A stretch of 46,686 nt of DNA, from positions 1-46,686 of the forward strand of contig JADCJJ010000450.1 of the NCBI GenBank assembly GCA_020247085.1, written 5' to 3'. Every line of letters starts with the position of its first letter. Position 1 is the stretch's first letter. The notes under the pieces were generated by a model. It did no database searches, had not been told where the DNA came from, and worked only from the letters and a program-made list of their open reading frames with translations. Positions 1-46,686 of the stretch are shown here, piece by piece. The position numbers were made by a program, and so were the translations under genes. Source of the DNA: Myxococcaceae bacterium (GTDB lineage Bacteria > Myxococcota > Myxococcia > Myxococcales > Myxococcaceae).

Positions 1-276
1 CGGAGCGAGGGGCGAGGTGGACGCAGGGGCGCTCAGGGGGCGTGTCGCCGACGTCGCGGCGGACACGGGCGGAGCGAGGGGCGAGGTGGACGCAGGGGCG
101 CCCGGGGGGCGTGTCGCCGACGTCGTGGCGGACACGGGCGGAGCGAGGGGCGAGGTGGACGCAGGGGCGCTCAGGGGGCGTGTCGCCGACGTCGCGGCGG
201 ACACGGGCGGAGCGAGGGGCGAGGTGGACGCAGGGGCTCCCGGTGTGCGTGTTGCCGGCGTCGCGGCCGTCGTGGG
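1..276. repeat. 69-bp direct tandem repeat, about 4 copies
   Basis: Units start at 1, 70, 139 and 208 with the core CGGAGCGAGGGGCGAGGTGG. The period of 69 bp equals 23 codons, so copy-number change would not break the frame. The first three copies are nearly identical and the fourth drifts. The array probably continues beyond the left edge. Confidence 0.9.
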
Positions 277-538
277 CCAGGGCCTGACCGAGGTGGCCTC
301 GCGCGATGTGGACGCGGGAACGCTCGGCGCCGGTGACGTGGGCGCCATCGCCGGCGCGGTGGTTCCGACGGCCCTCTCCCCGAAGCAGGAGCTCCCGGGC
401 AAAGGGGGCAGGCTCGATTCGAGGGGCCGCTCGCTCGCCGACGCAGCGGGACCCAAGCCCATGCCGAAGAACAAGAAGCCGTTGGCCAAGCCAGAGGCGC
501 GCGAGCTCGAGGGAGCGCCGAAGCGGGGCGAGCGGTAG
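2..538 (+). CDS. C-terminal part of an Ala/Gly/Asp-rich repeat protein (5' end outside window)
   Basis: The reading frame is open from the left window edge to a TAG at 536-538, so the gene begins upstream and only about 178 residues are visible. The first ~90 residues are four 23-residue repeats built around GARGEVDAGA and RVADVAADTG. They are followed by a less regular segment and a Lys/Pro-rich basic tail (KNKKPLAKPEAREL). No enzymatic motif or membrane segment is visible. Repeat units that keep the frame and differ partly at third positions support real coding, but the composition also gives long open frames in the other registers, so confidence is moderate. Function is unknown. A secreted or surface repeat protein is one possibility. 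Confidence 0.5.
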   Translation, partial: GARGEVDAGALRGRVADVAADTGGARGEVDAGAPGGRVADVVADTGGARGEVDAGALRGRVADVAADTGGARGEVDAGAPGVRVAGVAAVVGQGLTEVASRDVDAGTLGAGDVGAIAGAVVPTALSPKQELPGKGGRLDSRGRSLADAAGPKPMPKNKKPLAKPEARELEGAPKRGER

Positions 539-586
539 CTCGAGCGCAGCGCGCTCGTCGGGCGCCGAGGCCGCTGGCCCACGTCG

Positions 587-1825
587 TCACAGGTACTGCG
601 ACAGCCCGAAGGTGACGAACCACGAGCGAAACGGGAGGAAGAGGACGCCGCCGTCGACGCGGGGCACGAGCGAGGCGAGCGTCGTCCACACCAGGCGGAG
701 GCCGGCGCCGGCGCTCAGCGCGGGCACGGCCGCCACCGGCATGCCCTCGGCGTCGACGCGGGCCATGACGGCGCCGTCGAGGAAGACGACGGGCTGCAGG
801 AAGAGCGTCGGCGTCAGCGTGAGGGCGCGTCGGAGCTCGAGGTTGCCGACGGCGTACGCGGCGGTGCGGTAGCGGTTGTCGGGCAGGCCGCGCACCCCGC
901 CGCCCTGCGAGACGCTCCCCAGCAGCATGGCGTTGTTGGGGTCGCCCCACCACGAGACAGCCGCCGCGCCGGCGAAGAGCAGGGCGGTGCGCGCCTCGAA
1001 CTTCCGCGCCGTCAGCAGGCTGACCGCCGCGCCGTGGCGCTGGGTGACGTCCCTGGGCGTGACGAAGAGAAAAGGCGAGGCCTCGAGGCTGACGCGCGTG
1101 CCGTGCGGCACCAGGTCATGCCACTCGTAGCGGTCCCACACGGCGGCCAGCGTCAGGCCGACGTTGAGGCCCTCGGTGCGGAGCCCCTGCGGCACCACGC
1201 CCGTCGAGCGCTCGTACGAGACGTCGAGCAGCCCCGACAGCCGCCACGGGGAGCCGTACCAGAAGGGCGGGCGCACGCCGACGCGCGCCGTCCACCAGCG
1301 CCGCGTCCACTCGACGCCCGAGTCCTCGAAGACGAGGGCGCTGCCGATGGACGAGATGTCGGCCTGGAAGGACGCTGCCCGGGCGCGGGTCTCGGGCTCG
1401 CGCCACGACAGCGCGAACGAGGGGCTGCGCTCGCTCCACATCGCGAAGCCGCTCACCTCCATCGCGTGGCCCAGCAGGTTGAACTCGGTGAGGCTGACGA
1501 AGCCGTAGCTGTCGACGAGCGTGCGGCTGGTGGCGAAGTCGAGGGTGGGAATGAGCGTCCACTTCTCCTCGAGCGTCACCCGCAGCACGCGCCCTGCGCG
1601 CTCCACCGTCACGGCGCTGAAGAGGCCGAGCGTCCACAGGCGGCGGTCCACCTCGTCGAGCTCGTCGTCGCTGACGCAGACGGGCGGCGGCCCCGGGAGC
1701 AGCGCCTCGACCACCTCGCGGCGAAGCCGCTTCACCCCCACCACCTCGAGCTCGAGCGGCTCGCAGGGCGCGGGGATGCTGGAGAGCACGCTCAAGACGA
1801 CGGTCCACGGCACCGGGTGCGTCAT
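587..1825 (-). CDS. Omp85/BamA-superfamily outer-membrane beta-barrel with one POTRA-like domain
   Basis: A 412-aa protein starting at ATG 1825. Residues 1-22 look like a signal peptide. Residues ~24-92 fit a single POTRA domain (LELEVVGVKRL, then LGLFSAVTVE and LRVTLEEKW). The rest is a long run of alternating amphipathic strands typical of a 16-strand barrel. GGGVRGLPDN near residue 310 matches the conserved (V/I)RG(F/Y) loop-6 motif of Omp85 proteins, with Leu as a variant. The C-terminus is FGLSQYL, not a terminal aromatic. One POTRA and ~400 residues is shorter than BamA, closer to Omp85-like surface proteins. Role inferred: protein or lipid insertion or transport at the outer membrane. 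It is divergent from the gene at 2164. Confidence 0.75.
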   Translation of the reverse strand: MTHPVPWTVVLSVLSSIPAPCEPLELEVVGVKRLRREVVEALLPGPPPVCVSDDELDEVDRRLWTLGLFSAVTVERAGRVLRVTLEEKWTLIPTLDFATSRTLVDSYGFVSLTEFNLLGHAMEVSGFAMWSERSPSFALSWREPETRARAASFQADISSIGSALVFEDSGVEWTRRWWTARVGVRPPFWYGSPWRLSGLLDVSYERSTGVVPQGLRTEGLNVGLTLAAVWDRYEWHDLVPHGTRVSLEASPFLFVTPRDVTQRHGAAVSLLTARKFEARTALLFAGAAAVSWWGDPNNAMLLGSVSQGGGVRGLPDNRYRTAAYAVGNLELRRALTLTPTLFLQPVVFLDGAVMARVDAEGMPVAAVPALSAGAGLRLVWTTLASLVPRVDGGVLFLPFRSWFVTFGLSQYL

Positions 1826-2163
1826 GCCGCCAATGCGGCCGCCGCGCCCGTCGAAGTGGGTGGCTGCGCGCGTCGGGCCGGTGACGCGCAGGGGCAGGCC
1901 GGGGCTCTCCTGTGCGCCCGCTGGACCGCGTGGGCCCCGTCGTACCTGGGCGACGTCGCCTCGCGCTGCGCCAGCCCTCCGCGCCTGAACAGGGTCGCGC
2001 CGAAGGTGCTGGGCGCTCTCCGAAGGAATACCTTCGACTCAGTGCATTATCGCTTTCGACCAGAGTTCTCCTGACAGGTGAATGGTCGTCGACCAAGGTG
2101 CGCCCGGAACTGAAGACTCTCCCGGTTGAATTTCCACACCTCCCCATTCGTCCGCGCGCCACC
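1826..2163. promoter_or_regulatory. Intergenic region between divergent outer-membrane protein genes
   Basis: These 338 bases separate the start of a minus-strand gene and a plus-strand gene, so both promoters should lie here. Bases ~2020-2110 are clearly less GC-rich than the surroundings, as expected for a promoter zone. I cannot assign a convincing -35/-10 pair, and no conserved small gene is visible. Confidence 0.4.
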
Positions 2164-2862
2164 ATGAACAAGCCCCTGCTCCTCTCTGCTCTCGTGTCGT
2201 CCATCGCCCTCGCCCAGGGAACCCCGTCGTCGGAGGCACCGCCGGCCGCGGCCGAGCCCGTCTCGGCGTCGACGGGGCGCCTGCGCTGGGGCGTCTCGGG
2301 AAACCTCGGCTGGCACGTGCCCCAGCCGGCCCTGTCGTTCGGCAGTGAGGGCCGCATCGGTTACCAGATCAACAGCATGTTCGGCGCCTACGCGACGCTC
2401 GGCGGCGTCGTCGGCCTCGGCTTCGGAGCGTCTGGCGGCGCCAGCGGGGGCACGGCCAGCGTCACGGCCTTCTCGCGGTGGTACCTCGGCGCCATCGCCG
2501 AGGTCTTCCTCTCCGACCTGTTCTTCGTGGGCGGGGGCCCGGTGTTCTCGAACGGCGCCTTCGCGGGCGTCGTCGCCTCGGGGAGCGCTGACGGCGTCGG
2601 CACGGCGGTGTCTGTCCACGTCGGGCCCGCCTTCGGGCTCGACGTCAAGCTCGGCCTTCAGCTCGGCAACCTGACCGCTGGCCCGGGCAGCAGCAAGCGC
2701 GGCTTCAGCCTGGGTTTGAGCGCGATGACGCTCTTCCACCCCAACACCGCCGTCGCTCGCACCCAGGCCAACTCCATGGGCGCTGGCACCGTCAACGTCA
2801 GCACCACCGAGCTCATGGTGACGGTCACGCCGATGCTGATGCTCGGCTACGACTGGCGCTGA
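2164..2862 (+). CDS. Outer-membrane beta-barrel protein (OmpA/OprF-barrel-like size)
   Basis: A 232-aa exported protein. The start at ATG 2164 gives a clean signal peptide (KPLLLSALVSSIALAQG, cleavage near residue 18). An Ala/Pro/Ser linker follows, then about eight alternating-hydrophobicity segments rich in Gly and aromatics (WGVSGNLGWHV, YATLGGVVGLGFG, FGLDVKLGLQLG), ending in LMLGYDWR. This pattern fits a small 8-10-strand barrel. No peptidoglycan-binding domain is present. The family cannot be named from sequence alone. Confidence 0.7.
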   Translation: MNKPLLLSALVSSIALAQGTPSSEAPPAAAEPVSASTGRLRWGVSGNLGWHVPQPALSFGSEGRIGYQINSMFGAYATLGGVVGLGFGASGGASGGTASVTAFSRWYLGAIAEVFLSDLFFVGGGPVFSNGAFAGVVASGSADGVGTAVSVHVGPAFGLDVKLGLQLGNLTAGPGSSKRGFSLGLSAMTLFHPNTAVARTQANSMGAGTVNVSTTELMVTVTPMLMLGYDWR

Positions 2863-3055
2863 GGCCGCCGCCGACGTCTTCCACGCCGCCGGTCATATGG
2901 CGCGTGGAGGGTGGGACGACCTCGAGCGCGCGCCGGGCCGCGCGGGTGTCGTCCTTCCTCCGACGCGCGACCACCTCTGCCGGCACGGCGTCGAGGCACA
3001 GAAACGGCCACGGAAAGCGAGACAGCGCGCCGGGCCGGGTGCACGATGCAGCGCC

Positions 3056-3739
3056 GTGCCGTCCCCCGCGCCGTCGTCCGACCCCATCACGAAGGATGAC
3101 TGGCTGCTCTTCGTCGTGAACGCGGTCGGCCTTGCCTGGGCGGCCGTCGACGCGGCCCTCGACCTGGGCCCCTGGTCGGCCTGGGCCTGCGTCGTGCTCA
3201 CCTCGGCGCTCTACCTCGCGCACGTGCGCTGGCGCGGGCGCGACGTGTTGAAGAGCCTGCTCGTGTTCGGCATCGCCGGCGGGCTGGCCGAGCTCGCCGC
3301 CGACTGGTGGCTGGTGTCGAAGACGCACACGCTCCACTACGCGCCGTGGGGCCCCTTCCTCGTCGACTCGCCGGCCTACATGCCGCTGTCGTGGGCCGGC
3401 ATGCTGCTGTCGATGGGCTTCCTGGGCTTTGCGGTGAGCCAGAAGCGCGGGCTGCTCGTCGGTACGCTCGTCGCGGCGGTCGTGAGCGGCATCTACATTC
3501 CCGTCTTCGAGGCGCTGGCCCACGGCGCCGGCTGGTGGCGCTACGACAACTGCAACCGGCTCGGCGTGGTGCCCTGGTACATCATCGTGGGCGAGACGCT
3601 GGTGGGGGCCCTCATGCCGCTCCTCGTGTCGGGCGTGGTGGCGAAGGGCAGCGGCGTCGTCGGGTGGGCGCTCCGAGGCGTCGTCGCGGGGCTCTGGATT
3701 TGGGCGGCGTACTTCATCGCGCTGTCCATCACCGGCTGA
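3056..3739 (+). CDS. Polytopic membrane protein, first of a tandem paralogous pair
   Basis: Starting at GTG 3056 the protein is 227 aa with about seven predicted membrane helices (for example LLFVVNAVGLAWAAVDAAL, LLVGTLVAAVVSGIYIPVF). It shares a layout with the next gene: L(L/F)VFG(I/V)A.G..EL near residue 65, a YMP(L/F)SWA motif, then SG(I/L)YIP.FEALA followed by a Trp-Trp-x-Tyr segment, and a G(E/E)(T/A)L helix. Conserved polar and aromatic residues inside helices suggest a substrate or cofactor site, not a simple structural role. The repeated YIP.FEALA..WW pattern resembles small membrane enzymes of lipid or terpenoid metabolism, but I do not recognise the family. It lies 9 nt upstream of its paralog and probably in one operon with it and the diguanylate cyclase. 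Confidence 0.75.
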   Translation: MPSPAPSSDPITKDDWLLFVVNAVGLAWAAVDAALDLGPWSAWACVVLTSALYLAHVRWRGRDVLKSLLVFGIAGGLAELAADWWLVSKTHTLHYAPWGPFLVDSPAYMPLSWAGMLLSMGFLGFAVSQKRGLLVGTLVAAVVSGIYIPVFEALAHGAGWWRYDNCNRLGVVPWYIIVGETLVGALMPLLVSGVVAKGSGVVGWALRGVVAGLWIWAAYFIALSITG

Positions 3740-3748
3740 CGGGGCACC

Positions 3749-4405
3749 ATGGTCGTCATCTCTCCCCGTGACTGGCGCTTCATCCTCGTGGCGAACGTGG
3801 TCGCGCTGGGCATCGCCCTGGTGGCGGCGAAGGGCGCGCTGGGGTGGAAGGCCGCGACGGCGTCGGCGGTCGTCTCGGGCGTGATGCTGCTGGTGTTCTG
3901 CCTGCGTCACCCCGAGCCCTTCTTCGTGCGCCTCTTCGTCTTCGGCGTGGCGGTGGGCTTCACCGAGCTGCTCAACGACACCTTCCTCATCGACGCCGAC
4001 GTCCTCGTGTACGACCCGGGCGGGCCGTACGTGTGGAAGACGCCGCTCTACATGCCCTTCTCGTGGGCGCTCATCTTCGTCACCAACGGCACCATCGCGG
4101 CGTGGCTGTACGGCAAGCTGGGGCCGTGGCTCTCGCCGCTGGCGATGGCGCTCGTCTCGGGGCTCTACATTCCCGGCTTCGAGGCGCTCGCGGCGAAGGC
4201 CGACTGGTGGCACTACCAGCACGTGCCGTTCCTGCTGGGTGCGCCGGCCTTCGTGGTGCTGGGTGAGGCGCTCCTCGCCCTGCCGCTGCCGTGGATGTGC
4301 ACGGCGCTCGCGAGGCGGGGCTTCGCGGTCGCCATCGGGTTGGGCGTGGTCGAGGGCCTGGTGGTGTTCGCGACGACGCTGGTGGCGCTGAAGGTGGTGG
4401 GGTGA
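3749..4405 (+). CDS. Polytopic membrane protein, second paralog of the tandem pair
   Basis: A 218-aa integral membrane protein from ATG 3749 with about seven helices. It aligns along its length with the preceding gene: LFVFGVAVGFTELLND, YMPFSWALIF, SGLYIPGFEALAAKADWW and GEALLALPLPW match the corresponding blocks, which indicates an old tandem duplication. The stop codon TGA (4403-4405) overlaps the ATG of the diguanylate cyclase by one base, so translation of the two is probably coupled. Function is unknown. Pairing with its paralog could mean a heterodimer, or two steps on related lipophilic substrates. Confidence 0.75.
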   Translation: MVVISPRDWRFILVANVVALGIALVAAKGALGWKAATASAVVSGVMLLVFCLRHPEPFFVRLFVFGVAVGFTELLNDTFLIDADVLVYDPGGPYVWKTPLYMPFSWALIFVTNGTIAAWLYGKLGPWLSPLAMALVSGLYIPGFEALAAKADWWHYQHVPFLLGAPAFVVLGEALLALPLPWMCTALARRGFAVAIGLGVVEGLVVFATTLVALKVVG

Positions 4406-6045
4406 TGGCGGCGCTGCTGGCCCTCGTCGTCGCCGCGGCGCCGGTGGTGGCCTCGCCTGGCGGGGTGACGACGCTCGACGGCACCTGGCAGGGCCGGCTC
4501 GGCGACGAGGGCGGCGCCGCCGACGTCGGGGCGTGGCGGCCGGTGCGCGTGCCGGGCAACTTCCCGTTTCAGGGCCTCGAGGTCGACGGCAACGTCTGGC
4601 TGCGCACGTCGTTCACCGTGGCCGAGGCGACGCAGGACCTGGGCGTGCGCGTGCCTCCGACGGCGAACGCGTACGAGGTGTTCCTCAACGGCGCGCGGCT
4701 GGGCGGCCGCGGCGTCATCGGCCCGTCGGGCGAGCTCGTCGAGAAGGACTTCCGGGCGCAGGTGTACCGGCTGCCGAAGGAGCTCCTGCGCGTCGGCGCG
4801 CCCAACACGCTGTCCCTGCGGGTCCGAACCTTCTACGGCAACGGCGGGGTGCTCGCGCCGGGGGTGCTGCTGGGGCCTGAGACGCTGGTGCGCGACACTG
4901 CCGAGGCGCGCGTCGTCAAGGTGGCGATGCTGGTGTCGATGTTCGCCTTCGCCGGCGTCTTCCACCTCGTCCTCTTCCTGGCGCGGCGGCGGGAGCGCCA
5001 CTCCCTCTCGTTCGCGCTGCTCTCGGGGCTGCTGGCGGTGGTGACGGCGGGCATCAACATGCTCGGCTACGTGGTGTCGACGAACCCCGACTTCAACGCC
5101 TACCTGGTGTTCGTGCCGCTCATCCTGCTCCCGCTCGCGTGCGTGCAGTTCTTCTCGGACTTCTACGGGCGGGTGGTGACGTGGCGCCGCCGCATCCTCG
5201 CGGGGCTGTCGGGCGTGGCGCTGCTCTCGCTCGTTTCGAGCACGCTGTACCACCCGCTGTTCCCCGTCTTTGAGCGGGTGGTGATGCCGCTCGTCACGCT
5301 GGTGCTGGCGGGAACGCTGCTGTTGTGCACGGCGTGGACGCTCCAGGCCGTGCGGCGCAAGCAGCGGGGCGCGAAGGTCGTCGTCGTCGGGCTCGCGGTG
5401 TACGCGGCGACGGGGGTGATGGAGCTGGCGTGGACGTTCTCACTCCTGCCGGTGCGCATCGACTCGCACGTGGGCTTCGCGTGCTTCGAGCTGGCGATGG
5501 TGGTGGCCATCGCGGAGCGCTTCGCCTGGCTGCACCGCCAGGTGGAGCTCGGCGAGAAGGATGCGCTCACGGGCTGTCTGACGCGCCACGGCTTCAAGGA
5601 GCGGATCCAGGGGCTGTTGGCCGCGCGGGGCGCGCCGCTGTCGTGCGTGCTGTTCGACCTCGACCACTTCAAGCGCATCAACGACGTGCAGGGCCACGTC
5701 GCCGGCGACCGGGTGCTGGCCTCGGCGGGCGCCGTGGTGCGCAGGGTGGTGCGCGAGGGCGACGTGGTGGTGCGGTGGGGCGGTGAGGAGTTCCTCGTGG
5801 TGCTGCCGGGGCAGGCGGGTGAGCGCGCGGCCGACATCGCGGAGCGGCTGCGCCGGGCCATCGAGGCGCACGACACGGGCGGCGTCCAGTACACGGCGTC
5901 GTTCGGCGTCGCCACCCGGTTGCCGGACGAGGCCTTCGAGGTGCTGCTGGCGCGGGCCGACGAGGCCCTCTACGAGGCGAAGAAGAGCGGGCGCAACTGT
6001 GTGCGCGCGGCGGTGGGCGGCCCTGGCGCGTCGCTGCGGTCCTGA
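4405..6045 (+). CDS. Membrane-bound diguanylate cyclase with 7TM sensory region
   Basis: A 546-aa protein. A signal sequence (residues 1-17) precedes an extracytoplasmic jelly-roll-like sensor (~20-165: GTWQGRLGDEG, VRVPGNFPFQG, AYEVFLNGARLGG), which resembles the carbohydrate-binding folds that precede 7TMR-DISM regions. About seven membrane helices follow (~172-375), then a GGDEF domain (~390-540). The active site is RWGGEEF near residue 459, and an RxxD inhibitory site (REGD) lies exactly five residues before GGEEF. DLDHFKRINDVQGH and LYEAKKSGRN are also present, so the enzyme should make cyclic di-GMP from two GTP and be product-inhibited. The start overlaps the upstream gene by one base. 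Signal unknown; the neighbouring membrane proteins may make or sense it. Confidence 0.9.
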   Translation: MAALLALVVAAAPVVASPGGVTTLDGTWQGRLGDEGGAADVGAWRPVRVPGNFPFQGLEVDGNVWLRTSFTVAEATQDLGVRVPPTANAYEVFLNGARLGGRGVIGPSGELVEKDFRAQVYRLPKELLRVGAPNTLSLRVRTFYGNGGVLAPGVLLGPETLVRDTAEARVVKVAMLVSMFAFAGVFHLVLFLARRRERHSLSFALLSGLLAVVTAGINMLGYVVSTNPDFNAYLVFVPLILLPLACVQFFSDFYGRVVTWRRRILAGLSGVALLSLVSSTLYHPLFPVFERVVMPLVTLVLAGTLLLCTAWTLQAVRRKQRGAKVVVVGLAVYAATGVMELAWTFSLLPVRIDSHVGFACFELAMVVAIAERFAWLHRQVELGEKDALTGCLTRHGFKERIQGLLAARGAPLSCVLFDLDHFKRINDVQGHVAGDRVLASAGAVVRRVVREGDVVVRWGGEEFLVVLPGQAGERAADIAERLRRAIEAHDTGGVQYTASFGVATRLPDEAFEVLLARADEALYEAKKSGRNCVRAAVGGPGASLRS

Positions 6046-6101
6046 CACCGGCCAGGTGGGCGCCGGAGCGGGCGTCGCGCCTGAACGGGCCGTGGGCGCG
6101 C

Positions 6102-7180
6102 ATGGGCAGACGAGGTCAGCCTCGACGGGAGGCGCTGGCGGCTCGTGCGTGGGCTCCGCCGCGGCGCGCTTGGAGAGGAACTCGCCGGCGAGCACCTCGG
6201 TGGCGCGGCGTCGGAGCGGTCGCGGGGATTGCGCTGGGCAGCATCGGCCACACGGGAAACGGCGCGAGCTTCTCGGGGGGAATGGCGACGATTGGAGCGG
6301 GCAACACGATTCCTGACCCGGCGCAGGTGCACGTCGAGGGGTGGGTGCGGCCGGCCGCGGACGCGGTGAGCGCACCCCGGGTGATTGCGACCAAGCCCGG
6401 GGTGTGGGCGCTCCGGTTCATCGGCGGAACCACCTACGAGGTGCAGTTCGAGGTTCGGCTGCAGAACGGTCAGCTCTGCACGGCGACGTCGTCGACGGCT
6501 GCGATTCCGACGAACACCTACACGCAGGTGCAGGGCTGGTACGACGGGCTCAGCGTCGGCGTGTCGGTAGGAGGGCCGAACAGGCCCGTCGGCGGGTTGA
6601 TGATGCAGCGCGCGCGCTGCGAGAACGGAGTGCTCGCCCAGGTTCCGGGCGGTGCCATCAACCTCGGTGCATCGGCGCCGGCGACAACCCGTACCTGGGG
6701 TTCCTCGACTCGCTTCGAATCCGAAACGTCGTCACGCCGACGTTCGAGAAGAAGGGCATCATCAACATCACCACCCGCGTGAGCGACGCGAGGACGCCTC
6801 TTTCCGACGCACCGTCCATCGTGATGGAGACGTTCACGGTCGACAAGCGGTCGCCGACGTCATTCCTGCTCATCGACGGCACCATCTCGGGTTGGGGGGC
6901 GTACTCAGGCGACATGCAACAGGGCTGGCGGTTCGGGTCCGCGCCCGAGGTGCTCGCCCAGTCCGTGATGTACGATGCCAGCAATCTTTCGAAAATCTAC
7001 CCCACGAAGGCCGTCCTCTTCTCATCGGTGACCGGGCCGCAGCCCCTGGTGTTCCGCTACTTCACGGCGAATGGTCAGAACGGCGACAGACCATTCATCA
7101 CCTACAACCCCAACTCGTCGGACAACGCCCGGCTCGGGCAGACGCAGTCGGTGTACGTCGTGTACGAAATCGAGCCGTAG
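6102..7180 (+). pseudogene. Frameshifted LamG/concanavalin-A-like lectin protein with a phage-fibre-like C-terminal domain
   Basis: Two reading frames together make one protein. The first (from ~6102, recognisable from ~6230) has LamG hallmarks: GNGASFSGG, then VHVEGWVRP, and strands through VPGGAINLGAS. At about 6666-6682 the match moves to another frame, which continues with DNPYLGFLDSLRIRNVV, the usual LamG end. After that comes a ~125-residue domain (FTVDKRSPTSFLLIDG, QQGWRFGSAPEVLAQ, VFRYFTANGQNGDRP, SVYVVYEIEP) that resembles receptor-binding ends of tail-fibre-like proteins. The N-terminal part of the LamG domain and any signal peptide are not recognisable. Either a real decayed gene or a single-base sequencing error is possible. 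6102 is simply the first ATG in frame. Confidence 0.6.
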
Positions 7181-7189
7181 CGACGACGC

Positions 7190-7501
7190 ATGGTGCGCAA
7201 GGCCCGTCAGGGCGGCCAGGCGCGGCGTTCGGCAGGAGTCCACCCAACCGTGCCCACCGACGAAGAGGCATCGAGGCCGTCTCCGCCGCCGCTGCGTGGG
7301 CCGCTCCAGCGGGTGCACCGCTCCGGCTCGGTGGCTGTCTTCACGCAGCAGGTCCAGGGCGCCGTCGAGGTGACGGCGTGCACGCCCTGGCACGACGGCG
7401 ACGTCATCGCGCGGGAGCCGCGGCCGTGTGAGGGCTGCGGCTCGGTCGCCTTCGAGGGGTGCTGGGTGCAGGATTGCCCGGCCAGGCGCCGGGCGCGCTG
7501 A
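7190..7501 (+). CDS. Small hypothetical protein with a Cys cluster
   Basis: A 103-aa frame from ATG 7190, ten bases after the LamG remnant. The N-terminal half is basic and Pro-rich. The C-terminal half contains CEGCGSVAFEGCWVQDC, four cysteines in CxxC-x7-C-x4-C spacing that could bind a metal or form disulfides. No signal peptide and no family match that I recognise. The opposite strand is also open here, so the call rests on the Cys cluster and position only. Confidence 0.35.
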   Translation: MVRKARQGGQARRSAGVHPTVPTDEEASRPSPPPLRGPLQRVHRSGSVAVFTQQVQGAVEVTACTPWHDGDVIAREPRPCEGCGSVAFEGCWVQDCPARRRAR

Positions 7502-7842
7502 CGGCGTCGCGCCGCCACCGTCGCTCCGAGCGCCCTCGTCCACGGCACGGCCTCCCACTCGGTCTTTCGCTGCGCCACTCGGCGCCCGGCCGGCGCCTTC
7601 ACTGCGCCGTCGATCGAACCCGGGCCGACATGATTCCAGTGGCGGCGACTCATCGACGTCGTGAGACTTGAGTTGTTGGCGAAGAAACAACAGGGGCGAC
7701 CGCTGTTCGTTCGACGGCTTCTTCACGGAAGAGGTGCCTCGTGGGAGCAACGGCCAGGGGGCGACAGCTCGAGCAGCGCGGCGCGTGGCGACGCGACCCT
7801 GGGGGTGTCTGGGTGACGCCGCCCGCAGCGACGTGCCGGACG
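7502..7842. other. Intergenic stretch without a recognisable gene
   Basis: About 340 bases with no convincing coding sequence on either strand. Bases 7660-7740 are less GC-rich and hold a short imperfect inverted repeat (GTTGTT/AACAAC, 7673-7692). They probably contain the promoter of the lipoprotein gene at 7843, but no clear promoter elements could be assigned. Confidence 0.4.
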
Positions 7843-9981
7843 ATGTCGAGCGACGGGACGCGCCAGCGGATGCTCGCCGTCATCGCCGCGCTCGGCCTCG
7901 TCGGTGGCGCCTCGAGCTGCGGACGGTATGACGCGAGCTTCAGCCAACTCTGCGACCTGCTTTGCCACCTCGATGCAGGACCCATCGATGGTGGCCCCCA
8001 GGACGGGGGAGTGCCTGAAGACGGCGGGAGTCCTGACGACGGCGGGAGTCCTGATGACGGCGGGAGTCCTGATGACGGCGGGAGTCCTGATGACGGCGGG
8101 AGTCCTGATGACGCCGGGAGCTCTGAGGACGCTGGGCCGCCCGTGGACCCATGCGCGACCAACAACGGCGGCTGCGGCTCGAACGCCGTGTGCAGCGCCG
8201 ACGGAGGTGCACACACCTGCGCGTGCGAGCCCGGGTACGTCGGCGACGGTGGGGTGTGTCTGTGGAGTAGCCCAGCGCTGTCAGGGCTCGCCGTTGCTCC
8301 AGGCCAACTGACCTTCAACGCCGGAGCGTTCGTCTACGCCGTGACCCTTCAACCCACGGTGGCGGCAGTGCAGGTCACGGCGAGCGTCCCGAACCCCGCG
8401 GGGGTGACGCTCACCGTCGACCGCACGAGCGCGATGTCGGGCGTGCCGAGCTCGGTGACGCTGACGTCGCTTCCGCGCCTCCTCCCGGTCGAGGTTCGCA
8501 GTCAGACTGGGCGCGCCTCGACGTACACCGTCGCGCTCCTCGCGCCGACGGTGCAGACGGCCTACCGAAAGGCCACAAACACCAGAGCCGACGATGGCTT
8601 CGGCACCGCGCTCTCGCTCAGCGTCGATGGGAGCGCGCTCGCCATCGGCGCGCCGGGCGAGGACACCCGGAGCTCTGGCATCAACGGCATTCAGAACGGC
8701 GACGCGTCGCAGAGCGGCATGGCCTACCTCCTCGCCTGGAGCGGGAGCGCGTGGACGCAGCCGTTCACCTTCAAGGCCTCCAACACCGAACCCGGAGACG
8801 GCTTCGGCAGCGCCGTCGCGCTGAGCGGTGATGGTGCCACGCTGGTCGTCGGTGCGCCTTTCGAAGACAGCATCGCGACGGGCGTCAACCAGAGCCAGGT
8901 CGACAACAGCTCGATGAACAGCGGCGCGGTCTACGTCTTCGTGCGCAGCGGGCCGACGTGGGTCCAACAGGCCTACCTCAAGGCCTCGAACACCGGCGCC
9001 GCCGCGGCCTTTGGCTCCTCGCTCGCCGTGACGTCTGACGGAAGTCTCCTCGTCGTCGGTGCCCCCGGTGAGGCCAGCGCCGCGACCGGCATCGGTGGGC
9101 CTCAGGGAAGCACTGCGGCTCCCCAGAGCGGTGCCGTCTATGTCTTCCAGCGCAACGGCACGAACTGGGCCCAGGTCGCCTACGTGAAGGCATCGAACGG
9201 CGCCACCGGCGACCAGTTCGGCGCCAGTGTTTCGGTGAGCGGCATCGGGACGACCTTCGTCGTCGGCGCCCCGGGCGAGGACAGCGCCGCGACGGGCATC
9301 GACGGGGACCAGGGAGACGACACGGACCCCGAGAGCGGCGCGGCCTACATCTTCGTCCGCAGCGGCGCGGCGTGGTCCCAGGCGGCCTACGTGAAGGCGT
9401 CGAACACCGACCCGGGTGACCGCTTCGGCGTCGCCGTGGCCTTGAGTAACAACGGGCTCTCGCTGGCCGTGGGCGCCCCCGGAGAGTCGGCGCGCCCCAC
9501 CATCGTCGGCGGCCCCAGCCTCGCGGGCGACAACAGCCTGCCGGCCAGCGGCGCCGCGTACCGCTACGGCAGGGTGGGGTCGACGTGGTTGTCCTTCACC
9601 TACCTCAAGGCCTCGAACGCCGGCGCCGGCGATGGCTTCGGGGCGTCGGTCGCGCTCAGCGCCGACGGCACCACGTTGGCCGTGGGGGCCGCGAGGGAAG
9701 ACAGCAACGCGACGGGCATCGACGGGAACCAGCTCGACAACTCGGCGTTGAACAGCGGTGCCGCCTACGTGTTCGTCTGCGTGGGCGCGCACGTGACGCA
9801 GCACGCGTACGTCAAGGCGTCCAACACCGACCCGAACGACGCCTTCGGCACCGGCGTCGCGCTCAGCAGCGATGGCTCCTCTCTCATCGTCACGGCGCCG
9901 GGCGAAGCCTCGAACAACAGCTTGGTTCCCGCGAACAACGCGTTGCCGGGGAGTGGCGCCGCCTACCACTTCTCGCGCTGA
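7843..9981 (+). CDS. Surface lipoprotein with EGF-like, cadherin-like and seven integrin-like FG-GAP repeats
   Basis: From ATG 7843 (712 aa; ATG 7870 is an alternative) there is a lipoprotein-type signal ending in GGASSC, with Cys26 the likely lipidated residue. Next come a (GGSPDD)n spacer, an EGF-like module (DPCATNNGGCGSNAVC and CACEPGYVGDGG), a cadherin-like beta-sandwich (~145-232) and seven ~65-70-residue repeats to the C-terminus. Each repeat has the form (Y/F)xKASNT..GD.FG..VALS.DG..L.VGAPGE(D/A)S. FG.....DG....GAP is the FG-GAP signature of integrin alpha chains. Seven copies fit one seven-bladed propeller. Likely role: an outer-surface adhesion or recognition protein, inferred. No enzyme motif seen. 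Confidence 0.85.
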   Translation: MSSDGTRQRMLAVIAALGLVGGASSCGRYDASFSQLCDLLCHLDAGPIDGGPQDGGVPEDGGSPDDGGSPDDGGSPDDGGSPDDGGSPDDAGSSEDAGPPVDPCATNNGGCGSNAVCSADGGAHTCACEPGYVGDGGVCLWSSPALSGLAVAPGQLTFNAGAFVYAVTLQPTVAAVQVTASVPNPAGVTLTVDRTSAMSGVPSSVTLTSLPRLLPVEVRSQTGRASTYTVALLAPTVQTAYRKATNTRADDGFGTALSLSVDGSALAIGAPGEDTRSSGINGIQNGDASQSGMAYLLAWSGSAWTQPFTFKASNTEPGDGFGSAVALSGDGATLVVGAPFEDSIATGVNQSQVDNSSMNSGAVYVFVRSGPTWVQQAYLKASNTGAAAAFGSSLAVTSDGSLLVVGAPGEASAATGIGGPQGSTAAPQSGAVYVFQRNGTNWAQVAYVKASNGATGDQFGASVSVSGIGTTFVVGAPGEDSAATGIDGDQGDDTDPESGAAYIFVRSGAAWSQAAYVKASNTDPGDRFGVAVALSNNGLSLAVGAPGESARPTIVGGPSLAGDNSLPASGAAYRYGRVGSTWLSFTYLKASNAGAGDGFGASVALSADGTTLAVGAAREDSNATGIDGNQLDNSALNSGAAYVFVCVGAHVTQHAYVKASNTDPNDAFGTGVALSSDGSSLIVTAPGEASNNSLVPANNALPGSGAAYHFSR
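8023..8112 (+). repeat. 18-bp tandem repeat (GGSPDD spacer), five copies
   Basis: Five consecutive copies of GGCGGGAGTCCTGATGAC, the first differing by one base (GACGAC). Degenerate flanking units sit at 8005-8022 and 8113-8130. The array encodes the Gly-Gly-Ser-Pro-Asp-Asp spacer between the lipid anchor and the EGF-like module, so copy number would set the stalk length without a frameshift. Confidence 0.9.
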
Positions 9982-10069
9982 GCCTGACGCCGGGCGTGAC
10001 GTCACCGCCCGGGCGTGTCGGGGCGTGTGTGGAGACCAGCGCCTGCACGGGCGGGAACGGCCCCGGGTG

Positions 10070-10102
10070 CCCCGGCGTCAGGGGGTGCACGCCCTGCCGG
10101 GG
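10070..10102 (+). terminator. Strong GC hairpin between two genes
   Basis: CCCCGGC (10070-10076) pairs with GCCGGGG (10096-10102), and AGGG (10080-10083) pairs with CCCT (10092-10095), leaving an 8-nt loop and a 3-nt bulge. It lies ~90 nt after the FG-GAP lipoprotein stop. No U-tract follows, so it is at best a non-canonical terminator or a transcript-stabilising stem. Confidence 0.3.
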
Positions 10103-10142
10103 CCTGCATCCCTCCCCGGCAGCTGCACTCCAGGAGCCGCCC

Positions 10143-10430
10143 ATGCCTCGCCGCCGCCGCCTCGTCGCCCTCGTCGTCGCCACCCTCGCGTTGGCGGCCT
10201 CGGCCGCCGTCATCGTCGTCATCATCGCCGCCGACGTCGCGTACGCGAGCGAGGCGCCGGTGGAGTGGTTCGACGATGAGCCGGTCGCGGCGCCCCCGGT
10301 GACGGTGCAGAAGCTGCTGGTGAAAAAGCGGCCGCCGACGCGTCTCGAGCGCGTCCTGGGGCGCGGGCGCGTGGACGAGGGCCTCGACGAAGAGGGCGGC
10401 TTCGACTTCGGCGCCTTCGAAGGATACTGA
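10143..10430 (+). CDS. Small single-pass membrane protein
   Basis: A 95-aa protein from ATG 10143. Residues 1-6 are basic (MPRRRR), residues ~8-30 form a strongly hydrophobic Val/Ile/Ala segment, and the rest is acidic then basic (VEWFDDEPV, LLVKKRPPTRLERVLGRG) with an acidic end (FDFGAFEGY). The stop (10428-10430) is one base before the GTG of the hydroxylase gene, so the two are probably co-expressed. Family not recognised. It may be an anchoring partner of the next enzyme. Confidence 0.6.
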   Translation: MPRRRRLVALVVATLALAASAAVIVVIIAADVAYASEAPVEWFDDEPVAAPPVTVQKLLVKKRPPTRLERVLGRGRVDEGLDEEGGFDFGAFEGY

Positions 10431-10431
10431 C

Positions 10432-11352
10432 GTGGGGCCCGTGCTGGCCGGCGCGGCGCTCTTCCTGGCCTTGATGGTGGGCCTCTTCGGCGCGCTCGAG
10501 GTCCTCGCCCCAGCGACGGCGCGGCCCTGGAACCGCCGGGCGATGGCGCTCGGGGCGGGGCTCTTCGTGCTCGACACGCTGGTGATGCAGGCCGTCGGTG
10601 CGCCGCTGCTCGCCTGGCTGGCTGCGCGCTTCGAGGCCCCGGTGGCGCGCACGCTCACGCGGGCGGCCCTGGTCTTCGTCGCCTCGGACCTCTGCGGGTA
10701 CTGGGTGCACCGCGCGATGCACCGGGTGCCGTGGCTGTGGCGTTTCCACCGGCTTCACCACGAGGCGACCGAGCTGTCCTTCCTCGACGCCTGGCGCCAG
10801 CACCCCGTCGACTTCGTGCTGCACGGCGTGGTGGTGGGGCTGCCCGGGGCGTTCCTCGGCCTGTCGCTGTCGGAGCTCGGGAGCGTGGTGCTGCTGCGCA
10901 AGACCTTCACCACCTTCCTGCACGCCAACCTGGCGGTGTCCTTCGGGCGTGTGCTCGCCTCGCCGGCCTTCCACGCCGTCCACCACAGCGCCGACGCGCG
11001 GGACTTCGACACGAACTTCGCGGGCACCTTCCCGCTGTGGGACGTGCTCTTCGGCACGTGGAGCGAGCACCGCGCGCCTCGCCCCGCCTCGCCGGGTGTG
11101 GGCCCTGTCGGCGCGGCGGGGGCGGTGACGCGGCACGTTTGGGCCGCCGTCGCAGGAGAAGCGGCCGCCGGCGCCATCCTCGCCCTCCGCCCTCCGCCCC
11201 GCGCAGCCGTCGGCGCCGGTGGCGGTGCCGCACGACCTCGCGGGCGCCTTTCACCCGCACGGGCTCGGCCTGTGGCGCCTCGACGACCGGCGCCGGCGAC
11301 TCTTCGTGGTGAATCACCCGACGGGCGAGACGAGCACGTTCGAGCGCTTTGA
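10432..11352 (+). CDS. Fatty-acid hydroxylase / sterol desaturase superfamily membrane enzyme
   Basis: Starts at GTG 10432, one base after the preceding stop. Residues 1-220 carry four membrane segments and the His clusters that bind the di-iron centre: HRAMH, HRLHHE, HPVDFVLH and HAVHHS. This is the classic pattern of the superfamily, which oxidises lipids, sterols or carotenoids at the membrane. The domain normally ends soon after the segment FPLWDVLFGTWSEHR (~residue 217). Here a further ~85 residues of Ala/Arg/Pro-rich, non-domain-like sequence follow, overlapping a decayed paraoxonase-like frame. The true C-terminus may have been lost through rearrangement. Substrate unknown. Confidence 0.8.
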   Translation: MGPVLAGAALFLALMVGLFGALEVLAPATARPWNRRAMALGAGLFVLDTLVMQAVGAPLLAWLAARFEAPVARTLTRAALVFVASDLCGYWVHRAMHRVPWLWRFHRLHHEATELSFLDAWRQHPVDFVLHGVVVGLPGAFLGLSLSELGSVVLLRKTFTTFLHANLAVSFGRVLASPAFHAVHHSADARDFDTNFAGTFPLWDVLFGTWSEHRAPRPASPGVGPVGAAGAVTRHVWAAVAGEAAAGAILALRPPPRAAVGAGGGAARPRGRLSPARARPVAPRRPAPATLRGESPDGRDEHVRAL

Positions 11353-11520
11353 CCTCGAGCCGGGGCCCGCGCTGAGGCACCGGCGCACCGTCGCGTCAAC
11401 CCGCTTCGTCAGCATGAACGACGTCGCGCCCGTCGTGCCTTCTTCGTCACGCTCGACGCGGGCGGGTACGTCCGCTGGTGGGCTCTCGAGCCCGTGAATG
11501 AACTGCACCCTGGGCGTGCG
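11219..11520 (+). pseudogene. Decayed paraoxonase/arylesterase-like beta-propeller fragment
   Basis: In the frame of 11219 the translation contains DLAGAFHPHGLGLWR, RLFVVNHPTGE and RFVSMNDVAPVV. These resemble the F.PHGISLW, LFVVNH and .SPNDV blocks of the paraoxonase/SMP-30-type propeller family. Right after NDVAPV the similarity continues in another frame (AFFVTLDAGGYVRWWALEP, from 11437). Both the N-terminal and C-terminal blades are missing. It overlaps the tail of the hydroxylase gene and ends by the convergent gene at 11561. Seen: the motifs and frame change. Inferred: family identity and decay. Confidence 0.45.
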
Positions 11521-11560
11521 CTCGCTCAGGGCGCCACCCCTCGTGGACGGGACCGCGCCG

Positions 11561-12313
11561 TCACTTGCAGCAATAGGCGCCGTACCGGGCCCCCATCGCC
11601 GCCACCACGGTGTTGACCCCCGAGGCGCCGCAGCCGGTGAGGACGCTCTGCATCGGGTAGCCGACGAAGGCGTTTGCGTTGTCCACCCGGTCGGCGAACC
11701 AGCCGAAGGCGCAGTTCTCCATGCCCGCGGCCTGGGCGGCCGACACCTCGGCGGCGGTGCACAGGCGGGCGCGCGAGGCGAGGCAGGCGGTGGCGGCCTC
11801 CCGGAAGGTGTAGATGTAGGCGGGGTTCGAGGTCGGCAGGTAGAAGATGCACTGACCGAAGCTCTGCCGCGCTCCCGTCGGGCACCGCAGGTCGAGGTCG
11901 AGGTCGGCGTTCGAGATGGTGCCGTCGGCGAGGTCCACGGTGGTGATGGTGCCGTCGGCGACGTCGGCGCTGGCGATGGTGTTGTCCTGAATCTTCCCGC
12001 CGGTCAGCGAGCCGTCGGCCACCATGCTCCCCGACAGCGGCGTCGTCAGCGTGAGCGTCGAGGTGCCGACCGGCCCCACCTTCTGCTCCAGCCAGGCGCG
12101 CAGCTGCGCGAAGTTTCCGTTCACCTCGTCCGCGCGCGCCGGCGTGTCGGGGGCGAAGGTGACGAGCTGCCCGAACGCCGTCACCGAGACGAGCGTCACC
12201 CCGGCGATGGCCCAGGTGAAGCGCCGGCGGCGTTGGCGCTCCCGCTCGAGGTCGGCCACCCGGGCCTGGAGCAGGCGCAGTGGGGCATGGTCGAAGGGCT
12301 GGTCGGAGGGCAT
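11561..12313 (-). CDS. Membrane-anchored protein with a C-terminal Link (hyaluronan-binding-type) domain
   Basis: A 250-aa protein from ATG 12313. Residues ~8-31 are heptad-like and basic (LLQARVADLERERQ), followed by one membrane anchor (~33-52). Next comes a region of short repeats (DGSLTGGKI, DGTITTVDLADGTIS; ~90-140) that may form a beta-solenoid stalk. Residues ~168-249 resemble the Link/Xlink fold: EAATACLASRARLCTA, then GMENCAFGWFAD, VGYPMQ, TGCGASGVNTV and YGAYCC. The four Link cysteines and the GW.AD motif are all present. Link domains bind hyaluronan in animals; here an extracellular polysaccharide ligand is an inference. The stalk and domain face outside if the anchor is N-in. Confidence 0.6.
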   Translation of the reverse strand: MPSDQPFDHAPLRLLQARVADLERERQRRRRFTWAIAGVTLVSVTAFGQLVTFAPDTPARADEVNGNFAQLRAWLEQKVGPVGTSTLTLTTPLSGSMVADGSLTGGKIQDNTIASADVADGTITTVDLADGTISNADLDLDLRCPTGARQSFGQCIFYLPTSNPAYIYTFREAATACLASRARLCTAAEVSAAQAAGMENCAFGWFADRVDNANAFVGYPMQSVLTGCGASGVNTVVAAMGARYGAYCCK

Positions 12314-12630
12314 GGTGAGCGGCTCCAGCGGAGGGACACCCGGAGTGGCGCCCGCCGTCGATGCATTTCAGGAGAACGCGGGTCCGGAGGTGGACATCGT
12401 GGGCGGCAGGCTCCACCGCGGTTGTCGAGACGACGCCGGTGCCGGTGTTCCAGGTGCAGACCGATGGCGCCGGGGTCTCGACTGCGGCCTGGCTGCGCGA
12501 GGAGCGCTTGTACACGCTCGTCGACGTCGGCGAGAGGCACCCGCCCGACTCGAGGCGCTGGTGGCTCAGCTGGGCCGGGCGGCGCCCCGCCGGCTCGTGA
12601 GGGCCCTCGAAGGGCAGGTGACGGGAAGCC
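12314..12630. other. Intergenic stretch, no convincing gene
   Basis: These 317 bases lie between two minus-strand genes. Both strands are open for short distances, but no frame has a signal sequence, domain or ribosome binding site that I trust. A Trp/Arg-rich plus-strand frame (12361-12600) has no recognisable motif. The region may hold the promoter of the Link-domain gene. Confidence 0.4.
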
Positions 12631-14028
12631 TCACCACGCGCCCGAGAACACGCCGGTCGCCGGTTCGTAGCGCAGGTCTCCCGACGGGCCGAGCCGCCAG
12701 GACAGGAGGAACTCCAGCGGCCGCGCGACGCCGTGGTAGTCGTTGCGGGGAAACGACAGGCCGTGCAGCCCCCCGCGCGTCTCGTACACCACCACCCGGG
12801 CGGGAGCGCCGGCGAAGGTCGTCGTGCGCACCGAGGTGAAGAAGCCCACCGTCGTCGTCTGCTGGGTCGCCGCGCCGGCCCCCGAGGCGGTGGCGTACTC
12901 GACCCAGCGCCGGTGCGTGTCGTCGGCCGCGATGACGCGCCCGCTGTCGGGTGAGTTGACGACATACACGCCACCCGGCACCCCGTACGGCATGCGCGAG
13001 TCGCCGTTGACGGTGGGCGACGTGCAGCCGAAGCGGGCGCACTGCGGCGTCTCGACGTCGTTGGCGACGAAGAACGCGATGGGCAGGGGCCGCTGGCCCC
13101 GTGTCGGGCAGGCGCGGCGGCCGCTCGCGCCCAGGTGGAGCGCCTCGGGGAGCGTGGCCACCTGCACCGAGAAAGCCGAGACGCGCCCCAGCCGCGGCGT
13201 GCGTGGGTCGTCGGCGTGACAGGCCAGACGTAGCGTCATCATGCCGCCGTTCGACCCGCCGGTGATGCCGAGGCGCTCGGGGTCGACGTCGGGCCGCGCC
13301 GACAGCACGTCGAGCACGTGGTCGACGAAGCCGACGTCGTCGCGGCGCTCCGCCTCTCCCACCTGCCCGGGTGATGGCACGCGCCCGTCTTCCCAGTGCT
13401 GGCCATCGGTGGACGCAGGGTCGGCCGGGTCGTCTGCGAGGCCCTCGGGCAGCACGAGGATGAATGGCTGGTTCCCCGTCACCGAGACAGCCGGCGGCTG
13501 ACAGGGCTGCCCCTGGGCGTCTTCGAAGCGCACCTCAAAGCGGGGCGGCCGGGGGAACGAGAGCTGGCAGGTGGGGGTGTTCCGGCGCCACGGCACGGCC
13601 CGGCCGTCGGCGAACTCATCGTAGCTCCGGACGAGCTGGTCGAGCGCGGCCGTGGACGTCGCGGGCGCGCCCCCGTGGAGGTACACGATGAGCGGTACCC
13701 GCCCCTGCACCCGCGAGGGCACGTAGACGTGGAAGGTTCTCTCGAGCGCGCCGCCGTCGCGGGCCTCGAGGCTCGTGTAGCGCAGCATTCTGCCGGCGCT
13801 CGAGGGCGGCCACTGCGAGCAGTCGGTACCTGAGTCCGGGCAGCCTTCCGCAACCATGGAGACGAGGCGAAAAGAAGGGGCGCCAGCATCGACCCCGGCG
13901 TCGGCCAGGCCGGCGTCGTCGCGCGGTCCCCCGTCAGCCGAGGGCTCGACCCCGGCGTCATCGACGGGGCGCGACGGCCCACAAGCGCACGTGAGGACCG
14001 CGATGAGGACGGGGAGTTGGGCGCGCAC
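12631..14028 (-). CDS. Exported alpha/beta-hydrolase lipoprotein (PHB depolymerase/feruloyl esterase-like)
   Basis: A 465-aa protein. I chose GTG 14028 because it gives a short basic n-region, a hydrophobic core (LPVLIAVLTCAC) and a lipobox-like Cys, with a GAGGTGG stretch just upstream. A DAG/DGG spacer (~20-55) follows. The hydrolase fold begins around residue 100 (HVYVPSRVQGRVPLIVYLHGG, split here: YVPSRV then PLIVYLHGG). The nucleophile elbow is ITGGSNGGMM near residue 257. His candidates lie near the end (LHGLSFPRNDYHG). The layout matches the secreted esterases related to polyhydroxybutyrate depolymerase and CE1 enzymes. Cys-rich surface loops suggest disulfides. Substrate is not predictable. 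Confidence 0.8.
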   Translation of the reverse strand: MRAQLPVLIAVLTCACGPSRPVDDAGVEPSADGGPRDDAGLADAGVDAGAPSFRLVSMVAEGCPDSGTDCSQWPPSSAGRMLRYTSLEARDGGALERTFHVYVPSRVQGRVPLIVYLHGGAPATSTAALDQLVRSYDEFADGRAVPWRRNTPTCQLSFPRPPRFEVRFEDAQGQPCQPPAVSVTGNQPFILVLPEGLADDPADPASTDGQHWEDGRVPSPGQVGEAERRDDVGFVDHVLDVLSARPDVDPERLGITGGSNGGMMTLRLACHADDPRTPRLGRVSAFSVQVATLPEALHLGASGRRACPTRGQRPLPIAFFVANDVETPQCARFGCTSPTVNGDSRMPYGVPGGVYVVNSPDSGRVIAADDTHRRWVEYATASGAGAATQQTTTVGFFTSVRTTTFAGAPARVVVYETRGGLHGLSFPRNDYHGVARPLEFLLSWRLGPSGDLRYEPATGVFSGAW

Positions 14029-14207
14029 GAGGGCTTCAACCCACCTCGGGCCAGAAGGTTGCGCGGGGCCGAGCGGTGGCGCTCCCCGGCGACACGTGGC
14101 CGTCATGGCCCGGGGCGGGGGCGTCGCCCCAGGACTCGACCGGGAGCCCGTGGCCGGGCGCCCGGTGTCTGGCCCCAACGACAGGTGCGGCGAGGTGGGG
14201 GGCGCGG

Positions 14208-14702
14208 TCAGAAGCGCCAGGCCGCCGTCAGCGAGGGCGTCGCCGTCCACAAGCCGGGCCCGTACAGGCCCCCTTGCAGCTCGCCCTTCAGCGACAGTCC
14301 GAAGTCGAAGGTGTAGCGGACGCCGGCGGTGGCGAACGCCGAGGCCGCCCACCCGCCGGCCCGCTCGGACGGCGCCGAGACGAGGAAGCGGCCGCCCGAG
14401 ACGCCGAGCCCCAGCAGCGGCGTGAAGCCGCGCTTGCCCAGGAAGTCGATGGAGAGCGTGTAGCGGGCCATCAGCGCGTTCGCGAGGCCGGGCTCGTCGA
14501 GGCGCGGCAGGCCCAGCACCTCGAGCGCCACCTCGTGGTTGACGATGGTCCCGAACTCGAGGCCGACCCGCACCGTGTGGCCCAGGTACAGCGCCGGCTG
14601 GCTCCGCAGTGTGCTGATGGTGCCAGACGGCCCCACCGACACCGTCGGGCCCCACGCCCACGCAGTCGACGACAAGGCCAGCAGCAGCAGTCCGAGGCGC
14701 AT
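14208..14702 (-). CDS. Small outer-membrane beta-barrel protein
   Basis: A 164-aa protein from ATG 14702. Signal peptide RLGLLLLALSSTAWA with cleavage near residue 16. The remainder is about eight amphipathic strands (TVRVGLEFGTIV, FTPLLGLGVSGGRF, GVRYTFDFGLSLKGEL) and ends in LTAAWRF, with the terminal Phe typical of outer-membrane barrels recognised by BamA. It follows the TPR kinase on the same strand, but a 413-bp gap makes a shared transcript uncertain. Function unknown. Confidence 0.7.
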   Translation of the reverse strand: MRLGLLLLALSSTAWAWGPTVSVGPSGTISTLRSQPALYLGHTVRVGLEFGTIVNHEVALEVLGLPRLDEPGLANALMARYTLSIDFLGKRGFTPLLGLGVSGGRFLVSAPSERAGGWAASAFATAGVRYTFDFGLSLKGELQGGLYGPGLWTATPSLTAAWRF

Positions 14703-14799
14703 GTCGGGTTCGTTGCCCGAACGCGCAGCGCCGATCATCGCCGGTGCCCGGTCCACCGGGCGGTCGAGCGCAGCGCCGTCGACCGCGCGCTCCTCGTCC

Positions 14800-15011
14800 G
14801 AGGCCCAGGAGGCCGTGGGGGAGGGCGGCGGGGGCACCGTGCTCGCGACGGGCGACGCGCCGTGGCGAAGGCGCCTCGCGGTGAAGCGCCTGGTGTCTGG
14901 CGACGAGGAGGCCCTCGGTCGCGAGGCGCGCCTCGCCGCCGTGGCCCCGGAGTACCCATCGTCGCGAGGCGCTCGCCGCCACGGCGAGGGACATCGCCGG
15001 TCTGCACAACG
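14800..15011 (+). pseudogene. Relic of a Ser/Thr protein kinase N-lobe
   Basis: On the plus strand, in the frame of 14815, translation gives VGEGGGGTVLATGDAPWRRR, then LAVKRL and EEALGREARLA. These match the glycine loop (GxGxxGxV), the catalytic-Lys strand (A-V-K) and the alpha-C Glu helix of Hanks-type kinases. From 14966 another frame reads EALAATARDIAGLH, which looks like the alpha-E helix before the HRD loop, but no HRD, DFG or C-lobe follows. The piece is therefore frameshifted and truncated. It lies antiparallel to, and is not part of, the intact kinase gene ending at 15116. Confidence 0.45.
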
Positions 15012-15115
15012 GCGCGCGTGGGTCACCGACGTCGCGGAGCGGGTCGCCTCGGGCGCCGACCGGGCTGCACCCGCCGAGGTCTCCCGGTCGCGTGCAGCCC
15101 GCAGCAGGCCGCGCC

Positions 15116-17770
15116 TCAGGGGCTGGGCAGCGTGGCCACTTCGGCGGCAGAGGCCGCTCCGCCTGCCTCGAGGTGCCCGCGGGCCGCCTCGAGGAGCGCG
15201 GCGCGGCGCGGCGTACCAGGCGGCAGCGCCCGGGCGAGCAGCGCCTCGGCCTTGCCGAGCGTCCCCTGCCGCTCCTTGCTCCCCGACAGCAGGGCGATGG
15301 CCCGCTCGAGCGGCGCCACGGCCTCGGCCGGGAGGCCCTGCGCCAGCCTCGCCGTGCCGATGCCGACGAGGTCGCCGACCACGCTCGGGTTGTCCTGGTC
15401 GCCAGTCGTCGCGCGGAGCGCGAGCGCCCGCTCGAAGGCCTTCGATGCGTCGGCCGGGCGGTTCAACCCGAGCCAGGTGTCTCCGAGGTTGTTGTGCACG
15501 GCCGCGAGCTCGGCGTGGGCCGGCCCGTAGGCGCGCTCGAAGTTGTGCTGCGCGACCTCGAGGTGGCGAAGGGCCTCGTCGAAGCGCTTCAGGTCGTTGA
15601 GCATCGCCCCGAGGTTGACCTCGGCCCGACCGACGTCCGGGTGGGCCGTGCCCAGCTCGGCCTCGAGCACCGGCAGCGTCGCCGTCAGCACGGCCAGCGC
15701 CTCGACCGGCTTGCCGAGGTCCGCGAGGATGACGGCGGCGTTGTTCGAGGCGCGGAGCGCGTTCCGGGCCGACGGGCCGGTGACGTGGGCGGAGTGGTCG
15801 CGCGAGGCCTGGAAGTGCCTGAGCGCCGCCTCGAGGTCGCCCTCGGCGAAGGACGCCAGGCCGAGCTGGTTCTCGACGATGGCCTCGAGCTCGTGGTCGA
15901 GCGGCCCCCGCGCGCGCACCACCGTGACCAGGTCGCGGTACTCCCTCGTCGCCGCGACGTCGTGCAGCCGGTTCGACGCCAGCTCGAGCAGCTGGCACAG
16001 CGCGCGGGTGAGCACCTCGTCGTCGCGGTTGACCGAGGCCGTGGTGAGCGCCTTCGACAGCAGCTCTCGCGCCCGCTCAGGCGCTCCGAGCCGGAGCTTG
16101 AGGACGCCCGCCCACAACCAGCCCTCGGCCTTCACCGAGAGCGACTCGGCCGAGGCGAGCGCGGGGAGCAGCGCCTCGGCCTTCGCCCAGCCCTCGGCGA
16201 GGCGCCCCGCGTCGTGGAGCGCCTTGAGCTGGCTGACCCGGGGCAGCAGGGCCTGCGCCTCGGCGTGGCCCGACTCCGAGAGGGGTTGCGCCAGGCCGTC
16301 GAGGCGCCGCGTGTCGCTGCACGGGCCCACGGAGCGCAGGCCGCGCACCAGCGCCGGGGCCGAGTCGAGGGAGCGCTCGTCGAGCGAGCCAAGGGCCGCC
16401 GTCACCGCCTCGAACTCGATGCGGCGGCGCTCGAGGCACGCCATGCGAAGGTCGAGCAGGCGCTCGGACTGCTCGTGGCGCACGTGCGTGGCCGCGCAGG
16501 CATCGTCGTAGCTGGCGACCCACGCCCGGGCCCACCCGTCGAGCGACGCCGTCAGCGTCGAGGCCAGGTCGCGGCTCCACGGCCGAGAGGGCTGCGTGAT
16601 GGTGCGCCGCAGGGCGTCGCGCGCCGCGTCGTTCCACGTGGCCGTCATGCGGCCCGCGCCGGCGTCGCAGCGCACGGGCCGGTGCCAGGCGGCGCCAGCG
16701 ACGCCGACGCCGACGCCGAGCGCGAGGAGCGCCGAAGCGGTGGCGAGGGCCCATCGTGCGCGGCGGCGTGGCCGCAGCGCCGCCACCAGCGCGTGGACGT
16801 CGGGGAAGCGCCGGGCTGGGTCGGCCTCGAGGCCCCGACGGAGCGCGACGGCGAGGCCGCGGGGCAGGCGGCTCAGGTCGGCGCGCAGCGCGCCGCGCTC
16901 GATGGCGGCGAGGCGGGCCTGGGGGGTGTCACCCTCGAAGGCACGGGTTCCGGTGAGGGCCTCGGCGAGCGCCGCGCAGAGGCTGAACTGGTCGGCACGC
17001 GCGTCGACCGGGCGCCCGGCGAGCTGCTCCGGCGCCATCGAGGCCGGGGTGCCGGCCCGGTCGGCGGTGTGGGCTTCGGCCGTGCCGGGCTGCGGCTGGG
17101 TGATGGCCAGCCCGAAGTCGGTGACGAAGACGCGGCCGTCGCTCCGGCGCAGCACGTTCGCGGGCTTGAAGTCACGGTGGACGAGCCCGCTGTCGTGCGC
17201 CGCCGCGAGGCCCTCGCCCGCCGCGATGAAGGCGCGCAGCACCTCGTCGCGCGCCGGGCGGGTCGTCAGCCACTCGCCGAGCGTCGTGCCGTCGATGAAC
17301 TCCATCGCGATGAAGACGTGCCCCTCATGCGTGCCGACGTCGAAGATTGGCACCACGTTGGGGTGCGAGATGCGCGCGAGGGCCTGGGCCTCCTGCAGGA
17401 TGACGCGCGTCGAGGTGGCGCTGGCGGAGCGCAGGAACTTGAGGGCGACCTTCCGCGCGAGCTGCGGGTCGGTGGCCTCGTACACCACGCCCATGCCCCC
17501 CTCGCCGCGGACGCGCTCGATGCGATAGCGGCCGATGGCGGTACCGGGGGCGAGCCTCTCGGCGCGGGGGCCGACCGGCAGCAGGGCGGCCATGGAGTCG
17601 AGCCGCTCCGCGGCGCCTCGACGCTCACCGTTGACGTCGTAGATGGATGCCAGCGCGCCGCGACAGACGTCGCACTCCCGCAGGTGCCGTGAGGCGACGT
17701 CGAGCGCCTGGCCCGAGAGGGTGCCGTCTCCGAAGGCGACCAGGTCGTTCTCGTCGAGGCACGGGGTCAT
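15116..17770 (-). CDS. Ser/Thr protein kinase with N-terminal ZAS-like zinc finger, TM segment and TPR repeats
   Basis: An 884-aa protein. ATG 17770 is chosen because GAGGTGTGACG precedes it; ATG 17791 lacks such a site. Cys4, His29, Cys33 and Cys36 form the C-x24-H-x3-C-x2-C arrangement of anti-sigma ZAS zinc fingers. The kinase domain (~80-345) is complete: GEGGMGVV (89-96), Lys111, HRDFKPAN (198-205), DFG (218-220) and an MAPEQL activation-loop end. A membrane segment (ALATASALLALGVGVGVAGA) follows near residue 355. The C-terminal ~500 residues are helical TPR-type repeats (for example AEVNLGAMLNDLKRFDEAL, AAVHNNLGDTWLGL), probably sensory or scaffold. The zinc finger may restrain a sigma factor such as the one at 20554. 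Catalytically competent by sequence. Confidence 0.9.
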   Translation of the reverse strand: MTPCLDENDLVAFGDGTLSGQALDVASRHLRECDVCRGALASIYDVNGERRGAAERLDSMAALLPVGPRAERLAPGTAIGRYRIERVRGEGGMGVVYEATDPQLARKVALKFLRSASATSTRVILQEAQALARISHPNVVPIFDVGTHEGHVFIAMEFIDGTTLGEWLTTRPARDEVLRAFIAAGEGLAAAHDSGLVHRDFKPANVLRRSDGRVFVTDFGLAITQPQPGTAEAHTADRAGTPASMAPEQLAGRPVDARADQFSLCAALAEALTGTRAFEGDTPQARLAAIERGALRADLSRLPRGLAVALRRGLEADPARRFPDVHALVAALRPRRRARWALATASALLALGVGVGVAGAAWHRPVRCDAGAGRMTATWNDAARDALRRTITQPSRPWSRDLASTLTASLDGWARAWVASYDDACAATHVRHEQSERLLDLRMACLERRRIEFEAVTAALGSLDERSLDSAPALVRGLRSVGPCSDTRRLDGLAQPLSESGHAEAQALLPRVSQLKALHDAGRLAEGWAKAEALLPALASAESLSVKAEGWLWAGVLKLRLGAPERARELLSKALTTASVNRDDEVLTRALCQLLELASNRLHDVAATREYRDLVTVVRARGPLDHELEAIVENQLGLASFAEGDLEAALRHFQASRDHSAHVTGPSARNALRASNNAAVILADLGKPVEALAVLTATLPVLEAELGTAHPDVGRAEVNLGAMLNDLKRFDEALRHLEVAQHNFERAYGPAHAELAAVHNNLGDTWLGLNRPADASKAFERALALRATTGDQDNPSVVGDLVGIGTARLAQGLPAEAVAPLERAIALLSGSKERQGTLGKAEALLARALPPGTPRRAALLEAARGHLEAGGAASAAEVATLPSP

Positions 17771-17846
17771 CGTCACACCTCGAGAGGTCATCGCAGCTGG
17801 GACGAATCGGTCAACCACGGCCTGGGCGCGACGGGGCGGGCCCGCC

Positions 17847-18326
17847 TCACCGCCTGGTTCCCGCGCTTGCAGGAGCGCTGTCGGGGCCCTTCGCGCCGAC
17901 GGCCGTGCCGCCACCTCGAATGCACGCCTCGAGCGCGTCGTACTGCGCCAGACACTGCGTCGTCGACCCGTAGTCGCCCATCGCGCACGTCGCGGCGTCG
18001 GGGCTCGCGGCGAGGCAGTCGAACCAGTGGCTGGCCTGCGCTCCGCACGTCGAGCTGACCAGCAACTGGCACTGCGTGAGCGCGGCAGGAGCTGCGCTCC
18101 CGCAGCGGGTCCGGATGAGGGCCGCCGAGCGGTCGCACGCCGTGCCTACCGCTCCGCCCATGCCGCCTCGTCTCACCAGGCCGCCACCGGCTCCACCCAG
18201 GGCACCGCGCCCGGTGGAGAGCGACGTCCCGCCGCCGCTCCCCTTCGAGCCTGGGCCTGCCGGAGCGGAGGAACATGCCAGCCCGACGAAGACGCTGAGC
18301 GGCGAGACAAACTTCAGGGACCTCAT
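17847..18326 (-). CDS. Small Cys-containing lipoprotein
   Basis: A 159-aa protein starting at ATG 18326, with GAGGGTCGCACC just upstream. The signal LSVFVGLACSS has the lipidated Cys near residue 17. A Gly/Ser spacer (GSKGSGGGTSLSTGRG) is followed by a ~90-residue module with eight cysteines (TACDRSAALIRTRCG, LTQCQLLVSSTCG, WFDCLAASPDAATCAM, CLAQYDALEACI). The pattern suggests a helical, disulfide-bonded domain. This Cys-pair architecture recurs in myxobacterial lipoproteins of unknown function. The gene shares its 5' region with a relic upstream (19610-19684). Confidence 0.7.
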   Translation of the reverse strand: MRSLKFVSPLSVFVGLACSSAPAGPGSKGSGGGTSLSTGRGALGGAGGGLVRRGGMGGAVGTACDRSAALIRTRCGSAAPAALTQCQLLVSSTCGAQASHWFDCLAASPDAATCAMGDYGSTTQCLAQYDALEACIRGGGTAVGAKGPDSAPASAGTRR

Positions 18327-18404
18327 GGTGCGACCCTCGGTGGTGCGCCCGGCGTCATGCCGGTCACTCCGATGGGAGACCGCGAGTGGCGCGAGTGTAG
18401 CCGG
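18327..18404 (-). promoter_or_regulatory. 5' element of the 18326 lipoprotein, duplicated at 19685-19762
   Basis: Reading the minus strand, CCGGCTACACT (-10-like TACACT) lies ~70 nt before the ATG. An inverted repeat CCGGC-N5-GCCGG and the segment CGAGGGTCGC(A/T)CC containing the ribosome binding site lie between. The same three elements occur in the same order and spacing upstream of the short relic ORF at 19684. Confidence 0.45.
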
Positions 18405-18609
18405 CGCTCCCGCGGTGAGGCGCCCGGGACACGGACGCCGACAGGCGCGCTCGCCAGGCGTCAACAGGCTGCCGACCTGAAGCTCCGCCCGAGGGGCCCG
18501 CCTCGAAGCTGCACGGTGACGGCGTCATCGGCTCCGTCCGCGGGGAATGTCACGGGTGCCAGCCCGGGGCGTCGTTCTCAGGGCTTTGCCGCCTGGCGGC
18601 GCCGGGGCC
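18327..18609. other. Intergenic between two lipoprotein genes
   Basis: 283 bases between the 3' end of the GGGT-repeat lipoprotein (18610) and the start of the next lipoprotein (18326), both on the minus strand. Apart from the duplicated 5' element at 18327-18404, I see no gene or clear terminator. Confidence 0.4.
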
Positions 18610-19539
18610 TCAATCGCAGCGTTCATCGATGAGGTCGCAGGAGTTGCTGCAGCACTGGCCGTCACTTCCGCAGGAGGCGCCAGGGACGCGGCAATTCGCC
18701 GAGCCACCGCCGGCTGCCGAGCCACCGCCGGCTGCCGAGCCACCGCCGGCCGCGGAGCCACCGCCGGCCGCGGAGCCACCGCCGGCTCCCATACCGCCAC
18801 AGAGGCCCCATGACGGGCGGACGCAGAAGTTGCCGCTGCTCGCTCCGCCGTTCGAGATGCGAGCACAGGTGACGACGTTGTTGGTGTCGCATGCCTGGCC
18901 GACGGTCTTGCCAATCTGCGAGCACTCGATGAGGCACGTGCAGCTCGTGGTCATGCCCGACTGGTTCTTGAACTCAATCCAGTAGCCGCCGCTGCAGTTC
19001 GTCGGAAACGTCAGCCGGTTGCAGGTGCCGAAGTTCTCGGTGCCCCTGATTGACGTCGACCCGACCAACCACGAGGTGGAGCACGACGCCGTTCCACCGC
19101 CCGTGCCCGGCGTTCCACCGCCGGTCGCCGCCATTCCACCGCCCGTGCCCGGCGTTCCACCGCCGGTCGCCGCCATTCCACCGCCGGTCGCCGCCATTCC
19201 ACCGCCGGTCGCCGCCGTTCCACCGCCGGTCGCCGCCGTTCCACCGCCGGTCGCTGCCGTTCCACCGCCAACGCCCACCGTCCCGCCGCCGCTCCCAGGG
19301 AACGAAGACGGGCCCGTGCAGGTGTTCGACGAACACGTCTGGGAGAGGTTGCAGGCCGTGCAGGTGCTGCCTCGCGACCCGCAGGCCAACGACGAGTCGC
19401 CCCGTTGGCAGGTGCCCGAGGCATCGCAGCAGCCCGAAGGACAGGTGCTGGCGCTACAGAGCGCGGGGCCACACGAAGGAGCCAGCAAGGCGGCGAGGGC
19501 GAAGACGGCGAACGAGGACAGGAAGATTCGAAGGTTCAT
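18610..19539 (-). CDS. Cys-rich lipoprotein with GGGTAAT and GGGSAA spacer repeats
   Basis: A 309-aa protein. ATG 19539 gives a clean lipoprotein signal (LRIFLSSFAVFALAALLAPSC). Residues ~22-75 are Cys-rich (STCPSGCCDASGTC, CTACNLSQTC). Two repeat spacers flank a central domain (~145-240; IEFKNQSGMTTSCTCLIECS, CDTNNVVTCARIS). The first spacer is a nine-copy 7-residue GGGTAAT-type repeat, the second a five-copy GGGSAA repeat. The C-terminus (CRVPGASCGSDGQCCSNSCD) has the cysteine spacing of a small disulfide knot. No strong ribosome binding site precedes the ATG, so an upstream in-frame start is possible. Probably a surface protein; function unknown. Confidence 0.75.
   Translation of the reverse strand: MNLRIFLSSFAVFALAALLAPSCGPALCSASTCPSGCCDASGTCQRGDSSLACGSRGSTCTACNLSQTCSSNTCTGPSSFPGSGGGTVGVGGGTAATGGGTAATGGGTAATGGGMAATGGGMAATGGGTPGTGGGMAATGGGTPGTGGGTASCSTSWLVGSTSIRGTENFGTCNRLTFPTNCSGGYWIEFKNQSGMTTSCTCLIECSQIGKTVGQACDTNNVVTCARISNGGASSGNFCVRPSWGLCGGMGAGGGSAAGGGSAAGGGSAAGGGSAAGGGSANCRVPGASCGSDGQCCSNSCDLIDERCD
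18701..18790. repeat. 18-bp tandem repeat, five copies (GGGSAA spacer)
   Basis: Plus-strand unit GAGCCACCGCCGGCTGCC with small changes starts at 18701, 18719, 18737, 18755 and 18773. On the minus strand it encodes the second Gly/Ser/Ala spacer of the lipoprotein at 18610-19539. Confidence 0.9.
19091..19279. repeat. 21-bp tandem repeat, nine copies (GGGTAAT-type spacer)
   Basis: Plus-strand unit (G/A)TTCCACCGCCGGTCGCCGCC repeats every 21 bp from 19091, the last copy starting at 19259. Copies vary at a few positions (GCC-GGC versus GTC-GCC), so several sub-versions alternate. On the minus strand it encodes seven-residue spacer units and keeps frame whatever the copy number. Confidence 0.9.
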
Positions 19540-19609
19540 GACAATCCAGGTGGAAGTTTGGGGAACAGACAGGGGCATCGGGCGCGAGGTCGCACGACCG
19601 GCATCGAAA

Positions 19610-19684
19610 TCAGCGTCCACGCCCGTCGCTTCGGGTCGGCTCGACGGGCCCGACGAGCGGCACGGCGAACGCGGAAAACATCAT
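19610..19684 (-). pseudogene. 24-codon relic of a lipoprotein 5' end
   Basis: ATG 19684 is preceded by GAGGGTCGCTCC, almost the same as the ribosome binding site of the lipoprotein at 18326. The ORF encodes MMFSAFAVPLVGPVEPTRSD and four more residues before TGA. The DNA around codons 5-13 resembles the signal-peptide region of that lipoprotein (TTCGCCGTGCCGCTC versus TTTGTCTCGCCGCTC). It is most simply a truncated duplicate of that 5' end. A leader peptide for the downstream lipoprotein (19539) is the alternative. Confidence 0.4.
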
Positions 19685-19762
19685 GGAGCGACCCTCGCTG
19701 AGACGCGCCGGCGTCATGCCGGTCGCCAGGGGGGACACCACGACGGGGAAATGTGTAGCCGG
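19685..19762 (-). promoter_or_regulatory. Second copy of the duplicated lipoprotein 5' element
   Basis: The minus strand carries CCGGCTACAC at 19753-19762, the inverted repeat CCGGC-N5-GCCGG, and the GAGGGTCGCTCC ribosome-binding segment. Order and spacing match 18327-18404 (about 70 versus 72 nt from TACAC to ATG). It probably drives the transcript that now reads into the Cys-rich lipoprotein at 19539. Confidence 0.4.
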
Positions 19763-19771
19763 TGCGGGCGC

Positions 19772-20554
19772 TCACCCGCGCCGGGAGGCGCCTTCGAGGG
19801 AGACCGCGAAGTGGGCGTTCGACAGGCGCATGAGGCTGTCGACGTGAGACGGGGACAGGTGCTGGGCCAGGCGCTCCCGGGTGGTGGCGCGGAGCGCGCG
19901 CTTGGCCTGCCCCAGCCAGCGCGCCACGCTGACGCGGTGGGCGCCCTCGATGCGGGCAATCTGCTCCGCGGTGAAGCCCTCGAGGTAGTACAGGCGCAAG
20001 AGGTGCCTCGAGCGCTCGGGCAGCGTGTCGAGCGCCTGCTTCAGCGCGGCGTTGAAGACGGTGGCGTCTTGCGCCCGCATGAAGGCGGCCTCGGGGCTCT
20101 CACCACCACTGGAGCGCTCGTCGAGCGCCGACTCGGGGGCCGCGGGCTTGAGCTCCCGGACGAGGTTGAGCGCGGCCCGGTGGATGACGGCCGAGAGCCA
20201 CTTCACCAGCGCCCCGCGGCCTGCCCACGACGCGAGCCGGCCTGGCTGCTCCCCCGCGCCGACGAGCAGGAGGAGGCGGACGCGCTGCCCCAGCTCCGCG
20301 GTGTCGAGCCCCTGTCCCGCGGTGGCGCAGAGGCGGCTGACGAGCCCGTCGAGGTGCCCCAGGGCGCCCGCGTCGCCGCACAGGCACCCCGTGACGAGCA
20401 CGACGTCTTCCCGTACGAGCAGCGCCCGGTCTCGAGCGTCGGGACACAGCCGGCGCAGCGTCGCCTCGAGCTGGGCCGGGCTCACCGTGACGCCCGGGTA
20501 CTTCACCGCGCCAGCGGCGAGCCACGTCTCGAGCAAAGGCGTCCCGTCACTCAT
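19772..20554 (-). CDS. Divergent ECF-type sigma factor of the myxobacterial kind
   Basis: A 260-aa protein from ATG 20554. The N-terminal ~100 residues are unusual for an ECF sigma factor and contain a Cys pair (VTGCLCGDAGAL). A region-2-like stretch (GRGALVKWLSAVIHRAALNL) follows. The C-terminal half has a clear region 4 with a helix-turn-helix: ALDTLPERSRHLLRLYYLEG, then FTAEQIARIEGAHRVSVARW. Members of this class sit near zinc-finger Ser/Thr kinases in myxobacteria. Here the kinase at 17770 is downstream on the same strand but two lipoprotein genes intervene. Likely role: a transcription regulator controlled by that kinase's zinc finger (inference). Confidence 0.75.
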   Translation of the reverse strand: MSDGTPLLETWLAAGAVKYPGVTVSPAQLEATLRRLCPDARDRALLVREDVVLVTGCLCGDAGALGHLDGLVSRLCATAGQGLDTAELGQRVRLLLLVGAGEQPGRLASWAGRGALVKWLSAVIHRAALNLVRELKPAAPESALDERSSGGESPEAAFMRAQDATVFNAALKQALDTLPERSRHLLRLYYLEGFTAEQIARIEGAHRVSVARWLGQAKRALRATTRERLAQHLSPSHVDSLMRLSNAHFAVSLEGASRRG

Positions 20555-20588
20555 CCGAAGCGACGGTACCGCAGCGCGCGCCGCTCCG

Positions 20589-21935
20589 TCAGAGGCGCCA
20601 CTCCATGCCGAAGGACACCGCCGGGCCGCCCACCGTCTCGCGCGAGGGGCCGTCGAAGATGGCTGAGTAGCCGAGGCTCGCCCGCAGAATGACGGTGCCG
20701 CGGCCGCCGGCGCCGCCGACCGCGGTGCGCACGCCGAGCTCACCGAGCGCCCAGCCGTTTTCCCCGCCGCCGCCCCCGGCGAAGAGGCCGAGGCGGCTGG
20801 TGAGGGGCACGGACACCTCGCCGCGGCCGACGCCGAAGACGAACTTCGTCGGGCGCGAGAAGATGGACGAGTTCCACGACAGGTGGAAGCCGTCGAGGGA
20901 GCCCAGGCGGAAGTGCTGGTTGATGGTGAAGCCGGTGTTCACCTCGCACTCGGTGCCGCCGAACCCGTCGGTCGGCACGCAGGGGCCCACGTTGCCGGTG
21001 AGGGCGCCGGCGCCGAGGGCAATCTCGAAGAAGTCCGTCGTGTAGCCGGCCATCGCGAGGAAGGTGCCGGGCGCGTGGGCCTCTCTGCCGCCGACGCTGA
21101 AGGCGAAGGGCGCGGCCATGACGGTGACGCTCAACGGCACGCCGGCCGGGTACCAGGCGACGAGGGCGTCGAGCATGACGCCGAAGGGCTTGGTGGTGCC
21201 CTCGAGGCCCAGGAAGGGGCGCGCGACGAAGCCGAAGCGCCACTCGAAGGGGGCGCGGCGGGGGAAGAGGAGGCGCTCGCTCACCGGCTCCGTCGTCGGC
21301 TCGACGCGGTCGCCCGGCTCGGCGGTGTCCCCGCGGCCCAGCACCGCCATCGCCTTGTGCTCGTCGGCCTGCTCGATGGCCAGCACCGCCGTCACCTCGC
21401 CGCTGGGTACGGCGACCATCGCCCCCGTCACCAGGTCGGGCTTGGGCACCTTGCGCATCGACAGCACCTTCACGCGCGCGCCCTGGCGGAAGCCGCGCGA
21501 GGTGCCGCCGTCGAAGATGACGCGGCCCTGGGTGACGTCGGTGACGGTGCCGACGCTCGGTGCCTGGGGCGCCGCCGGCGCGGGCGTGGGCGCCAGTGCC
21601 TCTGCCGGGGCGCGGGGGGTGGGGCCCGGCAGCGCGAGGGCGCGCGTCAGCCGTGGGCGCTGGGGCTCGTCCAGCGAGAGCACGAGGGCTTCTTCACGGG
21701 CCTCGAGGGCGATGAGCCGGTCTCCGTCGAGCACGAGGCGCGTGACGAAGCGGCCCTCGAGCACGCTGCCTACCACCTTCGGCGCCGCCTCGTCGCTGAC
21801 GTCCACCACCGCGACGCCACCGCCGGTGAGCGGCACGTACAGCATCGCGCCCCGACGCACGGGCGGCGCGCTGGCCTCGAGGCCGGCCGGGAGCTGCGCG
21901 AGCTGCAGAGACACCACCAGCGAGAAGAGGAGCAC
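20589..21935 (-). CDS. Exported protein with LVIVD repeat and C-terminal outer-membrane barrel
   Basis: Starting at GTG 21935 the protein is 448 aa with a hydrophobic signal (LLFSLVVSLQLAQLPAG). GTG 21989 would add 18 residues, and no strong ribosome binding site decides between them. Residues ~30-95 resemble LVIVD/propeller repeats (MLYVPLTGGGVAVVDVSD, then VVGSVLEGRFVTRLVLDGD). An Ala/Pro linker leads to an SH3-like segment (GTVTDVTQGRVIFDGG, GFRQGARVKVL) and a barrel domain (~210-448) with strands such as FSVGGREAH and LGLFAGGGGGENG, ending in SFGMEWRL. It sits 34 bp upstream of the sigma factor start but on the same strand, so the sigma gene lies between it and the lipoproteins. Function unknown. 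Confidence 0.6.
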   Translation of the reverse strand: MLLFSLVVSLQLAQLPAGLEASAPPVRRGAMLYVPLTGGGVAVVDVSDEAAPKVVGSVLEGRFVTRLVLDGDRLIALEAREEALVLSLDEPQRPRLTRALALPGPTPRAPAEALAPTPAPAAPQAPSVGTVTDVTQGRVIFDGGTSRGFRQGARVKVLSMRKVPKPDLVTGAMVAVPSGEVTAVLAIEQADEHKAMAVLGRGDTAEPGDRVEPTTEPVSERLLFPRRAPFEWRFGFVARPFLGLEGTTKPFGVMLDALVAWYPAGVPLSVTVMAAPFAFSVGGREAHAPGTFLAMAGYTTDFFEIALGAGALTGNVGPCVPTDGFGGTECEVNTGFTINQHFRLGSLDGFHLSWNSSIFSRPTKFVFGVGRGEVSVPLTSRLGLFAGGGGGENGWALGELGVRTAVGGAGGRGTVILRASLGYSAIFDGPSRETVGGPAVSFGMEWRL

Positions 21936-22166
21936 GGGCCGGGCGGCTGAGCATCGGCCGTGCCGGGGGGGCTGCTCCTCTGGTGGCACGAGGAGAGGCG
22001 CGCAAAACCTGCCGGGACTGCGCCAGGGCGAGCGGGTGACGCGCACCAACCGCGCGGTGCGCCCCCGGGTGCGGAGGGCCCGCGCGGCCGGCGCTCCCGG
22101 GCGACGGCGTGTTACGACGACCCCGGGCCCCGGCGTGGCGGCTCTGCGTGGCGAAAGGGTGGACGC

Positions 22167-23315
22167 ATGTCGGTGGACGCGTGGGTGACGTCGCAGGGCC
22201 AGGCCATCGACGACGCGCTGCGCTCGCTCGTCGAGGTGAACTCGTTCTCGGGGAACCGGGCGGGGGGCAACGAGGTCGTCGCGCGCCTCGTCGGCCTGTT
22301 CGAGCTGCCGGGGCTGTCGGCGCAGCGGGTGCCCTCGGGGCGCTTCGCCGACCACCTCGTGCTGCGCTCGAAGGGGCAGCGCGGCGAGGCGCCGGTGGCG
22401 CTGCTGGGGCACTCCGACACCGTGTTTCCGCCGGGCACCTTCGAGGGCTACCGCGCCGACGGTGGGCTGCGGCGCGGCCCGGGCGTCTTCGACATGAAGG
22501 GCGGCCTCGTCAGCGTCGCCTTCGCGCTGAAGGCGCTCGCGGGCACCGTGGGCCTCGACGCGCTGCCACCGCTGCGGGTCGTCATCGTCAGCGACGAAGA
22601 GGTGGGCTCCCCCGAGGGCGGGGCGCTCATTCGGGCCTTCATCGGGGGCGCGCAGGCCTGCCTCGTCTTCGAGCCGGGGCGCGGCAACGACGCCATCGTC
22701 ACCGAGCGGCAGGGCACCGGCTCGGTGGTGTGCCGGGCGCACGGCACGGCGGCGCACTCGGGCAACGCGTACTGGGAGGGCGTGAGCGCGATTCGGGCGC
22801 TGGCGAAGTTCGTCGACGGGGCCGAGGCGTTGAGCGACCGGGCCAGCGGCACCATCGTCAACGTGGGCACCATCGCCGGCGGCACCTCGAAGAACACGGT
22901 GCCGGCCGAGGCGACGGCCGGGGTGGACCTGCGCTTCCAGACGGCGCCCGACGGGGAGCGGCTGGTGGCCACGCTCGAGGCGGTGGCGGCGAAGGCGGCG
23001 GCCGCGGTGCCGGGGGCGCGGGTCGAGGTCGAGCGCGGCCCGATGCGGGCGCCGATGAACAAGGTGCCGGGGGCAGACGAGCTGCGGCGCCGGTACGGGC
23101 GCTGCGCGCGGGCGGCGGGGCTGTCGGACGAGGAGGCGCCCCGGCAGGGCGGCGGGAGCGACGGCAACACGGCCGCGGCCATGGGCATCCCCACCATCGA
23201 CGGGCTCGGCCCGCGCGGCCGGGGCTTTCACACCCACGACGAGCAGGTCGAGTTCGAGACGGTGCTGCAGCGCACGCGGGCGCTCGCGAACTTCCTGGCC
23301 GGCTTCGCGCGCTGA
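22167..23315 (+). CDS. M20-family metallopeptidase (carboxypeptidase G2/ArgE-DapE type)
   Basis: A 382-aa protein from ATG 22167, preceded by AAAGGGTGG at good spacing. Metal-site motifs of the di-zinc M20 family are all visible: LLGHSDTVFPPG (His-x-Asp), GPGVFDMKGG (bridging Asp), VSDEEVGSPEGG (catalytic and ligand Glu), a VFEPGR segment, a lid/dimerisation domain (~190-300), and HTHDEQ near the end. The product most resembles glutamate carboxypeptidases and peptidase T-like cytosolic enzymes, not succinyl-diaminopimelate desuccinylase. No signal peptide, so probably cytosolic hydrolysis of a peptide or N-acyl amino acid. Divergent from the LVIVD/barrel gene. Confidence 0.88.
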   Translation: MSVDAWVTSQGQAIDDALRSLVEVNSFSGNRAGGNEVVARLVGLFELPGLSAQRVPSGRFADHLVLRSKGQRGEAPVALLGHSDTVFPPGTFEGYRADGGLRRGPGVFDMKGGLVSVAFALKALAGTVGLDALPPLRVVIVSDEEVGSPEGGALIRAFIGGAQACLVFEPGRGNDAIVTERQGTGSVVCRAHGTAAHSGNAYWEGVSAIRALAKFVDGAEALSDRASGTIVNVGTIAGGTSKNTVPAEATAGVDLRFQTAPDGERLVATLEAVAAKAAAAVPGARVEVERGPMRAPMNKVPGADELRRRYGRCARAAGLSDEEAPRQGGGSDGNTAAAMGIPTIDGLGPRGRGFHTHDEQVEFETVLQRTRALANFLAGFAR

Positions 23316-23379
23316 CGGGGGCCATCACCGGGCAGGCGCCGCTGCCCGCGCGGCCTCGAACCGTGGTGAGCTTGCCGCC

Positions 23380-23625
23380 ATGGCCGACCCGCTCCACGGC
23401 GTCACCCTCGAGGTGATGCTCACCCGCCTCGAGCGCCACTACGGCTGGGCGCTCATGGGCGAGCAGGTGCCGATTCGGTGCTTCACCCACGAGCCCAGCG
23501 TGAAGTCGAGCCTGACCTTCCTGCGGCGCACGCCGTGGGCGCGCAAGAAGGTCGAGAGCCTGTACCTGTCGATGCTCGCCGAGCTCGAGGCGCGCGCCGC
23601 CGCCCCGAAGTCCGGGGGCGGGTGA
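23380..23625 (+). CDS. VF530-family small protein (DUF2132)
   Basis: An 81-aa protein whose sequence DPLHGVTLEVMLTRLERHYG, then LMGEQVPIRCFTHEPSVKSS and FLRRTPWARKKVESLYL, matches the VF530 family over its full ~70-residue length. The family is a small helical fold reported as DNA-binding. The last ~12 residues (AAAPKSGGG) are a nonconserved tail. Lies 64 bp after the M20 gene, so it may be in the same transcript. Confidence 0.88.
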   Translation: MADPLHGVTLEVMLTRLERHYGWALMGEQVPIRCFTHEPSVKSSLTFLRRTPWARKKVESLYLSMLAELEARAAAPKSGGG

Positions 23626-23776
23626 GCGCCGCGAGCCACCGCGCGCGCGCTGCGCCGGGCTCCATCCCGAGTCGTCTGGTTTTTCGCCACGCGGCGTCGC
23701 ACGGCGGGCCGCGGGCGCCGTAGAAGGGCGCTCCCGCGGCCGCACGTTCCCGGCCGCCGACGACCGAGGTGACACC

Positions 23777-25096
23777 ATGGCGAAGACGCTCCCGCTGACG
23801 GGCAGGCCGCCCGGCGAGGTGCTGGCGGACCTGAAGGCGCTCCACGTCGACGACGCGAAGTGGCGCGACGGGCGCACCTTCTCGCTCGTCTACAACGCGG
23901 GCGACGAGGTCTCGCAGCTGCTCAAAGACGCGTACGGCGAGTTCATCGCCGAGAACGGGCTGTCGCCGGTCGCCTTCCCGTCGCTGCGGCGCATGGAGTG
24001 CGAGGTGGTGTCGATGGCCGCGGCGCTGATGCACGGCGACGACGGCGTCGCGGGCACGATGACGAGCGGCGGCACCGAGTCCATCATGATGGCGGTGAAG
24101 GCGGCGCGGGACTTCGGGCGCGCGGTGCGGGGCATCGAGCGGCCGGAGCTGCTGGTGCCGGCCTCGATTCACCCGGCCTTCGACAAGGCGGCGCACTACT
24201 TCGGGGTGCGCATCGTGCACGCCAGGCTGGGGCCCGACTTCCGCGTCGACGTGGCCGACGTCGAGCGGCTCCTCACCGCCAACACCATCATGGTGGTGGG
24301 GAGCGCGCCGCCGTACCCGCACGGCGTCATCGACCCCATCGCCGAGCTGGCGGCGCTGGCGACGAAGCACGGGGTGTGGATGCACGTCGACGCGTGCCTG
24401 GGGGGCTTCTTCCTGCCGTTCGCCGAGAGGCTGGGGCGGGCGGTGCCGCCGTGGGACTTCCGGGTGCCGGGCGTGGTGAGCATCTCGGCCGACCTGCACA
24501 AGTACGGCTACGCGGCGAAGGGGGCGTCGGTGGTGCTGTACCGGAGCGCGGCGTTCCGCCGGCACCAGTTCTTCACCTGGGCGGGGTGGAACGGCGGGCT
24601 GTACGCGTCGCCGTCGTTCTGCGGCACGCGGCCCGGGGGCGCCATCGCGGCGGCGTGGGCGGTGATGCACCACCTGGGCGAGGCCGGCTACCTCGAGCGG
24701 GCGAGGAGCGTGCTCGAGTCGACGGACGCGATGAAGCGAGGCATCGCGGACATCCCCGGGCTGAAGGTGCTGGGCGCGCCGCACGTGGGGGTGTTCGCGT
24801 TCGGCTCCGACACGCTGAACGTCTACGAGCTGGGGGACGCGATGGACGCCCGGGGGTGGAAGCTCGACCGGCAGATGGACCCCCCGGCGCTGCACTGCAT
24901 GGTGACGCCGGCGCACGCGAAGGTGCGGGACGTCTTCCTGCGGGACCTGGCGGAGTGTGCCGGGGCGCTGACGGCCGGGCACCCGGCGCCCGAGGGGAGC
25001 GCGGCGATGTACGGCATGGTGGGCTCCATCGGAGACCGTTCGCAGGTGAACGACTTCCTCCTCGACTTCCTCGACGGGCTGTTCGAGCGCGTGTGA
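23777..25096 (+). CDS. PLP-dependent lyase/decarboxylase, sphingosine-1-phosphate lyase-like
   Basis: A 439-aa fold-type-I PLP enzyme from ATG 23777, preceded by GAGGTGACACC. MTSGGTESIMMAVKAARD binds the cofactor phosphate. HVDACLGGFFLPF provides the Asp that contacts the pyridine nitrogen. SADLHKYGYAAKGAS carries the Schiff-base Lys (Lys242). GTRPGGAIAAAWAVM is typical of the sphingosine-1-phosphate lyase branch and is less typical of glutamate decarboxylases. Likely reaction: cleavage of a phosphorylated long-chain base or a related amino-compound decarboxylation. The stop overlaps the TauE/SafE gene start (GTGA), indicating an operon. Confidence 0.85.
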   Translation: MAKTLPLTGRPPGEVLADLKALHVDDAKWRDGRTFSLVYNAGDEVSQLLKDAYGEFIAENGLSPVAFPSLRRMECEVVSMAAALMHGDDGVAGTMTSGGTESIMMAVKAARDFGRAVRGIERPELLVPASIHPAFDKAAHYFGVRIVHARLGPDFRVDVADVERLLTANTIMVVGSAPPYPHGVIDPIAELAALATKHGVWMHVDACLGGFFLPFAERLGRAVPPWDFRVPGVVSISADLHKYGYAAKGASVVLYRSAAFRRHQFFTWAGWNGGLYASPSFCGTRPGGAIAAAWAVMHHLGEAGYLERARSVLESTDAMKRGIADIPGLKVLGAPHVGVFAFGSDTLNVYELGDAMDARGWKLDRQMDPPALHCMVTPAHAKVRDVFLRDLAECAGALTAGHPAPEGSAAMYGMVGSIGDRSQVNDFLLDFLDGLFERV

Positions 25097-25833
25097 CGCC
25101 CGCGGGGTGGGTGGCGCTGGTGCTGGTGAGCTTCCTGGTGGAGGCGGTGGCTGGCTTCGGCAGCATGGTGGTGGCGCTGACGGTGGGGGCGCTCTTCGCG
25201 CCGGTGGACGCGCTGCTGGGCGTGCTGGTGCCGGTGAACCTGGTGCTGTCGCTGTACCTGGTGGGGCGGGGGTGGCGGCACGTCGACTGGCGGTTCCTGT
25301 GGCGGCGGGTGGTGCCGCTGATGACGGTGGGCCTGGCCGTGGGTACGGCGCTGACGGCGGTGGTGGACGCGCGGGGGCTGGAGCCGGCCTTTGGCGGCTT
25401 CGTGGTGGCGGTGGCGCTGTGGCAGTTGAAGCAGGCGCTGTCGACGCAGGCGACGCCCGCGCCGCTGCCCGAGGTGGGCCGGGTGGCGGGGCTCCTCGGG
25501 GCTGGCGTCATCCACGGGGTGTTCGCCACCGGCGGCCCGCTGGCCGTCTTCGTCTCGGCGCGCGAGCTGCGCGACAAGCACGCGTTCCGCGCGACGCTGT
25601 CGGCGCTCTGGGTGGTGATGAACGCGCTGGTGGTGCCGCGGCTCGTGCAGCGCGGGGCGACGACGGGCGAGACGCTGGTGAGGAGCGCGTCGCTGCTGGT
25701 GCCGCTGGCGGTGGGCACCCTCGTCGGAGAGCGCCTGCACGCCGTGCTCGACGAGCGGCGGTTTCGCGTCGCGGTGGCGGGCCTGCTGGTGGTGGCCGGC
25801 GTGGTGCTGGTGGTGGGGGCGAGGTCGCGGTGA
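25093..25833 (+). CDS. TauE/SafE-type sulfite/anion exporter family membrane protein
   Basis: A 246-aa membrane protein starting at GTG 25093, which overlaps the upstream TGA by four bases. About eight hydrophobic helices come in two halves of similar shape. The first half contains FLVEAVAGFGSMVVALTVG and the second contains GLLGAGVIHGVFATGGPLAV, the repeat signature of the TauE/SafE family. Members move sulfite, sulfoacetate or other small organic anions. Coupling to the PLP enzyme suggests export or uptake of its substrate or product, but the ligand cannot be told from sequence. Confidence 0.85.
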   Translation: MTPAGWVALVLVSFLVEAVAGFGSMVVALTVGALFAPVDALLGVLVPVNLVLSLYLVGRGWRHVDWRFLWRRVVPLMTVGLAVGTALTAVVDARGLEPAFGGFVVAVALWQLKQALSTQATPAPLPEVGRVAGLLGAGVIHGVFATGGPLAVFVSARELRDKHAFRATLSALWVVMNALVVPRLVQRGATTGETLVRSASLLVPLAVGTLVGERLHAVLDERRFRVAVAGLLVVAGVVLVVGARSR

Positions 25834-25879
25834 GGCCTTCGCCGGGCGGTGCCCTGCCGCGCGGAAAGGGGCGCGGGCG

Positions 25880-27664
25880 CTACTTCGGCGGCTCCTTCGC
25901 GTCGGCCTCGAACAGCTTCTCGAGCTCGGCGCGGGCCTGCTTCGCGCGCTCCTGCAGCTTCGACACGTCGTCGCGGTGCTGGAAGCTGTCCATCAGGAGC
26001 GCCTCGTCGTGCGAGCGGAAGGCGGCCAGCGTCTTCGCCACCTCACTGCCCGGCATGCCCAGCAGCCCCAGCACGTCGCCGGACATCTCGAGGCTCGACA
26101 CGAACGTCTCGCGCATCAGGTGCGTCACGCCCAGGGCGAGCAGCTCGTACGCGTGCTGCCGGTTGCGCGCCCGCGCCACCAGCGTCAGGTGCGGGAAGTG
26201 CTTCTGCACCGTCTTCGCCACCTCGACCGACTTCTCGACGTCGTCGATGGCCAACACGAAGAGCCGCGCCTTCGCCGCGCCGGCCGCCTCGAGCAGCTCG
26301 AGCCGCGAGGCGTCGCCGTAGAACACCTTGTTCCCGAAGCGCCGCACGAAGTCGACGTGCTCGCTCGAGGCGTCGAGCGCCACGAAGGGAATGCGCCGCG
26401 CCATCAGCACCCGCCCCACCACCTGCCCGACGCGCCCGAAGCCCGCGATGACGACCGGCGGCTCTCCGTCGTGGGCGAGGTCGTCGAAGGCCTTGTGCGC
26501 CTTCTTCGGCGCCAGCCGCGGCGCCGCGAAGCGCTCGAAGGTTGCGAAGGCCACCGGCGTCACCGCCAGCGACAGGCTCACCACCAGCACCAGCAGCTGT
26601 GACAGCTCCGGCGTCAACGCCGCCGTCGAGGTGGCCAGGCCGAACACCACGAAGGCGAACTCACCGCCCTGCGACGTCGAGATGGCCAGCCGCAGCGCCC
26701 CCAGCGTCGAGCGCAGCCGCCACCAGCCGATGGCGAACAGCACCGCCGCCTTCAAGGCGAGCAGCCCCGCCACCAGCGCCGCCACCAGCGCCGGCTGCTT
26801 CGTCAGCAGCGCGAGGTTCGCCGACATGCCCACGGCCATGAAGAACAGCCCCAGCAGCAGCCCCTTGAACGGCTCGATGTCGGCCTCGAGCTCGTGGCGG
26901 TACTCCGAGTCGGCCAGCAGCACGCCCGCCGAGAAGGCCCCCAGCGTCGCCGACAGCCCGATGGACTCCATGAGCACCGCCGTGCCCGCCACCACCAGCA
27001 GCGCGAAGGCGGTGAACACCTCCTGGCTGTGCAGCGCCGCCACCGCCTTCAGCACGGGCCGCAGCACCACCCGGCTCGCCACCACCATGCCGCCGAAGGT
27101 CGCCACCACCTTCAGCAGCCCCAGGCCCACGCCGCCCTCGGGCGCCGGCGCGCCGTGCGTGCCCAGCAGCGGCAGCACCGCGAGGAAGGGGATGGCCGCC
27201 AGGTCCTGGAAGAGGAGCACCCCGAAGGCCATGCGCCCCGGCTGCGTCGTCAGTTGGTGCTTCTCGGCCAGCACCTGCACCGCCAGGGCCGTCGACGACA
27301 GCGACAGCGCGAAGCCCATCACCAGCGCCGTCACCAGCGGCTGCCCGAGGGCCAGCGCCACCGCCGACAGCAGCGCCGTGGTGACGCCCACCTGCGCGCC
27401 GCCGAGGCCGAAGACGTGCCCGCGCATCTGCCACAGCCGCGAGGGCTGCAGCTCGAGCCCGATGATGAACAGGAGCAGCACCACGCCGAGCTCGGCGAAG
27501 CGCATCACCGACTCGACCTCGGAGACGAAGCGCAGCCCCGACGGCCCGATGGCCACGCCCGCCACCAGGTAGCCCAGCACGCTCCCCAGCCCCGTCCGCT
27601 TGAAGAGCGAGACGGCGATGACGGCGGCGATGAGGAAGACGACGGCCTCGTGCAGGAACCCCAT
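25880..27664 (-). CDS. Kef-type K+/H+ antiporter (CPA2) with TrkA-N (RCK) domain
   Basis: A 594-aa protein. ATG 27664 begins a long run of 12-13 membrane helices (~1-385) with CPA2 hallmarks (GLGSVLGYLVAGVAIGPSGL, LLLFIIGLELQPSRLW, LQVLAEKHQL region, GLSATLGAFSAGVLLADSEY). A nucleotide-binding RCK domain (~410-540) follows: VVIAGFGRVGQVVGRVL is the Rossmann loop. The C-terminal ~55 residues are charged and helical. Gene and domain order match KefB/KefC/YbaL. It exchanges K+ for H+ at the inner membrane. Regulation by NAD(H) or glutathione adducts, as in KefC, is not evident. Divergent from HPr. Confidence 0.9.
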   Translation of the reverse strand: MGFLHEAVVFLIAAVIAVSLFKRTGLGSVLGYLVAGVAIGPSGLRFVSEVESVMRFAELGVVLLLFIIGLELQPSRLWQMRGHVFGLGGAQVGVTTALLSAVALALGQPLVTALVMGFALSLSSTALAVQVLAEKHQLTTQPGRMAFGVLLFQDLAAIPFLAVLPLLGTHGAPAPEGGVGLGLLKVVATFGGMVVASRVVLRPVLKAVAALHSQEVFTAFALLVVAGTAVLMESIGLSATLGAFSAGVLLADSEYRHELEADIEPFKGLLLGLFFMAVGMSANLALLTKQPALVAALVAGLLALKAAVLFAIGWWRLRSTLGALRLAISTSQGGEFAFVVFGLATSTAALTPELSQLLVLVVSLSLAVTPVAFATFERFAAPRLAPKKAHKAFDDLAHDGEPPVVIAGFGRVGQVVGRVLMARRIPFVALDASSEHVDFVRRFGNKVFYGDASRLELLEAAGAAKARLFVLAIDDVEKSVEVAKTVQKHFPHLTLVARARNRQHAYELLALGVTHLMRETFVSSLEMSGDVLGLLGMPGSEVAKTLAAFRSHDEALLMDSFQHRDDVSKLQERAKQARAELEKLFEADAKEPPK

Positions 27665-27790
27665 GCGCGGCGTGTAGCCGAGCGCTCGGTCGCTGCCTCG
27701 TCTTCTCGACGTCGGCGCCGCTCCTCGTTCGACCTGGGGCGGCCCGAAAGTCGCGGGGGCCCGGCACCGTGGCATACACTGACGCTCCAA

Positions 27791-28072
27791 GTGAGCGGCG
27801 CCCCGTCCGAAGCCACCTACACCATCGTCAACGCGCTGGGCCTGCACGCGCGCGCCGCCGCCCAGTTCGTCAAGGTGGCCAACAAGTATGCCTGCGACGT
27901 CGACCTCGAGTGCGAGGGCCAGAGCGTCAACGGCAAGTCCATCATGGGCGTGCTCATGCTGGCGGCGGCCCAGGGCATGGTGGTGAAGGTGACGTGCCGG
28001 GGTGACGGCCAGGACGCGTGCCAGGGCGAGCTGGGCGTGCTCATCAACGGCAAGTTCGGCGAGCCCCGCTGA
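27791..28072 (+). CDS. ptsH: HPr phosphocarrier protein
   Basis: A 93-aa protein from GTG 27791. It contains the phosphorylation site NALGLHARAAAQFVK (His19 here, His15 in E. coli numbering) and NGKSIMGVLMLAAAQG, in which the Ser corresponds to the regulatory Ser46 of HPr. The ~10 extra N-terminal residues and the C-terminal KFGEP are slightly longer than usual. No PTS enzyme I or EIIA gene is in the window. A Kef antiporter is divergently transcribed 126 bp away; PTS-type phosphocarriers influence K+ transport in other bacteria, so the adjacency is suggestive only. Confidence 0.9.
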   Translation: MSGAPSEATYTIVNALGLHARAAAQFVKVANKYACDVDLECEGQSVNGKSIMGVLMLAAAQGMVVKVTCRGDGQDACQGELGVLINGKFGEPR

Positions 28073-28082
28073 AGGGAGCACC

Positions 28083-29729
28083 ATGACGTCTCGAACCGGT
28101 TGTGCCGTCGCCCGAGGGCCCGTGCTGGCGGTGGCGGCCCTCGTCGCCCTGGCCTGCCCATCGCCGATGGCCACGCTCACGGTCTCGGCCGGGACCCTGC
28201 GCGTCGGCGGAGAGGCCACGGTGACGGTCTCGGCCTTCACCGGAGCGCAGCCAGGGAGCGGCGCCGTCGAGGTGTCCACCTCGCTGGGAGAGCTCGGCGC
28301 GACGAGCGTGCCCCTCGACGACGGGGCCGGGCGCACGACGCTGCGCTGCCCGCGAGCGACGCCCGGCTGCGTCGCCGGCGCCTCCATCACCCTCACCGCG
28401 CGATGGAACAGCCCGCAGGGGTCGCTCACCGAGACGGCGACGGTGCGCGTCTTCGAGGTGAGCGCCGGTGACGGGGGCGGCGGCATGGACGGCGGCGGGC
28501 TCGACGGTGGGGCGCGTGACGGCGGCCCGCTCGACGGGGGCGCGCTCGACGGCGGCCCGGTCGAGGGGATTCTGCTGTTCGACGGAGGGACCCCGCTGCC
28601 CCAGGACCGCGCCCTGGTCATCGGGCGCATCGGGCCTCCGCGCACGCTGGGCTTCTCGGAGCTGACGACGGGCGCGCCCGTGCGCCTGGGGTTCAACGAG
28701 CTGCCGGCGCAGGCGCTCCTGTACGGGGGGCGGCTCGTCTACGTGCGCCGGGGCGTCCTCGCCGCGTGGACCGAGGACTTCGCCGACGCTGGAGGAGAGG
28801 CCGCCGACGGTGGAGCGCCGGACGGTGGCGAGGCCGACGGGGGCGAGCTGGACGCGGGCGCGCTCGACGGCGGTGGGCCAGACGGCGGGTCCCTGGACAG
28901 CGGCATGTCGTTCGGGCCCTTCCCGTTGTTCAACCCCGAGGGGAACGACCCGGTCATCGCGACGTGTTCGGGGGTCTTCAGCGCTCCGGACGCTGGGGTG
29001 CTGCGAATGGTGTTGCCGACGCCGGGGGGGGGGGTGTGGCTCGGCTGCAGCGAGACGCCGACGGGCCCGGTTCGGTTGCTCGCGAAGGGCAGCCGCCGGT
29101 TGCCCATCGACCCAGCGGACCCCCTCGTGCCGCTAGCGGGCGAAGAGCAGTCCATTCTCGGGGTGGTGGACTTCGCCGACGCCGGGAACGAAGTGGTGAT
29201 GTTCTCGCAGAGCGCGAGTTCGCGCCTGCGGTTCGACGTGCAGGGCCGCGCCCACGTTCGCTCGGCGACGCGCGCCGTCCCTGGGGGCTACGAGTTTCTC
29301 GTGTTCGACGCGGCGAACGACCGGTGTTGGTTGGGCAGCCTGGACGTGATGGGTCGCTACAGCGAGGTCCTGTTGCCTGCGAAGATGTTCGGAGGGCGCT
29401 GCCAGGGCGCTCGGTTCGACGGGCCCCGCGACGCTCTGCTCGCCATCGGCCTCGAGGTGTTCGACGCTGGCCTCGAATCGGTGGTGCTCGAGCTGGCCCT
29501 CGTGCGCTCCGTCGACGGAGGCGCGCGGGACGGTGGGACGAGCGACGGCGGGGCCGGTGATGGCGGCTCGGTTGACGCGGGCCGCGCCGACGCCGGCCCC
29601 ACCGAGCTGCTGCCCGTCGTCCGGTTCCGCGCCGGGCCACCCTCGAACTTCGGCAGCAGCCCGCCGGCGCTCTCCATCGACCTCGGGTCGCTCGTCGGCG
29701 ACGGGGGCCCCACGTTCATCACGCCGTGA
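28083..29729 (+). CDS. Large DGG-rich lipoprotein with a poly-G tract
   Basis: A 548-aa protein from ATG 28083, 10 bp after HPr and preceded by GGGAG. The signal PVLAVAALVALAC places the lipidated Cys at residue 25. Residues ~25-130 are a beta-rich, possibly Ig-like domain (ATLTVSAGTLRVGGEATVTV). Two spacers rich in DGG/DAG (~132-162 and ~240-285) surround an internal beta segment. The C-terminal part has a further DGG spacer (~483-505) and no recognised domain. Eleven consecutive G bases (29024-29034) lie in the frame of PTPGGGVWL, a possible slippage site. Function unknown; probably surface-exposed. Confidence 0.75.
   Translation: MTSRTGCAVARGPVLAVAALVALACPSPMATLTVSAGTLRVGGEATVTVSAFTGAQPGSGAVEVSTSLGELGATSVPLDDGAGRTTLRCPRATPGCVAGASITLTARWNSPQGSLTETATVRVFEVSAGDGGGGMDGGGLDGGARDGGPLDGGALDGGPVEGILLFDGGTPLPQDRALVIGRIGPPRTLGFSELTTGAPVRLGFNELPAQALLYGGRLVYVRRGVLAAWTEDFADAGGEAADGGAPDGGEADGGELDAGALDGGGPDGGSLDSGMSFGPFPLFNPEGNDPVIATCSGVFSAPDAGVLRMVLPTPGGGVWLGCSETPTGPVRLLAKGSRRLPIDPADPLVPLAGEEQSILGVVDFADAGNEVVMFSQSASSRLRFDVQGRAHVRSATRAVPGGYEFLVFDAANDRCWLGSLDVMGRYSEVLLPAKMFGGRCQGARFDGPRDALLAIGLEVFDAGLESVVLELALVRSVDGGARDGGTSDGGAGDGGSVDAGRADAGPTELLPVVRFRAGPPSNFGSSPPALSIDLGSLVGDGGPTFITP
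29024..29034 (+). repeat. Homopolymer of eleven G inside the DGG-rich lipoprotein
   Basis: The bases GGGGGGGGGGG begin in codon CCG and run through three Gly codons into a Val codon. A one-base slip would move the remaining ~235 codons out of frame. The longest other G run I noticed in a gene is seven (37940-37946). Confidence 0.85.
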
Positions 29730-29767
29730 GCGCCGAAGGTGGCGCGGGGTTTGCTTCGGGAGGCCGC

Positions 29768-30226
29768 ATGAGCGCTCGGAACGTCGGAGTCGTCGCCGTG
29801 GTGCTGGCCTCCATCGGGCTCGTCGTGTCCATCGTCGGGAGCCAGCGCGGGCTCGTGGCGGAGCAGCCGACGCGAGCACAGCCGAACGAGACCATCGACA
29901 AGCTGGTGGTGGATTACGCCTTTCAGACGATGGAGCGGCTGGCCGCCCAGGCCGTCTCAGCGTGCGGCTACGACCTGAACAGCCAAGAGGCCGACGTCAC
30001 GGCGCGCGTGCGCGTCGGCAAGGGCTCGGTCATCACGCTCAACGACGTGAAGTTCGCCCAGGCCGGGTGGTCGAGCGAGCGGCTGCGCTGCGTCACCGCC
30101 CAGTTCGAAGGCCACCAGCGCGACCCGAAGGCCGACGGTGTACGAATGAGTCTCCCTGAGGGCGGTGAGTATGAGGTCGACGCCCACCTTGCCTTCCAGG
30201 CACCTACGCTTCAGTACGCCGACTAG
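29768..30226 (+). CDS. Small membrane-anchored protein before the pilus cluster
   Basis: A 152-aa protein. ATG 29768 is preceded by GGGAGG. An N-terminal hydrophobic segment (VGVVAVVLASIGLVVSIVG) is a signal anchor. The soluble part (~35-152) has two Cys (VSACGYDL, ERLRCVT) and no recognised motif. It is 38 bp after the lipoprotein and 128 bp before the PilY1 gene, which has its own sigma-54 promoter. Function unknown. Confidence 0.65.
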   Translation: MSARNVGVVAVVLASIGLVVSIVGSQRGLVAEQPTRAQPNETIDKLVVDYAFQTMERLAAQAVSACGYDLNSQEADVTARVRVGKGSVITLNDVKFAQAGWSSERLRCVTAQFEGHQRDPKADGVRMSLPEGGEYEVDAHLAFQAPTLQYAD

Positions 30227-30315
30227 GCTGATCGCACTGTGAAAGGTTTGCAGAGCGCTGGGCTGAAAAGTTTTTCGACCCTGACCGAACTCCCTGACAT
30301 CCTGTCGGCTCCAGC

Positions 30316-30330
30316 TGGCGCGCCCCTTGC
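30316..30330 (+). promoter_or_regulatory. Sigma-54 (-24/-12) promoter of the PilY1/minor-pilin operon
   Basis: TGGCGCGCCCCTTGC fits the RpoN consensus TGGCAC-N5-TTGC: GG and GC are separated by exactly ten bases. The predicted start near 30342 leaves a 13-nt leader that carries GAGG (30346-30349) five bases before ATG 30355. Sigma-54 dependence is established for the major pilin in Myxococcus, which makes this promoter plausible for pilus-tip genes. An enhancer-binding site was not identified. Confidence 0.55.
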
Positions 30331-30354
30331 GTCAGGGAGCGCCCCGAGGCCCCC

Positions 30355-33300
30355 ATGAACCAACGCCGAACCCTGCTGGTCGCCGTCCTGAGCATCGCTG
30401 CCGTGGCCAGTGCGCAAGAGGCACGCCCCCGGGTGATGGTGATTCTCGACTCCTCGCGTTCGATGCTCGAGCCGACCAACACCGATTGGCCGCTGACGCA
30501 GATGAACAACTCGGGTGGCGACTGGGATCCGACCTCGCCGGGTACGCCCTGCAACAACAAGTTCTGCACGGCCAAGCGCGTCGCCGACTCGGTGATTCCG
30601 GACTTCACCGGCGAGGCCCGCATCGGCCTCACCACGTACTACCAGTTCATCCTGCGAGCCGACCGGCCGAGCACGGTCGAGACGACGTGCTTCTACGACA
30701 TCTTCTCGCCCCCGAACCGGGTGCGGCGGTTCTCGAGCGCGGTCGACCTCACGGGCAGCGGGCAGACCGTCTGCTCGCCGGCGACGTGTGACGGCAGCGG
30801 CAACTGCGCGCTGTCGGCGTGTGCCTCGGGCGTCGGCAACCCGCGCCACGTCAACTTCCCCGATAGCGTGGGCCAGGGCACCGGGGCGAGCCTCGACAGC
30901 ACGTGCGCCTTCCCTTCGGCGTACGCGCGCCCGCTGCTGCCGAACGGCCCCGGGAGCGTGCCGGACTGCTCCGGTGACCGCTGCTACACGCTGACGAAGA
31001 TTGGCGCGACGCCGGGCGACGCTGGCACGACGTGCACCGTGTACACCGCGCCGTCGATGGCAGCGCCGCGGAGCATCACCGTCGCGACGGCGGCCACGCT
31101 CGGCTGCGTCCCCGCCAACTACACCGAGGTGCTGCCGGGGTCGATGCCACTGACCAACGTTCAGCTGAACGTGCCGCTGGGCAACACGACCTGCATCACG
31201 GGGAGCCAGATGCCGCAGGCGCCGGTTGCGAACCCGATGGGGCCCCCGTCCATCGCAGGGTTGACGGCGAACCCGACCCTCGGCACCACGGCAGGTTCGT
31301 ACAACGGCAACGCGTCGGGCCTGAGGTGCACGAGCGAGGCGCCGTGCGACCTGTACCTGGCCTCGTCGGCCCCGACGGCGGTCATGAGCACCCGCCGGCA
31401 CTGGTTCGCCATGTTCAATGACACGTGGGTCCTGCTCCCTGACGCCGGGAGCCCGAACGCGGACCCCCCGCCGCCATCACTCGACACCTACACCGTGTCG
31501 CAGAGCATCGGCGGCATGGCCTACGTGTCTGACTTCTTCAGGTCCAACGTCGGTTCCGGGTCACGCCCCTTCCGGAACGGCTTGTCCACGGTGTGCGCCC
31601 CGACGGGCCGGTACTCGACCGGTAACCTCGAACAGTTCGGTGTCGCCAACGCCATCGGCCAGCTCGCCGCCTCCAGCACCCTGGACGCGGGCGTGGGCTC
31701 GGCGAACGAGTCGCCGGGGCGCTCGGGCTCGCCGGTGAACACCCTCAATTGCACCGGGCCCTTCCCCTGCGACGTCACGCTCCGGAACCAGGTGGATGTC
31801 GATACGCCCGTCGCCGGGCCCACCATCTATGACACGTCGAAGCTGCCGACGTCTCCGCCGCACTGGTTCGTCAGCGACGCTGGGAGCCTGGTCAACTACA
31901 CGGGCCGACTGGCGAGCCCCTCGCTCACGAGCTGCCCCGGGTCGTTCACCTGGAGCTCGAGCGCAACGGTGAACCCGGCAGCTGGGTTTCTGTGGAAGAC
32001 GGGAGAGACGCCACCGGGCAACTGCTCGGCCTGGGGGCCCTGCCAGTTCGACTTCGTGGGCTCGCTCCCGGTGTCGGCCCCGACGGGTACCTGCAATGAC
32101 GTGGTGCGATTCTCTGCGTATTCGTCGCTCCCGACCTGCTCGTTCAACGGGAAGACGTACAACGCCATCGACGCGGGGTCGCCGCCCAGCACCGTGAGCG
32201 ACGGTCCAGACATGGCCAACCCGTGGCGGGTGGTGGCCCGCATCCCCGAGGCGGCGTCGTGCGCGACTGGGACGTTCAGCCGCAACAGCATTGCCAACGG
32301 GCAGGTCGTGACTGGGGCGGCCGGCGAGACCACCATCAACTGTGCCACTGGCGTGTTCGGGCCCGGGTGCACGAACGTTCCGGGTGGGCAGGTGAGCGCC
32401 ACCGACCCCATCACCCTCACGTATGTCAGCGCACCGCTCGTCGGCGGGGCGGCGAGCGGGACGTCGGTCAACCACCTCGCGCCGCCCACGTCGTTCACCG
32501 GCTCGCCGTCGAGCGTCGTCGACCACCCGTCGTTTGGCCCGAGGAACCTCGGCAATCCCGCGCCGAACACCCAGCCCGAGTTCGTGCCGCTGACCGTGGC
32601 CGACGGCGTCTTCACCGTCGCGGGCGCTTCCATCACCGGGGCGACCTGCAACGTGGGCGAGACCGTCATGTCGAACAGCTCAATCCTTTGCTCCGGGGTG
32701 ACGCCCGTGGGCAGCCCGGCCCGGTGCAGCTTGAGGACGGTGGGTTGGAGCATGACCGGGACCGGGTGTGGCTCGGAGGGCGGGCCCTGCCGCCGGTGCA
32801 TGTATCAGCCGCTCCTCGCCACCTGGACCTCAGGCTGGAAGGACTGCACGTACACCGCCAAGCGCTACAACTACACCGTCGATGGCAGCGCGACCGAGTG
32901 CACCTACAGTCGGCGTGAGTGGGCAACCCGGTACAACGTGAGAACGTACAACTGTGAGTGGGAAATCGGCGCGCGGCGCTACGACTTCAACAGGCCGCAG
33001 CGTCAGTACTGCGAGTACTTCGCCGTGCCATCCGTGGTGCGAGCGACGCTCCCGACGTACAACTACGAATACCTGACGAAGGGCACTGAGCTCATCGGCC
33101 GCGGTAGCAAGCCGGCCGGCGCGGGGAACCTGTGCTCGTCTCCGTGGACGAGCGCGAACGCCTTCGGCATGGCGTGCCCAGAGACCATCGCGGGGTGCGC
33201 GGGTGTCTCCCCGGGCACGACGGTCGCGAACCTGACGACGTTGTTGAGTCAGAGCACCTGCCGGTTGACCTATGGCGGCTCGAAGTTCTCGCTCTCGTAC

Positions 33301-36300
33301 ACCAAGCCGTCCGAGGCCGGGTTCCACCACGGCCGAACCCAGGCGTACATGACGGATGCTGACTTCGCAGCCATCGACCAGTCGCATCGGGCCTGTGAGC
33401 TGGCCAGCAATGGAATTGGAACCCCGGTGACGCTGCAGAACGCGTCGGCGACGTGGTCCCAGGGTGGCTGGCCCGTTTCGAACTCCAGGGACGGAGACAG
33501 GACCGGGTCCAACGGCTGGGCCATGCACGACCAATACGGCAATACGGTGTCACCCTCGGGTCCCAGCGGTACGGTCATTCAGGAGGCCACGTTCGAGACT
33601 GGCGCGAATACGCCGGCGTACGCGACGGGCACGAGGTTTGTGCTGTTGGTGCATCAGATCTCGCCTCACAACCAGCATAACCTCGGGCGTTTTCGGCTCT
33701 CGGTCACGACTTCGGACCGGGCTACCTTCGCGAACTGCGCTGCGGGCACGGTTGGCACATGCGCTCCCTCCAGCGTCAGAGGAGGCGGTTCGTCGTGGAC
33801 GACGGTCGTGCCCTCGGCCGTCTCGAGCGGTGGCGCGACGATGACACCACAACCGGACGGCTCGATCCTCGTGACGGGGGTCAACCCAGCCACCGACGTG
33901 TACACGCTGACCTTCGAGACGCCCCTGACGGGCATCACCGGCTGGCGAATCGAGCTCATGAAGGACACGTCGCTGGCCAACGGCGGTCCGGGGAGAGCCG
34001 GAAACGGGAACTTCGTCGTGAACGAGTTCGAGCTGTTCCAGTCCGACCGTGGTTCACCGCCGCCGGTGAGCCCCGACACCTACCGCGCCCGGAACGACAC
34101 CATCCAGACGCGCGGCTTCTGCTCGGCGAGCGGTGACATGTCGGTCTCGGTCCGCCGGCTCATCTCGGACTACTTCGACCCGAACCCGGCCACCAACGCG
34201 AACAACCTGAGCATCTACACGGCCCCAGCCCAGTTCCCCGCGCCGTGGGTCGTGAGCTGGAACAACAGCGAGCGGAAGACCCAGGGTTTCAGCGCCGCCT
34301 CAGATGCGGGCGTCGAGGCCGTGACGGGCGCGCTCCCAAGCCGGACGACATTCGTCCCCATTCCCGACGACTCGGTGTACAGCATTGAGACGCAGCGACT
34401 GGCATTGCGTAGCGCGCTGAGGAAGTGCGTGCTCCCCAGTGAGGTCGACCTCGGTCCCGACGGCGGGTTGGCCGGTGGCGTGTGCGTCGCCGACGAGCGC
34501 GTGCGGAACAGCTCGGGTGCGCAGGTCGTCGGTGAGACGCCGCTCTACGGCTCTCTGTACAGCACGTACCAGTACCTCTTGAAGAAGTGGGAGACCGACG
34601 GTGTCGACGAGAAGCAGTGCCGTCCGTACAACATCGTGCTCCTTACCGACGGTATCGAGCAGACGCCGGCTGGCTTCACGGTCGGTGGTGCGTCGGTCGC
34701 GACGAGCGTGCAAGGGCTGGTCGGTAGTTTCCGCAACTTGAGCCCTGGCCCCAAGACCCGCCCCGACGTGAAGACGTACATCATCGCGCTCGGCACCGGT
34801 GCCGCCGGGAACTCCCAGCTCACCGACGTCGCCCAGGCCGGTGGCACCGAGCGCGCCTTCGACGCGACTGACTACAACCAACTCCTGACGGCGCTCCAGG
34901 GCATCTTCACCTCGATGACGGCGGGCCGGCTCTCACGGTCGCGGCCGGCGATTGGCACCGACGGCACCCGCATCTACACGACCGAGTTCCTCAAGCCCTC
35001 GGGCAGCGGTGACGGCGGCAGCAGCGCGCTCGATTGGTCAGGGTACCTGTCGTCGTTCATCATCAGCCCGCTGGGCGACGCGCCGACGTTGGCCTGGGAG
35101 CACTCGGCCAAGCTGAACAACGCCGCTCACCCGGCCCGCACCGTCGTCGCGGCCCTCTGCAACAACCCCGGCGCAGTTCGGTGCAGCAACGCCGACCGGG
35201 TCGTGGTGCCGTTCGCGACGTCGAGCCCCCTGCTCATGAACCAGCTCGACGACAGCCCCGACTTCGCCGCCGGCGCGGACGCGGGCCAGGTCGTCACCTT
35301 CCTCCTGAACCCCGGCGCGCCCAGCGGCAGCGGTGCGCCGTTCCTGGGGTCGACCGCGCTGCGCACCAGCCGCCTCGGGCCCATCTCGCACTCCGCGCCT
35401 GTCGTCGTGGGACGGTCGCCGTATGACCGCGAATACGGTGGCAGCACCGAGGCGCAGCGCAGTCAGTATGCCGCGTTCCAGGCCACGACGAACGGTGACG
35501 GTGGCCGCCCGACGGTCGTGCTCGTCGAGGGGAACGACGGCATGCTCCACGCCGTGCGCGAGCGCACTGGTGACCCGGCCTGCTCGACGTCTGAGACCGG
35601 CGTCGGGTGCCCCAACGGCCACGAGGCGTGGTCGCTCGTGCCCGGCTCGATGAAGTCGAAGATGCTGGGCGTCGGGCAGCCGAACCTGGTGACGCAGCTC
35701 TTCCGCCTGATGCAGGGCGGGTGGTCGGCCAACTACCTCAACAACACGGTGTCGGTGGCCGACGTCTGCGCCACGGGCTCAGGCTCGGCCAACGACTGCG
35801 TCGCGAGTGACTGGAGGACCATCGCCATCGTCACCATGCGCGAGGGTGGGCGAGGCATGTCTGCCTACGACATCACGTCGGGGGCGGCGCCCAACACGGC
35901 CCGCTTCCTCTGGGACTACGCCGAGGACGACCTCGGCCTTACGTACAGCATTCCGGCCATCGGCCGCGTGAGCGACGGCGCTGAGGAGCGGTTCGTCGCC
36001 GTCTTTGGCGGTGGCGTCGACGACCCGGCGACGGCTGACGTCGAGGGCCGGCGCATCTACGTCCTCAACGCCGTCAACGGGCAGCTCATTCGCGAGTACG
36101 ACAAGTTCCTCCGGGGCTCGACCTCGGTGTCGTTGAGCGAGGGCGTTGTGGCCAGGCCGTCGCTGCACCGCCGGCCGGGGGCCAACTTCTCGTTCGCGTC
36201 GAGCGGCTTCGTCGCGGCAGGGCCGTCGGTGCTGGCGATGCGCTTCGCGAAGGCGAACGGCACCCTCACCACCGACAGCAACCAATGGCTGCCCCAGGAG

Positions 36301-37074
36301 CTGTTCGACCCGACCTCGGGCCGGAGCGCAAGGCCTGCGACCGACACCACCGTCACCACGACCCCGGTGAGGCGGGTCGAGCTCGTCGACGCGGGCAGCC
36401 CCGACGCCGGGGTCGCGCCCAGCTACCAGCTCGTCGTGGACTCATCGCTGCCGCTGCCGTCAGCGCCGCCGATTCTCGCCCGCCCACGGCTCGCGCCGGT
36501 GCTGGTGCCCTCGGGCGATACCATCGACCTCTTCGTCGGCACGGGCGACGTTCGGACTCCCATCGACCCGGCCTCCGAGTTCCGGAACGGCAACTACTTC
36601 TACGCCATTCACGACTTCAACCTGCAGGACACCTCGGCGACCGAGAACGACGGCAGGGCAATGTGGGTCGTGAAGTTCCCGAAGCTGGGCACTGCGCCGG
36701 CACCAGAGCGGTTCGAGCAGGTGGTGAGCGAGCCTGGCATCATCTCGGGCTGCGTCATCGTCGCGACGTACACCACGCCGACGGTGGCGACGACCTGCTC
36801 GGGCGGTGGCGACGCGCGGTTGTACGGTTTCCGCCCACGCGACGGTGAGCTGCAGCCGTGTCTCGTCTACGGGGCCGGGCCGCTCGCCGGTCAGACGACG
36901 CCGGTCCTCGACATGCCGGGCTCGGGGATTCCGTCCGACCTCGTCTGCGTGGGCAACAGCTGCTACCTCAAGACGGAGCGAGAGACGACCTCCGGCGGCG
37001 GCAACCTGCGGCAGATTGGCGTTCGCGTGCCGCCCAAGCCCGGGTCGGTGCGCAGCTACCGGAGGATCAAGTGA
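30355..37074 (+). CDS. pilY1: Giant PilY1-type type IV pilus tip adhesin with a split vWA domain
   Basis: A 2239-aa exported protein. Signal peptide TLLVAVLSIAAVASAQ (~5-21). The von Willebrand A domain begins at RVMVILDSSRSM (metal-site DxSxS, ~27-38) but its later motifs, GETPLYGSL (Thr) and YNIVLLTDG (Asp), come at ~1395 and ~1424. The ~1,350 residues between form an insertion rich in Cys and Ser/Thr. It contains a repeated C(T/E)(Y/W) module (~822-905) and a ~220-residue domain (~1020-1235) with GWAMHDQYG, HNLGRFRLSVT and NGGPGRAGNGNFVVNEFEL, a pattern known from galactose-binding-like domains of planctomycete cytochrome proteins. The C-terminal ~700 residues are the PilC/PilY1 propeller (VVLVEGNDGMLHAVRERTG). 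The usual Ca-binding DxDxN loop is not obvious. Four minor pilins follow, so it should cap the pilus and bind surfaces. Confidence 0.82.
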   Translation: MNQRRTLLVAVLSIAAVASAQEARPRVMVILDSSRSMLEPTNTDWPLTQMNNSGGDWDPTSPGTPCNNKFCTAKRVADSVIPDFTGEARIGLTTYYQFILRADRPSTVETTCFYDIFSPPNRVRRFSSAVDLTGSGQTVCSPATCDGSGNCALSACASGVGNPRHVNFPDSVGQGTGASLDSTCAFPSAYARPLLPNGPGSVPDCSGDRCYTLTKIGATPGDAGTTCTVYTAPSMAAPRSITVATAATLGCVPANYTEVLPGSMPLTNVQLNVPLGNTTCITGSQMPQAPVANPMGPPSIAGLTANPTLGTTAGSYNGNASGLRCTSEAPCDLYLASSAPTAVMSTRRHWFAMFNDTWVLLPDAGSPNADPPPPSLDTYTVSQSIGGMAYVSDFFRSNVGSGSRPFRNGLSTVCAPTGRYSTGNLEQFGVANAIGQLAASSTLDAGVGSANESPGRSGSPVNTLNCTGPFPCDVTLRNQVDVDTPVAGPTIYDTSKLPTSPPHWFVSDAGSLVNYTGRLASPSLTSCPGSFTWSSSATVNPAAGFLWKTGETPPGNCSAWGPCQFDFVGSLPVSAPTGTCNDVVRFSAYSSLPTCSFNGKTYNAIDAGSPPSTVSDGPDMANPWRVVARIPEAASCATGTFSRNSIANGQVVTGAAGETTINCATGVFGPGCTNVPGGQVSATDPITLTYVSAPLVGGAASGTSVNHLAPPTSFTGSPSSVVDHPSFGPRNLGNPAPNTQPEFVPLTVADGVFTVAGASITGATCNVGETVMSNSSILCSGVTPVGSPARCSLRTVGWSMTGTGCGSEGGPCRRCMYQPLLATWTSGWKDCTYTAKRYNYTVDGSATECTYSRREWATRYNVRTYNCEWEIGARRYDFNRPQRQYCEYFAVPSVVRATLPTYNYEYLTKGTELIGRGSKPAGAGNLCSSPWTSANAFGMACPETIAGCAGVSPGTTVANLTTLLSQSTCRLTYGGSKFSLSYTKPSEAGFHHGRTQAYMTDADFAAIDQSHRACELASNGIGTPVTLQNASATWSQGGWPVSNSRDGDRTGSNGWAMHDQYGNTVSPSGPSGTVIQEATFETGANTPAYATGTRFVLLVHQISPHNQHNLGRFRLSVTTSDRATFANCAAGTVGTCAPSSVRGGGSSWTTVVPSAVSSGGATMTPQPDGSILVTGVNPATDVYTLTFETPLTGITGWRIELMKDTSLANGGPGRAGNGNFVVNEFELFQSDRGSPPPVSPDTYRARNDTIQTRGFCSASGDMSVSVRRLISDYFDPNPATNANNLSIYTAPAQFPAPWVVSWNNSERKTQGFSAASDAGVEAVTGALPSRTTFVPIPDDSVYSIETQRLALRSALRKCVLPSEVDLGPDGGLAGGVCVADERVRNSSGAQVVGETPLYGSLYSTYQYLLKKWETDGVDEKQCRPYNIVLLTDGIEQTPAGFTVGGASVATSVQGLVGSFRNLSPGPKTRPDVKTYIIALGTGAAGNSQLTDVAQAGGTERAFDATDYNQLLTALQGIFTSMTAGRLSRSRPAIGTDGTRIYTTEFLKPSGSGDGGSSALDWSGYLSSFIISPLGDAPTLAWEHSAKLNNAAHPARTVVAALCNNPGAVRCSNADRVVVPFATSSPLLMNQLDDSPDFAAGADAGQVVTFLLNPGAPSGSGAPFLGSTALRTSRLGPISHSAPVVVGRSPYDREYGGSTEAQRSQYAAFQATTNGDGGRPTVVLVEGNDGMLHAVRERTGDPACSTSETGVGCPNGHEAWSLVPGSMKSKMLGVGQPNLVTQLFRLMQGGWSANYLNNTVSVADVCATGSGSANDCVASDWRTIAIVTMREGGRGMSAYDITSGAAPNTARFLWDYAEDDLGLTYSIPAIGRVSDGAEERFVAVFGGGVDDPATADVEGRRIYVLNAVNGQLIREYDKFLRGSTSVSLSEGVVARPSLHRRPGANFSFASSGFVAAGPSVLAMRFAKANGTLTTDSNQWLPQELFDPTSGRSARPATDTTVTTTPVRRVELVDAGSPDAGVAPSYQLVVDSSLPLPSAPPILARPRLAPVLVPSGDTIDLFVGTGDVRTPIDPASEFRNGNYFYAIHDFNLQDTSATENDGRAMWVVKFPKLGTAPAPERFEQVVSEPGIISGCVIVATYTTPTVATTCSGGGDARLYGFRPRDGELQPCLVYGAGPLAGQTTPVLDMPGSGIPSDLVCVGNSCYLKTERETTSGGGNLRQIGVRVPPKPGSVRSYRRIK

Positions 37075-37712
37075 AGCTGCGGCGTGGGCCGAGGCGGGGT
37101 GTCACCCTCGTCGAGCTGATGGTGGTGGTCGCCATCGCTGGCATCCTGGCGGCGATGAGCGCCTACAGCTTCCGGGCGGTCAACGAGCTCGGCCGCCTCA
37201 ACGGTGCGGCCTCGACCCTCGCGACGGTGCTGACGAACACCCGCGTGCGCGCCATCACCGAGCGGTGCACCTACGTCGTTCAAGTCAGCGGGCCTGCCTA
37301 TGCGCCGGTGGCGGGTACCGTCGGTCAGGGGGGCTCGCTGACGCCGAACGCCGTCACCGTGTTTCGAAAGCGGGACTGCAACTCGGCCCAGGGGTTCTTC
37401 GAGACCGCCGCGGCGCCGTTGTGGCCCGACCGTCGCGTCGAGGACTACAACCTGAGCGAATTCGGGGTGATGGTGCAGCTGCCAGCGGCCGTCATCCCTA
37501 GCGGCGAGCTGGGGGACCGCGCGGTCTCCATCGCGTACACGGCCAACGGTCAGCGCCTCATCTTTCGCGGTGACCAGAACGGGGCGTTCGTAGACAGCGG
37601 CTTCGGCCTGGCACTGCCGCTCGGGCTGACGATTCGGCCCGCAGGAATGCCCACGTCGCCGACGCTGCGCGCCGTCAACGTCCCTGGCGCAGGCGCCGCG
37701 GAGGCGCCATGA
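37071..37712 (+). CDS. fimU: Minor pilin, FimU/GspH-like
   Basis: A 213-aa prepilin. GTG 37071 overlaps the PilY1 stop (GTGA) and gives a class III signal: a short basic leader then RRG|VTLVELMVVVAIAGIL, with Glu at +5. The globular domain has an early Cys pair (ERCTYVVQV, KRDCNSAQG). It falls in the GspH/FimU family by size and N-terminal helix. FimU links the pilus shaft to the PilV-PilW-PilX-PilY1 tip complex. The gene name is by position and family, as sequence alone does not separate FimU from GspH. Confidence 0.8.
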   Translation: MKLRRGPRRGVTLVELMVVVAIAGILAAMSAYSFRAVNELGRLNGAASTLATVLTNTRVRAITERCTYVVQVSGPAYAPVAGTVGQGGSLTPNAVTVFRKRDCNSAQGFFETAAAPLWPDRRVEDYNLSEFGVMVQLPAAVIPSGELGDRAVSIAYTANGQRLIFRGDQNGAFVDSGFGLALPLGLTIRPAGMPTSPTLRAVNVPGAGAAEAP

Positions 37713-38134
37713 GGACCCGCCGGGCGAGGGGTACGACGCTGCTCGAGACGATGATGGCCGGCGCGGTGCTCATGCTGGGCCTGGTGGGCGTCGTGCAGCT
37801 CATCATCAGCAGCATGAACCAGTTCGGGAACTCGACGGCGCGCATGACCGGCCAGGTCGCGAACGCCGACGCCATGGCCGACGTGCTGTCGATGCCGTTC
37901 CAGGCCTACTCGACGTTTCCCCTGGGCTCGGTCATCGATGGGGGGGTCACGACGGACGCGAGCGGCAGGCAGTACGCCCGCACCATCACCATCGCCGCCG
38001 CGGGCGATGGCGGTGTCGCCGCGAGGTTGGTCACCGTTGAGACGCGCTGGCGCGAGAACCTCGGCCCGGCGACCGTCAACCGCGTCGCGCGCTCGTCCAT
38101 CTTCATCTCGGAGCTTCCCGATGCGGGCCCCTGA
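37709..38134 (+). CDS. pilV: Minor pilin, PilV-like
   Basis: A 141-aa prepilin from ATG 37709, overlapping the fimU stop (ATGA). Leader RRARG|TTLLETMMAGAVLMLG with Glu at +5 before a hydrophobic helix. The remainder has no Cys and is shorter than typical PilV. A run of seven G occurs at 37940-37946. The start of the next gene overlaps its end by 14 bp. Confidence 0.75.
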   Translation: MRTRRARGTTLLETMMAGAVLMLGLVGVVQLIISSMNQFGNSTARMTGQVANADAMADVLSMPFQAYSTFPLGSVIDGGVTTDASGRQYARTITIAAAGDGGVAARLVTVETRWRENLGPATVNRVARSSIFISELPDAGP

Positions 38135-39338
38135 CCGCCGACGTGGTCTCACGCTCATCGAGTTGATGGTGTCGCTCGCCGTCACCGCCATCATCCTCGC
38201 GGCGGTGATGTCCATCGTCGTCACCATCACCCGGCAGCGGCGGGTGTCGAGCAACATCGTCGATACCCGGGTCAATGGCCGCGTGGCCCTGTCGATGATG
38301 CAGTTCGACGCCGTCAACGCCGGGTACCGCTTTGGGACGCCGGCCCTGGCCGCCTGGGTGACGCAGAACGTCACCACCGCGAACATCACGGCCCTCGGGT
38401 TGGACAACTGCGGCATGGCGGCGGGCTCGGGGTGGCAGGTCGTGCCCGGGACGGACGTCATCGAGTTCCGCGAGGGGGCCGCGGGCCGGGTGCCGGGCAC
38501 GGTGCTCGCCGGCATGGTGGGCTGCAGCTCGCCCGGCGCCTGCGTCGTGCCGCTGAGCAGCACCGGTGGCAACCCGTTCAACTCCACAGCCGAAGGCAAC
38601 GACAGTGTCGTCATCTTCAGCAACGGCACGACGGGCTGCGCGGGCCGGTTGACGACGAGCGTCGGCGACAGTGGTAACCGTCCGACGGTGGCCTTGCTGG
38701 CGCCCAGCCTTCGGCAGAACGCCACCACCTCGACCTACCCGGGCACTGGCGTCAACGCCTGCCCGTCGCAGTTCATGTCGGTGACGGCGCTGGCCTCGGT
38801 GACGCGCTATTTCGTCTGCAGGCCGACGGCGACCACCCCGACGCTGCGGCCGGCGCTCTTCCGGCAGCGCCTCGGGGGCACGCTGGCAGTGCTCACGCCG
38901 ACGGAGCGCGTGCAGGACGGGGTCGAGGACGTGCAGGTCGCGCCCGTTCTGGCGAACTTCATGGCAGGCGCGTCACCCGTCGGTGGGAGCGGCTGCACGG
39001 GTACCGGCGCCGCGTCTCGCTGCGTGTGCAACCTCACGCCGACGACCGGCTGCACCGGCTACGATCCGATCCCCGACGTCCTCGACCCGAACGGGAGCGC
39101 GGAGCAACGGAGCCCGATGCTGCTGCGCGCGCTCCGGGTCGCCGTCACCACCATCACCACCCGGCCTCGGGGCACCGCTGCCGAGGGGCCGCCTGCCGTG
39201 CGCCCCGCCTCGTTCGACCACGCCGCCGGCGCGGTGGGCCACATCGCCGACCAGGCCATCGTCGGAGCCGAGAACAACACCCGCGCCGTCGTCGAGGCAA
39301 CGTTCCTGCTGCAGAACACCACCCTGGTGACGCCATGA
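38121..39338 (+). CDS. pilW: Minor pilin, PilW-like
   Basis: A 405-aa prepilin from ATG 38121. Leader DRRRG|LTLIELMVSLAVTAIIL with Glu at +5, a PulJ/PilW-type hydrophobic helix and a large beta-rich body. Several Cys pairs (VGCSSPGACV, GCTGTGAASRCVCN) suggest disulfides. At ~405 residues it is large for PilW, in line with the oversized PilY1 partner. It sits between PilV and PilX in the normal order of the tip-priming complex. Confidence 0.8.
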   Translation: MRAPDRRRGLTLIELMVSLAVTAIILAAVMSIVVTITRQRRVSSNIVDTRVNGRVALSMMQFDAVNAGYRFGTPALAAWVTQNVTTANITALGLDNCGMAAGSGWQVVPGTDVIEFREGAAGRVPGTVLAGMVGCSSPGACVVPLSSTGGNPFNSTAEGNDSVVIFSNGTTGCAGRLTTSVGDSGNRPTVALLAPSLRQNATTSTYPGTGVNACPSQFMSVTALASVTRYFVCRPTATTPTLRPALFRQRLGGTLAVLTPTERVQDGVEDVQVAPVLANFMAGASPVGGSGCTGTGAASRCVCNLTPTTGCTGYDPIPDVLDPNGSAEQRSPMLLRALRVAVTTITTRPRGTAAEGPPAVRPASFDHAAGAVGHIADQAIVGAENNTRAVVEATFLLQNTTLVTP

Positions 39339-39922
39339 CGCCCCTTCAGCCTCGTCGCCATCGCCAGACGCGAGGCGTGGCCATGATTGCCGCGCTGACG
39401 TGCCTGCTCCTCGTCTCGGTGCTGGCCGCCGGGCTCTTCCTTCAGACGCGCGAGGCCGGTGCGCTCAACCGCGTCGTCTCGGCGCAGGCCGTCGCCGCGG
39501 CCAACGCGGAGATGGGGCTCCAGGAGGCCGTCCGCCGGGTGCGGTCGGCGCAGTTCGACGTCGCCACGCTCGCCGGTACCTGCACGCCGGCCCAGGTCGA
39601 CCTGCTCACCGTCAACCCGCCGAACGAGGCGCCGCCTGCTGGCGCCTGCAACTCGTTCATCAACGTCGGCCCCATCGTCGGTGTCGGGAACGACCCGATG
39701 CAGGGTGGTGGGCTGCTTTACCGCTTCATCGTCTACAAGCCGAACCCTGCGGGCGACCTCGAGCTGGCCGCCAAGAACGACCGCATCACCGTGCGCGTCA
39801 TCGGCTACTTCGGGCAGGCGGTCGACGCGCTGGGCGTCATCACCACCATCCTCGAGACCGAGGTCGAGACGGGCATCACCCTGACACCGCCCTGCCCGGC
39901 CGGTGACTACGGCTGTCAATGA
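39335..39922 (+). CDS. pilX: Minor pilin, PilX-like
   Basis: A 195-aa protein overlapping the pilW stop (ATGA). The leader RQTRG|VAMIAALTCLLLVSVLAAG lacks Glu at position +5, as is common for PilX/GspK-type pilins that sit at the very tip. Body with Cys at GTCTPAQV, GACNSF and the C-terminal PPCPAGDYGCQ. Together with the other three minor pilins it should prime pilus assembly and carry PilY1. Confidence 0.75.
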   Translation: MTPLQPRRHRQTRGVAMIAALTCLLLVSVLAAGLFLQTREAGALNRVVSAQAVAAANAEMGLQEAVRRVRSAQFDVATLAGTCTPAQVDLLTVNPPNEAPPAGACNSFINVGPIVGVGNDPMQGGGLLYRFIVYKPNPAGDLELAAKNDRITVRVIGYFGQAVDALGVITTILETEVETGITLTPPCPAGDYGCQ

Positions 39923-41040
39923 GCGCGGTCGTCCGCACCGGGCCGGTGGCCCCCGGGGCGTGGGTGGCCTGTGCGCTGCTAGTGGCCGGCGGCGCCTGCC
40001 GCGAGGCCCCGAGAGCGTCACCGCCCCCGGTTCCGGCTGCTCCGCAGGCCCCGCAGATTCCAACGGTCATCACCGAGAAGGACACGTACACGCACGACGG
40101 GGGCGTGTCGGGCCCGGGCTGGCGCCTCGGCTTGAGCCGGCGCTGGGACGTGGTGCGGCCCGAGGTGGCCCGCCTCGTCAAGCCCGCGGCGAGCGCCTGG
40201 ACCGTCGACCCCGACGGGCCCGAGCACCTCACGGTGACGTGCCGCGCGAAGGCCGGCCCGCTGTCGGAGGAGCGGCCGGGGGCGCGCGTCGAGGCGCTCG
40301 AGGGGCCCTGGCTCGAGGGGCGCCTCGCGCGCTTCTCGGCGGCCGACGGGGCGCACACCCAGGCCCGCTTCCGGCTCCTCACCCAGACGTGCGACGTCGA
40401 GGTGGTGGCGCCCGCGCAGCGCGACGGCGCTCGGGCCGTCGAGGCGGTGTCACGCTTCGAGGGCGACAAGCCGCGCCTCGTCGCGGCGCTCCTCGACCTG
40501 GCCCGCTTCCTGCGCACGAGTGACGCGGCCCAGGCGCGCCTCGGGCTCTACGCCGACGCGGGGTACGGAGACCTGGGCGGGGCGCTCCTGATGGAGAACG
40601 CGCTGGCGAGGTTGCCCGTGGCGCGCCTCACCGAGCGCTTCCAGCTGCGGGTCGAGCTGCTGGCGTCGCTGCCGCCGCGCGAGTGCGGCGAGCTGGTGCG
40701 CGCCTGGCGCGATGCCTCGCCCGAGGTGCTCGACCGCCTCCCCGAGGCGAGCGCGGTGCGGTGGGTCGAGCTGACGCGCGAGGCGATGGGGCTGGCGCTG
40801 GCGGCGTCGGGCCCACCGGTGATGCCGACGGCTGCCGAGGTCGAGGCGGCCGTGCGCGCGCTGGTGGCGACGGACGTCGAGACGGAGGAGGCGGTGAAGG
40901 TGCTGCAGCAACCGCAGGCGGCCTCGAGCGAGCTCATCTGCGAGGCCGAGAAGGTGCGGCTGCGCGCGATGCTGTCGCGCCCCGAGGCCGAGCGCCTGGC
41001 GTTGATGCGCAGCCTCGTGGGCACGGCCACCCTACGGTGA
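39919..41040 (+). CDS. Lipoprotein at the end of the minor pilin operon
   Basis: A 373-aa protein from ATG 39919, overlapping the pilX stop (ATGA). The signal GAWVACALLVAGGAC gives a lipidated Cys near residue 27. A Pro/Ala linker and a ~300-residue mainly helical domain follow (ALLDLARFLRTSDAAQARLG, LLMENALARL, EEAVKVLQQPQAASSELICE). I do not recognise the family. Tight coupling suggests a role in pilus-tip assembly or secretion, perhaps at the outer membrane. Its end overlaps the convergent DinG gene by 9 bp. Confidence 0.7.
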   Translation: MSAVVRTGPVAPGAWVACALLVAGGACREAPRASPPPVPAAPQAPQIPTVITEKDTYTHDGGVSGPGWRLGLSRRWDVVRPEVARLVKPAASAWTVDPDGPEHLTVTCRAKAGPLSEERPGARVEALEGPWLEGRLARFSAADGAHTQARFRLLTQTCDVEVVAPAQRDGARAVEAVSRFEGDKPRLVAALLDLARFLRTSDAAQARLGLYADAGYGDLGGALLMENALARLPVARLTERFQLRVELLASLPPRECGELVRAWRDASPEVLDRLPEASAVRWVELTREAMGLALAASGPPVMPTAAEVEAAVRALVATDVETEEAVKVLQQPQAASSELICEAEKVRLRAMLSRPEAERLALMRSLVGTATLR

Positions 41041-43032
41041 CGCCGGCGCCCACCAGGCCCTCACGTCGGCGAGGCGGGTGAAGCGGCGGGCCGGCGGCAG
41101 GCTGTCGAGCAGCGCCCGGCCGTAGCGCTTCGTCAAGACGCGCGCGTCGCCGAGGGCGACGATGCCGCGGTCGCTGCGCGTGCGGATGAGGCGGCCGAAG
41201 CCCTGTCGCAGCGTCAGCGCGGCGCGCGGCACCTGGTACTCGTCGAAGGGGTTGCCGCCGGCCTCGCGCACCGCCTCGATGCGCGCCGCCTGGAGCGGCT
41301 CTCCCGGTGGCGAGAAGGGCACCTTGTCCATCACTACGAGGGAGAGGGCGTCTCCCGGCACGTCGACGCCCTCCCAGAAGCTGTGCGAGGCGAAGAGGAC
41401 GGACGGCTGCTGCTTGAAGCGCTCCAGCAGCGCGCCGCGGGGCGCCTCGCCCTGCTTCAGCACCGGCACGGCGACGTGGGGCGACACCAGCGTGTACACC
41501 TCGTCGAGGTGGCGCAGGCTGGTGCACAGCACGAAGGCCCGGCCGCCGGTGAGGCGAATGAGGCGCAGCACCTCGCGGGAGAACTCGAGCGTGAAGCCCT
41601 CGGCGTTCGGCTCGGGCAGGTGCCGCGGCACGTAGAGGGCGGCCTGGGTTTCGTAGTCGAAGGGCGAGTCCACCGAGACGGTAGCGGTGGCCTGCGGCGA
41701 CAGGCCGAAGCGACGGGCGACGAAGTCGAAGCTCTTGTGCGCGCGCCCCGTTGGCGATGTCAGCGTGGCCGAGGTGAAGACGACGGTCTTCGTCTCTTCG
41801 TAGAGGAAGCGCGCGAGGCTCTCGCCGACGTCGATGGGGGCGGCCCTGAGGGCCAGGCCGCGGCCCTTCGCCTCGGCCCAGTACACCTGCCCGGCGTCGT
41901 CGGCCTGCAGGACGTGCTCGAGGGCGGCGGCGCTGTCGACGGCGCGGCGGTGCAGCGCCCCCACGTCGGGGTCGTCGTCGGCCACCAACGCGGCGAGCGC
42001 CGCCAGCGTCTCGAGCACCGCGGCGGCCGAGGGGCGCAGGGCGTCGAGGAGCGCCTCGGAGAGGGTGGTGTCGGCGCCGCCGCGCCGGCCGCCGCCCTCG
42101 TCGAAGAGGGGGCCCTGCGACAGGTGGAGCGACAGCTCGCGGAAGAGGGCGTCGCTGCGGCTGCGGAGGGTGACGGAGAGGGCGGCGAGGTGGCTCGCGC
42201 GGCCGTCGGTGACGGGCAGCACGCCCAGCAGGTCTTGTGCGAGGCCCGTCAGCCGGCCCGACGACACCGAGACGCCGAAGTACTCGGTGGCCACGTCTTC
42301 GAGGGCGTGGGCCTCGTCGAACACCACCGCGTCGTACGGCGGGAGGATGCCAAGGGGCTCCTCGCCGCCGCGTGCGCGCAAGGCCAGGTCGGAGAAGAAG
42401 AGGGCGTGGTTGACGACGATGACGTCGACGTCGGCGGCGGCGCGGCGCCCGCGCGTGACGAAGCACGACTCGTAGAGGGGGCACTTGCCGCCGAGGCAGG
42501 CGTCGCTGGTGGTGGTGACGAGGGGCCAGCCGCTCCACGTCTCGGGCACGGACGTCTCGACGCGGTCGCCCGTCTCGGTGGAGTGGGCCCAGCGGCGGAA
42601 GTCCTCCCAGCGCGCGGCGTCTTCGGGCGTGGCGAACGAGGGGCTCTGGTCGAACGCCTCGAAGCGCTGCGCGCAGAGGTAGTTCGAGCGCCCCTTGAGG
42701 AGCGCGGCGGTGAAGGGCAGCCCGACGACGTCGCGCAGCAGGGGAATGTCCTTGGTGAAGACCTGGTCCTGCAGGGTGCGGGTGGCGGTCGAGACGACGA
42801 CGCGCTGGCCCGACAGCGCCGCGGGGACGAGGTAGGCGAGCGTCTTCCCGGTGCCGGTGCCGGCCTCGGCGAGCAGCGGCGTCTTCGTCTCGAGGGCCAG
42901 CGCCACCGCGCGCGCCATGTCGAGCTGCGCGGGGCGGTGCTCGTAGCCCTCGAGCACCGCCGACAACGCCCCGGACGGCCCGAGGATGCCGTCGACCGTC
43001 GCCTGATGGAGCTCGCGCCTGCGCGACGACAT
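41032..43032 (-). CDS. dinG: DinG/YoaA-type Fe-S DNA helicase (superfamily 2)
   Basis: A 666-aa protein from ATG 43032. Walker A AEAGTGTGKTLAYL (Lys63), VVVSTATRTLQDQ (motif Ia) and VVFDEAHAL (DEAH, 239-242) are followed by the C-terminal motor with QGFGRLIRTRSDRG (motif VI). Cys120, Cys179, Cys184 and Cys190 (SDACLGGKCPLYESC) are placed as the iron-sulfur cluster ligands of XPD-like helicases. It unwinds DNA or RNA-DNA hybrids 5' to 3'. No exonuclease domain is attached. The paralog YoaA cannot be excluded. Convergent with the pilus operon. Confidence 0.88.
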   Translation of the reverse strand: MSSRRRELHQATVDGILGPSGALSAVLEGYEHRPAQLDMARAVALALETKTPLLAEAGTGTGKTLAYLVPAALSGQRVVVSTATRTLQDQVFTKDIPLLRDVVGLPFTAALLKGRSNYLCAQRFEAFDQSPSFATPEDAARWEDFRRWAHSTETGDRVETSVPETWSGWPLVTTTSDACLGGKCPLYESCFVTRGRRAAADVDVIVVNHALFFSDLALRARGGEEPLGILPPYDAVVFDEAHALEDVATEYFGVSVSSGRLTGLAQDLLGVLPVTDGRASHLAALSVTLRSRSDALFRELSLHLSQGPLFDEGGGRRGGADTTLSEALLDALRPSAAAVLETLAALAALVADDDPDVGALHRRAVDSAAALEHVLQADDAGQVYWAEAKGRGLALRAAPIDVGESLARFLYEETKTVVFTSATLTSPTGRAHKSFDFVARRFGLSPQATATVSVDSPFDYETQAALYVPRHLPEPNAEGFTLEFSREVLRLIRLTGGRAFVLCTSLRHLDEVYTLVSPHVAVPVLKQGEAPRGALLERFKQQPSVLFASHSFWEGVDVPGDALSLVVMDKVPFSPPGEPLQAARIEAVREAGGNPFDEYQVPRAALTLRQGFGRLIRTRSDRGIVALGDARVLTKRYGRALLDSLPPARRFTRLADVRAWWAPASP

Positions 43033-43184
43033 GCGCGCGCTCCTACCAGCGTTTTCGTCGCAGGTGTCGGGAGCCGCCCCGCCGAGGGGGCGACGTCACC
43101 GGCGCGCACGTCCGCCCAGGTTCAGCGTCCGCCCGGCTTCAGCGTCCGCCTGGGTTCAGCGCCTGCCCGGCTTCAGCGGCGCTG
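43033..43184. other. Intergenic region with the tandem repeat
   Basis: 152 bases between the start of DinG and the end of the YceI-cytochrome gene, both minus strand. Apart from the 17-bp tandem array I see no promoter or terminator of note. Confidence 0.5.
43109..43178. repeat. 17-bp tandem repeat, about four copies
   Basis: TTCAGCGTCCGCCCGGC-type units start at 43121, 43138, 43155 and 43172, the last partial. A degenerate unit precedes them at 43109. It lies between the DinG gene start and the end of the YceI-cytochrome gene. The period of 17 is not a multiple of three and no frame runs through it, so it is non-coding. Confidence 0.85.
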
Positions 43185-44603
43185 CTACCGGTTCCCGCCC
43201 TGCGCGCCGCCCTTCTTGCGCGAAAAGACCGCCGGCTCCTTCGGGTTGGCCGTGAGGTAGGTGACGATGTCGCGCAGGTCGCTGTCCGGGAGGCGGGTGA
43301 TGGTCCACGGCGGCATCTGCCGGTTCTGGTGGCCCTCGAGGCGGCGGACGCGGCGCACCAGCCAGTCCGGCTCGTACAGGCCCGGTGCCCACACCGGGCC
43401 CACGCGCCCGTCGAGGTGGCACGTCATGCAGTACTTCTCCGCGTGCTGCTTGCCCTTCGCAGCGTCGCCGCCGGTGGGGTCGCTCAGCAGCGTCTCCATC
43501 GAGCGGTAGTTGTTGGCGACGTAGTCGAGCGGCGGCGCTGGGTCCGGGCTGATGGCGAGGATGAAGGCCTCGAGGTCACTCTCCTGCTCCGGCGTCAGGC
43601 CGGCGCCCTTCATGAACTGCTTCTGGCAGATGCTCGAGGCTGGCCCGGCCGAGGCCGCGAAGCCATTCCAGAACGTCGGGCGCTGGCCGGCGTTGTACAT
43701 GGTGTTGGCCGCCCGAACGTGGCCGTCCTTCAGCTGCAGCCCCTCGCGCTCGTCGGACTTCCCATGGCAGTGGAAGCACGTCATCTGGTTGCCAGGCCCG
43801 CCCGTCTCGGGCGCGTGGAAGAGGCGCTCTCCGCGGGCCTTCGGCTCCTCGAGGCCCTTGAAGAGGAACGTGTAGCTCAGCGCCGGCTTCGGCTTGCGCC
43901 TGGCCTTTGGCTTCGGCTTCGGGGCAAGGGGCAGCACGGTGGCGACCGTCGGAGGTGGAGCCGGCGTGGCTTCGGGCTCCGGCGGCTGGGGGGTGCCGGC
44001 CACCGGCGGCGGGGTGCGGGGGGGCGGCTTCGGGACGAAGGCGACCTCGAAGCGCACGTCGATGAGCTCGCCGAGCTTGAGGAACAGCCGCTGCGGGCGG
44101 GAGATGTTGAAGTCGGCGAAGGACACCTGGAACGCGCCCGACGCCACGAGGCGCGTCTCGGACTCGAGGCGCAGCGTGATGGGCACCGACACCGCGCGCC
44201 GCACGCCGTGCACCTCGAACGAGCCGACGGCCGTCGCCTTCGCCGTCGAGCCCGCGCCGAGCGCCGCGGGCGCCGCGTCCTTCACCGAGTCGACCGTCAA
44301 GATGGCCCAGGGGAAGCGCTTCGTCTCGAGGAACTCGGTGCGCATGTCTTCGTCGCGCTGGTCGATGCCGGTGCGCACCGAGTTCAAGTCGACGGCGAAG
44401 GCGCCCGTGAGGGTCGTCACGGCCTTCGGGTCGAGCGTGAAGCCGCCCACCATCAAGCGCGTCTCACCGGTGACGTCGTCGAGCGGGCCCTCGATGGTGA
44501 AGCGGACGACGCCGCGGGGCTTCGGCGACACCAGCCACGAACCGGGCTCGGCGAGGGCGAGGGACGCGGCGAGGCCGCAGACGGTCGCGACGAGGGGTCT
44601 CAT
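43185..44603 (-). CDS. YceI-like domain fused to a di-heme cytochrome c
   Basis: A 472-aa periplasmic protein from ATG 44603, starting exactly after the upstream TAA. Signal peptide ends near residue 18 (ASLALA). Residues ~20-190 are a YceI-type lipocalin fold (VRFTIEGPLDDVTGETR, TGIDQRDEDMRTEFLETKRF, SFADFNISRPQRLFLK). A Pro-rich linker (~192-250) leads to two c-type heme sites: CFHCHGK (~280) and CMTCHLDGR (~395), with possible Met ligands at QMPPW and FMKG. YceI proteins bind polyisoprenoid or amphipathic ligands. The fusion suggests electron transfer linked to such a ligand, perhaps quinone. Mono- and di-heme fusions of this sort exist but are uncommon. Confidence 0.82.
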   Translation of the reverse strand: MRPLVATVCGLAASLALAEPGSWLVSPKPRGVVRFTIEGPLDDVTGETRLMVGGFTLDPKAVTTLTGAFAVDLNSVRTGIDQRDEDMRTEFLETKRFPWAILTVDSVKDAAPAALGAGSTAKATAVGSFEVHGVRRAVSVPITLRLESETRLVASGAFQVSFADFNISRPQRLFLKLGELIDVRFEVAFVPKPPPRTPPPVAGTPQPPEPEATPAPPPTVATVLPLAPKPKPKARRKPKPALSYTFLFKGLEEPKARGERLFHAPETGGPGNQMTCFHCHGKSDEREGLQLKDGHVRAANTMYNAGQRPTFWNGFAASAGPASSICQKQFMKGAGLTPEQESDLEAFILAISPDPAPPLDYVANNYRSMETLLSDPTGGDAAKGKQHAEKYCMTCHLDGRVGPVWAPGLYEPDWLVRRVRRLEGHQNRQMPPWTITRLPDSDLRDIVTYLTANPKEPAVFSRKKGGAQGGNR

Positions 44604-45077
44604 TTACGGCTCCTCCACGATGGCACCGCGCATCGGCCCGAGAATGGCCAACAGCTCGCCCTTCTCGGCGGCTGGCACCTTGAACGTGTCGAGCGTCGCC
44701 ACCAGGTGTCCGACGAGGGCGTCGAACTGCGCGTTGGTGATGCCCTGTCCGGCGTGCGCCTTCGCCATGTCACGCCCGGAGTAGGTGCCGGGGCCGCCGG
44801 TGCCCACCGTCACCAGCTCGATGAGGCGCTGTCGGACCCGGGGCACGTGGGCCACGGCGAAGCCCGAGTTGATGCTCGGGTCCTTCGCCACGCGCCCCAG
44901 GAAGTCGTCGATGACGGCCTCGACGGCCGCCTTGCCTCCCAGGCGCTCGAACAGCTTCTTCTTCGGCGCCGCCTCGGCGGCCGGGGCGCTCGGCGGAGCG
45001 TCGGGCTTCGTCGCCGGCTGCGTCGAGGCACACGCGAGCGCGAGGGCGGACAGAAGTGAGGAGGACCAACGTCGCAT
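44604..45077 (-). CDS. Lipoprotein truncated hemoglobin (group I)
   Basis: A 157-aa protein from ATG 45077. The signal SLLSALALACAST gives a lipidated Cys16, then a Pro/Ala linker (~20-40) and a ~110-residue globin: LFERLGGKAAVEAVIDDFLG, DPSINSGF, then MAKAHAGQGI with the proximal His and QFDALVGHLVATLDTF. GG and AHAG motifs are typical of truncated hemoglobins, which bind O2 or NO. Most are cytosolic, so an envelope-tethered form is unusual. The stop abuts the YceI-cytochrome start, so the pair is one operon. Confidence 0.82.
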   Translation of the reverse strand: MRRWSSSLLSALALACASTQPATKPDAPPSAPAAEAAPKKKLFERLGGKAAVEAVIDDFLGRVAKDPSINSGFAVAHVPRVRQRLIELVTVGTGGPGTYSGRDMAKAHAGQGITNAQFDALVGHLVATLDTFKVPAAEKGELLAILGPMRGAIVEEP

Positions 45078-45169
45078 GGAGTGAAGTCTTTCGTCGAGGA
45101 GAGGGTCGAAAGGGTGGGTCTCACCGGAGCCGGCGCTTCGAGCCATCGGCGAAGCGTCGCTCCGTCGTG

Positions 45170-46222
45170 TCAGAATCGCCCCGTCACGGCGAGGCCGGTG
45201 GGCCCCATCGGGACGATGGCGACGGCAGCCTCGGGTGCCCCGAGGAACCACAGCACGCCGCCGCCGGCGACGAGGACGGCTCCAGCGATGAAGAGCACGT
45301 TCGCCGTGACCGCGGTCGCGATGCGCGCCTGGTCCTGTTCGAAGAGCACGGCCTGGTTGGCGCCCGGTACGTTCGCCGCCCGAATGGCCTCGGCCTGCGC
45401 GTTCGAGCTGACGCCCAGGAAGGTCCCGACCCCCAACGTCGCGAGCCCGACGCCCGCGGTGACGTAGCCCGCGATGCGAAGCCCCGAGACGCCCGGAGGC
45501 GCGGCCGCCGCGGTGGCCACCGGCGCAGGCGTGGTCGCCGCTGGTTCGACCTGCTTCTCGGGGGCCGGTGGCGGCGCGGCGGCGACGGGTGCTGGCACCG
45601 TCGCGCGCAGGGGCTTGAGCGCCGACCCGAGGAAGGCGACCTGATTCTTGCGGTCGTCCTGCAGCTCGGCCCACCAGTCCGCCGCGAGGGCGGTGAGGTC
45701 GAGCGAGGCGGCTCCGTTGACGAGCGCCGCGTCGGTCGGCTTCCACGAGCCGCCGTCCATCCGCACGTAGAACTTCACCGCCTTCACCACGCGCTGCGGG
45801 TCATTCTTCACGGCCAGCGACAGCTGCGTCACCTGGCCGCCCGAGATGCCCGGCTCGAGCGCGACGATGGAGATGGGGCCGTTCTCGGCAACCCACGCCT
45901 TCGCGGCGTCGATGGGCTTGTTCACCGCGCCGACGTACTTGCCGGACAGCTCGCGGCGGGGGTCGACCCCCAACACCGCGCGGAAGGCGAGCTCGGCCGG
46001 CTCCAGCTTGTTCGTCGACGCCAGCGCGAGGCCCTTGCTCTCGAGCAGTGTCAGGTAGCTGTCACGGTCGAGCCCGCCCTTCTTCTCGGCCGCCTCCAGC
46101 GCCTTCAGCGCGTCGGGGTACTTGCGCTGGGCCAGCAGCGACTGCGCTCTCTCGAGGTCAGGGTTCTTCTGAGCGAACGCGACTGCCGAGGCGAGCGTCG
46201 TCAACAGGATGACCCGGGACAT
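45170..46222 (-). CDS. Envelope protein with TPR-like N-terminus and C-terminal membrane helices
   Basis: A 350-aa protein. I chose ATG 46222, preceded by GGAGG, over GTG 46225. Signal peptide SRVILLTTLASAVAFA. Residues ~20-95 are TPR-like (ERAQSLLAQRKYPDALKALE, LASTNKLEPAELAFRAVLG). Residues ~115-205 look beta-rich (PISIVALEPGISGG, VVKAVKFYVRMDGGSWKP). An Ala/Pro linker is followed by two membrane helices (~245-265 and ~305-335; LFIAGAVLVAGGGVLWFLG). This TPR-to-helix layout is common in myxobacterial proteins of unknown function. Overlaps the preceding GGSA gene by one base. Confidence 0.75.
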   Translation of the reverse strand: MSRVILLTTLASAVAFAQKNPDLERAQSLLAQRKYPDALKALEAAEKKGGLDRDSYLTLLESKGLALASTNKLEPAELAFRAVLGVDPRRELSGKYVGAVNKPIDAAKAWVAENGPISIVALEPGISGGQVTQLSLAVKNDPQRVVKAVKFYVRMDGGSWKPTDAALVNGAASLDLTALAADWWAELQDDRKNQVAFLGSALKPLRATVPAPVAAAPPPAPEKQVEPAATTPAPVATAAAAPPGVSGLRIAGYVTAGVGLATLGVGTFLGVSSNAQAEAIRAANVPGANQAVLFEQDQARIATAVTANVLFIAGAVLVAGGGVLWFLGAPEAAVAIVPMGPTGLAVTGRF

Positions 46223-46596
46223 CACAGACCTCCATCGAAGAAGGTGGGTGGGAAGGTGATGGGTGCGTCGTCGGGCAGGTTCTGGAACTGAGCGAAGGGC
46301 CGAGGTGCGGCAGACGCCGTCGTGTCGGAGTTGATGATGTCTCGCGCGAACTGGGTGAACTGGACGGCCGAACCACCGGCCGAACCACCCGCAGAGCCAC
46401 CGGCCGAGCCACCTGCCGAACCACCGGCAGAGCCACCGGCCGAGCCACCGGCAGAGCCACCGGCCGAGCCACCGGCCGAGCCACCGGCCGAGCCACCCGC
46501 CGAACCACCACCGAAACCGCCAGCGCCACCGCCGGCCGAGCCACCACCGCCCGCGGAGCCACCGGCCGCGTAACCGTTCAGGAGGCCGGGCCTCGA
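46222..46596 (-). CDS. GGSA-repeat protein, start not visible (broken or frameshifted 5' end)
   Basis: In this minus-strand frame the translation runs from a TGA at 46599-46597 through about twelve (GGSA) units, then AVQFTQFARDIINSDTTASA, then PDDAPITFPPTFFDGGL and a stop at 46224-46222. The conserved-looking C-terminus, the shared frame and the one-base stop/start overlap with the next gene show that this is a real gene end. No ATG, GTG or TTG with a signal peptide exists in the 124 open codons, so either the 5' end is lost or frameshifted, or a non-standard start (CTG) is used. The Gly/Ser/Ala spacer is like those of the other lipoproteins here. Confidence 0.5.
   Translation of the reverse strand, partial: SRPGLLNGYAAGGSAGGGGSAGGGAGGFGGGSAGGSAGGSAGGSAGGSAGGSAGGSAGGSAGGSAGGSAGGSAGGSAVQFTQFARDIINSDTTASAAPRPFAQFQNLPDDAPITFPPTFFDGGL
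46370..46513. repeat. 12-bp tandem repeat, about twelve copies (GGSA spacer)
   Basis: Plus-strand unit GA(G/A)CCACCGGCC/CGCA recurs every 12 bases starting at 46370. Minor variants alternate. It encodes GGSA on the minus strand. On the plus strand it gives a PPAE frame, which I treat as a shadow. Confidence 0.9.
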
Positions 46597-46686
46597 TCAG
46601 CCGCGCACATCCCGGCGATCAGTTCCCGCACTGACTCGGCTCGCGTGAGCTGCGCAGGCGTGATCTACGGGCGCGGTGTCCGACCC
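46597..46686. other. Right window edge, possible end of another gene
   Basis: Minus-strand translation of the last 90 bases contains ITPAQLTRAESVRELIAG followed by a few residues and a TGA near 46577. It looks protein-like but is too short to identify. It may be the junction at which the GGSA gene was interrupted. Confidence 0.25.

Follow-up and report, generated by a model that had tools for sequence, protein, structure and literature searches.

The PilY1 protein encoded in the window, i.e., the whole stretch of 46,686 nucleotides of Myxococcaceae DNA analysed here, contains a vWA domain split by an insert of 1290 residues, and its predicted metal site (MIDAS) is complete and conserved. The insert itself hosts a module of 217 residues which, judging from sequence comparison, is a recent gain of a mobile domain in the window's lineage. 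The discontinuous vWA domain is probably the mechanical platform of a pilus-tip PilY1, in which a hosted head contacts the surface and specificities are obtained via domains dropped into the MIDAS loops.

The initial annotation assigned the open reading frame 30355-37074 to PilY1, and this assignment holds: (i) its C-terminal propeller matches PF05567 (E = 4.8e-10, 39.3 bits vs. a cut-off of 28.1) and is the sole domain detected by Pfam in the full-length protein; (ii) a profile of its C-terminal part retrieves the crystal structure of P. aeruginosa PilY1, 3HX6 (E = 5e-35); (iii) it is followed by four pilin-like genes with overlapping stops and starts (GTGA at 37071 for the pilY1 stop and the first pilin start), N_methyl being recognised by Pfam in two of the four. 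Linkage of PilY1 genes to minor pilins is usual, not universal, and it is found in the window. The protein is read from its sequence as the PilY1 of a type IVa pilus, with a predicted location at the tip and a predicted role in assembly. It is the sole PF05567 match in its assembly (G000; 7.36 Mb, 641 contigs), and a plasmid search gives a single weak propeller match, in Legionella. The features of the cluster are the following:

30355..37074, + strand: pilY1 gene (2239 aa, ATG start, 58 Cys; PF05567 and 3HX6 profile match)
30355..30414, + strand: probable signal peptide, aa 1-20 (read from the sequence: short basic start, hydrophobic stretch, ASA before Q21)
35374..36096, + strand: PilY1 beta-propeller core, aa 1674-1914 (PF05567)
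37071..37712, + strand: minor pilin, presumably FimU-like (N_methyl PF07963; GTG start overlapping the pilY1 stop)
37709..38134, + strand: probable minor pilin PilV (position, 4-nt overlap, GTTLLETMM N-terminus; no Pfam match)
38124..39338, + strand: minor pilin, presumably PilW-like (N_methyl PF07963; start approximate)
39335..39922, + strand: probable minor pilin PilX (position, overlap, hydrophobic N-terminus; no Pfam match)

A motif scan of the whole protein finds none of the canonical calcium motifs 1, 2 and 3, nor RGD. These calcium motifs are common in PilY1 proteins and not defining, several clades being devoid of all three according to the main text of PMC13190605. Upstream of the cluster, 28084-29729 encodes a predicted secreted protein with many Asp-Gly-Gly runs and no Pfam match; convergent with the cluster, a DinG-like helicase (Helicase_C_2, DEAD) is encoded at 41032-43032 on the minus strand.

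The vWA domain was analysed by means of an alignment of 14 proteins, i.e., the window PilY1 and 13 relatives, 12 of which cover the DxSxS region. The closest relative (51% identity over the aligned part) is called L051 hereafter. The two halves and their motifs are located as follows:

30421..30666, + strand: first half of the vWA domain (beta1-alpha1-beta2-beta3), aa 23-104 (CglB model match, alignment, residues 1-81 of the L051 model)
30448..30462, + strand: MIDAS DxSxS motif (DSSRS), aa 32-36 (invariant in the 12 relatives covering the site)
30667..34536, + strand: insert splitting the vWA domain, aa 105-1394, 1290 aa (alignments; in the L051 model, the interval that follows beta3 and precedes the MIDAS Thr)
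34372..34929, + strand: second half of the vWA domain (alpha2/alpha3-beta4-beta5-beta6-alpha6), aa 1340-1525 (Pfam VWA, alignments, about 1022-1200 of the L051 model)
34537..34539, + strand: MIDAS Thr1395, in GETPL (invariant in 14 of 14 aligned rows)
34648..34650, + strand: MIDAS Asp1432, in LLTDG (invariant in 14 of 14 aligned rows)

D32, S34 and S36 are thus separated by about 1,360 residues from T1395 and by about 1,400 from D1432 (D-to-D span of 1400 aa), in agreement with the positions first noticed (about 31-35, 1395 and 1430). The D, S and S residues occupy the same columns in 12/12 covering relatives, and T and D in 13/13. Since all five residues are invariant in the relatives covering them, the split motifs are not due to chance. 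The predicted MIDAS of the window PilY1 has the full DxSxS...T...D set. Two PilY1s of another family, of about 2100 aa and 59 Cys (L048 1257-7547 and L049 1124-7459), have no N-terminal DxSxS and represent another, distinct type of giant PilY1.

Each half has its own, partial, match. The first half (aa 10-97) is matched by the NCBIfam model NF033757 of CglB, a vWA adhesin, with E = 7e-8 and 31.8 bits vs. a cut-off of 200 bits; this match, found in 5 of the 14 aligned proteins, is limited to the first half, and its score places the window PilY1 outside CglB. The likeness to CglB, the gliding-motility adhesin of Myxococcus, is that of the first-half sequence, CglB being presumably a lipoprotein with neither propeller nor pilus link. 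For the second half, the match to Pfam VWA is limited to positions 104-169 of 174 (E = 0.017), and the same second-half-only match is observed in the PilY1s of Desulfarculaceae, Desulfobacterales and Acidobacteria.

The only other DxSxS of the window PilY1, DMSVS at aa 1261, is at the canonical distance from T1395 and D1432. It could suggest two separate domains, i.e., DSSRS in a small N-terminal domain and a complete vWA in aa 1240-1560 with DMSVS as its MIDAS. DMSVS is however unique to the window among the 14 aligned proteins (absent in 13/13 relatives) and has no hydrophobic beta1-like strand before it, whereas DSSRS is invariant; moreover, the Pfam VWA match of the C half is confined to the second half of that model, and the modelled fold of L051 draws residues from both ends. 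DMSVS was rejected as an alternative MIDAS, and a two-domain arrangement is extremely improbable.

The reading of a single, discontinuous domain was examined on a structure model of L051 (aa 66-1265, exactly 1200 residues including both vWA halves and the whole insert; AF2, 14 sequences). In this model, the first half comprises beta1 (4-9), alpha1 (46-61), beta2 (66-70) and beta3 (74-81). After the insert come two helices (1022-1032 and 1074-1091), beta4 (1102-1108) and beta5 (1149-1156), and the C-terminal end consists of beta6 (1179-1181) and alpha6 (1184-1199). Most vWA blocks have a pLDDT of 70-88 (residues 1-81 about 64-87 by block) and the insert is mostly well below, i.e., of low confidence (mean pLDDT 53.8, pTM 0.37).

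The best whole-vWA match given by VIA-align has a Z of 17.4 at 2.4-2.5 A, with 171-179 residues aligned over the range 1-1200. The matches (Z 15-17.4), i.e., 3ibs, 4jdu, CMG2, VWF A2, S. sanguinis PilB and Mfa5, are complete vWA domains with about 170-197 residues aligned. The C half from the MIDAS Thr on has about 131 residues, which is too short, and both halves must therefore contribute to these matches. Foldseek gives no significant match with the 1200-residue model, which is perhaps expected for one domain interrupted by about 900 residues. The two distant halves are thus predicted, on the relative L051 and not on the window protein itself, to form one Rossmann-like vWA fold. The initial annotation had anticipated one vWA built from both parts with an intact MIDAS, which agrees with the L051 model; the opposite outcome it had named, DSSRS in a small domain and a complete vWA in the C part, is not seen there.

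The split as such is not special to the window PilY1, contrary to what was first supposed, since most PilY1s are split, with smaller inserts. The D-to-D spans, which are motif-based with relatives taken from a genome scan and of which single values can be off where motifs degenerate, are 106-204 in plain vWA proteins, 274-340 in beta/gamma-proteobacterial PilY1, 418-423 in Acidobacteria PilY1, 522-738 in Desulfobacterota PilY1, 732-983 in several Myxococcaceae-type MAGs and 1080-1220 in the window's own lineage, compared with 1400 in the window PilY1; in most phyla they are about 275-420. As the split is general in PilY1 and the spans are graded, the window PilY1 stands at the far end of a series. 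In a quick tree, it adjoins L051 (63% identity; SH-aLRT 99). The PilY1 of P. aeruginosa (vWA aa 48-368; PMC8806160) also has a tip MIDAS vWA and is implicated in surface sensing. In this protein and in beta/gamma-proteobacterial PilY1 the vWA is already enlarged, yet the span is about four times smaller than in the window, and no Cys-x-Tyr repeat (see below) is found.

An insertion of about 1,350 residues carrying its own domains had been proposed from the motifs. The size is close, the alignment giving about 1290 aa from beta3 to the MIDAS Thr; own units are indeed present, but most of the insert is, by sequence, an older cysteine-rich region common to the whole lineage. Its core is:

32719..33159, + strand: Cys-x-Tyr repeat region (Cys at aa 815, 831, 849, 867 and 886)

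Long-form PilY1s have a Cys-x-aromatic motif every 16-20 residues or so, 3-7 times. Of the 145 genomes of the order, 15, all from the window's family, have matches to a profile of the Cys-x-Tyr region; these are PilY1-type frames plus two of about 1020 aa that probably belong to such genes. A second copy of the region lies in a 1020-aa frame of genome G136 (G136:C105:3175-3618), possibly a second PilY1. The region has no match in Pfam/NCBIfam scans nor in phmmer/hmmsearch against PDB sequences; with the insert pieces and the 14 aligned proteins, Pfam and NCBIfam give nothing for the insert beyond a SUEL match in one relative (L066) and the CglB half-match. The Cys-x-Tyr repeat of long PilY1 forms is undescribed. 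Disulfides probably brace the cysteine-rich region into a rigid stalk or head, and the strands of the model point to a possible stalk.

The insert might also be mainly a spacer or shield, i.e., a stalk braced by disulfides that makes the tip longer or masks the MIDAS, with ligand binding by the MIDAS itself, as is usual for vWA adhesins. Conservation within the insert is highest in the cysteine-rich core, much of the remainder is variable and of low confidence, and the full invariance of the MIDAS suggests that the metal site is still in use, all of which would suit a spacer. A pure spacer nevertheless leaves unexplained the gain of a whole-domain module in one lineage and the lectin match in another, and we regard it as unlikely. 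A vWA platform carrying a hosted head is preferred, and the module concerned is:

33409..34059, + strand: window-only module inside the insert, aa 1019-1235, 217 aa (alignment gap, homologous domains, GC3)

This module faces a gap in 13/13 relatives (1-4 residues in this block, 26 in one), including the sister L051. Its GC3 is 0.81, compared with an expectation of 0.90 based on the remainder of pilY1 (z = -5.0); the stretch of 217 codons with the lowest GC3 in the gene begins at codon 1001. Domains 41-43% identical to it, with the same boundaries, occur in two small lipoprotein-like ORFs of another genus of Myxococcaceae (G051/G053), of which they are the only recognisable domain, at the end and behind a glycine-rich linker. 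Genes with this layout are L137 3096-4307 and L138 3183-4028, and the linker of L137 has very long Gly-Gly-Ile/Val repeats. A single gain in the window's lineage is preferred to losses in all the other ones, being by far the simpler account.

Since the genome is in 641 contigs and no close relative has the module, one could suspect a chimera in the draft assembly. The module is however in frame, it has the same ends as the homologous domain elsewhere and its flanks are still alignable; the frame is open over 2239 codons and the rest of the insert is common to 13 relatives. A chimera is thus very improbable, and a recent gain is retained.

The module has no significant match in Pfam or, with phmmer/hmmsearch, in PDB sequences, and an AF2 model of it alone, from a single sequence, has a pLDDT of 35. 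The central region of a PSCyt1-DUF1549-DUF1553 protein (L144 2031-5288), of planctomycete type and of a different protein context, weakly matches the module halves in swapped order (E = 7e-4 to 7e-3); a circular permutation is possible, and this match hints at a wider family of binding-type domains. No copy of the module was found in 150 genomes of the phylum of L080.

An independent, parallel case is provided by the L066 PilY1 (Myxococcales MAG), in which a SUEL-lectin match (7148-7600, aa 74-220; E = 1.7e-6, 28.8 bits, slightly under the Pfam curated cut-off of 31.4) comes after DTSRSM, in the vWA beta1-alpha1 loop, i.e., another MIDAS-face loop than that of the window insert. The idea of an exchangeable module, as in the initial annotation, is retained insofar as the module occurs outside PilY1 elsewhere; the pattern is one of accretion at different loops rather than of cassette exchange at one site.

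The closest described proteins are M. xanthus PilY1.3 and clades 1.3/1.5/1.6/1.7 (Mahanta et al. 2026, PMC13190605), which, from the main text, share with the window PilY1 the C-terminal propeller, the N-terminal vWFA, the minor-pilin cluster and a high cysteine content (highest median count of 41 vs. 58 in the window), together with a large size in clades 1.6/1.7. The split vWA, the Cys-x-Tyr repeat and hosted modules are unmentioned in that main text, and the word «insertion» is absent from it; the split may be visible, though unnamed, in the AlphaFold models of that study. According to PMC9109919, PMC8806160 and PMC13190605, pilus formation, motility or surface signalling depends on the vWA part of PilY1 in M. 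xanthus and Pseudomonas. The vWA domains of RrgA (pneumococcal pilus) and PilB (Streptococcus sanguinis T4P) have two arms flanking the MIDAS (PMC8179133). They resemble the window PilY1 in being pilus vWA domains whose loops around the MIDAS carry insertions (PilB 7b7p matches the L051 model with a Z of 16.1), and differ from it by unrelated host proteins, short arms and the absence of nested whole domains. Pilus-tip vWA domains with loop insertions are thus already known, and the accreted nested modules found here are a new variation.

The following mechanism can be proposed. As in the rest of the family, the C-terminal propeller would dock on the minor pilins encoded just downstream and prime the pilus. 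The N-terminal vWA domain would be built from beta1-beta3 (aa 23-104) and from a second part (aa 1340-1525) that comprises alpha2 to alpha6 and both the Thr and the Asp of the MIDAS, about 1290 residues looping out between beta3 and this Thr. At the pilus tip, it would most likely be a mechanical platform. Contact with the surface (glycan, prey or matrix) would be made by the hosted head, adhesion or ligand binding being presumably carried by this head or by the module. As the insert joins the vWA close to the MIDAS loops at both of its ends, a pull on the head would be passed straight into the vWA. New specificities would arise when whole domains drop into the loops around the MIDAS. It is possible, if somewhat doubtful, that the PilY1 vWA is more generally an open platform for tip specificity by nesting of foreign domains in MIDAS loops, and that the Cys-x-Tyr region is a new disulfide-braced family that carries heads and passes force to the MIDAS.

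The N-terminal diversity of PilY1 is considered to adjust the binding preferences of type IVa pili. Because each vWA half scores weakly alone, domain scanners miss the vWA in such proteins and the split-vWA class is probably under-annotated. The comparison of the window with the sister L051 offers a natural pair, with and without the module, for its effect on pilus binding. A recent module nested in the insert that splits the vWA suggests that pilus tips gain surface-binding heads as domains inside domains. A route to new specificity is thus made visible, in which a whole domain may enter an older insert, itself splitting a force-sensing vWA, and leave the metal site unbroken.
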